Shown: piece after piece, positions 1 to 64,000 of the stretch
Position numbering within the stretch: the first letter of the stretch is position 1
Layout: every line of letters begins with the position of its first letter
Assembly (NCBI GenBank): GCA_904419875.1
Contig: CAJFTG010000005.1
Coordinates: 31,230 to 95,229, forward strand
Direction of reading: 5' to 3'
Length of the DNA: 64,000 nucleotides
From: Candidatus Avimonas caecicola
GTDB taxonomy: Bacteria > Bacillota > Clostridia > Oscillospirales > Acutalibacteraceae
The notes under the pieces: generated by a model
The model's database searches: none
What the model was told of the DNA's origin: nothing
Seen by the model: only the letters and a program-made list of their open reading frames with translations
Made by a program: the position numbers and the translations under genes

Positions 1-2133
1 GTCCGCCGTGACAATGCGCAGGTCGGCGACCGAGAAGGTCCCCTCGGCAAACAGATTGCCGAAATGGATGGTCAGGTCGCCGGTTTCTTTGCTGAGGCTG
101 TCAAAGCTCAGCAGGTTGCCGTCGGCGTCGGTCAAATCCATCCAGCCGCCGGTGTCTTCGGTAAAGGAAACCATTTTCCGGATCATGCCTTCGCTGTACT
201 GGAACTCCACATAGCTTTCCGGGGTCTCGCCGCCCGCCTGGGCCGTCAGGCCGTCCACCTTGACCTTGCCGAGCAGGTAATAGGGGCCGTCCTCGAAGTT
301 GTCGTACATCAGGCCCAGGCGCATGGTCGGGTTCTCGTTGGAGGTGCTGACGATCGAGATTGTCCGGTTGTAGCCGTCGGTCGCGGAGGGAGTGCTCGGC
401 TTGCCGGGGTCGTCCGTGCCGGGGTCGTCGGGGTCGCCGGGCTTCTCCGGAATCACAATTTCGGAGGGCTGAATGGTGGTTTCCAGGATCTCATAGCTCA
501 GCCCCTCGGTGTAGCTGCCGCTGTAGCCGAACCACCAGATGCTGCGGTTGTACGCGCCGGCGCTGAGGCCGTCGCCGCCGTCCGGGCCCTGGCCGCCGGC
601 CAGAGTCTCCGGCGTCAGTTCCGCATCGGTGTTCATGTCATAGACCACGGTTCCGTCTTCCGCGAGGATCTGCACGCCGCCCACCGTCAGGGTGCCGCTC
701 GCATACCAGAGCTGGAAGCTGAACCACGGCAGGTTGTCTTCGTTCATCTCATAGGTGCGCTCGAACGCTTCCCAGCCGCCCGTATTGCCGGTGCGCCCGC
801 TGTGAATGACGCTCCAGTTGCCGTTTGAGCCGGGGATTTCCCCGTAATCCTCCATCTTCATGTAGCCCTTGATGGTGTAAGTCTCACCCATGGTGAGAAG
901 CTCGGTCGGGTCCATGAAGCGGATTTTGCCGTTGACGCAGGGGAAAGCGGCCGAACCGTCGACAACCAGCTTAACCGCCTTAACGTCGATGGGTTCCTGC
1001 GGAACGGTGGGGTCGGTCGGATCCGTGGAGGGGTCGGTCGACCCGCCCGGCTGGGAGGGATCGGTGGTGGATCCGCTCACCACCGGACCAACTGCCAGAG
1101 AAATGTTGTCAAAGCTGGTATAAGCGGCGAAGTACCATACCGAGATATCCCACGGGAAGGCTCCCGCCTCACGGTCCTCCAGCAGCTCGTCCGTGCGCAT
1201 GTCATAAGCGACGTTTCCGTCCCCATCCGTCAGAGTGACATCCGCCAGCGAAAGGGTGCCGGTGGCATACCAGAACTCAAAGCTGGTGTACGCGCCGGCA
1301 TTCTGGGTGTACGCAAACGAGAAGGGAACCCAGCCGTCGGTATTGCCGGTAACAGAAAGGGAAGAACCGATGTTCACCTTTGCCTGCCCGGCGTCTACAG
1401 CCGTGAAATTCTCCACCTTGTAATAGCCCGCAACCGTATAGGTCGTCCCTTCAGTCAGGGATTCGTCGCCGGTCAGGGACATGCGGCCCTGCGCTTCATT
1501 GCCCGTCGAAGTCAGGCTCATAACGCGCTCCGGCTCATAGTCTTTTTCAACCACCGGATCAATGGTGCCGGACACGCCGTCCGCCGACCCGTAGAAGCCG
1601 AAGTACCAGATGCCGAGCGTATTCGGGAACCAGACGCTGTCCGTCTCCGGCAGAGCGGTGTCGGTGCGCATGTCATATACGACTTCCTCGTCTGCATCGA
1701 TGATGGTGACATCGCCCAGAGAGAGCGTGCCGGTGGAATACCAGAACTCAAAGTACTTGTACTGGTTCGCCGTGTACTCCATTTCGAAGGCAACCCAGCC
1801 GTCCGTATCCGCCGTGAGCTTGACGTTAAACGGCAGAGTCACATTCGGCCCCTGCGCATCCTGGCCGTCAAGCGGGGCATAATTGTCCAGCTTGTAGTAG
1901 CCCTTGACCGTATAGGTCTCCCCCTCGGCCAGCGGCGCTCCGCCGACGATGGCGATTTTGCCGTTCACCTGCGGAGCCTGCGAGGTCACGCTGATGGTAC
2001 GCTCCGGCTCATAGCCGCTTGCGCTGACCTTTCCCAGCGGGGAGGCAAAGCCCACCGCCAGCAGCGCCGCGATCAACGCCAAACAGGACAGAACTGCCAG
2101 GAATGACCGGCTTTTGCTTATGCGACTGCTCAT
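1..2133 (-). CDS. Secreted multi-domain repeat protein, truncated at window start (about 711 codons visible; four similar beta-sandwich/carbohydrate-binding-like repeats separated by Pro/Asp/Thr-rich linkers)
   Basis: My own minus-strand reading from ATG at 2133 (MSSRISKSRSFLAVLSCLALIAALLAVGF..., signal peptide) with an open frame to base 1. Repeated motif GETYTVKGYYKLDNY...TDGWV.FE..Y...FEFWY.TGTLSLGDV.I.D..G.VVYDM.TD. Not in the ORF track, probably because it has no stop inside the window. Confidence 0.85.
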   Translation of the reverse strand, partial: MSSRISKSRSFLAVLSCLALIAALLAVGFASPLGKVSASGYEPERTISVTSQAPQVNGKIAIVGGAPLAEGETYTVKGYYKLDNYAPLDGQDAQGPNVTLPFNVKLTADTDGWVAFEMEYTANQYKYFEFWYSTGTLSLGDVTIIDADEEVVYDMRTDTALPETDSVWFPNTLGIWYFGFYGSADGVSGTIDPVVEKDYEPERVMSLTSTGNEAQGRMSLTGDESLTEGTTYTVAGYYKVENFTAVDAGQAKVNIGSSLSVTGNTDGWVPFSFAYTQNAGAYTSFEFWYATGTLSLADVTLTDGDGNVAYDMRTDELLEDREAGAFPWDISVWYFAAYTSFDNISLAVGPVVSGSTTDPSQPGGSTDPSTDPTDPTVPQEPIDVKAVKLVVDGSAAFPCVNGKIRFMDPTELLTMGETYTIKGYMKMEDYGEIPGSNGNWSVIHSGRTGNTGGWEAFERTYEMNEDNLPWFSFQLWYASGTLTVGGVQILAEDGTVVYDMNTDAELTPETLAGGQGPDGGDGLSAGAYNRSIWWFGYSGSYTEGLSYEILETTIQPSEIVIPEKPGDPDDPGTDDPGKPSTPSATDGYNRTISIVSTSNENPTMRLGLMYDNFEDGPYYLLGKVKVDGLTAQAGGETPESYVEFQYSEGMIRKMVSFTEDTGGWMDLTDADGNLLSFDSLSKETGDLTIHFGNLFAEGTFSVADLRIVTAD

Positions 2134-2225
2134 GTTTCCAACTCTCCTTCTTTTAATTTTATTTCAGCCGCCGCGGCCTCTGTCTCCACGGCGGTAGAAA
2201 CCTATGTGCCGCGCCGCCCCGCGGG

Positions 2226-3326
2226 CTACTCCTGCGGACCGTCCCCGTCCTTTTTGACAAAGGGCAGGCGGAAGGGCAGCTTGATCTTGCCGGTGATGGC
2301 GAGGATCCAGATCACGCCGGCCGCCACGATCAGCAGCGCCGCAATCACAATCACAACCACGATCGGCACGACAACGCCGATCCGGCCGTCCTCCTCTGCG
2401 GCTCCTCCCGCGTTCAGGGTCGTGGGGGCGGTGGTTGCGCGGGAGGACGAACTGGTCGTTTCCCCGGCGGCGGACGTGGTGGTCTCTTCGGTCGTGGTGG
2501 TGGTTTCCTCCGCCTGCGTCGTGGTGTCGGCCGCCTCGGTGGTGGTGGTTGGCGCGGCGGTGGTATCCTCAAACTGGAGGCCGTGGGTCGTGGTGGTCGC
2601 AATCGGCGTGCCGCCGCCGTCGTCCACCGACACCAGCACCGCCGCCGTATTATCGCCGAAGCCGCTCGCCAGGACCGCCGGCTCCGTGTTGATCTGGGCA
2701 ATATCCTTCAGGGAGCAGGCGTCCATACCGTTGTCCTCGGCATACTCGAGCAGGTCACGGACATCCCGGTCCTCATCCAGGGAGTACATCACCTTGCCGG
2801 CTGCGTTCTCGATCCGGAAATTGCGGATCGACAGCGTGCCCCGCGCGGCGTACAGCCCGACCTCGACAATGGCATAGGGCTGAAGCTGTCCGGAAATGCT
2901 GATGCCGACAACGTTTTCAAAGGTCATGTCGCCGCCGCCAACCGCCCGGGCCTCCACCCAGCCGTCGGTTCCCTCGGAGGTTTCGGTGAGGATAAAGCCG
3001 GGGTCGTCGCCGGAGGAAGTGTCCAGGGACAGGTAGTGGACGAAGGCCCAGGGCTTATCGGTCGTGTTCATCCGGCGGAAGTTGTCAATCCGCCACTCGA
3101 ACTTGACTGTGAAGGGCCCTCCGGACCCGAACCCCATATCCCGCGAGACAAAGAAGCGGATGACCGGGTTGATATCGGTGCCGGGGGAGGTGTTGTCGAT
3201 GGTGAGCGCAATATGCTCATCCCCCGCGGCGGAGGCTCCCAGCCCGCCGAAGGGAAGGAGCAGTAGCGCCGCGGTCAGCAGGGTGAGAACGCGTTTAAAA
3301 ACGGATTTTCCAAAAGATGCTTTCAT
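2226..3326 (-). CDS. Secreted surface protein: signal peptide, one beta-sandwich-like domain, Thr-rich linker, C-terminal TM helix and basic tail
   Basis: ORF 2226..3383; start placed at ATG 3326 because GGAGG lies just upstream. LLTAALLLLPFGGLGASA signal; TTTTTEETTTSAAGETT linker; terminal VVIVIAALLIVAAGVIWILAITGKIKLPFRLPFVKK. Confidence 0.85.
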   Translation of the reverse strand: MKASFGKSVFKRVLTLLTAALLLLPFGGLGASAAGDEHIALTIDNTSPGTDINPVIRFFVSRDMGFGSGGPFTVKFEWRIDNFRRMNTTDKPWAFVHYLSLDTSSGDDPGFILTETSEGTDGWVEARAVGGGDMTFENVVGISISGQLQPYAIVEVGLYAARGTLSIRNFRIENAAGKVMYSLDEDRDVRDLLEYAEDNGMDACSLKDIAQINTEPAVLASGFGDNTAAVLVSVDDGGGTPIATTTTHGLQFEDTTAAPTTTTEAADTTTQAEETTTTTEETTTSAAGETTSSSSRATTAPTTLNAGGAAEEDGRIGVVVPIVVVIVIAALLIVAAGVIWILAITGKIKLPFRLPFVKKDGDGPQE

Positions 3327-3392
3327 TGTTCGTACGCCTCCAGACCAAATTTTTGCCGCATGATTGCCGCGCGGCCCGGTCATCGGGGCCGG

Positions 3393-4505
3393 CTACTCCT
3401 GCGGCCCGGTCCCGTCCTCCTTGACAAAGGGCAGACGGAAGGGCAGCCTGATCTTGCCGGCGATGGCGAGGATCCAGATCACGCCGGCCGCCACGACCAG
3501 CACCGCCGCAATCACGATGGCCACGATGGCGCCAACCGGCAGGCCGCCCCCGCCGCCCGGGTTCTCCACGGCTCCCCCCGCGTTCAGGGTCGTGGGGGCG
3601 GTGGTTGCGCGGGAGGACGAACCGGTCGTTTCCCCGGCGGCGGACGTGGTGGTCTCTTCGGTCGTGGTGGTGGTTTCCTCCGCCTCCGTTGTGGTGTCGG
3701 CCGCCCCGGTGGTGGTGACCGGCGCGGCGGTGGTATCCTCCATCTGGAGGCCGTGGGTCGTGGTGGTCGCAATCGGCGCCGCCCCGCCGTCCTCTTCCAT
3801 CGTCACATAAACCGCGGCGGTGTTATCGCCGAAGCCGGTGGTCAGGATCTGCGGTTCGGGATTGATGAGGGCGATATCCTTCAGGGAGCAGTTGGCCATG
3901 CCGTTGTCCTCGGCATACTCAAGCAGGTCAAGGACATCCTGGTCCTCGTCCAGGGAGTACACCACCTTGCCGGCAGCGTTCAGAATGCGGAAATTCCGGA
4001 TAGACAGCGTCCCCTTGGAGTATAAAAGGCCGATGTTTAATATGCCGTAGTTTTTCAGCTGTCCCATATCGCTTGCCACGATTTCCTTGAAGGTAATGTA
4101 ATTCCCGTCGTTGCCCCGGGCATCCACCCAACCGTCCGTGTCCTCGTTGATTCTGAGTTTGGCAAAGGTTTCCTCGGCCCCCTCTTCATCCGAGGAGTTC
4201 AGGGAATAATAATCCACAAGGGCAATGGGCTTGTTCGTGGTATTCATCCGCTGCATACCCTCGACCTTCCATTCAAAACGGAGGGTGAAGGGACCGTCTG
4301 CCGGCTTAAACCCCTTGTCCTGCGAGGCATAAAAACGGATAAGCGGGTTAATATCGGTGCCGGGGGATACGTTGCTGATCGTGAGCACGACGTGCTCCTC
4401 CGCCGCAGAGGCGGGAAAACCGGCGAAGAAAAGCGAGAGCAGCAGCGCTGCCGCCGCCAGAATCGGGAAAAGCCGCCCTCTCCTGAATCCTGCCTTCTTT
4501 GTCAT
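3393..4505 (-). CDS. Secreted surface protein, tandem paralog of the 2226-3326 gene
   Basis: ORF 3393..4529 (track start is a TTG; ATG at 4505 preferred). Same architecture, near-identical linker/TM/tail (KIRLPFRLPFVKEDGTGPQE). Confidence 0.85.
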   Translation of the reverse strand: MTKKAGFRRGRLFPILAAAALLLSLFFAGFPASAAEEHVVLTISNVSPGTDINPLIRFYASQDKGFKPADGPFTLRFEWKVEGMQRMNTTNKPIALVDYYSLNSSDEEGAEETFAKLRINEDTDGWVDARGNDGNYITFKEIVASDMGQLKNYGILNIGLLYSKGTLSIRNFRILNAAGKVVYSLDEDQDVLDLLEYAEDNGMANCSLKDIALINPEPQILTTGFGDNTAAVYVTMEEDGGAAPIATTTTHGLQMEDTTAAPVTTTGAADTTTEAEETTTTTEETTTSAAGETTGSSSRATTAPTTLNAGGAVENPGGGGGLPVGAIVAIVIAAVLVVAAGVIWILAIAGKIRLPFRLPFVKEDGTGPQE

Positions 4506-4563
4506 AATGCACCATCCATTCCATTTCAAAGTTATACGGAAAAGCGGTATCCGCCTTGGCCCG

Positions 4564-5496
4564 TCAATCCACTGCGTACTGAGTAAACCGGCTCATAATC
4601 AGGTTGACCAGTCCCACCAGCACCAGCACTATGACAAAATAGACCAGTCCGATCGTGGTGCTGTATTCATAGTTGAGATTGTGGGAATAGGATTCGATCA
4701 TGAGCATGATTTTGTTGCTGTAATCGGTAAACGAATCGATAATCGAATACACGACCACCACCAGGATGGTGGGGGAAATCATGGGAATGGTGATCTTCCA
4801 CAGCTTTTCCCAGGCGGTTGCCCCTTCGATGTCCGCCGCCTCGTAGGAGCTGGGCGAGATATGGTTGACCGCGGCCAGAAGCAGGATGATCTGCACGCCG
4901 GATTTCCAGGTAATGTCGAAAAAGCCGTTGACCACGCTGTTGGCGAAATCCACCATGAAGCCGGGCATGCCGAACACGTCGATCAGCCCGTCAAAGGAGG
5001 GCAGGGCGAACATATACGCCTGCTGCTGCTCGCTGGTGGCCGAGCCGGTCATCATCACCTGCTGCCGCAGAATGGTAATCACCACGCCCGAGGCAATCAT
5101 CACCGGGAAGAAAAACATCGCGCGGAAAAAGGTGTGCCCGCGGTAACGCCCCCGCAGCACCATGGCGATCAGCAGGCTGAACACCACGATGACCGGCACC
5201 TGATAAAGCATGGACCCCAGAGATGAGGTCAGGTTCGGCAGAAAATTGGCGTCCACGGTAAAAACATAAAGGAAGTTCTCCAGCCCGATAAAGGAGAAGC
5301 GGGCCCCGCTTCCCGTCAGGGTTACGTCGCAGAAGGCATAGACCGCGGCCTGCACCATGGGGACGAGAAAGAAATACACCGCGCCGATGAACCAGGGCAG
5401 GATAAACAGCCACCCCCAGCGCTCGCTGCGCTTCTGCGCCGCCGTCCGCTTCGGACGGCGGAGGGCCGCCTCCCCCGTTTTGTTTTTCATTCGCAT
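4564..5496 (-). CDS. Sugar ABC transporter permease (MalF/UgpA-type)
   Basis: ORF 310 aa; multiple TM segments and the EAA-type region SYEAADIEGATAWEKLWKITIPMISPT. Confidence 0.9.
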   Translation of the reverse strand: MRMKNKTGEAALRRPKRTAAQKRSERWGWLFILPWFIGAVYFFLVPMVQAAVYAFCDVTLTGSGARFSFIGLENFLYVFTVDANFLPNLTSSLGSMLYQVPVIVVFSLLIAMVLRGRYRGHTFFRAMFFFPVMIASGVVITILRQQVMMTGSATSEQQQAYMFALPSFDGLIDVFGMPGFMVDFANSVVNGFFDITWKSGVQIILLLAAVNHISPSSYEAADIEGATAWEKLWKITIPMISPTILVVVVYSIIDSFTDYSNKIMLMIESYSHNLNYEYSTTIGLVYFVIVLVLVGLVNLIMSRFTQYAVD

Positions 5497-5586
5497 CGAC
5501 CTTCCTTTCCCGCGTTTGCCCGTATTCCCGTTTCCGGCGGAAGCCCGCGGTTCCGGCCGGCCGGGAAAAAGCCTCCAGCCATGCCG

Positions 5587-7821
5587 TCACCCCCTGTCCA
5601 CAAGGAAGGATTCCGCCGCCAGCTCCACGCCGTCCACCGTGACCGCTTCCGGGCCGAAATTCACGGTGACCGCCGTGCCGTCGGCATAGGTGGTGCGGGT
5701 GACGTTCCGCGAAAGCCGCTCATGGTCGGCAATGGTCTGGTCCGCCACCGACTGCAGCAGCTCCGCGGCTTCGCGGTACTGCTCCGCGGCGGTGTCCAGC
5801 CAGTCGGTGTACCGGGCGCTGATGACGGTGTCGTAATCCGTTTCCTGCAGCTCGGTTTCATTGCGCGCAAGCCAGCGGTACTGCAGGCAGCTGCCGGTTT
5901 CGACCGCCTTGAGCAGCCCCTGCCGGGCGTCGCTGCGCTCGTTGAGCGAGCCGACGGACATCGGAACGATTCCGTGCAGCACAATTTGATAGAAGGGGAT
6001 CTCCTCCGTCTCCATCAGGTAGCGGCTGGAATCGGTCGGCGCGGCGGTGATGAAGGACGCACTCTCCAGCGCATAGGCGCTGCCGCCGTCCACAAGGAGG
6101 CTTCCCGTTGCGCCGGCCAGGGCCGTCAGCGCCTCTTTCCAGATCTCCTCCGACCGGTCCCGCGGGATCGCCCGCTTGCCGAAATCGGAGTACAGGGTGT
6201 TCCCCAGGAAGGAGGTGGAAAGCCCGGCAATCCCGTAGCTGTCCGCGCTGCCCGCCAGCTTCTGCGCCAGCTCCGGCAGCTTCTGCGGAGTCAGCAGAAA
6301 GGTGGGGGACGAAACCTCCGCCTCTCCGGTGTTCAGTTCATAGTTGTACTGCATGGCGGGGTTTCTCTGCACGGAGGAGGCGGCGTCGCTTTTTTTGTTG
6401 TAGCCCCAGGCGCTTTTCACCATCGTGTTGGTGTTGACGCTGAGATAAAGCGGTGTGTCCTGCTCCCGGCAGTAGGTGGCCAGCTCCTTCAGCCCGCTGC
6501 TGCCGCCCAGCCGCCCTTCCGGCTTCAGGGCGGTTTGCAGCGCCGCGCCGGTGCCGTCCTTGTTCCAATAGGTATAGTTCAGCAGCACCTGCTCCACTCC
6601 GGCGTCCTTCAGGGCGGCCAGAATCTGCTGCGCATCCTCATAGGTGGTCAGCGGGGCGACCCGCTTGACCGGAAAACCCCAGACGTACTGCTGCGTCATC
6701 ACGCCGCCGAACAGCTCCACCACCAGCGGCGCGCTGCCGGCTTCGACGCGGGGCGTCAGCCCTCCTTCGTCCAGGAGATACTCCCGGTAAGCCTCGGCCA
6801 TGCCGACGTAATCGGCGTCCTCCCCCGTCAGCAGCACGTATCGCACGGTCTGCCGGGGCAGCGCGGTGTGGGCGGATTCCACCATCCGCACCCGCTCGTT
6901 TTTCTTTTCCACCAGCACCAGGTCGGTGTCCCGATAGATGAATTCGGTATACACGTTGCTGTAGGAGCTGCGCTTCCCCTGCACCGCGGCGTTCAGGATC
7001 GCCCGGGAGGCCCCGGCGGTGATGATGCCGGCAAAGCCGGTGTCCCCATGCTTCATGCCGAACACGGGAAGCCGCACATTCTCTGTGACCGCCCCGGCCT
7101 CCAGCTGGGTGGTGGCCGCATCCCGGCCGTAAACATACTGGCTGTAATCCAGGGTGTACCCGTTGTTCCCCTGCAGCCCGATCAGGGCGCCGGAGCCGTC
7201 GGGGACCAGAATATACCCCTCCTCCTGCGCGCCGGCGGCGGAGAAATACGGGGCCACCGACACGCGCAGAAGCTGGTAGTTCTCCATGGTTTCCTCGATC
7301 TCTTCGGTGACCAGGGACAGCTCCACGCCGTCCTCCCTCAGCCGGACCTCCAGCGGGATCACGAAGCCCCGGCTCTCGAACCGGAAGTTGAAGCGGACGC
7401 CGCCGTCGATTTTCTGCACGGTAAAGGTGCCTTCCTCCACACAATGCTTCCGGCCGTTGAGGGTGTTGGTGTTCGCCAGCGAATCCGCATACGTGAGCTC
7501 GACCAGGGAGGCCATCCGCCGGCGGACGTCGCCGCTGGCGATCTCGTCCTCCTCGTAGGCGGGCGGCGTGCTGGTCCACACGCGGCCCCCGCCGTCCTCC
7601 ACGGCGAACATGGCTTCCTTTTCATTGACGTACAGCGTCAGGTCCCCGGCCGCGGCGTAAACGGTATAGCCGTCCTGCAGCGCGGCCGGCTCCCGGGCCG
7701 GCTCCCCCGTCTGCGGGGTCGTCTCCTCCCCGCTCTCCGGCGCCGCCGACACGGCGAACGGAAGGAGAAGGACGGCGGCCAGCAGGCCGGCCAGCAGGCG
7801 CTTGGTTCCTTTGGTGTTCAT
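5587..7821 (-). CDS. DUF5696-type secreted protein
   Basis: ORF 744 aa with signal peptide (LLAGLLAAVLLLPFAVSA). Assignment by resemblance and by its company (sugar permeases, YIP1 protein, solute-binding protein). Confidence 0.7.
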   Translation of the reverse strand: MNTKGTKRLLAGLLAAVLLLPFAVSAAPESGEETTPQTGEPAREPAALQDGYTVYAAAGDLTLYVNEKEAMFAVEDGGGRVWTSTPPAYEEDEIASGDVRRRMASLVELTYADSLANTNTLNGRKHCVEEGTFTVQKIDGGVRFNFRFESRGFVIPLEVRLREDGVELSLVTEEIEETMENYQLLRVSVAPYFSAAGAQEEGYILVPDGSGALIGLQGNNGYTLDYSQYVYGRDAATTQLEAGAVTENVRLPVFGMKHGDTGFAGIITAGASRAILNAAVQGKRSSYSNVYTEFIYRDTDLVLVEKKNERVRMVESAHTALPRQTVRYVLLTGEDADYVGMAEAYREYLLDEGGLTPRVEAGSAPLVVELFGGVMTQQYVWGFPVKRVAPLTTYEDAQQILAALKDAGVEQVLLNYTYWNKDGTGAALQTALKPEGRLGGSSGLKELATYCREQDTPLYLSVNTNTMVKSAWGYNKKSDAASSVQRNPAMQYNYELNTGEAEVSSPTFLLTPQKLPELAQKLAGSADSYGIAGLSTSFLGNTLYSDFGKRAIPRDRSEEIWKEALTALAGATGSLLVDGGSAYALESASFITAAPTDSSRYLMETEEIPFYQIVLHGIVPMSVGSLNERSDARQGLLKAVETGSCLQYRWLARNETELQETDYDTVISARYTDWLDTAAEQYREAAELLQSVADQTIADHERLSRNVTRTTYADGTAVTVNFGPEAVTVDGVELAAESFLVDRG

Positions 7822-7843
7822 CCGGGCGTTTCCTTCCTTTCGT

Positions 7844-9898
7844 CTATGTACGCAGCCTTATTTCGGATATCAGGGTGGCGATAAAGCCGACGAACTGGCT
7901 GAACACGCTGTACAGAATCGCCACGATTACCACCACGATCATCAGGGCCAGAAAGGTGATCAGCAGCGTGACCAGCGTTTTGGACAGGGAATACTGATGC
8001 ACCTCCCGGATGGCCATGAGCATCGCGAGGGCCGTCCACCCGTAGGCGATCCACTGGGCCATGCTGTAGAAGGCCGCTTCCTCCCCCGACAGCACGTTGC
8101 TGAGGATGACCACGAAGATCATCAGCAGAATATACGGCAGCAGCGCGTAGGCGCAGAAGGTCCAGATCTCCAGAAACCGCCCCTTGCCTTCCATGATTGT
8201 GGTCACCGCCCAGTTGCACAGGACAAAAGCGATAAACACGCCGATGGTGGAACAGACGGTAACCCACAGGTTGAACTGGTCGGTGCGATTGGTATTGAAG
8301 GGGAAGCCGGTCAGCTGCCGAATCAGGATCGACACGATCAGGAAGGCGAGCAGGATGCCGTTGGCCATCCAGAAGGAGCCGCTCCCTTCGCTTTTCATAT
8401 CGGAGTAGCCCTCGATCGGATGGAACATGCAGTACACCGGGTATTTGCTCTTCGGCCGGCCGCCGCCGTACACCGCTTTTTTCTTTTTCCGCCCCGTCAG
8501 GACAATCGGCACCACGACGGCCGCCACAATCAGCACGATAAAGACAGGAAAATACCGCCGAAGAAAGGCGGCGCGGTATTCGGAAAAGGCGTCGCTGTAC
8601 AAACTTCGGTCGTTCCCCCGCACGTAATACGCCATGGCGGTCTGATAATCGCCCAGGCCCTCGTACACCTTGCCCATTCCCAGGTTGGCCTGCTCGTAAG
8701 CATTGTCCAGGGAGAGGACCTGCCGCCAGGGCTCCATGGCGTCCGCATACCTGCCGTCGCGATAGAGCAGGGTCGCCTGCCGGATGCTCCGGGCAAAGAC
8801 GGTCGGCCGGAACACGGTCAGCGAGCAGCGTTCACTGTCCAGCACCAGCAGCCTGTCCCCCAGGGCTTCCACCGCGCAGGGGCTGGAGAAGGTGCCGGCC
8901 TGCGTCCCCGTTCCGGCAAAAGCGTACAGGGTCCCCCCGTCGGGGTCGTATTGGAACAGCCGGCCGCTCCCGCCGTCCAAAACGGTGATGAAGCCGTCCC
9001 CGTCCACCGCCAGGTCAACGAGCTGCACGTCGTCGGTATGGTCGCCGAAGGTGTTGTTGTCCAGCACGTTTCCCCCCATCGCGTTCAGCTTGCGGACCTG
9101 GCCGCTTTCCACCTCGTTGCCTCGGCGGATGGTGAAGATAAAGTCCTTTTCGTCGATGCAGAAGCTGACAAACTCGACCGGCACCGTCCGGCTGAGCCCC
9201 TCCTGCTGCTGGTCTGTGAGCAGGTTCTTCCAAAAATAATCCATCAGCACCTCGAGGGTGACATCCACCTCTTCACTGCCGTAAAAGCCGAGGAAGCTGC
9301 CGTCCTTTTCAAATTGCAGGGCGCCGCTGGTGCTCCCGTCCGACAGGACGTAGAGAATGCCCCCGGAGTCCTCCTCCACCCGGATCGGCTGGAACTGAAA
9401 GTTGTCCGGAATGACCGGGGAATCCGGCCTTTCCAGCTTTTTCAGCTGCCGCCCCTCGGCGTCGAGGATATAAACCGCCTGCCCTCCCCGGTCGGCCACC
9501 AGAATCCGGCCGTCCTCACACACGGACAAACCGGCCGCGCTCTGAAACTGCAGCGGACTGCCGTCCTCCGCCGTGGGCTGAATGACCCTGGCCGGGGCCA
9601 GCTCCTCGTCAAGCACCACAAAGCGGCTGTTTCCCGAATCCAGGATGTAAACCTCCCCGGCCGGCGATACGAACAGGTCCGCCGGAGCGGACAGCCCGTC
9701 CGTCCCCATGTCCGACCCGTACAGGACCGCTTCGGCCTGGTAGGGGGAAGCGGTGGGGACCGCCTCGTCCCGACTGTTATAGGTATAGGACCGGGAGGCG
9801 CCCTCCGCCGCTGCCGGCCAGACCGCCGCAAACAGCCCCGCCAGGCAGATTAGGCCGCGGCAGACCGCGCCGCGTATGGTTCGATACGTTTGTTTCAC
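7844..9898 (-). CDS. NHL-repeat / TPR / YIP1-type integral membrane fusion protein
   Basis: ORF 684 aa: signal peptide, repeated LSVCEDGRILVADRGGQAVYILDAEGR-like NHL blades, TPR-like NAYEQANLGMGKVYEGLGDYQTAMAYY, TM helix, then C-terminal multi-TM YIP1-like domain. Confidence 0.8.
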   Translation of the reverse strand: MKQTYRTIRGAVCRGLICLAGLFAAVWPAAAEGASRSYTYNSRDEAVPTASPYQAEAVLYGSDMGTDGLSAPADLFVSPAGEVYILDSGNSRFVVLDEELAPARVIQPTAEDGSPLQFQSAAGLSVCEDGRILVADRGGQAVYILDAEGRQLKKLERPDSPVIPDNFQFQPIRVEEDSGGILYVLSDGSTSGALQFEKDGSFLGFYGSEEVDVTLEVLMDYFWKNLLTDQQQEGLSRTVPVEFVSFCIDEKDFIFTIRRGNEVESGQVRKLNAMGGNVLDNNTFGDHTDDVQLVDLAVDGDGFITVLDGGSGRLFQYDPDGGTLYAFAGTGTQAGTFSSPCAVEALGDRLLVLDSERCSLTVFRPTVFARSIRQATLLYRDGRYADAMEPWRQVLSLDNAYEQANLGMGKVYEGLGDYQTAMAYYVRGNDRSLYSDAFSEYRAAFLRRYFPVFIVLIVAAVVVPIVLTGRKKKKAVYGGGRPKSKYPVYCMFHPIEGYSDMKSEGSGSFWMANGILLAFLIVSILIRQLTGFPFNTNRTDQFNLWVTVCSTIGVFIAFVLCNWAVTTIMEGKGRFLEIWTFCAYALLPYILLMIFVVILSNVLSGEEAAFYSMAQWIAYGWTALAMLMAIREVHQYSLSKTLVTLLITFLALMIVVVIVAILYSVFSQFVGFIATLISEIRLRT

Positions 9899-9922
9899 GC
9901 CCTGTTCTCCTTTCGGCGGGGT

Positions 9923-10780
9923 TTACTTCAGCCCGGAAGTGCTCATTGTCTGGATTACGCTTTTCTGGGACAGGATGAAAATAAGAATCGGCGGAATCAT
10001 CATGATCAGCGCCGCCGCGGAACTTACGCCCGCCCTGGCGATCCCCCCCGCGGTGATCTGCGACATAATCGCGGGCAGCACCTTGAGCTCCTCGCTGTAA
10101 ATCAGCGAGCCTCCGGCGTTGTTCCACAAGCCCTGGAAGGAAAAGATCATCAGCGTCAGCCAGGCCGGCTTCACGTTGGGCATCACGATGCGCCAGTAAA
10201 TCGTGACCTCCCGCGCCCCGTCGATCCGGGCGGCCTCCAGCATTTCCTCCGGCAGCGTCCCCATGAAGTTCATCATCAGATACAGGCCGAGGGAGGACTG
10301 CAGCGCCGGCAGGATGAGGGCCCAATAGGTATCGATCATGTGCAGCTGCGCCATAACCACATACTGGGGCAGGTAGGTAACCGAGGAAGTGAACAGCAGG
10401 GACATGACCACGACCTTTTTGAGCCATTTATGGCCCGGAAAAGCGTGGCGGGAAAGCGGATAGGCCGCCATGCTCGACAGCAGCAGATGCCCCAGGGTGC
10501 CCGCCGCGCTGATAAACACGCTGTTGAATATGTAGCGGGTCAGCGGCACCCAAAAGCTGTCCGCCATCTGGCTGAGCCCGATGAAATTGCTCAGCGTGGG
10601 ATTGCGCACAAAAAAACGGGGTGGGAAAATGAGGATCTCGTTCATGGGTTTAAAGGCGGTGACAATCGCATACACAATCGGAAAAGCAAAGAAAACGCCG
10701 AAAACCAGCAGGAACAGGAAGACCATCACGTTGCCGAAAACCGATCGGCTGACATTGGGCTTGAAAAATCCGGCGGACAT
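9923..10780 (-). CDS. Carbohydrate ABC transporter permease (MalG/UgpE-type)
   Basis: ORF 285 aa; EAA loop MLEAARIDGAREVTIYWRIVMPNVKPA. Confidence 0.92.
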   Translation of the reverse strand: MSAGFFKPNVSRSVFGNVMVFLFLLVFGVFFAFPIVYAIVTAFKPMNEILIFPPRFFVRNPTLSNFIGLSQMADSFWVPLTRYIFNSVFISAAGTLGHLLLSSMAAYPLSRHAFPGHKWLKKVVVMSLLFTSSVTYLPQYVVMAQLHMIDTYWALILPALQSSLGLYLMMNFMGTLPEEMLEAARIDGAREVTIYWRIVMPNVKPAWLTLMIFSFQGLWNNAGGSLIYSEELKVLPAIMSQITAGGIARAGVSSAAALIMMIPPILIFILSQKSVIQTMSTSGLK

Positions 10781-10796
10781 GAGGGTTCCTCCTTCT

Positions 10797-11753
10797 TCAA
10801 TCGGTGCTGAAGCGGCCGATCAGCCGCGAAATCACGGTGTTGGTCACCATCATCAGCGCAAACAGGAAAACGGCCAGCGTTGTGGCGTAGCCCATCTCAA
10901 AGCGGGTGGTGCCCACATCCATGATATAGGTGATGATGGTGTCGGCGCTGTACTGGGTGGTGGGGAAGCCGGCCAGCATCTGGATGACCGTGCCCACGCC
11001 GAAGGAGGCGCCGATCTGCATGACCGCGCTGAACAGCAGCTGCGGCGCCATGGAGGGGATGGTGATGTAAAACAGCTCCTGCCAGCGGTTGCGGATCCCG
11101 TCGATCGCGCCGGCCTCGAACAGGCTCCGATCCATCCCCTGAAAGCCGGCGACAAAGGTGAGGAAGCCGGTGCCCAGGCTCATCCAGAGCTGGACGACAA
11201 TCAGCACCGTCATAATGGTGTTCTGATTAATCAGCCACTCCACCGGTTCCTGCAGGACCCCCGTCGACATCAGAACGCCGTTGATGACGCCGTAGGAATC
11301 GCTGCTGAACAGAAACGCCCAGATGAAATACACGTTGCCCGACAGAACCGGCATGTAAAACACCAGCGTGAGGAAGGTGCGCAGATACCGCCCGGTTTCA
11401 TTGATGAGCCACGCGAACACAAAGGAGAGGAGGTAGCTCAGCGGCCCGGTCAGGAAGGCGAACACCAGCGTGTTTTTTAACACAGTGAAAAAGATCGAAT
11501 CGTCCAGCAGCATCCGCTCGTAGTTCTGGAAGCCCACGAAGCGGGGCGTGGACAGCATGTTGAAGCTGGTAAAGCTCAGCCCGATGGACGCCAGGACAGG
11601 GATTACCGTCAGCAGCAGGAAAAGCAGCATAAACGGAGCGATCAGCAGATAGCTTTCCTTGTACTGCCCCATCCGGTAAAGGAGTCCGCGTTTCTTCAGC
11701 GGGCGGCCGGGCGAACGGCTCGACGGCCTTTCTTTTGCAACGGTCGTTTTCAA
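10797..11753 (-). CDS. Sugar ABC transporter permease (MalF/UgpA-type)
   Basis: ORF 318 aa; EAA loop LFEAGAIDGIRNRWQELFYITIPSMAPQ. Confidence 0.92.
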   Translation of the reverse strand: MKTTVAKERPSSRSPGRPLKKRGLLYRMGQYKESYLLIAPFMLLFLLLTVIPVLASIGLSFTSFNMLSTPRFVGFQNYERMLLDDSIFFTVLKNTLVFAFLTGPLSYLLSFVFAWLINETGRYLRTFLTLVFYMPVLSGNVYFIWAFLFSSDSYGVINGVLMSTGVLQEPVEWLINQNTIMTVLIVVQLWMSLGTGFLTFVAGFQGMDRSLFEAGAIDGIRNRWQELFYITIPSMAPQLLFSAVMQIGASFGVGTVIQMLAGFPTTQYSADTIITYIMDVGTTRFEMGYATTLAVFLFALMMVTNTVISRLIGRFSTD

Positions 11754-11771
11754 TGGCTGCGCATCCTTTCC

Positions 11772-14681
11772 TCAGTCGAGTCCCAGTTCATTGCGCTTGC
11801 GGGCGATCTCCCGGTTGATATTATCGTTCTCCCGCTCGAATTCCTCGCGGGCGTTTTTGCCGTCAAACAGCACGGCGCGGAAGGCGTTGTCCAGGCACCG
11901 GGAAACGAAGTAGCTTCCGGGGATCTCCCGCAGCTCCTGCACCTGCTGCCGCTGCTCCTCCAGGGCCGTCAGCTCCTCCTCCGTCCAATCCAGATAGGAA
12001 AAGGCTTCGATATTCGCCGTGGCGTTGCGGCCCTCCGCCCCCATCACGTTCTCCACGTTGCTGCCATAGGTCTCCTGCGTGTCCGCCCGGGTCCACCAGT
12101 CGATGAAATCCCAGCAGGCCTCCTTGTCCCCGGCCGCCTCGAACATGACGACGGAAGACCCCGCGCCGCCGGTCGCCCGGTTGATGGAGCCGTCTTCCTG
12201 TTCCGTCCCCGGGATGGGCGCCATCCCCCATTTCCCCCGGATTTCCGGCGCGCCGGCGGTCAGCGCGTTATACTGATCGAAGCCGGCAATGGCGATCGGC
12301 ATTTCGCCGTTGCGGAAGCGGGTATAGAAATCGTATACCAACTCAAAGCCGTACTGATCGTAGAAGGTGCACCACTGATTGAAGGCGTTCATCGCCGCCT
12401 CGGTGTCCAGGGTGGTCCGGGTGGCGTCCTCCGAGTAGAAGTTTCCGCCGTTCTGCAGCAGGAGGACCGGGAACATATCCTTGGCGCCCAGGCCGTTGTC
12501 CACCGCCGTGGAGGCGGAAATCACACTGTAGGGCAGGCCGACCTGCATATGGTTTTTCTGCAGGCGCGGGACGATCTGAAACAGCTCCTCCCAGGTCTGG
12601 GGCAGGGACAGGCCGAGCTGCTCCAGTATGTCGGTGCGGTAAAACATCATGAAGAAGGTCTGGGTATTGGGCAGCGCATAGATACCCCCGTTGTACTGAT
12701 ACGGCACCGTCGCCGTCTCGCTGAAGCGCTCCACCACCTCGTCGAAGGTGTCAAAGCCGCTCAGGTCGGCCAGCGCGCCGCGGCAGGCAAGGTTGACCGG
12801 CTGGCCGCGGGCAACGCCGATGGCCACATCCGGGCCGGTCCCGGCGAGCGTCGCTTCAATAAAGCCGGTCTGCACCAGACTGAGCTGGACGGATATGCCG
12901 GTTTCCGGGGTAAACCGATCGGTAAGCAGATCCTTGAGGATCTGCCCCTGATCCCGCCCGCTGTTGAACCAGACGGTGATGGAAGTGCCGGCGCCTTCCG
13001 TCCCGCCCATCGAGTTGTAATCCTGCGTGAAGGAAGCGATGAAGGCGCCGACCATGTGCTTGAGGCTGGCGAAAAAGCCCGCCCGGGCGGAGGGAAGCTC
13101 CGCATCCGCCGAATGGATCAGGATATAATCCAGCTCCAGCGGCTGCTCCATGTTGTCGTACACCCAGGAGGACAGATAGCTGATGGTGTCCCGGTAATTG
13201 GACAGCCGCTGGGGGATGGAATCCGGGTCCTCCAGCATGCTGGACAGCTGGGTCACCGCCCTCCGCACCGTTTCGGACTGGGTGGACTTCTCGCCGTTGA
13301 GCCGGTCGAATTCGTCCGCCGCCGCGGCCAGGCGATCCCGCTCCTGCGTAAAGCAGTCGATCAAATCCGGGATTTCTTCGTCCAGGTTGTAGTCGCGGTA
13401 CTTGTCCGGCGTGGTGCCGGTAATCATCACGATTTCTATGTACATCTGGTTGAGCCGGTCGTTGGATTCCTCCACCGTGCGCAGCACATCGGCCCAGGGA
13501 CCGACCGTGACCTGAAAGCGGATCTCGTTCTCCCCCGCCTGCAGGTACAGGGGGCAGGGGTCGCCGTTTTCATCCACAATGGTTTTGTTGTTCCAGTTCA
13601 CCCCATAGGGGAACCGGACGTTCTCATACGACGCGCTCGGGATCTCGCCGTTGACGTAAATCGAGCGGAAGGTGGACGCCCCGATCTGCAGGTTCTGCCG
13701 GTATTTCAGCGTCAGATAATACAGCCCTTCCTCCTCCACGGTAACGGTGTAGGAAATCCAGGCTCCCGGTTCGGACCAGTTGGACTGGCCGATCGTGTTC
13801 CTCCGGATTTTGGACACATGGTAAGGCTCGGTGGCCGGGCTGTTCCGGTCGTAGGTCGGGTAGATGGACTGGCTGGACTTGGCGGCGGGCGTCTCCGCCT
13901 GCAGCTTCTGGAGGTACCCCTCCGCCTCCGCGTAGCCCGCCTGCGCGTAAGCGTCCGCCGCTTCCTCGTCCGAGAGGACCTCCGCCGGCGCGCCCAGCTC
14001 AAGCCGGGCGATGTGGAGGGCTTCCCCCGTATTTTTCAGGGTGATCGTGTGCTCGCCCGCCGTCAGAAAAAAGCACAGGGGCTGGTCGGTGAAAAGCGTG
14101 AAATCCTGAAGAGCCACGGTATTCCAGTCAAGAATCTGCTCCTGATCGGGAATCCGGTCGTTCCCCACCGCATCCTGACGGATTTCGGTGGCATCCTTCC
14201 ACACGCGGGTCAGGGGCAGCGCCCGGCTTTCCTCAAAAGGCGCCTCTCCGTCCACCAGCAGGTCCACCGACCCGTCCTTCCGGTTGTCTTCTTCCCCGAC
14301 ATAGGTAACCCGGATAATATACCGCGCGTCGGCGGGAACCGTCACCGTCCAGACGGCCTCCCCGTCCTCCTCCAGAAGGAGCGAGGAAGCCTCCCCGCGG
14401 TAGCCGTTTTCCGGCGTGCCGCCGTCCAGGGCCGCCCGGCCGGCCTCCAGGAGAATCGCCTCTCCAAAGGGAACGGAAACGGTTTGGTCATAATAGGAAA
14501 AATAGGCCGAACCCCCGCTGCCGGCCGCCGGTTCCGCCTGCGCCGGGAGGGCGGACCCCTCCGCCGAAGCCGGAACGGGAAGGGCGGCGCCGAACAGCGC
14601 CAGGGCCATCCACATGCTGATGATTCGTTTACGCCCGCCTGCCAACCAGATCTCCGCCTTTCTTTTCTCTGTCGTACTCAT
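11772..14681 (-). CDS. Large extracellular solute-binding protein: N-terminal beta-rich/CBM-like region fused to a family-1 SBP domain
   Basis: ORF 969 aa; C-terminal half SITVWFNSGRDQGQILKDLLTDRFTPETGISVQLSL...GPDVAIGVARG...IAIAGFDQYN is SBP-like. Signal peptide MWMALALFGAALPVPASA without lipobox Cys. ATG at 14615 is an alternative start that avoids overlap with the upstream gene. Confidence 0.85.
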   Translation of the reverse strand: MSTTEKRKAEIWLAGGRKRIISMWMALALFGAALPVPASAEGSALPAQAEPAAGSGGSAYFSYYDQTVSVPFGEAILLEAGRAALDGGTPENGYRGEASSLLLEEDGEAVWTVTVPADARYIIRVTYVGEEDNRKDGSVDLLVDGEAPFEESRALPLTRVWKDATEIRQDAVGNDRIPDQEQILDWNTVALQDFTLFTDQPLCFFLTAGEHTITLKNTGEALHIARLELGAPAEVLSDEEAADAYAQAGYAEAEGYLQKLQAETPAAKSSQSIYPTYDRNSPATEPYHVSKIRRNTIGQSNWSEPGAWISYTVTVEEEGLYYLTLKYRQNLQIGASTFRSIYVNGEIPSASYENVRFPYGVNWNNKTIVDENGDPCPLYLQAGENEIRFQVTVGPWADVLRTVEESNDRLNQMYIEIVMITGTTPDKYRDYNLDEEIPDLIDCFTQERDRLAAAADEFDRLNGEKSTQSETVRRAVTQLSSMLEDPDSIPQRLSNYRDTISYLSSWVYDNMEQPLELDYILIHSADAELPSARAGFFASLKHMVGAFIASFTQDYNSMGGTEGAGTSITVWFNSGRDQGQILKDLLTDRFTPETGISVQLSLVQTGFIEATLAGTGPDVAIGVARGQPVNLACRGALADLSGFDTFDEVVERFSETATVPYQYNGGIYALPNTQTFFMMFYRTDILEQLGLSLPQTWEELFQIVPRLQKNHMQVGLPYSVISASTAVDNGLGAKDMFPVLLLQNGGNFYSEDATRTTLDTEAAMNAFNQWCTFYDQYGFELVYDFYTRFRNGEMPIAIAGFDQYNALTAGAPEIRGKWGMAPIPGTEQEDGSINRATGGAGSSVVMFEAAGDKEACWDFIDWWTRADTQETYGSNVENVMGAEGRNATANIEAFSYLDWTEEELTALEEQRQQVQELREIPGSYFVSRCLDNAFRAVLFDGKNAREEFERENDNINREIARKRNELGLD

Positions 14682-15555
14682 ACTGCTTCTGATACTCGGT
14701 CGGGGAACAGCCCATCACCTTCCGGAACACCTTGCTGAAGGATTGCGTGGATTCATAATTCAGGGACATGGCGATCTGCGAAATGGTGGATTTCTTGTAC
14801 TTGAGCAGGTCCAGGCTGGCCTCCACCTTCTTCATGCTGACATAAGCCTGCAGGGTAATCCCCATCTTGTCCTTGAACATGTGGGAAAGATGGCTGTGAC
14901 TGTAGCCGAGCGCCTCGGCAATTCCCTGAATGCTGGTGATGTCGTAAATATTGTTGTCGATGTAGCGGATGACCGAATACACCGACTGGCCGATGACCTT
15001 CTTGCTTTTTTCCGGCAGAAACACCTCGGATTTCACCGAAATCAGCAGCCGGTAAACATGAACCAGAATCTGCTTTATGTAGCACTCCACCATCATCCGG
15101 TTATAGACCGGCTTGGAGTACATTTCATTGATGAGCATATAGATAATCATGCGGACCTCGCCGAGATCCCGCACCAGATAGGACGGCGGGCTGCAGAAGA
15201 TTTCGGCCAGCGGCCTGTACTCCTCATCCAGCTCGTCGCTGAACTCGAAGCCCACATACGCAAAGCGAAGATTCTGGTCGGGGTCGGCCACATACCGGTG
15301 GGTCTTCCCCTTGGGCACGATGTGGATATCCCCCTGCTGCACCGAAAGGGCCGTTCCGGCGCTGTAAAACACGCCTTTGCCCGAGACAATGTAGCTGATT
15401 TCGTGACAGGCCTGCAAATGGGTTGGCATTTCATAGCCGGGTTCCGTGCTCATCTCCCCGATCTGCCAGATTTTCACAAACCCCATTTGCTCCGGATGGT
15501 AAAAAAAGGTGTTTTCAAACTCAAACAGACGACCATCGTAACCGCTCTTCAGCAT
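14629..15555 (-). CDS. AraC family transcriptional regulator
   Basis: ORF 308 aa; C-terminal SIQGIAEALGYSHSHLSHMFKDKMGITLQAYVSMKKVEASLDLLKYKKSTISQIAMSLNYESTQSFSKVFRKVMGCSPTEYQKQ. Confidence 0.92.
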   Translation of the reverse strand: MLKSGYDGRLFEFENTFFYHPEQMGFVKIWQIGEMSTEPGYEMPTHLQACHEISYIVSGKGVFYSAGTALSVQQGDIHIVPKGKTHRYVADPDQNLRFAYVGFEFSDELDEEYRPLAEIFCSPPSYLVRDLGEVRMIIYMLINEMYSKPVYNRMMVECYIKQILVHVYRLLISVKSEVFLPEKSKKVIGQSVYSVIRYIDNNIYDITSIQGIAEALGYSHSHLSHMFKDKMGITLQAYVSMKKVEASLDLLKYKKSTISQIAMSLNYESTQSFSKVFRKVMGCSPTEYQKQYEYDREKKGGDLVGRRA

Positions 15556-15616
15556 TCGACCTTCTCCTTTCTGACGGCGGAAAACGCCTGGCCCTCAACC
15601 GTACCGCAGCCCCCGT

Positions 15617-16591
15617 TCAGCCGGAAGCCGACTCTTCACAAAGAAGCCTCCCATATTCCTCCACTTCGCCGCCGTAAGGATAGAGAGCGGTATACTCTTC
15701 GCCCAGATAACAGGCAAAGGTGGTTACGGACTCGATCCCCATCTCCCGGTAATACCGAATGTCCGCCTCCAGCGTTTTCCGTTGTAAATGAAACGGCTTG
15801 GGGGGCTTTGTCCAATTGGAAAAGTACGAATTATCCAACCAGTAATCCAGCGCCTGAGAGCCCTGCGTGCCGAATACGGCAAGCAGCTCCGGCAGGTGCC
15901 GGCTCTGCTCCCGATTTTTCTCACTGGACAAATCGGCGATCCCCTTGTCAAACACCCGGTCCATCGGGGCAAATTCCAGAAATATCCCCGGTTCCGGCTT
16001 GACCAGCCGCGGCGGCTGAATGGTGTCGTGATAGGCCAGATAACACTGGGTGGCCTGCGGGTTCACCCTCCGGATGCCGCGGATAATCGCATTATAAACT
16101 TTCATGGCCTGATCGGAATGCGACAAATCCCCACAGCGAGGGCAGTAACAGGCGGAATCCGCGATGTCGTCCATCCAGAAATGATAGCGGTTGGTGCGGG
16201 GCCGGTAGAGTCTGGCCAGCTCCGCCGCCCGGCGGGACACCTCCTCCAGCGCTTCCTCGCTGGAGGAGCACAAATTGACATCGTTGGTGCGCCGCCCCTC
16301 CTTATTGACGCGGAACCATTCGGGATGCTCTTCAAAAAGAGCGCGGGGCAGCAGGCAGGACAGCGAATGCATCTCCCATTCCACGTCCACGCCGCGGCTT
16401 TCCAGCCGCTCCAGAACGGCGCGGTTCTCCGGGGTGAGAAAAGCCTCCATTACCTCGGCGGCCGACCGGCCGAAGGGGTCGGGGCTCATGCCGCTCAGCC
16501 CCAGAAGGTTCAGGCCCGCGGCATACATTCGCTCCTCCCACTCCGGACACAGTTCTTCCGGAAAGATGAGAACGCCCCGCTGCTTGAGCAT
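15617..16591 (-). CDS. DUF4838-like protein
   Basis: ORF track 15617..16876; start moved to ATG 16591 (MLKQRGVLIFPEEL) preceded by GGAGG. Motifs HPEWFRVN, YCPRCG, HFWMDDIADSACYCPRC. Confidence 0.7.
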   Translation of the reverse strand: MLKQRGVLIFPEELCPEWEERMYAAGLNLLGLSGMSPDPFGRSAAEVMEAFLTPENRAVLERLESRGVDVEWEMHSLSCLLPRALFEEHPEWFRVNKEGRRTNDVNLCSSSEEALEEVSRRAAELARLYRPRTNRYHFWMDDIADSACYCPRCGDLSHSDQAMKVYNAIIRGIRRVNPQATQCYLAYHDTIQPPRLVKPEPGIFLEFAPMDRVFDKGIADLSSEKNREQSRHLPELLAVFGTQGSQALDYWLDNSYFSNWTKPPKPFHLQRKTLEADIRYYREMGIESVTTFACYLGEEYTALYPYGGEVEEYGRLLCEESASG

Positions 16592-16855
16592 AAACATTCC
16601 TCCTGTATGTACAAATTCCACAGCGATCGGAAATGCGGTTCCAATTCCCGCAAGAAATCGGTTGCCGGACAGGTTCCGTCCCTTTCCCCTTCGCCTCCTG
16701 CCGCTGCAAAAGGGCAGGAAAGGAAAACATCCGTGCCAAAGATTCGTGAAATTGTCTGAAACCCGGCGATAAATTTCGATGCTTTCTAAATCTTTCAGCA
16801 TTATTATAAGCACTCCGCTGAAAAAAAACGTTCTCATACCTGCTGACAAAAGTGT

Positions 16856-16908
16856 CCAAAACTGCTGTTTTTTCAAAATGTCTTTCTGATCTTTGGACAG
16901 TTTTGGAA
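16856..16908. promoter_or_regulatory. Inverted repeat TCCAAAACTG-N33-CAGTTTTGGA, candidate regulator binding sites
   Basis: TCCAAAACTG at 16856-16865 and its exact inverse at 16899-16908, upstream of the DUF4838 gene. A related CTGTTTTGGA is at 17059-17068. Confidence 0.5.
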
Positions 16909-16958
16909 AATTCTTCTAGTCCATCTGTCGGTTCCCATCCAAAAAAATTAGAAAAAAA

Positions 16959-17002
16959 GCGCCCCTGGCGTGAAGATCCTACAATCCTCACGTCAGGGAC
17001 GC
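16959..17002 (-). terminator. Rho-independent terminator of the oxidoreductase gene
   Basis: GCGYCCCTGRCGTGARGAT inverted repeat, followed on the minus strand by T-rich tract (plus strand AAAAAAATTAGAAAAAAA). Confidence 0.75.
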
Positions 17003-17165
17003 TTTACAAATATGCTTTTTAAACAACAGATTCTATCTGTGGGTCAGTTTCTTCCACACTGTTTTGGAAGGCAATTCCCGCAAATTTGGACATCCCTTTC
17101 CCCGTTTACCGCTGTGGGACGGCGCCGAAGGACGCCCTCTCCGCCCCGCGGAACCTTCGCGCTGT

Positions 17166-18002
17166 TTATACCTCCACCCAGACGCCGGGCGTCTTCTGGG
17201 CGCGCTGGCCCGCCGCACGCACCGCCATGATGGAGACGGTATCCTCGTGCGGCACCCGGACTTCGCCGGTCTGATAAAAGCGGCAGAGCTCGCGGAGAAA
17301 CGCGCGGAAATAGTCCGATTTCACCTCGACCATCCGGCTTTGGGTTTTCCCGGCAATGTTGGTGACAAAGGGGGAACCGGTGCCGAAGCAGGACACGGTG
17401 GCCGAACGGCCGTCCCGGAAATGGATTGCCAGGGTCATCCAGCGCTCCCCGTCCAGCCACATCACCCGGTCGGGTTCCGCTTTCATCAGCATCATTAGCG
17501 GCTCCAGCTGATGAATGGAGTAGGTCTCAAACCCGTTCGGTCCCCAGCAGTTGACCGCAGCGACCTGCGCCGGGTCCACATCCTGGTATTCCTCCGCGAA
17601 GCGGAGCGCCGAGGTGGAATAGCAGGGGGTGCCGTGCTCGTCGGCCAGTGCAAACAGGCGCAGAGCGGTTTCCTTATCCGGCGCGAAGGTTTTGTCCACA
17701 TAGGTCCGCTTGCCGGAACGGAGCGGAAGCTGGCACAGCTCCTCGTGCATTTCACAGTTGTCCGGAGAAAGCACCAGCAGATAATCGCTCTTTTCAATCA
17801 GCTCTTCAATGGTCAGACAGCGGGTGATTCCGTACTTTTCGCACCACTGGTCGGTGGTCATCCCCCCAGGCAGGGGGCTGTCGATCTTGCCGTAGGCATG
17901 GGTCACCGCCAGCTCCCCGTTCGACAGCTCCCGGATCATCTCCGGGTAATTATTGGCATGCCATTCATCCAGATAGTAGTCAATAAAGCCGATTGTTTTC
18001 AT
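17166..18002 (-). CDS. Gfo/Idh/MocA-family oxidoreductase-like protein
   Basis: ORF 278 aa; YLLVLSPDNCEMHEELCQLPLRSGKRTYVDKTFAPDKETALRLFALADEHGTPCYSTSALRFA. Confidence 0.75.
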   Translation of the reverse strand: MKTIGFIDYYLDEWHANNYPEMIRELSNGELAVTHAYGKIDSPLPGGMTTDQWCEKYGITRCLTIEELIEKSDYLLVLSPDNCEMHEELCQLPLRSGKRTYVDKTFAPDKETALRLFALADEHGTPCYSTSALRFAEEYQDVDPAQVAAVNCWGPNGFETYSIHQLEPLMMLMKAEPDRVMWLDGERWMTLAIHFRDGRSATVSCFGTGSPFVTNIAGKTQSRMVEVKSDYFRAFLRELCRFYQTGEVRVPHEDTVSIMAVRAAGQRAQKTPGVWVEV

Positions 18003-18564
18003 AAACCTCTCCCTTTCTTCAAAGATACCCGTTCCCCTTTTCGGCCGCCGGGTGGAAAGCCGTACATGGTTTTTGGCCGGCGGTCCTGCTTCTCTTTAAA
18101 TTATAGGGCCGTCCGCCCCCTTTGGCAATGTCTTTTTTGGGGGTTCTGCTTGTCCGTTTATGCTTTTTTGGCGCCGTATCGCAAATACCGGACGCCGCAG
18201 GGGACGAAATCGGCTGTCCGTCCGGGAAAGGGCTTCCCCCGCGGGGAGCAGCCGCCCCCTCTCCCGTCCCCTCTCCCACCGCCTCTCCCACCGCCTCCCG
18301 GACGCCGCGGCGGGAACCGTCCCGATCATAACCGCCGGGTAACCGGTGGTTTGCCCAGGCTCCGGAAGGGTCCAATACCGGCTTCACCCCGAAAAGGGCC
18401 GGTTCTTGGTGATCGCAGTACGCACCCTGCCGCCCGTGAACGGGCCGCTGTGCTTCCGCCAAGCCGGTTTCAAGGCAAAAACCTATTCGGCAGCCCCCCG
18501 ACCCGGCTGTAACGCGGCTACAAAGCATTTCTCCTGTTTTCACGGGGGAATGTTTTGGCGCCAC

Positions 18565-18600
18565 AAAACGGCTCCGTCTCAGCGGAGACGGAGCCGTTTT
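18565..18600 (-). terminator. Rho-independent terminator (16-bp perfect stem)
   Basis: AAAACGGCTCCGTCTC-AGCG-GAGACGGAGCCGTTTT, just downstream of the bofA-like stop. Confidence 0.85.
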
Positions 18601-18653
18601 ATCCGGAGCGGAAGGCCGTATGGTGCCGGCCGGCAGTATGTCCCTGTTCCGGC

Positions 18654-18923
18654 CTACAGGTTCATAATCAGCTTGACCACCAGCATGGCAACCACACCGG
18701 GAATTCCCAGCACGACGCAGCTCAGCCCGGTAAACAGGTTCAGCCCGATCGATACGCTGGTAAACGCGCCGGCGATGTTGACGGCCGCCAGCGCGCAGAG
18801 CCCCTGCGCCCCGGAGCCTACCAGGCTGCGCACCGGTCTCTTGGTTTTGACAAGCGCAGCCAGCACAGCGACGGCGATCCCCGCCGCCAGAACCCAAAGC
18901 AGAATTTGCAGCCACAAGCTCAT
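18654..18923 (-). CDS. bofA: Pro-sigmaK processing inhibitor BofA family protein
   Basis: ORF 89 aa; VRSLVGSGAQGLCALAAVNIAGAFTSVSIGLNLFTGLSCVVLGIPGVVAMLVVKLIM is BofA-like. Next to a YaaL-like gene. Confidence 0.85.
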   Translation of the reverse strand: MSLWLQILLWVLAAGIAVAVLAALVKTKRPVRSLVGSGAQGLCALAAVNIAGAFTSVSIGLNLFTGLSCVVLGIPGVVAMLVVKLIMNL

Positions 18924-18971
18924 GATGTTATCCCATCCTTTCTGGGCGGCCGCCGGGAAGCGCCCGGGAGC

Positions 18972-19241
18972 TCACACGCTCTTTTCCGCGGCCTCCTCCG
19001 GAAAGGAATACCGGGCGGCCGTCACTCCCTGGCTTTTGGCGCAGCGCAGCAGATAACGGTAACGGGCGCGCAGCGACTCCAGCTCATAGATGCAGGCCTC
19101 GATCATGTCCCCGTCGCTCTCCATGGAAAAACGCGCGTTCACATTGTCCATCTGGGCGCAGACATCCCGGATGGCGGTCAGCAGCTCATCGGGTTCCTCC
19201 ACCGGCGTCTTTAATATAGCCTTTCGAATGGCTCCCTCCAT
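18972..19241 (-). CDS. YaaL/DUF2508-like protein
   Basis: ORF 18972..19304, likely start MEGAIRK at 19241; ACIYELESLRARYRYLLRCAKSQGV. Adjacent to bofA as in Bacillus. Confidence 0.7.
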   Translation of the reverse strand: MEGAIRKAILKTPVEEPDELLTAIRDVCAQMDNVNARFSMESDGDMIEACIYELESLRARYRYLLRCAKSQGVTAARYSFPEEAAEKSV

Positions 19242-19428
19242 GATTTTCCCGCCTTTCACAAAATGGATATGCATAGTATTGGCAGAATATGCCGCGGTAA
19301 TCACCGGGGTTCCCGCCGCCGGTTATCTTTTTCCCGCCCTCTTCCCGCCTTCCCGCCTTCCCGCCTCCCCGTCTCTACATCTCTCCATCTCCCGTTTCCT
19401 CCGCGGCCACTTGGCCGCTTCTTTGCCG

Positions 19429-19490
19429 CCTGTTCATGCCTGTTCATGCCTGTTCATGCCCGTTCGTGCCCGTTCGTGCCCGATCCCGTT
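19429..19490. repeat. Degenerate 10-bp tandem repeat (CCTGTTCATG x3, CCCGTTCGTG x2)
   Basis: Direct reading; exact 10-base register. Confidence 0.9.
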
Positions 19491-19830
19491 CACGTCTTTG
19501 CGCTGCCTCCCCCGTCCAATGCCCTCTGCCCCGCCCCCTGCCCCGCCCCTGCGCTTTATTCGCTCTATTCGCTCCTTTTGTTCCCTTTGCTCCCCTTGTT
19601 CCCCTTGTCCCCCCGTTCGCCTCCATGCTGCCATCCTGCCATATTTCCTATATTTATATACCTGGGGGACAGCCGGGGAACAGCAAGGAAGAGGAACCAA
19701 CCGGGGGGAGGCAGAAGTGGAGGAAGGGGGGAAGAGAGGGGAAGAGAGAAAAAGGGGAAGGAATGCAAAGAATACAAAGAAAAAAGGAATGAAGGGGTGA
19801 AAAGGGACGGGCAAGGGGGCTCCCGCCCCA

Positions 19831-20036
19831 TTCCCGTGCTTATCCGCGCCTGCCCGTACTTGCCTGTATTGGCCCGTACTTGCCTGTCCTTACCCGTACT
19901 TACCCGCACTTATCCGGGTCTGTCTGCCTCTGTCCGCTTACTCCCCTCCTTTTCCACCTTTCTCCGCCCTCTTTTTCCCTCCTTTTCCTCTCCTGCCCTC
20001 CCCTGCCCTCTCCTGCCCTCTCCTGCCCTACTCTTT
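19831..20036. repeat. Degenerate 10-bp tandem repeats (TGCCCGTACT / TGCCTGTATT / TACCCGCACT..., then TGCCCTCTCC)
   Basis: Direct reading; two 10-bp period arrays separated by a polypyrimidine stretch. Confidence 0.85.
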
Positions 20037-20062
20037 ATCTGACCTGCCCGGCTTTCACCCGG

Positions 20063-20091
20063 TTGACAGGGCTTTTGCCTGCGCGTACAAT
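20063..20091 (+). promoter_or_regulatory. SigmaA-type promoter, TTGACA-17-TACAAT
   Basis: TTGACA 20063-20068, TACAAT 20086-20091, upstream of the YgjP-like gene. Confidence 0.75.
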
Positions 20092-20129
20092 AAACAATAA
20101 TCAGGAATATATAATAAGGAGGAGGCGCC

Positions 20130-20858
20130 GTGATGTCCGGAAGGGAAAAGGAAGCCGAGCGTGTACAGGCGCGGCGGACGGACGGGATGGAGTATTCCCT
20201 GATCCGTTCGTCCCGCCGCACCCTGGCCCTTTACATCCTGCCCGACGGCCGGGTGGAGGCGCGAGCACCCCGCCGTCTCCCCCTGCGGGAGATTGAGCGC
20301 TTTCTGGCGGAAAAAAGAGACTGGATCCGCGCCGGGCAGGAAAAGGCCGCCGCCCGCCGGGCTGAGCAGGAGGCCCTGCGGCCCGCCGTCGGGGGAACGC
20401 TCCCTCTGGAAGGCCGGGAATACCCGGTCGCCGCGGGTGCTGCCTTCGGTTTTGACGGGAATCGGTTTTTCTTCCCTCCGGAGGGATGGCCGGCGGTCCG
20501 GGAAGCGCTGACCGCGTTTTACCGGGAACGGACCGAACGGCTGCTGCGCGCGCGGCTGGACCGTTATGCGGATAGGGCCGGCGTTCGTCCGGTATCCGTC
20601 CGGGTCGGCTCCGCCGTCCGGCGCTGGGGCTCCTGTTCCGGCCGGGGCGGGCTCCGTTTTTCCTGGATGCTGGCCGCCGCCGGGGAGCGGGAGGCGGATT
20701 ACGTCATGGTTCACGAGCTCTGCCACCTGCGGGAGCACAACCACTCCCCCGCCTTTTGGCGGCTGGTGGAAGAATTGCTCCCCGACTACCGGGAGCGCCG
20801 GGCGATGCTCCGCCGGACGGAGCGGCGGGTCGCCGCGCTCACCCGGTCCGATGAGTAA
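20130..20858 (+). CDS. YgjP-like (DUF45) zinc metallopeptidase
   Basis: ORF 242 aa; VMVHELCHLREHNHSPAFWRLVEELLPDYRERRAML. Confidence 0.88.
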   Translation: MMSGREKEAERVQARRTDGMEYSLIRSSRRTLALYILPDGRVEARAPRRLPLREIERFLAEKRDWIRAGQEKAAARRAEQEALRPAVGGTLPLEGREYPVAAGAAFGFDGNRFFFPPEGWPAVREALTAFYRERTERLLRARLDRYADRAGVRPVSVRVGSAVRRWGSCSGRGGLRFSWMLAAAGEREADYVMVHELCHLREHNHSPAFWRLVEELLPDYRERRAMLRRTERRVAALTRSDE

Positions 20859-20874
20859 ACAGGAGGCGTAACGG

Positions 20875-21603
20875 ATGGAAAACGCAATGGAACAATTCCG
20901 GCAGTGGGTGGGAGAAAGCCGCCGCCTGGTCTTTTTCGGCGGAGCGGGCGTCTCCACCGAAAGCGGCATCCCCGATTTCCGCAGCACCGACGGACTGTAT
21001 CACCAGCAGTACCGTTATCCGCCCGAGACCATTTTATCCCACACCTTCTTTCAGGAACAGCCGGAAGAATTCTACCGCTTTTACCGGGAAAAGCTGCTCT
21101 GCCCCGGCGCCCGGCCCAACCGTGCGCACCGGGTTCTGGCCCGATGGGAGGAGGAGGGACGGCTGGATGCTGTGATCACCCAGAACATTGACGGACTGCA
21201 TCAGGCGGCCGGAAGCCGGCGGGTGCTGGAGCTGCACGGCTCGATCTACCGAAATCACTGCCTGCGCTGCAGCCGCCTATACGGGCTGGAGGCCGTTGCA
21301 CAAGGCGTGGGCGTCCCGCGCTGCGCCTGCGGCGGGATCATCAAGCCGGATGTTGTGCTATACGGGGAGCCCCTGGACCAGGAGGTGATGGACCGGGCCG
21401 TGCGCGCCATCGCCGGGGCGGATCTTCTGATTGTCGGCGGCACCTCTCTGGCGGTGTACCCCGCCGCCGGCCTTCTGCGGTATTACGGCGGGAACCGGCT
21501 GGTGGTGGTCAACAAGTCTCCCACCCCGGTGGACGGGGAAGCGGATCTTCTGTTCACCGGCAATCTGGGGGACGTGCTGACCCGGGCTCAGCCGGCATTG
21601 TAA
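20875..21603 (+). CDS. cobB: NAD-dependent protein deacetylase/deacylase, SIR2 family
   Basis: ORF 242 aa; FFGGAGVSTESGIPDFRSTDGLY, ITQNIDGLHQAAGSRRVLELHGS, CxxC zinc pairs. Confidence 0.95.
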   Translation: MENAMEQFRQWVGESRRLVFFGGAGVSTESGIPDFRSTDGLYHQQYRYPPETILSHTFFQEQPEEFYRFYREKLLCPGARPNRAHRVLARWEEEGRLDAVITQNIDGLHQAAGSRRVLELHGSIYRNHCLRCSRLYGLEAVAQGVGVPRCACGGIIKPDVVLYGEPLDQEVMDRAVRAIAGADLLIVGGTSLAVYPAAGLLRYYGGNRLVVVNKSPTPVDGEADLLFTGNLGDVLTRAQPAL

Positions 21604-22200
21604 CCGCCGGCTGAGCGGGTGTCTTAAAAAGCCCCGGGAGGGTCCTTGACCGGCCGGCGTTTTAAAGACGCATGGAAGCATTTCGTCCCTCGCATCCAGT
21701 GTCCCGCCGCCCGTAAACGGGCCCCCGCTTAACAGACCTTTCTGCGGCCTCTGCCCGCCGCCGGCTTTTTGAACGGCAACCCGCTTCGCCCGATACGGGA
21801 AGCGAACGCGTTTTTCGGGATTTCTCCCCGCCAAGCCGGGGTTCCCATGAACCCGATAAATCCGACCAATCCGACCAGCAGGAAATAGCCGCCGGCGCAG
21901 CCGATGGCTTTGCAGCAGACGCCTGAAAGGCTCCGGCGGCGCCGGAGAATGAATGTATGAAGATGCCGACGCCCGCCGCGCAGCGTGCTCTCTGCCCTTC
22001 TCCCCTTTCTTTCCCTTCTCCTCCTTCTCCCTCCTCCTTCTCCCTCTCCCTCGTCCCGAACGGCTTGTGTTCCTTCGCGTTTTCGAAAAGGGGCGCGGCA
22101 CGGCTTTGATGCCCGGTATCTCCGCCCCCTTTCTCGCCTCGTTCTCGCTTTTCTCTTTCGGCCCCCCGCTCCCCTTTTGCCCGCCTCCTGTTTCTTCTTT

Positions 22201-22320
22201 CTTCTGTGGATTTTTATGGATTTCTGTGGATTTCCCTGGAACTTTCAGGGAATGCTTAAGCCTTTTCCAACTACCGATCACTCCCGACCACTCCCGACCA
22301 CTGCCGGGGAGTTTCGAACC
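22201..22320. repeat. Degenerate 10-bp tandem repeats (TGGATTTTTA/TGGATTTCTG/TGGATTTCCC and CACTCCCGAC units)
   Basis: Direct reading in exact 10-base register. Confidence 0.8.
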
Positions 22321-22394
22321 AACAATAGGCACCCCAATTATGCGCTCCTCTTATCTGCGCCGGGAATAATTTCAACAAAATACCGAACAAACGT

Positions 22395-22423
22395 TTGACT
22401 TTCTGTTCCCTCTCTGTTATACT
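22395..22423 (+). promoter_or_regulatory. SigmaA-type promoter, TTGACT-17-TATACT
   Basis: TTGACT 22395-22400, TATACT 22418-22423, upstream of the radical SAM gene. Confidence 0.8.
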
Positions 22424-22497
22424 ATAGCTGTAAACCGTGCGGGAAATCCGGCCTGCATACCGGGCCGCGGGAAACGCAGCGCAAGGGAGGGGCATCC

Positions 22498-23736
22498 ATG
22501 GCCAATCTGATCCTGCCGCCCGCTTTGGAAGCGGAGGACAAAATCCGCCTCATCCGGGAGGCCGCCCGCTTTGACATTGCGGACGAGAACGAGCCGACCG
22601 GCGGCGAAATCGCCGGCCTGGAAGCGATCCGCGCCCCCCACTCCCCGCCGACCGTACCGAAGCTGGGGCTCTCCAGCGACTGCATCTTCAACTGCTCCTA
22701 CTGCTCCTGCCGGGCGGGGCTGGAGTGCCGGCAGCGCTACACCTGCCAGCCGCGGGAGCTGGCGGAAATGGCGGTGCAGGCGGCCAGGAACAACCCGACG
22801 CTCGGCGTGTTCATCAGCTCGGGCATTTACAAAAACGCCGACTATACCGAGGAGCTGATCGTGGAAACCCTGCGGATCATGCGGCGGGATCTGCACTACA
22901 CCGGCTATATCCACGCCAAGATCATGCCGGGCGCCGACCCGGCGCTGATCGAACGGGCCGGCTGGCTGGCCGACCGCCTGAGCGTGAATATCGAGCTGCC
23001 CCACAGCGACGGGTACGCGGTCATCGCCAAGCAGAAAAACAAAGCGAACATCCTCACCCCCATGGGAGCCATCAGCCGGAAAATCCGGGATCACACCGGG
23101 GAGTTCGACCCTTCCGGCCGGCGGTTCGCCCGCAGCGGCCAGACCACCCAGATGATCGTCGGGGCGATGAAGGAGACCGACCGCACCGCCATGACCCTGT
23201 CCGGCGCGCTGTACCGCAAATACCGGCTGCGGCGGGTATATTATTCCCCCTTCCACCTCCCGCGTTCCTCCCATTTCGATTTCTTCCCGGAGAAAAACAC
23301 CCCCCGCTGGCGGACCCGGCGGATGTACCAGGCCGACCGGCTGATGCAGCTGTACGGCTTCGGGGTGGACGAAATCCTGCCGGAGGACGCGCCCAACCTG
23401 CCGTTTGATCTGGACCCCAAAGCGGCCTGGGCCCTGCGGCATCTGGACCGTTTTCCCGTGGAGGTCAACACGGCGGACTACGAAACGCTCATCCGGGTTC
23501 CGGGGATCGGAATCACCGGCGCCAAGCGGATCCTTCAAGCCCGCCGGCTGCATACGCTGACCCATGAGCTTCTGCGCAGAATCGGCGTTTCCCTGAAAAG
23601 AGCGCGGTATTTCATCACCTGCAACGGCCGGTATACCGGAGGCAGGCTGCTGGATTCCCCCGCGCTCCGGCCGGCGGTGAGCGACGTGGCTTCCCAGACC
23701 CGGCTCCCCGGCTGGGAGGAGGCCGAGGCTTCCTGA
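22498..23736 (+). CDS. Putative DNA modification/repair radical SAM protein (rSAM_link_UDG type)
   Basis: ORF 412 aa; SSDCIFNCSYCSCRAGLEC (CxxxCxxC) and C-terminal helix-hairpin-helix region VNTADYETLIRVPGIGITGAKRILQARR. Confidence 0.88.
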   Translation: MANLILPPALEAEDKIRLIREAARFDIADENEPTGGEIAGLEAIRAPHSPPTVPKLGLSSDCIFNCSYCSCRAGLECRQRYTCQPRELAEMAVQAARNNPTLGVFISSGIYKNADYTEELIVETLRIMRRDLHYTGYIHAKIMPGADPALIERAGWLADRLSVNIELPHSDGYAVIAKQKNKANILTPMGAISRKIRDHTGEFDPSGRRFARSGQTTQMIVGAMKETDRTAMTLSGALYRKYRLRRVYYSPFHLPRSSHFDFFPEKNTPRWRTRRMYQADRLMQLYGFGVDEILPEDAPNLPFDLDPKAAWALRHLDRFPVEVNTADYETLIRVPGIGITGAKRILQARRLHTLTHELLRRIGVSLKRARYFITCNGRYTGGRLLDSPALRPAVSDVASQTRLPGWEEAEAS

Positions 23737-23763
23737 CGCCCTGTTCCCCCTATTCCCCATCCC

Positions 23764-23804
23764 AGAAAAAGCCGGCGGTTCACAGTGAACCGCCGGCTTT
23801 TTCT
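23764..23804 (+). terminator. Rho-independent terminator
   Basis: AGAAAAAGCCGGCGGTTCA...TGAACCGCCGGCTTTTTCT. Confidence 0.85.
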
Positions 23805-24036
23805 GCGTTGCCGCTTCGTACCCGCTTCGCACCCGACGCGTACCCGACGCATCCCTGTCTCATGCCCTCCGCAAACCCGCCGCGCCCCCTTTTCCGCGCG
23901 CTGAAAATGCGGGAGGAACGCCGGCGGCATGGTCATGGCCGCCTTCCCGGCACGGGTAAAGGCCGGCGGAGCCGTCCCATACGAAGCGGCGCCGCCCTCC
24001 GGTCGGGAGGGCGGCGCTCCTTTGGATAACCCGGGC

Positions 24037-25038
24037 TTACGGCACGTCGGTCAGGGTGGCCAGATAGGCTTCCACCTCGTCCGGCGAGGGAAGGGCGGGA
24101 ATACCGCCCTTTTTCGTCGTTGTCAGGGAACCCACCGCATTGGCATAGCGGAGGTCGGCGAGGAACGCCTCCCTGTCCCGCGCATACACCGTGGCGTCTC
24201 CTCCCCGCCTGAGCAGGCGGGAAAGGAAGCCGCCGGTAAAGGAATCGCCCGCCCCGGTGGTATCGACGGTTTCGGCCGGGAATCCGCCGACCCGCAGCAC
24301 CGTTGTTTCCCCCGTTTCCGGCGACCGGGCGCAGGCCAGGCAGCCCTTCGGGCCGAGGGTCGTCAGCACCACGTTCAGCCGGAAGCGTTCGGAGAGCAGA
24401 CGGGCGCCCTTTTCCGGGTCGCTCTCGCCGGTGAGGAAAACCAACTCCTCCTCCGACACCTTCAGGAGGTCGGCGTACGGAATGGCGCAGAGGATGCATT
24501 CCCGGGCGTCCTCCGGGTTGTCCCACAGGTTCAGCCGCAGGTTTGGGTCAAACGCCACGACGGCCCCGGCTTCCCTCGCCAGGCGGGCGGCGGCAAAGCT
24601 GGCCTCGCGGGAAGGCCCCTCCGCCATCAGCACCGAGGAAAAGAAAAACACGCGGGCGCTTTCGATTGCTTGTCTGTCCAGCTCCTCCGGCGTGAGCATG
24701 GTGTCCGCCCCGCCGTGCCGGTAAAAGCTGAAGGAACGGTCGCCGTCCTCCGCCAGGTGGACAAACGCCAGGGTGGTCGGATGCTCGCCGGACAGGCGAA
24801 GGCCGTCCGTGTTCACCCCGTTGGCCTGCAGGATTTCCCGCAGGGCGCGTCCGAACACGTCGTCTCCCACCTTGCCGAGAAACGCCGTATCCGCGCCGAG
24901 CCGGGCGGCGGCGCACGCCAGATTCGCCGGGCCGCCGCCCGGATTCCGTTCAAACAGGGGATTGCCGTTTCCGCTTTTCCCGCAGGGGGTGAAATCGACC
25001 AGAAGCTCCCCCAGAGAAACCAGTTCCGCCATTGCCAA
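24037..25038 (-). CDS. scrK: PfkB-family carbohydrate kinase (fructokinase)
   Basis: ORF 333 aa; GGGPANLACAAARLGADTAFLGKVGDDVFG, DTTGAGDSFTGGFL; in a sucrose locus. Confidence 0.9.
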   Translation of the reverse strand: MAMAELVSLGELLVDFTPCGKSGNGNPLFERNPGGGPANLACAAARLGADTAFLGKVGDDVFGRALREILQANGVNTDGLRLSGEHPTTLAFVHLAEDGDRSFSFYRHGGADTMLTPEELDRQAIESARVFFFSSVLMAEGPSREASFAAARLAREAGAVVAFDPNLRLNLWDNPEDARECILCAIPYADLLKVSEEELVFLTGESDPEKGARLLSERFRLNVVLTTLGPKGCLACARSPETGETTVLRVGGFPAETVDTTGAGDSFTGGFLSRLLRRGGDATVYARDREAFLADLRYANAVGSLTTTKKGGIPALPSPDEVEAYLATLTDVP

Positions 25039-25054
25039 ATCCCGCCTTTCCTGT

Positions 25055-26071
25055 TTATCCGTTTTCCGGGGACACGGTGGTCCCCCGGACGACCAGCCGC
25101 ACCGGCAGCACCGTGCGGGTGGGGACCGTCTCCCCCTCCAGCCGCCGCAGAATATACGCTATCGAATACCGGCACATATCCTCCACCGGCTGGCACACCG
25201 TAGTGATCTGCGGCGTGGTCAGCAAGGCAATCTCCGTGTCGTCAAAGCCGACCAGCTTCATCTCCTCCGGCACCCGGACGCCGCAGGCCGCGCAGGCCTG
25301 GAGCACCTGCGCGGCGATCACGTCGCTGCTGGCAAAAATCCCATCCGCCCGCTCGCCGGCGGGCTTATGCAGCACCGTGTCCTCAATGACCGTGCGGATA
25401 AAGCCTCCGTAATCCATGGAAAGGAACTGTGCCTCCTCGGTATGGTAAAGCGCATATTCCGCCCCGGCGGCCCGGCAGACGTCCGCAAAGGCCGCGCCGC
25501 GGCGGTCCGCCGCCATCAGCACCCCGGCGGTCCCGCTGATATGCACCAGCCGGCGGCAGCCGCACGCAAGCAGATGGCGGGTTGCCGCCGCGCCTCCCTG
25601 ATAATTGTCGCAGGATACCGATACAATCTCTCCGGGCAGCTCCCGCTCAAAGGTCACCACCGGCATACCGAGGTCCAGATGCTCGGCAATATCCTGCGTA
25701 CGGGAACAGATGACGATGCCCGCCACTTTGTTGGAACGGAGCATGTCGATGTACTCAATCTCCTTTTCCCGCTCGTGGTTGGAGGAGCAGAGCATGATCT
25801 TGTAGCCCTTCGCGGCGGCCGCCTGCTCCAGGAAGTGGACTACCTTGCTGAAAAACGGGTGCATCACCGACGGCACGATAACGCCGATGACATTTGTCCG
25901 CCGCTTGGAAAGGGAACGCGCCACCTCATTCGGCCGGTAATGGAGTTCCCGCATGGCGGCGTAGACCTTTTCCCTTGTCTGGTCGCTGATATAGCCCCGG
26001 TTATTCAGCACACGGGAAACCGTCGTAACGGTGATCCCCGCCTTTTCGGCCACATCCCTGAGCGTTGCCAC
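25055..26071 (-). CDS. LacI family transcriptional regulator
   Basis: ORF 25055..26107; GTG start at 26071 preceded by GGAGG. ATLRDVAEKAGITVTTVSRVLNNRGYISDQTREKV. Confidence 0.93.
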   Translation of the reverse strand: MATLRDVAEKAGITVTTVSRVLNNRGYISDQTREKVYAAMRELHYRPNEVARSLSKRRTNVIGVIVPSVMHPFFSKVVHFLEQAAAAKGYKIMLCSSNHEREKEIEYIDMLRSNKVAGIVICSRTQDIAEHLDLGMPVVTFERELPGEIVSVSCDNYQGGAAATRHLLACGCRRLVHISGTAGVLMAADRRGAAFADVCRAAGAEYALYHTEEAQFLSMDYGGFIRTVIEDTVLHKPAGERADGIFASSDVIAAQVLQACAACGVRVPEEMKLVGFDDTEIALLTTPQITTVCQPVEDMCRYSIAYILRRLEGETVPTRTVLPVRLVVRGTTVSPENG

Positions 26072-26113
26072 TGCTTTTCCTCCTGCCTTTCTTTCCCCGC
26101 CGGGCATGCAAAA

Positions 26114-27733
26114 TCAGCCGTCGAATCTGTCCCCGCCGGCGCGGAGGGACAGGCGGGCGGCAAAGGCTTCCCCCTGCCCCCGCATCCGGCAGCGCACCCG
26201 CCCGGCAAGCACCGGCGCCGTCTCGCAGGCCAGCACGGCCGTGCCGTCCTGCGCAAAGATCTCCACAATCCCCGTATCCGCGACCAGCAGCAGGGAAAGC
26301 CCCCGCGCCCGTTCCCAGGAAAAGGCCCGTTCGGACAGCGCCGAGACAAAGCGGCAGACGCCGGCGTCGCCGTCCGCCTCCAGACGGCCGCCGGGCAGAA
26401 AGACCTCCGCCCGGCCGCCGGAAAGAGTCAGCTCCACAGCAAAGGCCGTCCCCATCTCCAGGCCGCGGTCGTCCAGCGGCATCCGGGGGCCGCGCAGGGC
26501 GTCCAGCTCCCGGACGGGGCGCATCCGCAGGCGCCGGTCCGCCGTCAGCGACAGCTCCACAGGCAGGGACATCATGCCGGTATAGGGCAGGCGGTTCTCC
26601 CCTTCCCCGGGCGGGTTCGGCATCCGCAGCCAGGCAATGCCGATCACCCGGCCGCCCTCCGTCCCGTACACGGTCTGCGCCGCATAGGGCAGCAGGGTCA
26701 CCCCCGGGCGGAAGGGCCGGTCGACCGGCCGCGGCTCGCCGCCCGCATAGGCGCAGCGGCGGGGATGGGTCGGCGTAAAGCGGCAGCCGTCAAACTCGCC
26801 GGGAAAATAGTAGCCGTCCGCCGACCAGAAGACCCACTGCTTCCCGCCGCCGTCCACCGGCAGCGCAAACAGGTCGGGACATTCCCAGGCGCCTTCCAGC
26901 GTCAGGCGCTGGGACTCCTTCCAGTTCACCAGATCCTCCGAACGGAAAATTGCGAACTCGTTGCCGGAAAGGTACAGCACCATCACGTACGCCCCGGTCG
27001 GCGCATGGTACAGCACCTTGGGGTCGCGCGTCCCTTCCGCCAGAGCGGGGACCATGACCCGCCCGGTCTTTTCCAGCCGGCTTCCGTCCCCGTTTCCCAC
27101 GGCGAGGCACTGGAGGTAAGGCTTCCCCTGCGACCAGCGGTTCGTCCCTCCCGCCGCCGTGTAATAATACAGCAGGCGGCCGGCCCCATACCCGGCGGCT
27201 CCCGCGTCGTCCCGCACCGCGCAGCCGGAAAACATGGTGCCGGTGGCGTCGGGGAGCAGGACCGGGTCCTCCCGCCGCCAGTGGAAAAGGTCGGCGCTGA
27301 CGGCATGGCCCCAGCTCATGTTCCCCCACACCGTATCGCAGGGGTTGAATTGATAATACAGATGATAGCTCCCGCCGGAATACACCAGCCCGTTCGGGTC
27401 ATTCACCCAGCCGGCCGGCGGGGTGAAATGCAGAAGGGGCCGGGGGCCGGCGGGCGGCGGAGGCGGCGCAGGCTCGCACCGCAGGGAGTCCACCCATGCG
27501 GCCGGGGCGCCTTCAAACGTCAGGACGCGCCCGCGGTACTCCGCCGCCGGCAGGCAGGCGTAATACCAGCCCGTCCCCTCCTCCGCCCCTTCCGAAGGAA
27601 GGAAACAGGGGATTTCCAGCTCAAGCACCTTTTCCGTCCCGCAGAACACGGAAACGCACCGCGTTTCCGCCCCCGGGCGAACGGGCAGCCAGAGATAATC
27701 GCTTTCCACCCGCCGCTGCCTGCGTTGGTCCAT
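26114..27733 (-). CDS. Glycoside hydrolase family 32 (sucrose/fructan hydrolase)
   Basis: ORF 539 aa; HFTPPAGWVNDPNGLVYSGGSYHLYYQFNP, FSGCAV, RDPKV, WECPDLF. Confidence 0.95.
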   Translation of the reverse strand: MDQRRQRRVESDYLWLPVRPGAETRCVSVFCGTEKVLELEIPCFLPSEGAEEGTGWYYACLPAAEYRGRVLTFEGAPAAWVDSLRCEPAPPPPPAGPRPLLHFTPPAGWVNDPNGLVYSGGSYHLYYQFNPCDTVWGNMSWGHAVSADLFHWRREDPVLLPDATGTMFSGCAVRDDAGAAGYGAGRLLYYYTAAGGTNRWSQGKPYLQCLAVGNGDGSRLEKTGRVMVPALAEGTRDPKVLYHAPTGAYVMVLYLSGNEFAIFRSEDLVNWKESQRLTLEGAWECPDLFALPVDGGGKQWVFWSADGYYFPGEFDGCRFTPTHPRRCAYAGGEPRPVDRPFRPGVTLLPYAAQTVYGTEGGRVIGIAWLRMPNPPGEGENRLPYTGMMSLPVELSLTADRRLRMRPVRELDALRGPRMPLDDRGLEMGTAFAVELTLSGGRAEVFLPGGRLEADGDAGVCRFVSALSERAFSWERARGLSLLLVADTGIVEIFAQDGTAVLACETAPVLAGRVRCRMRGQGEAFAARLSLRAGGDRFDG

Positions 27734-27807
27734 CAGAAATCCCTCCCGCCGTGTTTATGTACAGGGCCCGGCGCGGCGTGCGGACCTGCCCCGCGCCGGG
27801 TGCTGTT

Positions 27808-27843
27808 CTGTATACAGTATACAGTTCTGCCGCTTTCTGTCAA
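27808..27843 (-). promoter_or_regulatory. Promoter TTGACA-16-TATACT overlapped by the palindrome CTGTATAC-N-GTATACAG
   Basis: Palindrome 27808-27824; minus-strand -10 at 27816-27821, -35 at 27838-27843; upstream of GH32. Confidence 0.75.
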
Positions 27844-27936
27844 TATCCGGAAACCCGGGCGGTACCCCCGCCGCAGGCCGTTCCCTTGCGGCGGCTCCGC
27901 ACCATCCCGCGGACGGCGGCGCGCTTTAGGCGCCTT

Positions 27937-28797
27937 TTACGCCTTGACCGCGCCCGAGATGACGCCCGAGATAATCTGCTTTTGCAGGAACAGATACAGG
28001 ATAATCACCGGCAGCGCCGTCAGGCAGAGAGCCGCCATGATCGCGCCGTAATCCACCTGATAGGTTCCGTAAAAGGAATAGGTGGACAGCGGCAGGGTAT
28101 AGGCGTCCCTGTTGTTGCCGATGACCAGGCTCGGAAGCAGGTAGTCGTTCCACACCCACAGCACGTCAAGCACCACAATCGTGGCGGTGGTCGGCTTCAT
28201 CAGGGGGAACACCACCCGGAAAAAGGTCTGCACCCGGCTGCAGCCGTCCAGCGTAGCCGCCTCCTCCAGGGACAGCGGGATTCCGCCCCGGATAAAGCCG
28301 TGGTAGATGAACACCGCCATGCTGACGCCGAAGCCCACATTCATCGCCATCAGGATAAAAGGGTTGCCCAGCAGATTCAGCGTGCCGCCGTAGATGGACA
28401 CCAGCGGGATCATAATCACCTGGAAGGGAACGATCATGGCCGCAATCATGGCGGCGAAAAAAATCTTGTTGATCCTCCAGTTGAAGCGGACGAACAGCCA
28501 CGCCGTCATGGAAGACAGCAGGACGATCAGCGCCACGCTCACCACGGTAACCATCACCGAATTCAGGAAGGCCCGAAGGAAATTCATCCGTTCGAACGCC
28601 TTTTCAAAATTCTCAAAGGTCACGCCGTTCGGGTCCATCAGCGCCAGAGGCGAGCGCAGGATGGCGCCGTTGCTTTTGAAGGCGTTGACAATCACCAGAA
28701 AAAACGGCACCATATACACCGCCAGCAGCGCGAAAAGGAGGACGGTCTTGACCACGCCGAACACCCTCTTGCGGGTCCCGCCTGCCATGCCGCTCAT
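27937..28797 (-). CDS. Carbohydrate ABC transporter permease (MalG-type)
   Basis: ORF 286 aa; SLEEAATLDGCSRVQTFFRVVFPLMKP. Confidence 0.93.
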   Translation of the reverse strand: MSGMAGGTRKRVFGVVKTVLLFALLAVYMVPFFLVIVNAFKSNGAILRSPLALMDPNGVTFENFEKAFERMNFLRAFLNSVMVTVVSVALIVLLSSMTAWLFVRFNWRINKIFFAAMIAAMIVPFQVIMIPLVSIYGGTLNLLGNPFILMAMNVGFGVSMAVFIYHGFIRGGIPLSLEEAATLDGCSRVQTFFRVVFPLMKPTTATIVVLDVLWVWNDYLLPSLVIGNNRDAYTLPLSTYSFYGTYQVDYGAIMAALCLTALPVIILYLFLQKQIISGVISGAVKA

Positions 28798-29672
28798 TAC
28801 GCCTCCACCTCCTTACGCTTGCCAAGGGCGACCTGGGTAATGCAGATCGCCGCAACCACAATAAACAGCACAAACGCCTCCGCCTGCCCCGCGCCGTATT
28901 CCCGGGAAAGGAAGGCCTTGTTATACACATGCATCGCCACCATCCGGGTGGAGCCGTAGGGCCCGCCGTCCGTCAGCGAAAGGTTGAGGTCATACACCAT
29001 AAAGCAGCGCTGGATCGACAGGAACAGGCAGATGACAAAGGAAGGCACCATCAGCGGCAGAACAATCCGCCGGGTGGTCTGCCAGGCGGTGCAGCCGTCG
29101 ATGCTGGCGGCCTCCAGCAGATCGCCGGGAATTCCCATGAAGCCCGCGACGTAAATAATCATCATATACCCGGAATACTGCCAGACCGTGACGATCACCA
29201 TGGCCCAAAAGGCTTTGACCGGATCCCCCAAAAAGGTGCTGGAGAAGAAGGGGATGCTGCTGCCGAGCGCCGTCAGCGCGCGGTTGAAAACGAACTGCCA
29301 GATGAAACCGAGCACAATCCCGCCGATCAGGTTCGGGGTAAAGAAGGCGGAGCGCAGGAAATTCTGCCCCTTGACGCCGCTGGTCAGCAGATAGGCCAGC
29401 ACAAAGGCGACCAGGTTGATCAGCAGCACCGACACCACCACATACCGCAGCGTCAGCCACAGAGAGCTCCAGAATTCGCCGTCCTGAAAAACCGACGCAT
29501 AGTTATCAAACCAGACGAAATCCTTGACGCTGGAAATGCCGTTCCAATTGGTAAAGGTCAGGTACAGCCCGTAAAGGACCGGGATCACCACCACGGCGCA
29601 GAAGAAGAAAAGCGCAGGGAAACCAAAGATCAGAAACACCTTTGCCTTTCCCAGCCTGGTTTTTTCGCCCAT
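28797..29672 (-). CDS. Sugar ABC transporter permease (MalF-type)
   Basis: ORF track 28797..29714, likely start MGEKTRLG at 29672; LLEAASIDGCTAWQTTRRIVLPLMVPS. Confidence 0.93.
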   Translation of the reverse strand: MGEKTRLGKAKVFLIFGFPALFFFCAVVVIPVLYGLYLTFTNWNGISSVKDFVWFDNYASVFQDGEFWSSLWLTLRYVVVSVLLINLVAFVLAYLLTSGVKGQNFLRSAFFTPNLIGGIVLGFIWQFVFNRALTALGSSIPFFSSTFLGDPVKAFWAMVIVTVWQYSGYMMIIYVAGFMGIPGDLLEAASIDGCTAWQTTRRIVLPLMVPSFVICLFLSIQRCFMVYDLNLSLTDGGPYGSTRMVAMHVYNKAFLSREYGAGQAEAFVLFIVVAAICITQVALGKRKEVEA

Positions 29673-29824
29673 AGAATGACACCCTTTCTGCAATGTATCC
29701 GCGGGAGCCGGCACGCGCCGGCCTTCCCGCCCCTTTTATCCGTAAAGGGGCGGGGACGGCCCGCGGCGGAGCTTCTCCCGTCTTCCGGGTTTTCAGGGGG
29801 CGGTTCAGGCCCGCCGTTTCCGGA

Positions 29825-31111
29825 TTATTTCTGGCTCTTCCAGTAATCCTCGATCGCGGAAGCCAGGCCCGCGCGGTCGGTTCTGCCGGCCAGGTATTCC
29901 TGCATTTTGGCGCCGAGCACATCCCAATGGTCGGACGGCATGACCGGGCTGAACGCGACTTTTCCTTCGCTCACATACCGCTTGACCACCTGGCTGAGCG
30001 GGTCGGCAGGCTCGTTCGGGTTATTGTCAAACGCGGGGACCATGTTCAGGGTATCCACTACCTGCTTCTGCCCCTCCTCGTCGGCGTACAGCCAGTTGAG
30101 GAAATCCTTGGCCATCTGCTGTTCTTCCTCGGTCGCCTTCACCCGGTCGATCATGATCTGCTTGGAACCGGAGCCGATCAGGTTGGTGTTGGCGAAATCC
30201 CCGGCGTCGTTGCCCATGGGCAGCGGCATCATCCCGTATTCCGTGGTATCGCCGTCCTCCACAAAGGCCGCGATGTTCGGCCAGGCCCAGTTGCCGTTAT
30301 ACCAGAACGCCACCTTGCCGTCCACGATATACGAGGGGTCCACCGCATAATCCGCCGCCATCGGATCCGCCTTGTTGATGTTGTTTTCCTTAAGCAGGTC
30401 AAAAATATCCATCAGCTGGGTAAAACGGGTGCTGGAGCCCACATCCACGCTCCCCGCGCGGAGCTGGTCGAGAAATGCCTCCCGCTCTTCGGCTGTATCC
30501 GCCTGGGACTCGTACAGGGTGCCCAGCACATGGGAGCCGAGGGACCAGTCCTCCTTGGTGAGGGCGACCGGCGAGGCCAGCCCTTTGGCCTTCAGCTCGT
30601 CCAGGAGAGCTTTGAATTTGTCATAGGTGTTGTACTCCGCCGGATCAAACGGGCGGCCGAGGGTCGCGTCAAGCAGCGTTTTGTTGTAGATCAGGCCCTT
30701 GCCCTCCACCCCCATCGGGAAGGAGTAAATCTTGCCGTCGATCGGGTAGGTCTGCCCGCTCTCATCCTTGGCCCATGCCTCGTCGGACAGGTCCAGCGCC
30801 TTCTCCTCATACAGGGCGAGGATGTCCGAGATGTCCAGCATCGCCAGGGTGGGCGGGTTGCCGGAATTGTACAGCGAAGAGATGGTGGCAAACGGCGAGG
30901 AGCCGGTCGGCGCGGCGGTGATCTCCACCGTTACGCCGGTTTTTTCCTTGTAGACCTTCGCCAGTTCCTCAAAGTCCGCCTGAATCTCGCCTTTGGTGTT
31001 GAGCATCGTGATCTTCTTCCCCCCGCTGCCCGAACCGCTGCAGCCGGAAAAGGCGGCGGCCGTCATGCCGGCGGCGAGAAGTACGCCGAGAACCCGTGCA
31101 AACTGCTTCAT
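29825..31111 (-). CDS. Extracellular solute-binding lipoprotein (sugar ABC transporter)
   Basis: ORF 428 aa; signal with lipobox FSGC; SBP family-1 features. Confidence 0.92.
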   Translation of the reverse strand: MKQFARVLGVLLAAGMTAAAFSGCSGSGSGGKKITMLNTKGEIQADFEELAKVYKEKTGVTVEITAAPTGSSPFATISSLYNSGNPPTLAMLDISDILALYEEKALDLSDEAWAKDESGQTYPIDGKIYSFPMGVEGKGLIYNKTLLDATLGRPFDPAEYNTYDKFKALLDELKAKGLASPVALTKEDWSLGSHVLGTLYESQADTAEEREAFLDQLRAGSVDVGSSTRFTQLMDIFDLLKENNINKADPMAADYAVDPSYIVDGKVAFWYNGNWAWPNIAAFVEDGDTTEYGMMPLPMGNDAGDFANTNLIGSGSKQIMIDRVKATEEEQQMAKDFLNWLYADEEGQKQVVDTLNMVPAFDNNPNEPADPLSQVVKRYVSEGKVAFSPVMPSDHWDVLGAKMQEYLAGRTDRAGLASAIEDYWKSQK

Positions 31112-31137
31112 ACATTGCCTTCCTTTCTGATTGGTTT

Positions 31138-31160
31138 CCGGCCGCCCGGACGGCGGCCGG
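31138..31160 (-). other. Intercistronic GC-rich hairpin (9-bp stem) between gtfA and the SBP gene
   Basis: CCGGCCGCC-CGGAC-GGCGGCCGG; no T-run on the minus strand, so possibly an mRNA-stability or processing element. Confidence 0.55.
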
Positions 31161-31179
31161 TTTTACTCGTCGGCTATAT

Positions 31180-32595
31180 TCATTCGATGGAAAATTCGTG
31201 CGTTTTCAAATCGGCGCGCAGAGTGAGCCGATGCCCCCCGTTGACGCGGGTGATCGTCAGGCCGTGCCCGCCTTCCAGGGCGGTCCGGCACTCCCCGCCG
31301 AAGGCCGGATGGGAATTGCGCAGGCGCATCAGCTCCAGCAGCCTTTTCACCACCGGCCGCTGTGTTTCCCGCGCCACCTCCTCCAGGGTATAGGCGTGGC
31401 GGTTGATATCCCGCCCCTGCCTGGTGGCCTCCAGCCGCTCAATGTCGTTGGCCCCGGCCAGGGCGCCGACATAATACACCTGGGGGATGCCGGGGGCGAA
31501 AAACTGGATGGCCCGGGCGAGCAGGTACGCTTCGTCGTTGTTGCCAAGCGCGGAGTAATAGGTGCAGTTGATCTGATAGATGTCGAGGTTGTTGTACGCC
31601 GCGGTGTTGTAGCTCTTTTTGACGTTCGCCCCCTTGGTGAACAGAAGCTCCCGCGTCTCCTCGATCTCCTGCTCGCTGAGCAGGTCGGCGACATCCACCA
31701 CGCCGATCCCGTCGTGGGTGTCCAGGGTGGTGAACTGTTTGCGGGGGCAGATATCCAGCCAGTGCTTGAGCCGGTCGCCCCGCCCGGTGTACAGCGCGTG
31801 GAGCACCAGCATCGGCAGGGCGAAATCGTAAACCCAATATCCCCGCTGCGCCAGCTTGAGCTGGATGGAATAGTGTTCGTGAATTTCGGGAAGAATATCC
31901 ACGCCGTAAGGCTCCACGGTTTCCCGTATTTCCTCCAGCAGCTCCCACATCTCCGGCTCGATAAAGAAGCAGGAGGTATCCGGCTTTTTCACCGCGTAGG
32001 CGAAGGCGTCCAGGCGGATGAGCGCCGCGCCGCGCTCGCACATCGCTTTTACCGTGTCCCGGATAAACCGCCGGGTAAAGGGTTTCGACACGTCCAGGTC
32101 GATCTGTTCCTCCCCGAAGGTGCACCAGATTTCCTCTCTGGTGCCGTCCGCAAACTCCGCCGTGACAGAGGGAGCGCGGGGCTTGCGCTTGTAAATTTTG
32201 TCCACCTGCTCCCGGGTCGGCGCGCCGCCCGGCCAGAAGTCCTTATACCGGATAAATAAGTCTTTATAGGGAGAGGCGTCCTTGCGCTGCAGAAAATCCT
32301 GGAAGTATTCCGAGGAACGGGAAATATGGTTGACCATGAAGTCGAACATCAGGGGATGGGTCTCGGCAATGGCGGCGATGTCGCTGAAATCGCCGAACGC
32401 CTCGTCCACCCTGTCATACCGCATCGGGGCGAAGCCCCGGTCCGCAGAAGAGGGGAAAAACGGCAGGATATGCACGCCGTCAACCGCCTCCCCGAAATAC
32501 CGGTCCAGCACGGTTTTGAGCTCCTTCAGGTTCTTCCCCAGGCTGTCCGCATAGGTAATCAGCATGATTTTATTGCGAAGCTTGCTGTTCTCCAT
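31180..32595 (-). CDS. gtfA: Sucrose phosphorylase (GH13_18)
   Basis: ORF track 31180..32673; likely start MENSKLRNKIMLITYADSLGKNLKEL. Motifs GVHILPFFPSSADRGFAPMRYDRVDEAFGDF, ALIRLDAFAYAVKK, LDTHDGIGVVDV. Confidence 0.93.
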   Translation of the reverse strand: MENSKLRNKIMLITYADSLGKNLKELKTVLDRYFGEAVDGVHILPFFPSSADRGFAPMRYDRVDEAFGDFSDIAAIAETHPLMFDFMVNHISRSSEYFQDFLQRKDASPYKDLFIRYKDFWPGGAPTREQVDKIYKRKPRAPSVTAEFADGTREEIWCTFGEEQIDLDVSKPFTRRFIRDTVKAMCERGAALIRLDAFAYAVKKPDTSCFFIEPEMWELLEEIRETVEPYGVDILPEIHEHYSIQLKLAQRGYWVYDFALPMLVLHALYTGRGDRLKHWLDICPRKQFTTLDTHDGIGVVDVADLLSEQEIEETRELLFTKGANVKKSYNTAAYNNLDIYQINCTYYSALGNNDEAYLLARAIQFFAPGIPQVYYVGALAGANDIERLEATRQGRDINRHAYTLEEVARETQRPVVKRLLELMRLRNSHPAFGGECRTALEGGHGLTITRVNGGHRLTLRADLKTHEFSIE

Positions 32596-32930
32596 GTTTT
32601 GATCTCGTCCTTTCGAAGGTTCCGCCGCCAACAGCCTTTCCGGCCTCCGGCGCCGGGCCACACGGGGTAGCATTCCCTGTATTCCGCCCGCTCATACCCC
32701 CGGCGTCCCAAAACCGGGGATTTCCGCCCCCTGCCCGTGCGGGCCCGTCCGGTTCCCGGCGCGGTGCGCCGCCCGACCGGCCGGAAGCAAGCGGCACAAG
32801 CGGCAGACGAACGGTCGGTAAGCGGGCACAATCCGGAACCGCCGCCGAAAGCAGGGGGAGGAAAGGAGGAAAGAAGAAAAGGAGAAAAAGAAAGGAAAAG
32901 GGAATGAGCGGGATTCGTCAGGAAACCCGT

Positions 32931-33050
32931 GTGAAACAATAGGAACCAATGGGAACCGGCAGGAACAGGCAGGAACAGGCAGAAATAGGCAGAAACATGG
33001 GTAAGAGTGGGTAGAAATGGGTAGGAATAGGTAGGAATAAGTAGGAGGAG
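32931..33050. repeat. Degenerate 10-bp tandem repeat (GGAACAGGCA / GAAATAGGCA / GTAGAAATGG / GTAGGAATAG)
   Basis: Direct reading; about 12 units in exact 10-base register. Confidence 0.9.
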
Positions 33051-33225
33051 GTTGGGCGCCGGCCTGTCCGGACAGCCCCCGCGCGTGAAGGATCCGGCGA
33101 TTTCGAGCCCCTCATTCCGGGCGAGCGGGCGGGAGAATCCAATGAACGCCGGATACCCGCCGGCTAAAACCCGCCGGCGCCGGTCTCGCTGATCGGAATA
33201 AGAAAATACAGGGCTGCAGGGTTAC

Positions 33226-33260
33226 GGGGTTAAGAGGTTAAGAGGTTAAGAGGTTAAGGG
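33226..33260. repeat. 8-bp tandem repeat GGTTAAGA, about 4 copies
   Basis: ggggttaagaggttaagaggttaagaggttaaggg. Confidence 0.9.
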
Positions 33261-33324
33261 AAAAGGAAAAAACAGGAACGGCGAAACAGGTCAGGCCGCC
33301 GACGCCCTTCGTTTATCCATCCCC

Positions 33325-33364
33325 ATCCTAACACCGTTCCAGAAATATGTCAACCGATTAACAT
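33325..33364 (-). promoter_or_regulatory. Promoter TTGACA-17-TAGGAT with overlapping LacI-like operator ATGTCAACCGATTAACAT
   Basis: Operator 33347-33364 (central CG, 7/9 half-site match); -35 33348-33353, -10 33325-33330 on the minus strand. Confidence 0.65.
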
Positions 33365-33611
33365 GTTATTCATTTAAAATTATAAAATTTAATTTATAAT
33401 TTAGTGAATTATATCCGGAGAAATGCTGGGAAATATGTTTTATATTTCTTTTAATTCCAGATATTTTCATTTTCTCCTGTTATTTTATATGTCATTCGAT
33501 TAATCTATTGGTTTCCTTCCTCTCCTCCAATCATCCCCTTCCACAGTTGCAGAAAATCCCGCAGCGTGCCGAAGCCGCCGGCCGCGGCGTTCCGCTTTTC
33601 CAAGAAAACGG

Positions 33612-33640
33612 TTGCATTTCGCCGGCCCTCCTTTTATAAT
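33612..33640 (+). promoter_or_regulatory. SigmaA-type promoter TTGCAT-17-TATAAT for the DUF1858 gene
   Basis: -35 33612-33617, -10 33635-33640. Confidence 0.75.
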
Positions 33641-33695
33641 ACTAAGCAGGAGAGGATGCAAAGCTTCTCTGACGTTTATATAGGAGGATACAGCA

Positions 33696-33899
33696 ATGGT
33701 AATCACAAAGGACAGCGTCATTGGCGACGTTCTCGATTTCGCCCCCACCACCGCTTCCTATTTCCTGGAGATGGGGATGCACTGCCTGGGCTGCCCCGCC
33801 TCCCGCGGGGAGACGATTCAGCAGGCCTGCGCCGTACACGGGGTGGACTGTGAGGAAATCGTGAAGAAGCTCAACGACCATATCGCCGGTAAGGCGTAA
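33696..33899 (+). CDS. DUF1858 domain protein
   Basis: ORF 67 aa; MVITKDSVIGDVLDFAPTTASYFLEMGMHCLGCPASRGETIQQAC; GGAGG RBS. Confidence 0.9.
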   Translation: MVITKDSVIGDVLDFAPTTASYFLEMGMHCLGCPASRGETIQQACAVHGVDCEEIVKKLNDHIAGKA

Positions 33900-33953
33900 C
33901 GCCGGCGCTCTTCGCCCGTTCCCGCAGCGGACGGGCGGCCGCGACAAGGTATC

Positions 33954-33999
33954 AATCACAGGACGCCGAAGCCTGCATGCGCTTCGGCGTCCTGTGATT
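33954..33999 (+). terminator. Rho-independent terminator
   Basis: AATCACAGGACGCCGAAGC-CTGCATGC-GCTTCGGCGTCCTGTGATT. Confidence 0.8.
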
Positions 34000-34048
34000 C
34001 TTGTTCAAAGGGCAGAAACCCTGTTATACGGAAAGGGGAAACCGTCTG

Positions 34049-34747
34049 ATGAATGTTCAGCGTCTGGACCCCCGTCTGGCCCTCTGCGCCTCCCTGATAC
34101 GGCCGGGAAGCCGGGTGGCCGATATCGGCACCGACCACGGATACCTGCCCGCCTATCTGGTGGGCAGCGGCGTCTGTCCGCAGGCGGTGGCCACCGATCT
34201 CCGGCCCGGCCCCCTCTCCCGCGCCGCCGAAACGGTGGCGCAGGCGGGGCTGGCCGGCCGAATCGCCCTGCGCCTGGGGGACGGCCTCTCCCCCATCCGG
34301 CCGGAAGAAATCGACGATGTGGTAATCGCCGGCATGGGCGGGGAAACCATCGCCGCCATTCTGGCCGCCGCCCCGTGGCGCCATAACCCCCGCTACCGCC
34401 TGATTCTGCAGCCCATGTCCCGGCCGGAGGCGCTGAGGGCCTTTCTGTTCGAAGACGGCTTTGCCGCGCAGGCCGAGCGGGTCGCGCAGGAAGGGAAGCG
34501 CCTGTACACGGTTCTGCTGGCCGCATACGCGCCGGAAGAGGCCGCAGCGCAGGCCAAACGTCCGGCCGCCGCCCAGATCGGGAGCATCGACCCGGCCGAT
34601 CCGCCGGGCCGGGCGTATCTGCTCCGCCAGGCGGAAAGGATGGCGGCCGCCGCCTCTGCCCTCCGCCGCGCGGGGGACGCCGGCCGCGCCGGCGAGCTGG
34701 AGCAGACCGCCCGGTCAATCCGCCGGTATACCCGGGACCTGCCCTAG
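34049..34747 (+). CDS. trmK: tRNA (adenine(22)-N(1))-methyltransferase TrmK-like
   Basis: ORF track start 34001, likely start MNVQRLDPRL; IRPGSRVADIGTDHGYLPAYLV, DDVVIAGMGGETI, LILQPMSRPEALRAFL. Confidence 0.9.
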   Translation: MNVQRLDPRLALCASLIRPGSRVADIGTDHGYLPAYLVGSGVCPQAVATDLRPGPLSRAAETVAQAGLAGRIALRLGDGLSPIRPEEIDDVVIAGMGGETIAAILAAAPWRHNPRYRLILQPMSRPEALRAFLFEDGFAAQAERVAQEGKRLYTVLLAAYAPEEAAAQAKRPAAAQIGSIDPADPPGRAYLLRQAERMAAAASALRRAGDAGRAGELEQTARSIRRYTRDLP

Positions 34748-34859
34748 TCCCGGTTACGCCCGCCGCTTTTTCCCGCCGGGCGTTCTCCCCGGCGGCAGAC
34801 CGCATACAATAAGGATAGCAGAAACGGCCACGCAGCCGTGTGAAAGGAGAGAACGCGCA

Positions 34860-35996
34860 ATGCCGCTTCCGTTCCGCCGCCCGGGAGGGAAAATACGGAA
34901 GGCCGCCGGCCGGAAAGCCTTCCCGGCGGCCGGAAATGCCGGCCGGATAGGGAAAACCGCCCTTTCCCTCTGCCTGAGCCTTTCTCTGGCCCTTTTTCCC
35001 GGGAATGTTGTGGCTGCGGCGCCGCTGCGGGTCGCCGTCCTGGGCGACTCCATCGCGCGGGGATATGGCTGCGCCCCGGAGGAAGCGTACGGCAGCCTGC
35101 TGGCCGACCGCCTGCGGGAGCGGTATGCCGGCAAAGGGATCGACGTGTCCTTTCAAAACGGCGGGGTGGACGGGCAGACCAGCGGGGAGCTGCTGGAAAG
35201 CCTGGAAAACCCGGAAACCGGCGCGCTCCAGACCGCCGTCGGGGCGGACATCCTGGCCGTCAGCATCGGCGGGAACGACTTGCTGCACTGCCTGGACGGC
35301 CGCCTCTGGGAAGCCGCCGGCGTCTCCCCCGATTCCGCCTCGCCGGGCAGCGATTTTCTCGCCCGTTTGAAGGAAGAGGGCGGGCAGGCGCTGACAGGGC
35401 TGCTTTCCGCATTGGTCCGCGCGGCAACGGACGGGGAATTCACCGCTGCGCTGGCGGAGGCGGCCGCCGGCCTGGACGCCAACGTGGACCGGCTGCTGGA
35501 TTTCCTGGCCGGGCGCAACCCGGACGGCATTTTCATCCTCACCACCATCCCCAACCCGGCCGTCGGCACCTGGATGGAGAACGCGGCCGATCTCCTCCTT
35601 GAAAAATTCAACGGCGTGCTGCGGTCAAAAGCCGACGGCGAGCGGGTATTCGTGGCCGACTGCGCGGCGGCGTTCGCCTCCTATGAGGGGGAAGAGGCTC
35701 TGAGCTTCACCTGTCTGGACTGGACCCGTCCCACGGCCTGGAGCGCGGACCCTCATCCCACTCCGGCCGGGCATCGCCTGATGGCGGAGCGGCATCTGCT
35801 CGCCGTGCAGGAGACGGCCGACGCCCTTGCCGCGGCACGGGCCGAAACGCGCACCGCCCCGTCGGCGCCGCCGGCCGTTGGGGGCCCCTCCGCCTCCGCC
35901 CGCATCGTCCTGCCGCTCGCCGCCGCAGGGATTTTTCTCGGGGCGTGCGCCTTTTTCCTTGTCCGGCGGAAACGCCGCAAAAAGCGGGGCCGCTAG
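34860..35996 (+). CDS. SGNH/GDSL hydrolase with N-terminal signal and C-terminal TM anchor
   Basis: In frame with ORF 34461..35996; ATG 34860 with AAAGGAGA RBS; VAVLGDSIARGYG, SIGGNDLL, DPHPTPAGH, C-terminal TM plus RRKRRKKRGR. Confidence 0.88.
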   Translation: MPLPFRRPGGKIRKAAGRKAFPAAGNAGRIGKTALSLCLSLSLALFPGNVVAAAPLRVAVLGDSIARGYGCAPEEAYGSLLADRLRERYAGKGIDVSFQNGGVDGQTSGELLESLENPETGALQTAVGADILAVSIGGNDLLHCLDGRLWEAAGVSPDSASPGSDFLARLKEEGGQALTGLLSALVRAATDGEFTAALAEAAAGLDANVDRLLDFLAGRNPDGIFILTTIPNPAVGTWMENAADLLLEKFNGVLRSKADGERVFVADCAAAFASYEGEEALSFTCLDWTRPTAWSADPHPTPAGHRLMAERHLLAVQETADALAAARAETRTAPSAPPAVGGPSASARIVLPLAAAGIFLGACAFFLVRRKRRKKRGR

Positions 35997-36018
35997 GCAA
36001 TGCCGCCCCTCGATCTGC

Positions 36019-36056
36019 AAAGACCGCCGCGGGCGCTGGTGCCCGCGGCGGTCTTT
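36019..36056 (+). terminator. Rho-independent terminator
   Basis: AAAGACCGCCGCGGGC...GCCCGCGGCGGTCTTT. Confidence 0.85.
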
Positions 36057-36665
36057 CTGTCGGCTTCCGTTGCTTCCGTTATGCGTCCCTACCCCGGCGG
36101 GGCGCGGAAAGGTTTGCGCGGAGGCTTTGGGGGAAAGGGGAGCCGGAATAGAAGGCGGCGGCTCCCGGCGCGGTCCGCCGCGGCCGGAACCCGATGACGG
36201 GCGGCGGGACGAGGGAGGCAGGCGGGGCTGCGACGCGGCGGCATGGCTCCACGTTCCGGCCAGGCCGGTATACGGCCCCTCGCAGGGACAGGGGCCAGGC
36301 CCTCTTTCCTGATGGACCGGCCTGCTCCGGCCCCGTTTTCTTTTCTCCCAATTTGCTTTTGTGTTCCCGCGGAAAGGGGCCCCTTTCGAACACCGATTTG
36401 TTTATCCGGTAAGAAATATGGTTTCATGGGAACTTCCACTCCACCGATTCGCCGGTCAAACGAAAACCGCCAAGCCCGTGAATCAGCTCGGTGGGATATT
36501 CCCCTCCGGACGGTATGGTTCTTCACTCAACGTACTGGAATAAAGCCGACGCGCAATTCCCTGAATCCAAAAACGATTCGCCCGTTACCTCTTCGTGATC
36601 GGGATTTCTGCGTGCCTCTATGAATTCCGGCTTATCCCAATAGGAACGCTTTCCTGCAAGGGGAG

Positions 36666-37145
36666 TTATTTTCTCCGCCGCTGCTTCTCCACGGCGAAGA
36701 CGGCCGCCTCCCGCAGCCAGCTCCGCACCGTCTCGTCCAGGTCGGACGGCGCGCCGAGCGGCATATGATGGGTGAAGCGTCCGGGATACGGTTCGCTGGC
36801 CGCGGCTATCCGCGGATTCTCCTCCCGCCGGCCGAGGCCGAAGGTCAGCGCCAAATAGCGTTGAGGCCGTCCCTCCGCCCGGGGAAGCCGCCGGCCGTCC
36901 CGCGGCAGCCACAAAAAGGCGAACTGCAGCGGGCGGCATCCTCCCGGCGGGCCGATGCGGAAAGCAATCTGCGTTTTCTGCACCGTCATGCTCCCGCCCG
37001 GCCCGGCCGCTTCCAGAATCGCCTGCCGCGCCGCCTCAAACAGCGGCAGCGCCCATTCCGACCCGGTAAAATACCAATCCACAGCCCATTGCTCGTCCTC
37101 GTTCCGCCGGACCGCCTCCGTCTCCCGGTCCGCCGCGTCCCTCAC
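36666..37145 (-). CDS. DUF5655-like protein
   Basis: GTG start at 37145 overlaps the TGA of the upstream ABC-F gene; EAAGPGGSMTVQKTQIAFRIGPP, FAFLWLP. Confidence 0.65.
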   Translation of the reverse strand: MRDAADRETEAVRRNEDEQWAVDWYFTGSEWALPLFEAARQAILEAAGPGGSMTVQKTQIAFRIGPPGGCRPLQFAFLWLPRDGRRLPRAEGRPQRYLALTFGLGRREENPRIAAASEPYPGRFTHHMPLGAPSDLDETVRSWLREAAVFAVEKQRRRK

Positions 37146-39118
37146 CCGCCGGTTCCCGCCTCCCCGGCCTCCATGGCCAGCTGCTCGTTCTGAAGCCGTT
37201 CCCATTCCTCCATCAGCTCCTCCAGCGCCGCGTTGACGCGTTCCAGCTCCTCCGTCAGCGCCAGCACCTGCGTATAGTCGGCGGACACCGTTCCGTCCGC
37301 AAGCCGCGCATGCAGCGAAGCGGCCTCCGCCTCCGCCAGTGAGACCGCTTCCTCGTTGCGGCGGATGCGGGTAGCCAGCCGGCGGCGGGCGGATTCCTGC
37401 TCCTTGCGCCGCTTATAATCGTTGACCTTTGCCGGGGCGGCGGGAGCCGAAAGGGCCGGCGCCGCTTTCGCGTTCCCCTTTTCCGTTGTCTTCCCCTCCC
37501 GCCCCTCTTCCTTCTGCATTTCGGCCAGGTAATCGTCGTAATTTCCGGGAAATACGCGGCAGCCGTCCTCCGTCAACCGGATGACGTGATCGGCCATGCG
37601 GTTGATAAAATACCGGTCGTGGGAGACGATGAAGAGGGTGCCGTCATACCCGGAAAGCGCGTTCTCCAGCGCTTCGCAGGAGCCAATATCCAGGTGATTG
37701 GTCGGCTCGTCCAGCAATAGCAGGTTATCCCTTGCCAGCATCAGCTTGAGCAGCAGGAGACGCGCCCGCTCGCCGCCGGAGAGCAGCGAAACCTCCTTGA
37801 ACACGTCGTCTCCCCGGAACAGGAAGGCGGCCAGCGCGTTGCGGATCTCGGTCTGGGTCCGATCGGGATAGGCGTCCCACACCTCGTCAATCACCGTCTT
37901 GCAGGGGTCCAGCCCCTCCTGGGTCTGGTCATAATAGCCGATCGTCACCTTGGCGCCCAGCCGCACGCTCCCCCGGCGGGGCGCGTACTGCCCGTTCAGG
38001 ATTTTGAGCAGGGTGGTTTTCCCGCAGCCGTTCGGGCCGAGAAGAAAAACCCGCTGCCCCCGGCGCACCCCGAAGCTGACATTCCGGAACAGGGGACGGT
38101 TCGGGAAATCCATGGCGAGATCCTCCGCGTTGACCACCTCGTTGCCGCTGACATACCGTGCGGTAAAATCAAAGCGGATGACCGGCGCATCCCCCTCCGG
38201 CTCCACCAGCTCCTCCTTCAGGCGGTCCACCATCTTCTGCTTGCTTTCCGCGGTGCGGATGCTCTTCTCCCGGTTCCACTGCCGCAGGAGGGCGATGTTC
38301 TCCTCGATCCGCCGGATCTCCCGCGACGCGGTCTTATAATGCTTTTCCTCGACCTCCCGCTCCTTCTCCCGCAGCGCCCTGTGCACGGAATAATTGCCGT
38401 TGGAGGCGTACAGCCGCCCGTGGGCGAGCTCCAGGGTGCGGGAGGTCACCCGGTCGAGAAAGTAGCGGTCGTGGGAGATAATCACCGCCGCCCCCGTATA
38501 GGTGCGCAGAAATTCCTCCAGCCACTCCACCGACGGAATGTCCAGATGGTTGGTCGGCTCGTCCAGCAAAAGCAGGTTGGCGTCGGACAGCAGCAGCCGG
38601 CCCATTGCGGCCTTGGACTTCTGCCCGCCGCTCAAGGAGCGGACCGGCTGGGAAAAGGCCGCCTCGTCGAAGCCGAGGCCGAGCAGGGTCGCCCGCACCC
38701 GGCTTTTATAGGTCAGGCCGCCCGCCGCCTCGATCTTCTCGCTGAGCCGGTGCTGCCGCTCAATGAGGGCGGCGTCCCCGCTTTTTTCGCCCGTGAGCAG
38801 CGCGTTGACCCGCTCCCACTCCCGCTCCATTTCCATCACGGGAGCGAAAACCGACTCCACCTCCTGCCAGAGGGTGCGGCCGCCGTCGGTGCAGGCATGC
38901 TGCTCCATATAACCGATGCGGGCGTCCCGCGAGCGGACCACGCCGCCCGCATCCGGCGTATATTCCCCGGTCAGCAGGCGGAAAAGGGTGGTCTTCCCGC
39001 AGCCGTTGTCCCCCACCAGGCCGATCTTGTCCCGCTCCCCCACCTCAAAGCTTACGCCGCGGAACAGGGTGCGGTCGCTGAATTCCTTGCCGAGATTGGC
39101 TGCCGATAACAATGCCAT
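37142..39118 (-). CDS. ABC-F family ATP-binding protein
   Basis: In frame with ORF 37142..39436; likely start MALLSAANLGKEF at 39118. Two Walker A (GDNGCGKTTL, GPNGCGKTTL), two LSGG signatures, no TM. Confidence 0.93.
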   Translation of the reverse strand: MALLSAANLGKEFSDRTLFRGVSFEVGERDKIGLVGDNGCGKTTLFRLLTGEYTPDAGGVVRSRDARIGYMEQHACTDGGRTLWQEVESVFAPVMEMEREWERVNALLTGEKSGDAALIERQHRLSEKIEAAGGLTYKSRVRATLLGLGFDEAAFSQPVRSLSGGQKSKAAMGRLLLSDANLLLLDEPTNHLDIPSVEWLEEFLRTYTGAAVIISHDRYFLDRVTSRTLELAHGRLYASNGNYSVHRALREKEREVEEKHYKTASREIRRIEENIALLRQWNREKSIRTAESKQKMVDRLKEELVEPEGDAPVIRFDFTARYVSGNEVVNAEDLAMDFPNRPLFRNVSFGVRRGQRVFLLGPNGCGKTTLLKILNGQYAPRRGSVRLGAKVTIGYYDQTQEGLDPCKTVIDEVWDAYPDRTQTEIRNALAAFLFRGDDVFKEVSLLSGGERARLLLLKLMLARDNLLLLDEPTNHLDIGSCEALENALSGYDGTLFIVSHDRYFINRMADHVIRLTEDGCRVFPGNYDDYLAEMQKEEGREGKTTEKGNAKAAPALSAPAAPAKVNDYKRRKEQESARRRLATRIRRNEEAVSLAEAEAASLHARLADGTVSADYTQVLALTEELERVNAALEELMEEWERLQNEQLAMEAGEAGTGG

Positions 39119-39176
39119 AGCGTCTCCAATTCCTTTGCGTTGGTCATGCTCCCGCGGCTGTGCGCCGTTTTCCCCG

Positions 39177-40316
39177 TCACAGAAGCCTCCACAAGAGGAA
39201 AAGAAGCGCCGCCGCCAGCAGGCCGATCCCGGCCGCCAGCAAAACCTTGAGGGGGCTGACCGGGCTCTTGCCGGCCGTCCTCCCGGTTTCGCCGTTGATG
39301 AGGAAGCGGTAGACCTTATTTTTATAGGGATACGCGGCCATCCAGACAGGCAGCAGAATGTGCTTGAACCGCACATTGGAAAAGCGGTGGCTGTACTGCA
39401 TGCCGCGGTAGCAGTCGTAGCCGCAGTCCCTTTCAATTTTGTTCTGCATGTCCCGCTCCATCCCGGGACGGACCTGGGCGAAGCCTTCGCCCAGCCCGAG
39501 ATCGTACCGCCGGGCGCCGAAGCCCGCCAGATAAGCCGGATGGTACCGCCGAAGCACCTTGGTGCTGAAAGCGCCCAGCTTTTGCAGCAAAGCCGGCTCC
39601 ACCGCGCGGGAGGCGCAGGCCGAGCGGTCGTCGAACGCCAGGGAATCCGCCCCCGAAATGGGATACCAGCGCACCTCGGTGACGGTATAGGTCTGCCGCC
39701 TCCCGTTCACCGTGCGGGTGCGGGTCACGGTATACCGGCGGCCTCCTTCCCCCCGATAAGCGGTATCCAGCCAGACGTCGTAGGTCCAGAACGGCAGGTA
39801 CACGCCGCTGAGCCCGTCCGGCAGGGTGACCGTGCGCCGGAAATCCCCCGGCGCCCAAAACCGTTTCTTCACCCACTGCCGGAAAATCCCCTCCGCCTTC
39901 GGGCGGGAGATCCGGAAAGGCATCATGGTTTCGGGCAGGATACCCCGCGTTTCGGCGTCCTGCTGCACCACGTAATGGCCGCCGCAGAAGGGGCAGCGGG
40001 CAGTCAGCGAAGCGCCGTCCACCACCATCTTCGCCCCGCAGCCGGTGCAGGCCACCGTCCTCTGGCCGGCGGCGTTCCAGTCGGGCGCGCTGTATTCGTC
40101 GGTTTCGGGATTGTACAGGTACTCCGGCGCCTCCAGCTCCGGGGCCGGGACCGGCACGGTCCGCCCGCACTGGGCGCAGAGCAGGGACTGGGTATCCGGG
40201 TCAAAGGCCATGCGCGCCCCGCAGCCCGGGCAGGCAAAGCTGTCCGCCGCCGCGCGGGCGGGCGGCGCCTCCTGTCCGGCCGCGGCCTGCGCCGCGGTTT
40301 GGTATGTGGATTCCAC
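39177..40316 (-). CDS. Zinc-ribbon protein with C-terminal TM helix (YdjG-like)
   Basis: ORF 379 aa; CPGCGARM, CAQCGR, CTGCGAKM, CPFCGGHY; C-terminal VLLAAGIGLLAAALLFLLWRLL. Confidence 0.75.
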   Translation of the reverse strand: MESTYQTAAQAAAGQEAPPARAAADSFACPGCGARMAFDPDTQSLLCAQCGRTVPVPAPELEAPEYLYNPETDEYSAPDWNAAGQRTVACTGCGAKMVVDGASLTARCPFCGGHYVVQQDAETRGILPETMMPFRISRPKAEGIFRQWVKKRFWAPGDFRRTVTLPDGLSGVYLPFWTYDVWLDTAYRGEGGRRYTVTRTRTVNGRRQTYTVTEVRWYPISGADSLAFDDRSACASRAVEPALLQKLGAFSTKVLRRYHPAYLAGFGARRYDLGLGEGFAQVRPGMERDMQNKIERDCGYDCYRGMQYSHRFSNVRFKHILLPVWMAAYPYKNKVYRFLINGETGRTAGKSPVSPLKVLLAAGIGLLAAALLFLLWRLL

Positions 40317-40358
40317 CCGTTTTCCTCCTCCGTCGTGATTTTTGCCGGAGCCGCCGGA

Positions 40359-41486
40359 TCAGGGGCGCGGCTCCCCGCAGGAGGAGCAGAACCTGCCGGC
40401 GACTTCCGCCCCGCACTTCGGGCATGTCACGGTGAGCGCCGCCCCGCAGGAGGAGCAGAATTTAGCCCCCGCCGCCGTCTCCGCCCCGCATTTTGGGCAG
40501 AGGGAGGCGGCCGGCTTGCCGCAGTGGGGGCAGAACTTCGCTTCCTCGTCGATCTCCTTGCCGCAGGACGGGCAGGCTTTCTTCGCCGCCGTCGGCGTGG
40601 GGGCGGACGCCGGCGCGGCGGGCTGGGCGGCAAAGCCGCCGGCCACCGCCTGGCCGACATGGAACCCTGCGCCCAGGCCGGCCCCCATCCCGGCAAAGCC
40701 GCCGGCGCCTTCGTTTTTTGCGAAATCGCGGATCGCCTCCGCCGTCTGATACTGGGTGTAGCGGTGCATGTCGCCCAGCACCCCCATGGAGGTGCGCTGG
40801 TCGATCGCCTTCTCCACGTTTTCCGGCAGGGAGATGTTTTCCACCACCAGCTTCTGAAGCTCCAGCCCCATCTCCCCGAAGCTTGCCTGCATCCGCTGGC
40901 GGACCTCCCCGCCGATCTCCTCATACTGGCTGGCGATATCGATGGCGGGAACCTTTTTCTCCCCCACCACGTCGGACAGGCTGGAAACGATCAGGCGGCG
41001 CAGATACCCAGCCAGCTCCTGGGCGGAGAAGGTGGAAAGCGTGCCGAAAATCTGGCGCAGGAACACCTCCGGCCGGACGACGCGGTAGGAATACACACCG
41101 TAGGCCTGGAGGCGGACCATGCCGAACTCCGCGTCCCGCAGCAGGATGGGGTTGGAGGTCCCCCACTTTTGATCGGTGAGAAGGGTGGTGGAGATAAAAT
41201 ACACCTCCGCCTTGAAGGGTGACTTGAAGCCGTAGGGCCAGGATTTCAGTTTGGTGAGCACCGGCATGTTGCCGGTTTCCAGCTCGTACCGTCCGGGGCC
41301 GAACACATCCGCGATCGTCCCTTCGCTGACGAAAACCGCGCACTGCCCCTCCCGCACGGTGAGGTTCGCCCCCATCTTGATCTCGTTGTCCTGTACGGGG
41401 AAGCGGTACACCACCATATCGCGCGGCAGGCCGGCCGCCTCAATCACATCGATTGTCTGCCCCCTGATAAAATCAAACAGCCCCAT
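40359..41486 (-). CDS. SPFH-domain protein with C-terminal zinc ribbons (YdjI-like)
   Basis: In frame with ORF 40359..41738; start MGLFDFIRGQTIDVIEA; multiple C-terminal CPxCG ribbons. Confidence 0.88.
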   Translation of the reverse strand: MGLFDFIRGQTIDVIEAAGLPRDMVVYRFPVQDNEIKMGANLTVREGQCAVFVSEGTIADVFGPGRYELETGNMPVLTKLKSWPYGFKSPFKAEVYFISTTLLTDQKWGTSNPILLRDAEFGMVRLQAYGVYSYRVVRPEVFLRQIFGTLSTFSAQELAGYLRRLIVSSLSDVVGEKKVPAIDIASQYEEIGGEVRQRMQASFGEMGLELQKLVVENISLPENVEKAIDQRTSMGVLGDMHRYTQYQTAEAIRDFAKNEGAGGFAGMGAGLGAGFHVGQAVAGGFAAQPAAPASAPTPTAAKKACPSCGKEIDEEAKFCPHCGKPAASLCPKCGAETAAGAKFCSSCGAALTVTCPKCGAEVAGRFCSSCGEPRP

Positions 41487-41896
41487 ATCCATAAACCCCT
41501 TTCGCTTACCGGTCAGGCGCATCCGCAGCCCCTCCGCCGGACAGGGCATCGAAGCGGCCGCCCTTCCGGCGGGCCCGTCCCCGCTTCGGCACGGCCCGGC
41601 CGGTCGAGCGCCTGTTTTCCGCTTTATTATAGCAAGAATCCCGCCCGGTTTCAATGGGCGCCGGGGGAAACCCGGGCGTTTCCGCGCAGGCCGGAGCCGC
41701 GGCAGAAAAATTTGGTGAAGGGGAAAGGAACCGGGCAAGGCAAAGAGCCTTTCCGCACTTCCACAGCGCGCAGGGCCCCCGGCCCACCGGCGGCAGGAGG
41801 GGCCGGCCGGAGGAAAACCGATTGCATCCGGGGGGCAAATATGGTAGGATATCCTTGTCTGCGCCGCCTGAAGGCGGCGGAAAGGAGAAAACCGCC

Positions 41897-42277
41897 ATGC
41901 GCGTAATCAATATCGGCGGCGACGCCTACCTCTATCCGGAAGGAATTTACTCGATGGAGGATTTCGTCGCCTATGTGAACCTGAGCGGGAGCAAATTCAT
42001 CCGGATGCGGTGCCTGTATTCGGACAACTGCGTCCCGCCTTACTTTGTGCGGGAGGACTGCGGCACCTGCTACGTCAACTTTTCCGCCGTCTCGGTGATG
42101 GAGGAAGCAGAGGTCACCCTCCTCTCCCGTGAGGAATACGACGCCCGGCTGCGGGAGGTGCTGCCCCACTGCTGCCGGGGCTGCGTTGATTTTGACGAAA
42201 ACGAGGACGATCTCCTGGAAGGGCGGCGCAATTACGTCGGGCTGGACGGCTACTGCCCTTATTACCAGGCTTATTAG
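41897..42277 (+). CDS. Small Cys-rich hypothetical protein (127 aa, 8 Cys)
   Basis: In frame with ORF 41654..42277; MRVINIGGDAYLYPEGIYSMEDF... preceded by GAAAGGAGAAAA. Confidence 0.75.
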   Translation: MRVINIGGDAYLYPEGIYSMEDFVAYVNLSGSKFIRMRCLYSDNCVPPYFVREDCGTCYVNFSAVSVMEEAEVTLLSREEYDARLREVLPHCCRGCVDFDENEDDLLEGRRNYVGLDGYCPYYQAY

Positions 42278-42287
42278 GAGGACCGCC

Positions 42288-42806
42288 ATGAACGGGTCTC
42301 CTGCGTTCGCCCTGCGCCCGTATCGCCCGGCGGACTGTCCCGTCCTGCTGCGGGTATTCTACCGTGCCGTCCATGAGGCGCAGCCGGGGCATGCCGCCTG
42401 CCGGGACGCCTACGCCCCCGAACAGCTGGACGCCTGGGCCCCCCGCCTTGCCGGGGAGGAAGCGGCCGCCAGGGAAGCCGGCTGGGCGGTCTCCCTGGCG
42501 GCCCATCGCACCCTGGTGGCGGATTGCGCCGGGGAAGCGGTCGGCTTTGCCGACCTGGACGAGGCGGTGGGATACCTCGACCGACTCTACGTCCTGCCTG
42601 CCTTCCGCGGGCAGGGGATCGCCTCGGCCCTGACCGGCGCGCTGGAGGCGCAGGCCCGTTCCGCCGGCCGGACAAGAATTCTCACCCACGCCTCGCTGAC
42701 CGCCCGCCCCTTCTTTGAACGGCGCGGCTACCGCGCGGTGCGGCGGCAGACGGTGGAGCGATACGGGGTAACGATGGATAATTTCCTGATGGACAAGGCG
42801 CTGTAA
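42288..42806 (+). CDS. GNAT family N-acetyltransferase
   Basis: ATG 42288 with AGGAGGA RBS; LYVLPAFRGQGIASALTGALEAQARSAGRTRILTHASLTARPFFERRGY. Confidence 0.9.
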   Translation: MNGSPAFALRPYRPADCPVLLRVFYRAVHEAQPGHAACRDAYAPEQLDAWAPRLAGEEAAAREAGWAVSLAAHRTLVADCAGEAVGFADLDEAVGYLDRLYVLPAFRGQGIASALTGALEAQARSAGRTRILTHASLTARPFFERRGYRAVRRQTVERYGVTMDNFLMDKAL

Positions 42807-43009
42807 ACCGCCGGCCGAGCGCATCCCGCGCCGGCCGGGCCCCTTCGGCCGCCACGGAAACGGGCGGCCGCTTTGACGCTCTGCCGGGGAACGGATTGTC
42901 CGCCGTCTCCCGCGCTGCGGAAAGCCAGGGGCCGGCGGCAGCGCGCCGTATTGCCGGCGCTGCCGGTCCACGTGATGCGGACCCAACCATTTTTCAGGGA
43001 GGACAGCGT

Positions 43010-45817
43010 ATGCGCCACCCACCCGCCTCATCCGGGAGTTCCTTTTTCCCGGTTTGTCCGGTTCGCCCGGCTTTCCGGGCTTTCCGGGCTTCCCCGGTTC
43101 GCCCCATCTCCCCGGTTTCCGCCGCTTCCCCTACTTCGCCGCCCTCCGCCGTTCCGGCGGGGGGACGGCGGAGGGTGCTTCTGGCCGCCGGGATTCCGCT
43201 GGCCGCTTTCCTTCTGGCGGCGGCGGTCTGGACGGCGGTGCTCATTCTGTTCGGGGTCGCCCCTTTTGGAGAGCGCTCCCTGCTGATCACCGACCTGAGC
43301 CAGCAATATATGGAATACCACGTCGCCCTGTACGACGCGGCGCGGGGCGGGGGCATCCTGCTGTATACCTGGAACGGCGGGCTGGGGATGAATTTCGTCG
43401 GGCTGTTCGCCTATTACCTGGCCAGCCCGTTCACGGGGCTCATCCTGCTGTTCCCCCGTGCGCTGCTGCCCGAGGCGGTGCTGCTGGTCATCTCCCTCAA
43501 GCTTGCCGGCTCCGCCCTGACGATGGCGGTCTTTCTGCGGCAGGGCGCCGGGGTGCGGGGCGCGGCCGGGCCGCTCTTCGCCGTCCTGTACGCCCTGTCG
43601 GGCTATTCCGCCGCCTTTTTCTTCAACCTGATGTGGTTTGACGCGGTGCTGCTCCTCCCCCTGGTGCTGCTGGGGGTGCGGCGTCTGGCGGTTTCCGGGC
43701 GGATGGCCCCGCTCGCCGCGGGATACACCGCGCTGTTTCTCTCCAATTACTACGCCGCCTACATGGCCGGGGTTTTCAGCCTGCTGTTCCTGCTTGCCCT
43801 GTGCTGCGCCCGCCGCCTCTCCCTGCGGGAAACGGGACGGCGGGCGCTCCGCCTGCTGGGCGCGGCGGCGATTGCCGCCGGGCTGGGGGCGTTCCTGCTG
43901 CTGCCCGCTTATCTGGCGCTGCGGGAAAGCCAGGGCGGGGCGGGGCTTTCCCTTCCCTGGATCGGCCTTACCACCGACCCGCTCACGCTGCTGAGCAAGC
44001 TGTCTTTCGGCGCTTACGACTCGGTCACCGACCAGGGGACGCCGAACCTGTACTGCGGCGTCCTCGTCCTTGGCCTGCTGCCGGCCTGCCTGCTCCACCG
44101 GGGAATCCCCCGGCGGGAAAAGCTGGCGGGAGGGCTGCTGGCGGGCTTTCTTCTGCTGTGCATGCTGATCGCCCCGCTGGACACCCTCTGGCACGGCGGA
44201 CAGCCGCCGGTCTGGTTCCCCTGCCGGTACGCCTTCTGCCTGATCCTCCTGCTGGTGACGGCGGCCGCCCGGGCATTTTCCCGGCCGGACGGGCTTCAAC
44301 GCTGGCATGTTCTGGCCGGGTTCGGTTTTTCCGCCGTGCTGATGCTGGCCGCAAAGGCGCCGGACTGGCTTTTCCCAGGGCTTGCCGTCCCCTTCCCCGG
44401 CCGGCTGGCCGTCACCCTCGTCTTACTGGCGGCATACGCCGGCCTCCTGCTGCTTTGGAGAAGCCGGCGCCGTCTGCTCAAACGGGCCGCGCTGGCCCTG
44501 CTCGCCCTCGCCCTGCCGGCGGAGCTGGCGGGAAACGCCCTGTCCGTCCTTCGCTCGCTGGACGGGGAGCTCGGGTTCGAATCCCGCGGGCAGTTCTCCG
44601 CCTATCTGGAAACGGAGGCGGCGCAGGCCGACCGGCTGGAAGCGGCCTGCGCGCAGGCCGCTTCCTCCTCCGGTTTATTCTGCCGGGCGGAGGACCGCAC
44701 CCCGCACAACCCCAACGACGGACTGGTCCGCGGCTTCCCCTCGCTGAGCCATTACAGCTCCCTTTCCCGGCGGGAAACCTTCCGTTTCCTGAAAAACCTG
44801 GGCATGAACGTGGTTTCCGCGAATAAGCTGCTGCGGTACGGCGGGTCCACCTCCGCGCTGGACGCGCTGCTTGGGGTGCGGTATGTGTTTGCGGAGCAGG
44901 AACTTCGTCCCGGCATGACGGCGGTCGGCCGGGACGATGCCGCGGGCGGGACCCTGTGGGAAAATAAAAGCGCCCTGCCCCTGGCTTATTTTGCGGACGC
45001 GGCGGTTCTCTCGGTCGGAGAGGGGATGGAGGACGGTGCTTCCCCGCATCCCTTTGCGCTGCAGAACGCCCTGTTCGCCGGCCTGGGCGGGGAGGAGTGG
45101 GAGAATGCGCCGTTCTACCGGCCTCTGGCCGCCCGGGCCGACTGCCGCGGCGGGACATTGACGCCGCGGGAGGGGGAACAGGCCGGCGTTGCCGGCATCC
45201 GGGCCGAAGAGGAGGACGCCCGGCTGGTCGTCACGATTGAGAACCCCGAAAGGCAGCACGTGCTGCTGTATTTTCCCAACAACCTGCCGGGAAACGGGCT
45301 GGTCCTGCTGGACGGCCGGGTGCTGAACGCCAACGGCGAGTGGCTGATGCGGGGTGTAATCGACCTGGGCCTGCAGCCGGCCGGCACGGTGGAGGTTTCT
45401 TTCCCCGTCAGCGGGGAATCGTACTGGCTGGGAGAGGTGCAGGCCGCCGGCTTCGACGAAGCGCTTTTCAGCCGGCTGAGCGCCTCCCTGCGGGAGGGCG
45501 CGCCCTCCCGGCTTCAGGTAGACGGCACGCGGGTTTCCCTGGAGATCACCGCGCCGCGGGACGGCGTAATCTTTACCTCCATCCCCGGCGACGAGGGCTG
45601 GAGCGTGTGGGTCGACGGCCGGAAAACGGCCGCCGAAACGGTGGCGGACGCCTTCCTCTGCGTCCCCGTATCCGCAGGTACGCACCGGATTGTCCTCCGC
45701 TTCTTCCCCCGCGGGCTGGCGGCGGGCGCGGGCATCACCGTGCTGACCGCTCTGCTGTGCGCGGCGGCGGGCCTGTTCCGCCGCCGGAGCCGGAGAAGGG
45801 ACGCGGCGCCGACATAA
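43010..45817 (+). CDS. YfhO-family membrane protein
   Basis: In frame with ORF 42896..45817; ATG 43010 after AGGGAGG. Many TM helices, large C-terminal extracellular part, final TM. Confidence 0.88.
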   Translation: MRHPPASSGSSFFPVCPVRPAFRAFRASPVRPISPVSAASPTSPPSAVPAGGRRRVLLAAGIPLAAFLLAAAVWTAVLILFGVAPFGERSLLITDLSQQYMEYHVALYDAARGGGILLYTWNGGLGMNFVGLFAYYLASPFTGLILLFPRALLPEAVLLVISLKLAGSALTMAVFLRQGAGVRGAAGPLFAVLYALSGYSAAFFFNLMWFDAVLLLPLVLLGVRRLAVSGRMAPLAAGYTALFLSNYYAAYMAGVFSLLFLLALCCARRLSLRETGRRALRLLGAAAIAAGLGAFLLLPAYLALRESQGGAGLSLPWIGLTTDPLTLLSKLSFGAYDSVTDQGTPNLYCGVLVLGLLPACLLHRGIPRREKLAGGLLAGFLLLCMLIAPLDTLWHGGQPPVWFPCRYAFCLILLLVTAAARAFSRPDGLQRWHVLAGFGFSAVLMLAAKAPDWLFPGLAVPFPGRLAVTLVLLAAYAGLLLLWRSRRRLLKRAALALLALALPAELAGNALSVLRSLDGELGFESRGQFSAYLETEAAQADRLEAACAQAASSSGLFCRAEDRTPHNPNDGLVRGFPSLSHYSSLSRRETFRFLKNLGMNVVSANKLLRYGGSTSALDALLGVRYVFAEQELRPGMTAVGRDDAAGGTLWENKSALPLAYFADAAVLSVGEGMEDGASPHPFALQNALFAGLGGEEWENAPFYRPLAARADCRGGTLTPREGEQAGVAGIRAEEEDARLVVTIENPERQHVLLYFPNNLPGNGLVLLDGRVLNANGEWLMRGVIDLGLQPAGTVEVSFPVSGESYWLGEVQAAGFDEALFSRLSASLREGAPSRLQVDGTRVSLEITAPRDGVIFTSIPGDEGWSVWVDGRKTAAETVADAFLCVPVSAGTHRIVLRFFPRGLAAGAGITVLTALLCAAAGLFRRRSRRRDAAPT

Positions 45818-45881
45818 CGCAGCGGGGCCGGCCGCCGGCATGACGGCCGGCAATCGGCCCGTGAAACACCGCTTTGCAGGC

Positions 45882-45912
45882 AAAAAGGCGCTGCCGTCGG
45901 CAGCGCCTTTTT
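45882..45912 (+). terminator. Rho-independent terminator
   Basis: AAAAAGGCGCTGCC-GTC-GGCAGCGCCTTTTT. Confidence 0.85.
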
Positions 45913-45916
45913 GTAA

Positions 45917-46105
45917 CGTAAAACCGCTCGCTGGGCGAGAGGTTCAGGGGAGCCCGCGGAGAAGAGGAGTGAAAAAAACTCCCATTGTCAAAAGGAGAAG
46001 GCGATCCGGTAACCGCACAGAAAAGCAAAGGGAGGAATAGGGAGGATATGCGGATAAGTCGAATCGACGGGAACGGCCGATCACACAGGGGGATATCGCC
46101 AGTCC
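45917..46105 (+). mobile_element. Decayed IS200/IS605-type left end plus start of tnpA (remnant copy 1)
   Basis: Subterminal hairpin AACCGCTCGCTGGGCGAGAGGTT (45922-45944), then ACTCCC...AAAAGGAGAA leader and degraded GGATAAGTCGAATCGACGGGAAC, alignable by eye to the inverted copy at 55605-55830. Confidence 0.65.
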
Positions 46106-46449
46106 GTTGAAAGAAGACCAATGGGGCGAATAATGAACCATAAGTGAAACCGACCCGTTCACGGGCGGCAGGCGGCAGGCAGCAGCCCATGCGGGGCTGG
46201 CAGATCGCAAGTATAATTCCGCGTTTGACGTGTGCGCGAGGACCGCAGGGCTTTGCCCGCATCGGAAATACCTCCGGCTTTGCGGGGAGGGTTATTGCAT
46301 CGCGGCCCGCCTTTCCCCTCTGCCGGCGCGCCCCCGCCCTGTCCGGCTTGTACATGCAAAGCCAAGCCGTCCCCGCCGGGCGGGCCGGCCGCCGAAGCCG
46401 GCGGTTCCGTTTGCCCGGGATGGTTTCCACGCTTTGGACAGCGGGCCGT

Positions 46450-46908
46450 CTATCCCCAGATCTCCCGCGCCGCCGCCAGCGCCTTCTCCCAGAGCAGGGG
46501 CTGGATCGCCGGATAGGTGTTCGGCAGCGGCAGCACGCCGCCGGACGCCGCCACAGCCCGCACCTCCGCCATTTCGCTGGCCGGAAGAGCGTCCCGTCGG
46601 AGCACCCGCGCCAGGAACAGCATCCCGTAATTCGGCGCGGCCTGCCCGGGTCCGTCCGCACCGAAAACGGAATAGACGCAAACGGGGGTCAGTTCCGCCT
46701 GCGACACGCCGGTCTCCTCCCACAGCTCGCGCCGGGCAGCATCCCGGATATCTTCCCCCTCCTCGCGGTGTCCGCCGGGCAGCTCCCAGGTTTCCCGAAG
46801 GCGGTGCCGGCTGAAAAGCCACCGTTCCCCCTCCCGCGCGGCGACGACCGCATACTTCAGGCGCTCGTTGCCCACCGCATCCGCCGGATAGAATTTCACT
46901 TCCACCAT
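46450..46908 (-). CDS. NUDIX hydrolase
   Basis: Likely start ATG 46908 in ORF 46450..47130; Nudix box GGHREEGEDIRDAARRELWEETG. Confidence 0.92.
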   Translation of the reverse strand: MVEVKFYPADAVGNERLKYAVVAAREGERWLFSRHRLRETWELPGGHREEGEDIRDAARRELWEETGVSQAELTPVCVYSVFGADGPGQAAPNYGMLFLARVLRRDALPASEMAEVRAVAASGGVLPLPNTYPAIQPLLWEKALAAAREIWG

Positions 46909-46976
46909 CCGGATATGTCCCCCTATGCCTTTCAAAAAGTGAAAGCGGAAGGCAGATTCCCTCCGCATTGCGCGCC

Positions 46977-47525
46977 TCAGTGCCGCCTCCCGATCCGTTT
47001 GGCCATCAGGATGTCGGGCCGGCCGGTCCCGTTGGCATCCGGCACCACGCCGGTGATGACGTACCCGCATTTTTCGTAAAACGAATAGGGATGCCCCTTC
47101 AGATTCCGGATATGGCAGATCTTTTCCCACAGGTTCTCGTACAGGTCGCAGTCGGACAGGGTGGTCGCCTGCGTTTCATCGTCCGTTCCCAGCATCATGG
47201 TCACCGCGCCGCGGGCCTTCGCCGCCCGCTCGATGGCGGCGACCAGCCGCTTGCCGATCCCTTTCCCCTGTTCGGACTTCTTCACTACCAGCGGATGCAG
47301 CTCCCAGACGTTCCCGTCATAATCGGGCAGCCCGCCCACCAGGCCCACCACGTCGTTTTTTTCGTTGACGGCAATCAGGCACACCCGGTTCTTCGCCAGC
47401 AGGGTGCGGATTTCCGCGCGGGCAATCTCCATGGCCGGCCATGCCGCAAAATTTTCCACCAGCAGCTCCGCCGCCTGCCGCCGATGCCGGCGGCTCTGGG
47501 GGTCCAGCGTCAGAATCGTGATCAT
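46977..47525 (-). CDS. GNAT acetyltransferase resembling AAC(6')-Ii-type aminoglycoside 6'-N-acetyltransferases
   Basis: Start MITILTLDPQ at 47525; ELHPLVVKKSEQGKGIGKRLV, MLGTDDETQATTLSDCDLYENLWEKICHIRNLKGHPYSFYEKCGYVITGVVPDANGTGRPDILMAKRI. Confidence 0.8.
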   Translation of the reverse strand: MITILTLDPQSRRHRRQAAELLVENFAAWPAMEIARAEIRTLLAKNRVCLIAVNEKNDVVGLVGGLPDYDGNVWELHPLVVKKSEQGKGIGKRLVAAIERAAKARGAVTMMLGTDDETQATTLSDCDLYENLWEKICHIRNLKGHPYSFYEKCGYVITGVVPDANGTGRPDILMAKRIGRRH

Positions 47526-47596
47526 GCCCGTTCCACTTCTCCTTTGTTTTCCGGCTTTCCTGTCCGTTCCTTTTCTGTCCCGCCGGTTTATCGTTT

Positions 47597-47890
47597 TCAG
47601 AGGCTTCTCCCGGCTCCGCCGACTCCCCCCGGCGTCCTGGCGCCCCGCCCGACCGGGGCGCCGCACCGCAGGCAGCGGGGAAAGCCCGTCCCCTCTGCGG
47701 CCGCCGGCAGCTCCGCCCCGCAGGCCGGACAGAAGGGGACGCCCCGTTCCCGCAGCCGCTCCAGCCTCCGGGGATGAAAGAGCCGGCCGGGGTATGCCGT
47801 CCGATAATCCCGGCCGCGCGTATCGTCCTGTTTTTCCGCCACGGCGCCACCCTGTCCCTTCTCCCGTCCCCGCCGCGCCGGGTTCCACAT
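47597..47890 (-). CDS. Possible small zinc-ribbon protein
   Basis: FCPACGAELPAAAEGTGFPRCLRCGAPVGRG within ORF 97 aa; termini uncertain. Confidence 0.35.
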   Translation of the reverse strand: MWNPARRGREKGQGGAVAEKQDDTRGRDYRTAYPGRLFHPRRLERLRERGVPFCPACGAELPAAAEGTGFPRCLRCGAPVGRGARTPGGVGGAGRSL

Positions 47891-48122
47891 CCCGGCGTCC
47901 GGCGGGGGAGCAGAATCGCAGAATCATTATACCAATATTTTGCGTTTTTCACAAGGAATTCTTAAGTCTTCCGGCCTGCCGTCCGCTTCCTTTCTTATTT
48001 TTTCTTAATCCGGAATTTGGGGGATACAAAATCCGGGGAAAATATAGTATACTAAGAAACTGTGAACGGACGGCGGGACGGCAGCGACATCCCGCCCGAT
48101 CGGGAAGCGAGGTTGTGCATAA

Positions 48123-49169
48123 ATGAAAAAACAAACGGCCCGCCCCGCCTCGGCAAGGCGGAAACGGCGGCTATGGAAGAGACGGATCGCCGTCATTGCC
48201 CTGCTGCTGATCATCGTCGCCCTTCTGGCGGTGGTCGGGTGGCTGTTAATCCGCGGGCTGGTTCAGGCGGTTTCCACCGGGGACGAGCCGGTGTCCGGCG
48301 CGTCCTCCTCCGCCACCGTGCAGGAGACCACCACCACCAAGCCCACCTATCCCACCATTTCCGTGACGGCGCCGCTCACCACCCCCCGCCTCGTGTTATA
48401 TGATATGACGCACGATACGGTGTTATACAGCAAGGATGCGCAGGCAAAATGCTATCCGGCCAGCCTGACCAAGCTGATGACCGCCGCGCTGACGGCCGAA
48501 CTGTGCGGGCCGGAGGAGGAATTCACGGTTGGGACGGAGCTGTCCCTCGTGCAGCCGCTTTCGAGCACGGCCAGCCTGCAGGCGGGATACCGCCTGACCC
48601 GGGACATGATTCTGGACGCCCTGCTTCTCCCCTCGGGCAACGACGCGGCATATGTCATCGCCGTCCATCTCGGGCGGAAGATCGCGCAGGATGAAACGCT
48701 CAGCGATGTGGACGCCGCGCGGGTGTTCGTCAACCGGATGAACGACGAACTGCTTGAAATCGGCGCCACAGGCAGCCATTTCAGCAATCCCGACGGCTAC
48801 TATTCCCCCGACCACTATACGACCGCCGGCGATATGCTGCTGATCGCCAAAAACGCGCTGCAGTACGATATTGTCCGCCAGTCGATCGGCAAAACCTCCG
48901 TCAGCTATGTCCTCCCTTCCGGGCAAAGCGTTTCCTGGGACAACTCCAATCAGCTGATCAACCCTTCCAGCCCCTATTATTTCGAGGGGGCGGCCGGCAT
49001 GAAGACCGGCTTTACCGACGAGGCCGGCCACTGCGTGGTCGCTTACGCCAACCGCAACGGCGCGGAAATGGTCGCCGTGGTCATGGGCGGGCTGTCCTCC
49101 GACCAGCGATGGGCCGATGCGGTCGCCCTGCTCAACGAGGGATATGCCGCAGAGGCGTCCCATTCGTAA
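48123..49169 (+). CDS. Serine-type D-Ala-D-Ala carboxypeptidase (S11 family)
   Basis: ORF 348 aa; N-terminal TM; YPASLTKLMTAALTAEL (SxxK), PSGNDAAYVIA (SGN), MKTGFTDEAGHCVV (KTG). Confidence 0.93.
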   Translation: MKKQTARPASARRKRRLWKRRIAVIALLLIIVALLAVVGWLLIRGLVQAVSTGDEPVSGASSSATVQETTTTKPTYPTISVTAPLTTPRLVLYDMTHDTVLYSKDAQAKCYPASLTKLMTAALTAELCGPEEEFTVGTELSLVQPLSSTASLQAGYRLTRDMILDALLLPSGNDAAYVIAVHLGRKIAQDETLSDVDAARVFVNRMNDELLEIGATGSHFSNPDGYYSPDHYTTAGDMLLIAKNALQYDIVRQSIGKTSVSYVLPSGQSVSWDNSNQLINPSSPYYFEGAAGMKTGFTDEAGHCVVAYANRNGAEMVAVVMGGLSSDQRWADAVALLNEGYAAEASHS

Positions 49170-49190
49170 GGAAATCCTGATCGATACAGC

Positions 49191-49231
49191 AAAAGAGACG
49201 GGCGCGCCGTTAGACAGCGCCCGTCTCTTTT
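49191..49231 (+). terminator. Rho-independent terminator
   Basis: AAAAGAGACGGGCGC...GCGCCCGTCTCTTTT. Confidence 0.85.
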
Positions 49232-49254
49232 GTTCATGTGCCCCCTCGGCCCCC

Positions 49255-49325
49255 ATTGCTTCCCGCTGTTTTCCGCTGTTTTCCGCTGCTTCCGCCTACT
49301 TCCGGCTACTTCCGGCTACTTCCCG
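49255..49325. repeat. Degenerate 10-bp tandem repeat (TTCCGCTGTT / TTCCGCTGCT / TCCGGCTACT)
   Basis: Direct reading; about 6-7 units in 10-base register. Confidence 0.85.
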
Positions 49326-50143
49326 CCCCGCGGCTTCTTCCTTTCCTTCCGGCGGCGGAGGAAACGCGGCTCATGCGTATAGATCGAGATGTATTTGCGA
49401 ATGGAAAACAGCCCCAACAGGCCGAACGCCATGCCGACGGCCATGCTGCCCAGGAATTCCGGCAGTCCCACCGCCGTCACATACCGGCCGATGGCGGCGA
49501 GCACCTCGCCGATGCCCGCGTATTCCCCGCTGCTCCAGAAAGAGGAAAAATAGGAAAAGAACTCCGCCCCCAACAAGGCCAGCAGCGAAAACGTCAGAAT
49601 GCAGCCGGCAGCAAAGCCGGTGTGGTGGGCCCCCTTAAACAGCCGGTACCCAAAAAAGGAGGCTGTGCTCACCAGCGCCCCCAGCCAGACGGAAAACCAT
49701 CCGCCTTGAAACAGCAGCCACGGCAGCGCGCCGACCAGCGCGCCAAGAAGCGCCCCCGCCGCCCCGCGCAGATAAACATAAACCGGCTCTCCGTAATCCT
49801 CAAATTTTTCATCGTGCGCCGCGCCGACGTTCTTCAGCGCCGCCTGCGCCGACGCCTCCAGCAGAGCGGTCACCGACGCGGCTGTCGCCTCCCCGCTTTG
49901 CGGAAAGGTCAGCAGGATTCCAAAGCGGTACGGTTCCGCCGTGACGCCGGGGTAATCCCCCTCCAGCCGCCTGACCAGCGCAGGGAGCTGCTTTTCCGGT
50001 ATGCTCGCCGACATTTCGAGGCGCGCCGCCGTCTGTTCCGCCGGCGGCAGCGTCAGCCGGAAGGCAATCCCCTGCACCACGCCGGACACGGTCCCCTCCT
50101 GCGCATTGCAGCGATAACCCGCGGCGATCAACGCCGCCTCCAT
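49316..50143 (-). CDS. Hypothetical membrane protein
   Basis: ORF 275 aa; soluble N-terminal domain followed by several TM helices. Confidence 0.8.
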   Translation of the reverse strand: MEAALIAAGYRCNAQEGTVSGVVQGIAFRLTLPPAEQTAARLEMSASIPEKQLPALVRRLEGDYPGVTAEPYRFGILLTFPQSGEATAASVTALLEASAQAALKNVGAAHDEKFEDYGEPVYVYLRGAAGALLGALVGALPWLLFQGGWFSVWLGALVSTASFFGYRLFKGAHHTGFAAGCILTFSLLALLGAEFFSYFSSFWSSGEYAGIGEVLAAIGRYVTAVGLPEFLGSMAVGMAFGLLGLFSIRKYISIYTHEPRFLRRRKERKKPRGGK

Positions 50144-50851
50144 TTCCCTGGTCAGACCGCTCCCTCCTTCCGATTCAAAATACCTTTATCCGAACCGACA
50201 CTCTTACTATAAGTCCGGACCCCGGCGTTTGTCAACTCCCTTGCACCTGGAAACCGCCGTCAGCGCTTTTCCCCCGGCTCCCAAAGGCCAAACGGCCGGT
50301 TGTTCCCGCCGTATCGCCCCAAACCGGCCCAACGGTTTCACAGAACCCGGACAAGCGCTCCCTGTCCGCCGTCAAAAGCCGGCGGGCGGCAGCCCTGCCC
50401 GAGTGGGCCGGCAGAGCGGCTCCACGCCGGGCCAGGCTTTGAAACGGCCTGTCGGAAAATACCCGATGCGTCGTTTCAAAACCGATATCCCCTAGCCGGG
50501 CCGCATCGGCAGCCCGTTCCGTCACGGGCCTTCGGCTGCCCTCCGGGGACTGTGCGGGGCAGAATCAAAAAAGCAAAAAAGCAAAAAACTTCAAAACGCG
50601 GATACCGCGGAATTTCACGGCATCCGCGCCCGAAGAAAAGACGGCCGGCCGGGCGACGGGGAGGCGGACGCCGGACGGAAAGCCCGGCGGAAAAAGGAAA
50701 GCCGCCGCGAACGGCGCGCGGTCCGTCCGCGGCGGTGCAGGAATGTTGGCTGACAGCGGCCGGAAAAAGCGGTTTCGCTCAAGGACGGAGCCTTGAGCGG
50801 CGTTCGGACAAGAAAGCGGCCTCCTTCGGCCGGCGCGGCTGGTCTGCCCGT

Positions 50852-51073
50852 TTACCGGCAGCACCAAGGCGAAAAAATCCTCGTAATGCGAAGAGCGAAA
50901 ATCTGCGGCGGCATACTGCGGGTCATCACGCCGTTATACCATATGCGGACAAGATCTCCCGGGAAAAAGCCGCGGGTGCTCCGGGCATTGACGACCACAT
51001 CCTGAGAAGTGGCGCGGTCCCTGACAAGCAGACTATTGAACCGGACCTCCCGTACCGTTGCAATCATGAGCAT
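50852..51073 (-). CDS. Small OB-fold-like hypothetical protein (73 aa)
   Basis: Strong RBS GGGAGGTGAG upstream of ATG 51073; IATVREVRFNSLLVRDRATSQDVVVNARSTRGFFPGDLVRIWYNGVMTRSMPPQIFAL. Confidence 0.65.
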   Translation of the reverse strand: MLMIATVREVRFNSLLVRDRATSQDVVVNARSTRGFFPGDLVRIWYNGVMTRSMPPQIFALRITRIFSPWCCR

Positions 51074-51733
51074 GGTTTCTCACCTCCCGTACCACTCTAT
51101 GCCGCAGGAACCGGGAATGACTTACAGGAATTGGGAAGCCCCAGTTTCATCAATGCGCCGCCACGCGGGCAAGCGTTTTAAGGCAGCCCCGCGTCCGTTT
51201 CCCGCTTCAAAATGATTTTGCTGAAACCATGCCTTTTCTCGGAAAACAAAGCGTATTCCTTCATTAATTTTTGCGTCCATATGAGGTACAGGTTGGCAGC
51301 CGTTTCCGGATGGCTGTTTCAAAAGCCCGCGTGATTTTTTCACCTGCCGCGCATCCTATACCGCCCATCATAAACTGGGATGCCAAAATAAATACCGCGC
51401 AGGGGATTCCATCTGTTCCGCCGCACCGTTTTGTTCCTTTCCGGCAACGGTATGGACTTACGGAAACCGACCATCTCTATACGGTTATGGGGTACCTTTT
51501 CACCGGAAACGCCTGGCGAATGCAGGCGTACTGCCATTGGGGGCGTGGATGCATATGCCACAGCGGAATGCTTAAGGAAAAAAGGGCTGTATCAAGCAAA
51601 AACCATTGAAGATCCGGGCGGTATCTTTTTCTGGCGCAAGCCCAGACCTGCGGCCGGCAATTCACCGTGCGTTGCCAACCGTTTGTTATTTGGCGGCCCG
51701 ACCGGAAGGAGGTATCTTTCTGCAACGCCAACT

Positions 51734-51773
51734 TAAGCAGAAAAGGCAGGCCAACGCTTGTCTTTTCTGCTTA
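51734..51773. other. Terminator-like hairpin (AAGCAGAAAAGGCA / TGTCTTTTCTGCTT)
   Basis: TTAAGCAGAAAAGGCAGGCCAACGCTTGTCTTTTCTGCTTAG. Confidence 0.55.
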
Positions 51774-52448
51774 GAAAAGATCCGGAAGTGCCGGGCGCGG
51801 CGGGCATAGCTGACAGCCGCGGCGCGGGATACAGCGGGCAGGGCTGGCGCAGCGGCCGAAACGCCGCGATGGCAGGCGCGGCGGCATTTCAGGCGCCGCA
51901 AGGGGCGAATCGGGGACGAATCAGGGGCGAAGCAAGCCCGAGCCCCCTCCTTTTCCGCCGCGGCGGAATGGACGCGTTCCAAGTCCCCGGCCGAATGTCC
52001 GGGGGGATGCTTGCCGCCCCGTGTCCGCCTCCTCTGCGCAAAAAGCTGCGCACGGCTCGCCTGCCCGGCGGCAATTGCCCTCTCGACGGCGCGCCGCCGC
52101 TGCCAGCTTGTTTCGGGATGTCAGCGGCGCGGATATCTTTTTTGTCAACGCTTGTCACACCGGCGGGACGGCGCGCCGCCGGCTTTTTCTTTTTTTAGCT
52201 TTCAAGCTTTCCGCCCGCCCTTTCGGAAGGAAGCTTTTTGTCAGTGCTTTCCATACCGGCGCGAGCATGAGGCGCGCGTAATAGAACCACCCGATCATAC
52301 GCGCTGTCTTTTCGTCAACCGGCACTGGAGTGAACGGGACGCTGAGGTACAACCGAGGCCATTTGTTACAAAAATGACATTTACATTTACTTTTAGCGGT
52401 TCGACGGTATAATGGTAGTAAAAGCAATGCAAAGGGTGAGAAAAGGAA

Positions 52449-53042
52449 TTGAAAACGATTCCATTCATCAAGCGGGGCATTGATTTTCTAAACCGGAAAA
52501 AAGGGCTTCTTCTGTTCCTTGCCCTGGTATGTGCGGCGGCTTGCATGGCAGGAATGTGGATAGCGGAGGAGTATACCTATTTTGTATCCGGCATGTGGGA
52601 ATGGGAGGTCAAGGACTTTGGCGACCATAAGGCAGATTTCGAACTTTTGGCGAAAAACCTGTACCGCTATTTTGAGCAGGAACAGGAAAACAACAGCCAG
52701 CTTGAGTTCATACGTATAATAAACTTAAAAGAAGAATGGCGACTTCACTATTCTTACAGTGGGGAAACGGAAGAAAAAACCGAAATCGTAAGCATGACCG
52801 AAGACGAGCAGGAGAGCATCCAACAGGTAATGCAGGCATTGCACCATAAATATGAAGGCTTTAGTTGCATTACCATCCACTCGGAACGGGTCGCTTTTGA
52901 TAGCGTGTATAATTATTCTGTAATCTGGTCCCGCAACGGAAAAAAGCCCCTGTTTCTTTCCTCTCCGGAAGAAGAAGGCAAATTTTATGTGAACCGCCTC
53001 TCGTTTTTCTCCAACAAATGGTATCAGTGTATACTGAAATAG
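52449..53042 (+). CDS. Hypothetical membrane-anchored protein
   Basis: ORF 197 aa, TTG start, N-terminal TM (GLLLFLALVCAAACMAGMW); TATAAT-containing promoter-like region upstream, terminator downstream. Confidence 0.7.
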   Translation: MKTIPFIKRGIDFLNRKKGLLLFLALVCAAACMAGMWIAEEYTYFVSGMWEWEVKDFGDHKADFELLAKNLYRYFEQEQENNSQLEFIRIINLKEEWRLHYSYSGETEEKTEIVSMTEDEQESIQQVMQALHHKYEGFSCITIHSERVAFDSVYNYSVIWSRNGKKPLFLSSPEEEGKFYVNRLSFFSNKWYQCILK

Positions 53043-53054
53043 TCCTTCGGCTGC

Positions 53055-53096
53055 CCTCCGTTTTTGCTGTCAACCAACGGACGACAAAAACGGAGG
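53055..53096 (+). terminator. Rho-independent terminator
   Basis: CCTCCGTTTTTGCTGTC...GACGACAAAAACGGAGG followed by ATTTTATT. Confidence 0.75.
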
Positions 53097-53237
53097 ATTT
53101 TATTGCCCAAAACAAAGCCGGAAGCTTTCGGATACAGGCGTCTGGTTATGCGGGAAAAGTATCGCAGAGATTACGGCCTTGCGGCCGGGAGTTCCCATTG
53201 CCTCACCATTTCCCCGCGCGGTTCCTGCATCCCCTTC

Positions 53238-53277
53238 AAACCCCTGCGGTGCGCAGCGTCGCGCACCGCAGGGGTTT
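53238..53277. terminator. Hairpin/terminator, 17-bp stem
   Basis: AAACCCCTGCGGTGCGC-AGCGTC-GCGCACCGCAGGGGTTT. Confidence 0.7.
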
Positions 53278-53460
53278 CTACATGGAAAGTTATGCCTCCG
53301 TCTGCGCCGGGGAGCCTCAGACTGCGCACGGTCCCCCTTCCTTATGGACACGCGGCTTTACGCCTGGTTTTGACCAGACGTCAAGCCGGCTGCTTCATCC
53401 GGGACTGCGCGTTTACAGCGCCGCGCCGGCTCCTTTTCCGCCGTTCGAAAGGCGCGCCGT

Positions 53461-54648
53461 TCAAGCCCCCGGCTCCTGCGGCAAATCAGCGCCGCTGCGC
53501 TTTTTTTGAAATAAGAGCGTCGCCGTGACCAAAAGCGCAAAAAACACCGCCAGATAAAGGGGAAACAAGGCGGCGGAAACGTTCTGCGCCAAAATCCCAA
53601 ACAAAAAAGGACAGCCTAAAATCCCTATGTAAGACGCGGTCATTTGAATGGCGATCACCGAAGCGGAAAGCGTTTTGCCAAAGCAGACCGGCGTATTATG
53701 CAAAAGGTTGGGGAACAACGGCCCGATGCCGCACCCGGCCAGAAACAGCAGCAGGCCCGCCGCCGTTCCCGGCAGCGGGAAAAGCAAAAGGACGATGGCC
53801 GCACCGGCACAAGCCTGTCCCATGGCGACGATTTTCAGCGGGGGAAAACGGCCGGAAAAAACGCCGGAAAGGAATCGGCCAAAGGCAATGCCAAAATAGT
53901 AAAGCGTCATAAAGCCGGCGGCCGCGGCCGTTCCCAGGCCTTTTGCCTCCACCAGGAAGGTGCTGCCCCACATGCCGCAGGTCACTTCGATGCCGCAGGA
54001 GGTCATAAACATCAGGCAGACGCAGCGCACTTTGCGCCGCTTGAGCAGTTCCGGGAACCCCACGATCACCTGTTCCTCTTCAGAAAGCGCCGCCGCCCGG
54101 CCGGCCTTCCTCCAGAGAGGCAGGGACAAAAGGAGGATCAGGGTAATTCCCGCCTGAATACAGGCGGCAATCGTATACCCCCCTCGCCAGCCGGATTCCC
54201 CCGCAAGGGCAAAGCTCAAAAAGAACGGCCCCGCCGTGACGCCGATGCCATAAAAGCAATGCAGGAAGTTCATGTGCGCCGCTTTATAATGCAGCGCGAC
54301 GTAGTTGTTGAGCGCCGTATCAATCGCGCCCGCACCGATTCCCAGCGGAACCGCCAGCAAAAGCATCCAGTAAATATGCGGCGAAAGGCAGAAGCCAACT
54401 AACGCGGCGGCCGTAACGGCGGTGCTGGCGAGGGATACGGCGGCCGTTCCCAGCCTTTTGATCATTCGGGCGGAAAAGAAACTGCAAAGGATGGTCCCGC
54501 CCGAAATGAAAGCCGAAACCACGCTGCCCATATACACCGGCGCCCCAAAATCGCGGTAAATAGCCGGCCATGCCGTGCCGAAAAGGGAATCGGGAATACC
54601 GAGGCCGATGAACGCAATATAGATCACAAACAGCAAAAGCGTCGCCAT
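53461..54648 (-). CDS. MFS transporter
   Basis: ORF track 53461..54696; ATG 54648 has GGAGG upstream; 12-TM-type hydrophobic protein, SARMIKRLG, AFGRFLSGVFSGR. Confidence 0.9.
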   Translation of the reverse strand: MATLLLFVIYIAFIGLGIPDSLFGTAWPAIYRDFGAPVYMGSVVSAFISGGTILCSFFSARMIKRLGTAAVSLASTAVTAAALVGFCLSPHIYWMLLLAVPLGIGAGAIDTALNNYVALHYKAAHMNFLHCFYGIGVTAGPFFLSFALAGESGWRGGYTIAACIQAGITLILLLSLPLWRKAGRAAALSEEEQVIVGFPELLKRRKVRCVCLMFMTSCGIEVTCGMWGSTFLVEAKGLGTAAAAGFMTLYYFGIAFGRFLSGVFSGRFPPLKIVAMGQACAGAAIVLLLFPLPGTAAGLLLFLAGCGIGPLFPNLLHNTPVCFGKTLSASVIAIQMTASYIGILGCPFLFGILAQNVSAALFPLYLAVFFALLVTATLLFQKKRSGADLPQEPGA

Positions 54649-54702
54649 AAAAGGCCCTCCAGCCACATCGTATGTCACTTGATTTTCAGCCTGCAATCCA
54701 GT

Positions 54703-54733
54703 AGTATAAACTATGCCATTATGTCAGAGTCAA
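54703..54733 (-). promoter_or_regulatory. MerR-type promoter with 19-bp spacer: TTGACT-19-TATACT
   Basis: -35 54728-54733, spacer 54709-54727, -10 54703-54708, reading toward the MFS gene, divergent to the MerR gene. Confidence 0.7.
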
Positions 54734-54745
54734 GAGGGAACGGCT

Positions 54746-55564
54746 ATGAAAAACCGATTATTTTCCATCGGCGGCCTTGCAAGGCTTGCCGGCGTGCACG
54801 TGCGCTGTCTGCGGTATTACGAAAAGCTGGGAATACTAAAGCCGGATTACATAGAACAGAGCAGCGGATACCGTTACTATGGTTTTTATCAGGTGCGGAT
54901 TGTGGAAGCGATTCAGTATTGTGTGGAGCTGGATATCCCTCTGAAGAAATTCCGGGATTTCCTGTCGGAGCAAGACGGCCGGATCCACTACGCCGAGCTG
55001 CTGGAGCACGGCAAGAAGACCGCCCAGGAGAAAATGCGCCGCATCCAGGAACGGCTTGGCTTTTTGGAAAATATGCAAAAGGAGATCCGACACGCGGAAG
55101 CGTGCGGCACACAGCGGCCAATCCGGGCGGTCATCCCCGAGAAGCTATGCTGGGCCATCCCGTATGAGGGGACGCAGAACGAACCGGCCTTTCACGCCGC
55201 CATGTACCGCCTGATCTCCGAGGTGGAACGTCACGGGCTCCATGCCGGATTTAACAACGGACAACTTCTCCGCTGGACGGAGCAGGGCGCACGCGCCTAT
55301 CTTTTTATCGATCTGCGGGAAACCGGGGAAGCCCTCGCCCAGTATCCGCAGATCCTCCGAATTCCGGGCGGGGAATACCTATGCGTCGCTTCCCGCGAGA
55401 GCCGCATTACAAAAGCCGTGGAAATATTTCCGGAGCTTTTCAAGCGGAAGGGCGAAATTGTGGCGGTGGAAGTGGAGCTTTTTACAGAGCAGTTCAGCTA
55501 TGCCGACCCTGTGTTTGAGCTCCGGTGCCTTCTGTCCGGCTGCCCGGAAAGGGATGAAACGTAA
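54746..55564 (+). CDS. MerR family transcriptional regulator with GyrI-like effector domain
   Basis: Start MKNRLFSIGGLARLAGVHVRCLRYYEKLGILKPDYIEQSSGYRYY. Confidence 0.92.
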   Translation: MKNRLFSIGGLARLAGVHVRCLRYYEKLGILKPDYIEQSSGYRYYGFYQVRIVEAIQYCVELDIPLKKFRDFLSEQDGRIHYAELLEHGKKTAQEKMRRIQERLGFLENMQKEIRHAEACGTQRPIRAVIPEKLCWAIPYEGTQNEPAFHAAMYRLISEVERHGLHAGFNNGQLLRWTEQGARAYLFIDLRETGEALAQYPQILRIPGGEYLCVASRESRITKAVEIFPELFKRKGEIVAVEVELFTEQFSYADPVFELRCLLSGCPERDET

Positions 55565-55604
55565 CGCGCCTGTGCCCTGCATGTGCCCCTCTGGGCCCCT
55601 CTTT

Positions 55605-55830
55605 TCCCCTCCGTCATTTTTCTTCGATACTCCGCTGAAAATATATTTACAATTCCACTTTGTATGTGCCAGACTATTTCGTCGTTCAAACTCATCTAAA
55701 TGTCCTCCCCTTGCTTTCGAATGAGTTGACAGACCGCATTCTCCTTTTAGCAAAGGGAGTTTTTCTCTCTATATCTTCGCCTTAGGCTCTCCTGAACCAC
55801 TCGCCCAGCGAGTGGTTTTCGCTATACAAT
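55605..55830 (-). mobile_element. Decayed IS200/IS605-type left end plus frameshifted start of tnpA (remnant copy 2)
   Basis: Minus strand: hairpin AACCACTCGCTGGGCGAGTGGTT (55795-55817), leader ACTCCCTTTGCTAAAAGGAGAA, then LDEFERRNSLAHTKWNCKY (IS200 TnpA N-terminus) that shifts frame to AEYRRK. Confidence 0.8.
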
Positions 55831-55832
55831 AA

Positions 55833-55857
55833 GAGGCTGCCGCAAAGCGGCAGCCTC
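55833..55857 (-). terminator. Terminator hairpin
   Basis: GAGGCTGCCGC-AAA-GCGGCAGCCTC; minus strand followed by TTATTGT. Confidence 0.65.
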
Positions 55858-55961
55858 TGGAAACACTGGCGGAACGTGGCACAGCACTGCCCCTGTTGAC
55901 CGAAACGGAACCGTCTCTTTCCGGCCGGGGATGTAGGCTCTGGCGCTCCCCGTCATACTAT

Positions 55962-57059
55962 TCAAATGACCTCCAGATAATCCTTATCCGGCAGGGGCGG
56001 GAAAGCAGCGTGCGGCAGGGTCTGGTACCAGAACGCCACCGACGCAATATCGTCCTGCAGGGGCAGATACCGTCCTCCCTCCCGCCAGCCGAGCGCCTGG
56101 ATGGTGACCCGCAGCCCCTCTGTAAAACGGATAGGGTCGGTAATATGCCAGCGGTACAGCCCAAAGCGCATCTGGCTGCTGTACAGCTTGTTGGGCGTAA
56201 TCACCTGGTGCAGGCCCGAATACGGGGTGGTAAAGGCAGCGTACGAGTCATGGGTAAGGGGGGTTTCAAAATTGTACGACCCACAGAAATAGTCTTCCGT
56301 CCCTGTCCCGCAGATGGTGGGATACTCGGTATCGCCGTCCATATAGAACTTGATCTCCCCTTCGCCCCACCATCCGCTATTGTGAACGCCCCAGGCCATA
56401 TAGGTGCCGACATAATGCCCGCGGCCCTTCACGCCGTCCAGAATGGCATAAACCCCTTTATAAGGCAAAGGGTTGACGCGGCGGAACTGCGCGTGGAAAT
56501 AGGCGCAGTCCGCCGGAACCTCCGTCAGTGCGTAATCGATCTGATAGTAATAAGTAACGGTCTCCTCCGACCGGTTTTCCAGCGTCATCCGGCACCGTTT
56601 GCGGAAAGGCATCGACCAGTAGCAGTTGAACGCGCTCCCCGGATTGACGCATACAGCCAGGGAAGAAAGCTGCGCGTATTGGTTCCAGCCGGAGCAGAAG
56701 AAATCCCCCACCGGACATTCGACCGAAGGCGCTTCCTCGCCATCCCAATAAATCCGGAGGATCACGTTGCGCCACCTGCCCGTCGGCGTCATCCAGATAT
56801 GTTCAATGACGCCCGGCCCTTCTATATCCGCAATGGCGAAGGTGCTACCTGCCTCAATATGGATATACGGATTGACCTTCCAGCCTTTTCCCAAGTTCCG
56901 GGCGGCCTGCTGCGCCACGCCGTCCGCCAACTCGCAGCGGGCGCCGCCGCCGGGTTTTCCGGTAAAGTTCTCCGGGGAAATCGACCGGCTTTTCGCATCA
57001 GACAGCCTGGATAAATCGCTCAGTCCGTTAATCATGCCATGAAAACCCACCATTGTCAC
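55962..57059 (-). CDS. DUF2961 / GH172-family protein
   Basis: ORF 365 aa; GPGVIEHIWMTPTGRWRNVILRIYWDGEEAPSVECPVGDFFCSGW, GEGEIKFYMDGDTEYPTICGTGTEDYFCGSYNF. Confidence 0.92.
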   Translation of the reverse strand: MTMVGFHGMINGLSDLSRLSDAKSRSISPENFTGKPGGGARCELADGVAQQAARNLGKGWKVNPYIHIEAGSTFAIADIEGPGVIEHIWMTPTGRWRNVILRIYWDGEEAPSVECPVGDFFCSGWNQYAQLSSLAVCVNPGSAFNCYWSMPFRKRCRMTLENRSEETVTYYYQIDYALTEVPADCAYFHAQFRRVNPLPYKGVYAILDGVKGRGHYVGTYMAWGVHNSGWWGEGEIKFYMDGDTEYPTICGTGTEDYFCGSYNFETPLTHDSYAAFTTPYSGLHQVITPNKLYSSQMRFGLYRWHITDPIRFTEGLRVTIQALGWREGGRYLPLQDDIASVAFWYQTLPHAAFPPLPDKDYLEVI

Positions 57060-57065
57060 GTCTCC

Positions 57066-59156
57066 CTATTTTTCCAAAAATGTAATGTGATTAAACGCTG
57101 CGGTGCCGCCCGAAACGTATAGCCCGCAGCAGCCGGCGTAATGGCCTGGCTGCATGGGACGCGAAACGTCCAGTTCCAGCACCGTTTCGCCGTTGATGCT
57201 CACCGTAAGGCGATCATCCTGCATATGCACCGCCAGCCGCACGGCCTTCCCTAAAGAAAGCGGATACGGGCAGGATGCCTGCCTGCGCAGCTGCGCGACC
57301 CGGGTATAAAGTCCGATTTCCCCGTTTTCCGGTTCCAAAAGGATATGGTAGCCTGCCAGTTCGTCCCCGTGATCGTTAACGATCATGCGGCCCCGGCAGA
57401 CCAGGCCGGCCCGGGCTGCCCCCTGCAAAACGATTTCCGCTTCCAGAACTCCATTCCTCCAGCCCCCCGGCAGTTCCACATAGCCCGGACGCGCAGGTTC
57501 GTCGTGAAGGGAAATCCCCCCGCCGAGGCACGCCTCCCACCAACCGGTCAGGATTCGCATTGTTTCAGCCAGGGGCGAGTTCAGCGTCTCCGCCGCTGCT
57601 TTGATCGGGGAATCCATCATCCGGTCCTCATAGGCGGACAGGGCGCTGAGCAGCACACCGTCGGTGGCCAGGAACGATTCTGCCGACTGCCACTGGTCCG
57701 GGTATTCGAAAACGGTTTTATCCTTGAAAACATACCCGTTCGGGACGCTCTGCCAGTATGGATTGCGCATGTGGAAAGACCATTCGGTCCATGCTTTCGC
57801 ATGGCGGTACGGGCCGTTGGCAATCATTGCCGCCGCTTCGTACTCCTTTTCTGCCGGCGGGTTTGCCACCGCCCAGCGGGGCAGCCCGGGGTTGAGCCCG
57901 CACATCCAGCCGATGCCGCCGGAGGCAACCGCCTCCAGGCTTTCGTCTCCCGTAATATCCATGATGTTCAGCGCATCGTACGCCGTGTTCACCACCAGGC
58001 TGTTGAAGAAATGCCGAATCCCCCACAGATTCCCGGATCCTTCCGGTTCCCTGTCCATATGTTCCCACTGCTCCCGCGCCTGGTTTCCTCCGGGCAGAGA
58101 GGGCATAATGCGGAAAGCGTTTCCGTCCCGGATAGGATAAAGCACCTCCTTTGCCAAGCGGAAGGCAAACGCTTTCCAGCGCGGCGCATCGGGATGCTCC
58201 GGAAAGTCTCGCAACATCATGGCGAGTCCCTCGGTTATCGGGGTGGCAAAACGCAGGCCCTCGAATAGGGTAAAGGTTTTGCATTGGCAGTTCAGAGACC
58301 GAACCGCCTTATCCAGCCAATCCTGTTCCCCCGTGATTCGGTGCATGCGGTAATAAATGGGAACGGCGCCTCCGTCCATGCCTTCCTCATTATAGCCGGC
58401 GCGTTCCAAATATACTACAGAAACTTTTATTTGCTGCAAAAACGTTTCGTTTTTCCTATGGTCCCCGCCAAACAGATCCCAATAAGACAGCATCCCCATC
58501 ACGGACCAATAGGAATTATGGATACCGGGGTTGGCGTCCGCCTGGAACCGCCGCGGCCAGGAATGGGCGATCTCCCCGCTCTCCTGCCACAAATCCCGCA
58601 GGTAGACGAAGGCCACGTCCATGGCGCGGCGCAGCCGCCCTCTTTCCCAGCGGCTGAGGGCTTTTTCCCGCCTTCTCCAATAATCCGCCAAGCCGTAAAG
58701 ATACCGCCCATGGGAAAAACTCTCCCCCATTTCGGTGTTGCAGTCGTAATACCCGCCCCCGTCGGTATACGAGGCGTATCGGGATTCCGCATTATAAAGG
58801 GAAAGCCCTTTCAGAATCTTTTCATGGAACAGCCCTTCGGCAATGGGAAAAGGAAGAGAGCGCAACCGTTCGGCCTCCTCTGCCCCGTCTTCCGGCGCCA
58901 CTATCAATTGGTAAGTGCCTTCTTCGGTCACATCGCTGAAATCCATTTCCCACAGTGTCAGCCCAAAGGAGAGTCCGCGATAAAGGGGAGTGCCTTTCCA
59001 CACTATTTTTTCGTTCTTCATCAGGACGGCCGAGCAGCGGCGGATCTCCTCCTCTTCCCCGGCGCCCTCCATGCGGCGGATCAGGGCGCGTTTGGTCTGT
59101 TTGGGATAATACCCCACCGTGCTATATAAAAGGCGGTACGCGTCAGCAATCGGCAT
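57066..59156 (-). CDS. GH9-like protein (N-terminal Ig-like plus alpha-helical barrel) with C-terminal beta-sandwich domain
   Basis: ORF 696 aa; GGYYDCNTEMGESFSHGRYLYGL, SHSWPRRFQADANPGIHN-like region, C-terminal LTVSINGETVLELD. Confidence 0.7.
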   Translation of the reverse strand: MPIADAYRLLYSTVGYYPKQTKRALIRRMEGAGEEEEIRRCSAVLMKNEKIVWKGTPLYRGLSFGLTLWEMDFSDVTEEGTYQLIVAPEDGAEEAERLRSLPFPIAEGLFHEKILKGLSLYNAESRYASYTDGGGYYDCNTEMGESFSHGRYLYGLADYWRRREKALSRWERGRLRRAMDVAFVYLRDLWQESGEIAHSWPRRFQADANPGIHNSYWSVMGMLSYWDLFGGDHRKNETFLQQIKVSVVYLERAGYNEEGMDGGAVPIYYRMHRITGEQDWLDKAVRSLNCQCKTFTLFEGLRFATPITEGLAMMLRDFPEHPDAPRWKAFAFRLAKEVLYPIRDGNAFRIMPSLPGGNQAREQWEHMDREPEGSGNLWGIRHFFNSLVVNTAYDALNIMDITGDESLEAVASGGIGWMCGLNPGLPRWAVANPPAEKEYEAAAMIANGPYRHAKAWTEWSFHMRNPYWQSVPNGYVFKDKTVFEYPDQWQSAESFLATDGVLLSALSAYEDRMMDSPIKAAAETLNSPLAETMRILTGWWEACLGGGISLHDEPARPGYVELPGGWRNGVLEAEIVLQGAARAGLVCRGRMIVNDHGDELAGYHILLEPENGEIGLYTRVAQLRRQASCPYPLSLGKAVRLAVHMQDDRLTVSINGETVLELDVSRPMQPGHYAGCCGLYVSGGTAAFNHITFLEK

Positions 59157-59273
59157 AGAAACCCGTTCCTTTCCCGAAATGTTATTTCATTTTAAAAGCA
59201 AAGGACGGGCCGGCTTCCTATGCTGCACGGAGAACCCGCCCGCCCCTCTCCTCCTTTCGAAGCGGCTCGTCCG

Positions 59274-60632
59274 TTAACCGATTAAACGTTGTGTACGGCG
59301 GGCAAGATCTGAGATACGAACCATACCGAACCCATCCACCCCGGATTTTATCGTATCCCGGAGGGGATCGATCCATTTTGCCGGCAGCGCTTCCTTGCCG
59401 AGCGCCACCCCGAGAACGGAACCGACAGTTGCCCCATTGCAGTCGGTGTCAAACCCGGTCTCCACCGCCATGCCGATGCTCCGTTCAAAATCGCCTTCCC
59501 CAAACAGGAGAGACGCGGTCACAATCATGGCGTTCGAATTGGTGTGGGTCCAATCATGCGGGTTGTTTTCATTGTACCGCGTGCAGATTTCCTTCAGAGC
59601 CTGCGCGCCGTCCATGCCTCGGTCCTTCCACTCCAGAACCCGGTGGATCTCCTCATACAGGCGGCTGGTATGGGGGATTTCCCCCAGCCCCGCCTCGACA
59701 ATGCCGCGGACACTGTCGGTAACGAAGGCTGCAGCAATCATCGCTGCAGCGAACATTTCCCCGTAAATCCCGTTCTTCACATGGGAGATGCTGGCATCCC
59801 GCCAGGCCATCTCCGCCGCTTTCTCCGGGCAGCCCGGATTAACGTATCCGAACAAATCCCCACGGATCTGCGCGCCGATCCATTCTCGGTAGGGGTTGCA
59901 GAAGGTTGCCGATTCATGCGGGAGCCGCAGGGCGGCCAGGTTGCGGTAAGCCACCCGTTCCGCCGTGCAGGTGTGGAAAAGGGGCAAGTTTGCCAGCCAG
60001 CACTCGGCCACGTCCTCCGGCGTGAAATCCCTCCCATAGGTTTCCAGCAGCTTCAGGGCGATAATGGTGTAATTGGTGTCGTCGTCTTCCGGCATATACT
60101 GAACGTTATTAATCCAATTGATGTGATCGCTGCCGTATACATGCCCCTCGTCGGTGACGCCGTATTTGTCCCGGATTTCCTTCGGGATGTTCGAGGAGAT
60201 ATAATACTGAATCGGATAGTTCCCCGTCTCCTTCAAAAGCCCGACAATCCGTTCCTGCTTCCATCCTTCCACCGGCTGCCCCAGCAGGCAGCCAGCGCTC
60301 CGTCCCAGCCAGCCGCCCCAGATTTTATCCTGGAGCGCCTCCCCTTCTGGTACGCCGTCCGGCGGGGCGGCAGGGCAACGGAGCGTCCGGATCGCTTCCA
60401 GCTCGTCCGGCTCCTGGTAGGGATAGTTTTCCTTGAACGGCAACTGCTGCATTTTCTCGTAAAACGCACGGGCGGCTTCTTCCCGCCGGGGATCCGATAC
60501 CGGCAGGTTCCGGATTTTTTCCGCTTCCGTCTCAAAGCCGGCGACGTCCTTCCCTTCTTCCCGGCACTGCTGCAGTTCGAAATGCAGATCGTCCGCGCAG
60601 CGCATCCATGGCTGATGAATAAACATATGCAA
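59274..60632 (-). CDS. ADP-ribosylglycohydrolase-family protein
   Basis: ORF 452 aa; DKIWGGWLGRSAGCLLGQPVEGW, PEDDDTNYTIIALKLLE, GFDTDCNGATVGSVLGVALG. Confidence 0.9.
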   Translation of the reverse strand: MHMFIHQPWMRCADDLHFELQQCREEGKDVAGFETEAEKIRNLPVSDPRREEAARAFYEKMQQLPFKENYPYQEPDELEAIRTLRCPAAPPDGVPEGEALQDKIWGGWLGRSAGCLLGQPVEGWKQERIVGLLKETGNYPIQYYISSNIPKEIRDKYGVTDEGHVYGSDHINWINNVQYMPEDDDTNYTIIALKLLETYGRDFTPEDVAECWLANLPLFHTCTAERVAYRNLAALRLPHESATFCNPYREWIGAQIRGDLFGYVNPGCPEKAAEMAWRDASISHVKNGIYGEMFAAAMIAAAFVTDSVRGIVEAGLGEIPHTSRLYEEIHRVLEWKDRGMDGAQALKEICTRYNENNPHDWTHTNSNAMIVTASLLFGEGDFERSIGMAVETGFDTDCNGATVGSVLGVALGKEALPAKWIDPLRDTIKSGVDGFGMVRISDLARRTQRLIG

Positions 60633-60746
60633 TCCTCTCCCTTTTTCAGTACCGGCGTTTCCCTTGAAAAAACGCCGGAAATCGTATAAACTGAAGGTGA
60701 ACCCTTTTCTGCTAAAAAGTTACTCTGTAAACTGGAGGAAACTTCT

Positions 60747-61619
60747 GTGAAGGCTTCTTACTGGTCGCCATATGTCCGCTATGCCTGCGACAGCTATGTC
60801 CATTCCCCCTATGCGTTGACAGACCGTATCATTTTCGACTACGAACTGCTTTACGTCAAGGAAGGCGAAATCGCCCTTACTCTCGGGGGGGACACTTTTA
60901 CAGGCAAACCCCGCGACCTTTTTCTTCTATGCCCTGGAGAGCGGCATAGCATCGACTTTCACCCGCCTTATGTACGGCAGCCGCACGTTCATTTCGACCT
61001 GTTCTATCAGGAAGACAGCCCGGAAGTGCCGGTGAACCTGAAGTCGTTTGCCAAAATCACCCCGGTGGAACGGCAGATGGTGCGTAAGCACCGGCCGGAT
61101 CTCTTTCCCGTCCCCTTTCCCACGGTGATCCATCTGCGGAATACCGCGGCGTTTGAATCGATCCTGTTTGAAATCATCACTACCTTTGAGCAAAACCCGC
61201 CGTATGCCGAGCTGGAACTCAAAGGGTTGATGCTGAACCTGCTCGTCTGCCTGTCGCGGGAAATCTACTGGATCAACAATCCGGACTGGTACAAGCACGT
61301 TAATCTCATCACCGAGATCGGACAGTATCTTGCCGCTAACACCAATCGGGAAATCTCACTGGACGAACTGGCCGCCCAGTTCAACATCAACAAGTATTAC
61401 CTCATCCGCCTGTTCAAGGGAAACTATCAGGAACCTCCCATCCATTTTCACCTGAAGAAGCGGCTGGAAGCGGCCAAGCAGCTGTTGCAGTTTACCAACT
61501 TCTCCATCACCGAAGTGGCCGAAAAGACCGGATTCCCCTCCATCCATACCTTCTGCCGTTCCTTTAAGCGCATCGAAGGGATGTCCCCAAAGCAGTTCCG
61601 TGAACACGGATATTTATGA
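60747..61619 (+). CDS. AraC family transcriptional regulator
   Basis: ORF 290 aa; ISLDELAAQFNINKYYLIRLFKGNYQEPPIHFHLKKRLEAAKQLLQFTNFSITEVAEKTGFPSIHTFCRSFKRIEGMSPKQFREHG. Confidence 0.93.
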   Translation: MKASYWSPYVRYACDSYVHSPYALTDRIIFDYELLYVKEGEIALTLGGDTFTGKPRDLFLLCPGERHSIDFHPPYVRQPHVHFDLFYQEDSPEVPVNLKSFAKITPVERQMVRKHRPDLFPVPFPTVIHLRNTAAFESILFEIITTFEQNPPYAELELKGLMLNLLVCLSREIYWINNPDWYKHVNLITEIGQYLAANTNREISLDELAAQFNINKYYLIRLFKGNYQEPPIHFHLKKRLEAAKQLLQFTNFSITEVAEKTGFPSIHTFCRSFKRIEGMSPKQFREHGYL

Positions 61620-63620
61620 CGGCAGCCCTTCATGCGCCCGAATGCGCAGATACGCTTCCGCCGACGCGCCGTTCCCCCAGTCATAAATCGTGAATTCACC
61701 GATCCCTTCCCCGTCGGCGTCGGTTTTTCCGCCATGTCCGTAATTCTCCATCATAAACCCATAGTCCTCTTCACCGAGAAAGGGCCACCGCTTTTTCCAC
61801 ATGGCCGTCGTCTGCGGGTTTTCCGGGCAGAACATCATGGTGAACGCTGCGCGCAGGGCGGCATATCCCCGTTCGATATATTCCGTTTCCCCCAGAGCAC
61901 AGCCATACTGGAGGATGCATTCCGCAAACAGGCTCTGTCGGGAATCGTTCAGCTCGCCGTCGCAGTTCATGACGCCGAACCCGCCGATCACCGGGATCGG
62001 CGCCCACGCCTGCTGGAAGGAACTCTGCGTCATCAGCAATTCGTCCAGGCAGCGCCGCCCGTGACAGAGATATGCGCCGTCCTGCGTCGTTTTCCACGCG
62101 GCGAACAGCGCAGAAGCCATATAATACATGGAAAGGTTGCACTGCTTATATATCCGGTTGCGCTCCACCCGCCGGCCGGGAAGGAAATCGCAACCATACC
62201 GGCAGCAGGACCAGTATGTTTCGAAGTCTTCCCATCGGCCATCGTACAAGATTTCCTTTATCAGAATATCGATACACCGCAGCGCCGCGTCCCGATACGC
62301 GGCGTTTTTGGTTATCCCGTACAATTCCAGCAGGAACAGCGCCGAAGCAGCCGACTCCGGCGATTGACGCAACGGCTCGAGAAGCCGGCCTTCCCTGTCA
62401 ATCCAGGCGGGGAAATACCCCTTGGCATCCTGGAGGGAAAGCAGGCGGCCGGCATAGGCTTCGGCATACCGCAGGAGGCGCTCATCTTGTTCCAGTTCCC
62501 GGTGCCAGCGAAGCATATGCAGCGCCGTCCAGCTCATGTCCAGAATATGGCGGGGGGAAGCGGCCAAATCCCAGGTGAACGGGTTGCGGTTGCTGTTCCC
62601 CAGAAACGCATCCTCCCAGGAACCGGAAACGACAACCTCTTTGCCGTCCCTGATTTCGGTCCGGTTGCGGGTGGCGATTACCCCGTCGAACAGCCCGTCC
62701 TCCTGCGGGAAGGAAATAGCCAGTTCCTTGGTCATCCGGGCTTTTTCCAGCAGTCCCGCGTTTCCTGTGCGTTCGGCGTAGCGGTACACCCCCATCGCGG
62801 AACGCAGGGAGCAAAACCACGCCTGATTCCAGATAGACAGTTCTTCCCGCACGGAGGGAGGCCCGGGATAATTGGGACTTTGGAACACGGTGACAATAAA
62901 CGCCGGCGCGCCCACCCGCCGGCCGTTCCAGGAAAATTCCTGCCAGACCGCGTCCTTCCAGCTGGAGAAGGCCCAATGATATACCCGTTCCACATAAGCG
63001 TCCAGCGTATCGAGGGCGGGCAGGCAGCCGGTCTGTTTGCTTCCATAACGATCCCAATAATACCGGAGTACCCGGCGGAAGGGATTATGGACTTCCTCTT
63101 CCGCGGTTTGCAGCAGCAAAACCACCGAAAAGCGGAACTCCCCCTTGGGAAGTACGGCGCCGGGCGTGCGCCGGAACAACACATGCCCGTACACCTCGGT
63201 GTTGGAAACGCCGAAAGCCATGACGTCGTTTTGTGCGTCCAGGTCCATTCCAACCCGGAAGGCCCCTCCCCTGTTTCCGTCCACCGGGGGCAGGGCGGTC
63301 AGCACCCCGCCGGTCCCCCCTATCATCAACGCCGGGGTGCGGAAGACATGCATGTCCACCACGTCCCCCTCCTTCGGGGTAAGATGGGGAGTCCAGTAGA
63401 AGGAAGGCGAAAACGCCGGACGCAGCCGGATGCCCCACGCATCCACCGGCGTATCCTGCGGCAGCACGGCCGACAGTGTCAGGGTGTACTCGTCCGGCGC
63501 AGAAGCGGTCAGCCCGGCGGAAATCTCCACGCCGGGAAGGGGATCCCATTCTACGCTGTGGAGCAGTTTCCGGCAGGACACAGGAATGCGCTCGGGAGGC
63601 AGTGATGCGGTCATAAGCAA
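61614..63620 (-). CDS. Putative (alpha/alpha)6-barrel glycosidase-like protein, unassigned family
   Basis: ORF 668 aa; helical-barrel style segments (WNQAWFCSLRSAMGVYRYAERTGN, SWTALHMLRWHRELEQDERLLRYAEAYAGRLL); no signal peptide. Confidence 0.6.
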   Translation of the reverse strand: MLMTASLPPERIPVSCRKLLHSVEWDPLPGVEISAGLTASAPDEYTLTLSAVLPQDTPVDAWGIRLRPAFSPSFYWTPHLTPKEGDVVDMHVFRTPALMIGGTGGVLTALPPVDGNRGGAFRVGMDLDAQNDVMAFGVSNTEVYGHVLFRRTPGAVLPKGEFRFSVVLLLQTAEEEVHNPFRRVLRYYWDRYGSKQTGCLPALDTLDAYVERVYHWAFSSWKDAVWQEFSWNGRRVGAPAFIVTVFQSPNYPGPPSVREELSIWNQAWFCSLRSAMGVYRYAERTGNAGLLEKARMTKELAISFPQEDGLFDGVIATRNRTEIRDGKEVVVSGSWEDAFLGNSNRNPFTWDLAASPRHILDMSWTALHMLRWHRELEQDERLLRYAEAYAGRLLSLQDAKGYFPAWIDREGRLLEPLRQSPESAASALFLLELYGITKNAAYRDAALRCIDILIKEILYDGRWEDFETYWSCCRYGCDFLPGRRVERNRIYKQCNLSMYYMASALFAAWKTTQDGAYLCHGRRCLDELLMTQSSFQQAWAPIPVIGGFGVMNCDGELNDSRQSLFAECILQYGCALGETEYIERGYAALRAAFTMMFCPENPQTTAMWKKRWPFLGEEDYGFMMENYGHGGKTDADGEGIGEFTIYDWGNGASAEAYLRIRAHEGLPS

Positions 63621-63650
63621 TCTCCTTTTCCGGTTGAAGCAAATCCCATA

Positions 63651-64000
63651 TCAGAAGCGGCCGTATTGATCGATCGCATCCTCCATAATGTCCAAACTTT
63701 CCTGGGTATAGGGCATGCTCTGATCCGGGCCGCAGATGTAGCCGCCCTCGCTTCCCAGGATGCGGATTTTGTTTTTGACCTCGTTTTGGATTTCCTCCTT
63801 ATCCCCCCGCAGCAAGATTTCGGAGCTGATCCCGCCCTGTAGCGCCATCTTCCCCTGGGTCTTCTTCCGTATCAATTCCAGGTCGTTGGCTGTGGACTGG
63901 AGAGGATTCAGGATATCTACCCCCAGGTCCATGAAGATATCCAGAATCTCTTCGATGTGCCCGCAGGAATGGAAATCGATAATCACATTCTTGTCCGCAT
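63651..64000 (-). CDS. Uroporphyrinogen decarboxylase (URO-D)-family protein, C-terminal part, continues past window end
   Basis: Frame stays open to 64000: ...ADKNVIIDFHSCGHIEEILDIFMDLGVDILNPLQ...KMALQGGISSEILLRG. Confidence 0.85.
   Translation of the reverse strand, partial: ADKNVIIDFHSCGHIEEILDIFMDLGVDILNPLQSTANDLELIRKKTQGKMALQGGISSEILLRGDKEEIQNEVKNKIRILGSEGGYICGPDQSMPYTQESLDIMEDAIDQYGRF

Follow-up and report, generated by a model that had tools for sequence, protein, structure and literature searches.

Short tandem arrays with a preferred 10-bp step in the spacers of Candidatus Avimonas caecicola, a likely residue of a lineage-amplified duplication process

The yaaL-ygjP spacer and its syntenic counterparts

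The spacer between the yaaL-like and ygjP-like genes of the gut-type bacterium Candidatus Avimonas caecicola lies in a 64,000-nucleotide stretch of DNA (the window, to which coordinates refer unless a contig is named) and is filled with short tandem arrays and purine- or pyrimidine-rich tracts, which raises the question of whether it is a functional module or the residue of a mutational process. The features of the region are as follows.

18654-18923: bofA-like gene, next after the yaaL-like gene (PF07441, E 2.3e-14)
18972-19274, minus strand: yaaL-like gene (DUF2508; PF10704, E 4.9e-8), left border of the spacer
19275-19309: conserved left flank on the yaaL side, tattggcagaatatgccgc / TATTGGCAGAATATGCC, also in relatives (alignment by reading)
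19310-20055, approximate limits: ~740 bp of DNA found only here between conserved flanks (syntenic comparison)
19341-19371: 8-bp array CTTCCCGC (TRF, 3.9 copies; lag-8 match 0.72 around 19335)
19428-19480: 10-bp array GCCTGTTCAT (TRF, 5.3 copies)
19578-19613: 9-bp array TTGTTCCCC (TRF, 4 copies; lag-9 match 0.73 from 19545)
19665-19820, plus strand: purine-rich tract, weakly periodic at 10 bp (GGGGAAGAGA x2.1 at 19728-19748)
19833-19916: degenerate 10/20-bp array CCCGTACTTA / CCCGTACTTGCCTGTACTGA (TRF; lag-10 match 0.57-0.73 in windows 19815 to 19875)
19967-20029: pyrimidine-rich 10-bp arrays, CCCTCCTTTT then CCTCTCCTGC (TRF; lag-10 match 0.77 at 19965)
20063-20092, plus strand: TTGACA-N17-TACAAT, putative ygjP promoter by consensus and conservation; right border, kept in relatives
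20130-20858, plus strand: YgjP-like metallopeptidase gene (PF01863, E 1.5e-50)
20875-21603: Sir2-family gene, next after the YgjP-like gene (PF02146, E 3.8e-52)

The gene order bofA-yaaL-ygjP-sir2 is preserved in three relatives, the closest members of the genus compared (genomes G004, G008 and G010), in which the yaaL-like gene is syntenic and 81-88% identical. Among the named relatives, Candidatus Avimonas faecium is the closest (YgjP 71% identity); it is probably G010, judging by the same tblastn values. The spacer measures 855 bp here versus roughly 240 bp in G010, 110 bp in G004 and 95 bp in G008, and the ~740-bp insertion corresponds in the relatives to between a few tens of bp and about 150 bp. 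Since the three relatives agree on a short spacer, gain in this genome is favoured over loss in the others. The spacer after the Sir2 gene (21604-22497) is also swollen (909 bp, versus 217 bp in G004 and 239 bp in G008) and contains 10-bp arrays. Elsewhere in the window, ~2.3 kb at 50144-52448 contain no gene called by a simple gene caller and no Rfam match, which may reflect an exceptionally long spacer or genes that the caller overlooked.

The initial annotation had described 10-bp arrays near 19429-19490, 19831-19940 and 19995-20036, and these are real: TRF calls period-10 arrays at 19428-19480, 19853-19916 (6.4 copies, with period 20 called too) and 19987-20029 (4.3 copies), and the lag-10 match over 19340-20045 reaches 0.503, where local shuffling gives 0.352 (z 8.8), with z 6.9 at lag 20 and z 3.6 at lag 30 against the same shuffles. 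The arrays had also been said to lie all in exact 10-base register, which is right for the unit length of these three but not beyond it, given the 8-bp array at 19341-19371, the 9-bp array at 19578-19613 and the absence of a common register. In 60-bp windows, the match at lag 8, 9 or 10 is raised across most of 19305-20050, along which purine content passes from ~0.2 to 0.9 and then to 0.07. The purine-rich (~19680-19820) and pyrimidine-rich (~19940-20045) stretches reported initially were likewise seen, with purine fractions of 0.82-0.93 in windows starting at 19665-19755 and 0.07-0.30 across most of 19845-20054, and there is a pure purine run of 45 nt at 19719-19763. The focal insertion is wandering 8/9/10-bp periodic, purine/pyrimidine-segregated DNA.

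An inserted mobile element or phage remnant with a repetitive interior would account for about 740 bp that are present here and missing in the relatives. Nevertheless, elsewhere in the genome the insertion has low-complexity matches only, it has no match among 50,697 phage records, and a search of viral contigs for the 20-base array pattern found nothing. No Rfam family scores above its gathering threshold, the matches of the spacer being all far below gathering scores and none reaching that level across the whole window. Moreover, local 8/9/10-bp periodicity can be seen in almost all windows along the insertion, and we regard such an element as highly improbable.

Step lengths and units of the arrays in spacers and genes

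The genome, a draft assembly of 127 contigs from one strain, was sampled first over 464 kb and finally over 974 kb of 3.21 Mb (~30%), with genes called by a simple codon model. The genome-wide period histogram proposed in the initial annotation, run with TRF on the first 464 kb, gave 96 arrays, among which 25 have period 10 (versus 0 of 6 in a Markov resample), followed by 12 bp with 10 arrays. When distinct exact arrays with at least two full unit copies were counted in the spacers (165 kb), 50 loci had 10-bp units, versus 12 for 8 bp, 15 for 9 bp, 11 for 11 bp, 4 for 12 bp, 3 for 13 bp and 10 for 5-7 bp together, with 4 loci for 7 bp. Similarly, exact lag-10 runs of at least 10 bp numbered 56 in spacers versus 1.5 in shuffles, and exact runs at lags 11, 9, 8, 20 and 21 numbered 26, 16, 12, 22 and 6, where shuffles gave 1 to 2.

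Four other positions in the window had been listed as 10-bp arrays; those at 22.2, 32.9 and 49.3 kb do have this period, while TRF assigns 11 bp to the one at 23.8 kb. The draft state of the assembly, in 127 contigs, leaves room for an assembly artefact, and a base-composition effect might be suspected as well, but the arrays are short (mostly 2-3 exact copies), imperfect and spread over nearly all contigs sampled, shuffles, including those of local composition, yield almost none, and relatives of similar GC content (0.60 in G008 and 0.625 in G010) are without abundant arrays. Periodicity as a mere product of composition was accordingly rejected, and we consider artefact or composition the least probable of all the explanations weighed here. 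Most arrays with 8-12 bp units (58 of 92) are embedded in more extended, degenerate DNA with the period of the array, suggesting repeated use of zones in which earlier copies are decaying.

Most of the ten-bp units are unrelated in sequence: compared pairwise over rotations and both strands, the 50 units are only slightly more similar than shuffled ones. However, CCTGC/GCAGG occurs in 13 of the 50 where about 3 were expected, so that the process or its hotspots may not be wholly sequence-independent; this pentamer could be a hotspot motif or a primase-start signal. The units also segregate strongly into purine- or pyrimidine-rich ones (mean deviation 0.29 versus 0.12 for a binomial), with no transcription-strand rule, given a mean purine content of 0.51 on the coding strand in co-directional spacers. 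Among nine clean two-copy cases, four share at least 3 extra bases (chance 8%), a weak hint of microhomology.

The 10-bp period is close to one helical turn and the arrays lie in spacers, the focal one between two divergent genes, so that they might be a selected architecture holding sites or bends on one helix face for a nucleoid protein or regulator. The units, though, are largely unrelated, and runs are far more frequent at lag 20 than at lag 21 (22 versus 6), which fits the copying of a 10-bp unit and not phasing to the 10.5-bp helix. Shared A-tract curvature fares no better, with an A4/T4 tract in just 4 of the 50 units. Array rates are similar in convergent, divergent and co-directional spacers (0.21-0.44 per kb), and the orthologous spacers of relatives are nearly without arrays. 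Selection for such an architecture is therefore very unlikely.

The initial annotation had further envisaged that the purine and pyrimidine tracts form H-DNA or a large imperfect fold-back. The 45-nt purine run could adopt an unusual structure, windows with at least 80% purine or pyrimidine make up 5.9% of the spacer windows here versus 0.5-1.7% in relatives, and pairing of the purine tract with 19340-19640 was equalled by 3 of 200 shuffles, a weak signal. Conversely, the proposed pairing of 19680-19820 with 19940-20045 was matched by 60 of 200 dinucleotide shuffles, mirror symmetry is limited to one 9-bp arm, and the tract bias, being common to arrays genome-wide, can follow from the copying of biased units. 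Because the fold-back, mirror and A-tract tests were negative, neither H-DNA, fold-back nor curvature is supported as the cause of the arrays, and a structural element of the H-DNA or fold-back kind seems to us barely credible.

The distribution between spacers and genes is sharply uneven, with 50 ten-bp loci per 165 kb of spacer versus a single one per 794 kb of genes. Within these genes 9-bp units prevail, at 31 loci versus 1 for 10 bp, and their density is 2.4 times that in the genes of relatives (p 0.009). The excess of 9-bp over 10-bp units in genes fits one process acting everywhere, the out-of-frame products of which are purged from genes.

Relatives, spacer growth and the process behind the arrays

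Ten-bp arrays are rare in related genomes: 131 kb of spacer from G004, G008 and G010 contained 4 ten-bp loci, where 40 would be expected at the rate of the genome under study. In a first, smaller sample, TRF found no period-10 array in the sampled stretches of other relatives. Among spacers of at least 200 bp, 80 of 250 here contain a lag 8-11 array versus 6 of 213 in the three relatives. Still, 10 bp is the most frequent unit among the few arrays of the relatives too, and a weak form of the phenomenon may thus be genus-wide. In 137 kb of spacer from diverse bacteria there was no lag-10 run of at least 12 bp.

The arrays also go together with spacer growth, some spacers having lengthened several-fold. 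In 152 syntenic spacer comparisons, 21 spacers were more than 100 bp longer here and 8 were more than 100 bp longer in the relative, and array-like DNA amounted to 1518 bp here versus 0 in the relatives, with control lags at 0 in both. Among spacers that were longer here by over 150 bp, 8 of 15 contained arrays, versus 7 of 132 unexpanded ones (Fisher p 7e-6, an optimistic value since some spacers of this genome were paired with more than one relative), a set that leaves the focal yaaL-ygjP spacer aside; 7 of the 15 expanded spacers have no array. An earlier, smaller test with exact runs gave a Spearman correlation of 0.24 between arrays and spacer expansion (p 0.03). The focal locus is one swollen spacer among many, for which the name of composite module given initially was too strong. 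By contrast, there is strong support for the idea that the arrays share a generating process without forming one repeat family, namely the sharp 10-bp peak in spacers, the near-shuffled similarity of the units, the nearly empty relatives and the expansion of syntenic spacers.

Taking together the step spectrum, the location of the arrays, their amplification relative to close relatives and their tie to spacer expansion, it is likely that this stretch is the residue of a lineage-amplified tandem-duplication mutational process and not a functional module; we infer mutation, and not selection, as the cause. Short segments of unrelated sequence would be recurrently duplicated in tandem throughout the genome, with a preferred step of 10 bp in a range of about 8-13. 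Point mutation would blur the arrays while fresh duplications restart in the same zones, giving rise to wandering periodic DNA and longer spacers. The products would persist in gene-free DNA, and within genes mainly the frame-keeping 9-bp steps would do so. The DNA-copying or repair machinery of this species seems to make one unusual type of mistake. Replication slippage from ABA to ABABA is a reasonable candidate for the exact event, with somewhat less than an even chance in our estimation, and the 10-bp step could be set by one turn of the helix, by the footprint of a polymerase or by a flap as long as a primer. A dedicated or altered replication-repair activity working in 10-bp steps (helical turn or primer length), which would act as a genome-wide mutator, creating new DNA between genes and lengthening spacers in the course of the history of a single species, can be put forward tentatively at best. 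Mismatch repair is less efficient on larger loops (PMC4060949), so that loops of 10 bases would go unrepaired in bacteria generally; this allows the process to operate, yet leaves its confinement to one lineage unexplained.

In a variant that predicts the same observable from a different molecular event, RNA/DNA primer flaps of ~10-12 nt left by Okazaki fragments would escape removal and be ligated, the step being the primer length. Bacterial primers are about 10-12 nt long, and the step spectrum of 8-13 bp with its peak at 10 lies near this value. The CAG/CTG trinucleotide occurs in 26 of the 50 units versus 13 expected; CTG is the primase start of E. coli, although it may not be that of this order. 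Loss of the flap nuclease Rad27 in yeast favours repeat insertions and ABA-to-ABABA events (PMC5677150). On the other hand, PolA retains an intact 5' nuclease domain, conserved between this genome and the relatives, which likewise carry only the Pol I copy and are without abundant arrays. The flap variant is thus unlikely.

A comparison of repair genes across 12 genomes of the genus tells against the duplication process in general, in that it yielded no candidate accounting for the peculiarity of this species. The PolA 5' nuclease is present, and its domain aligns without gaps with those of relatives and has few private changes, whereby a FEN-deficient mutator was rejected. Two MutS_V genes (MutS and MutS2) have long open frames as in relatives, and a mismatch-repair-deficient mutator through MutS loss was discarded because MutS is present. 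Ku was absent from the genome sequence searched, which dismisses Ku-dependent end-joining duplications here; no reverse transcriptase was found in the same sequence. XseA, RNase HII and SbcD are present, as are Y-family polymerases throughout the genus, with three here. An ATP-dependent ligase was not found in this genome and is present in G010 and, in part, in G004. RecJ is present with a second, more divergent copy; the recJ-like genes lie at G000:C104:7-1503 and G000:C122:10481-12082, most relatives have one, and the lower-scoring copy on C122 may be acquired or belong to a contaminating contig. For none of the repair genes tested does this genome differ from all three relatives in the sense that would be required.

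The origin of new non-coding DNA in compact bacterial genomes is an open question, as is what determines the step length of short tandem duplications. One dominant step here, rare in close relatives, offers a natural contrast in which the enzyme at work could be sought and the growth of spacers around conserved promoters measured.

Comparison with known repeat systems

The arrays belong with the long-unit bacterial simple sequence repeats (4-11 bp), as their head-to-tail copies exceed chance and are concentrated between genes, although units of 4-11 bp are generally normal or weakly over-represented in bacteria (PMC4060949). The heptamer repeats of Xanthomonas and Nostoc described by Mrazek and colleagues (PMC4060949, PMC4692102) are likewise short-unit arrays between genes of particular genomes. 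Those repeats have 7-bp units and one G-rich motif, whereas here units are 10 bp long and largely unrelated, with 4 seven-bp versus 50 ten-bp loci, and the arrays are blurred and accompany spacer growth; our arrays are therefore not of the heptamer type. One proposal explains the 7-bp preference by slippage linked to a polymerase footprint (PMC4692102). The spacers of diverse bacteria that we searched show lag-7 and lag-14 runs, matching the published heptamer excess (PMC4692102).

The A-tract periodicity of 10-11 bp in prokaryotes (PMC3431218, PMC3372288) has a similar period but, as reported, consists of spaced A/T runs linked to curvature, whereas here whole units are copied, mostly without A-tracts (A4/T4 in 4 of 50 units, and lag 20 well above lag 21), which sets the arrays outside this class. 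Nor is the focal spacer an H-DNA element, having no mirror-symmetric purine/pyrimidine tract beyond the 9-bp arm. The signature of the yeast rad27 (FEN1) mutator (PMC5677150) is alike in its insertions within tandem repeats and its ABA to ABABA copies; it differs in that the accessible portion of its description mentions no sharp 10-bp step, and in that the PolA 5' nuclease is intact here.

In the literature searched, we did not find a sharp 10-bp step, unrelated units and spacer growth combined in one bacterial species, a combination that may still have been reported; long-unit bacterial spacer repeats and the unit-diverse, genome-specific repeats of archaeal Borgs (PMC9879509) are known already. 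The Borg tandem repeats resemble the arrays described here in being diverse in unit, independently arisen, rapidly evolving and genome-specific, and also in their compositional bias, their keeping of frame in genes and the partial repeats at their flanks. Borg units, however, repeat perfectly, are A-rich and vary in length (18-21 nt in the examples given), with about half of them in genes, and Borgs are extrachromosomal elements (PMC9879509), whereas the arrays of Candidatus Avimonas caecicola lie on the chromosome of a bacterium, peak at a unit of 10 bp and have decayed copies.
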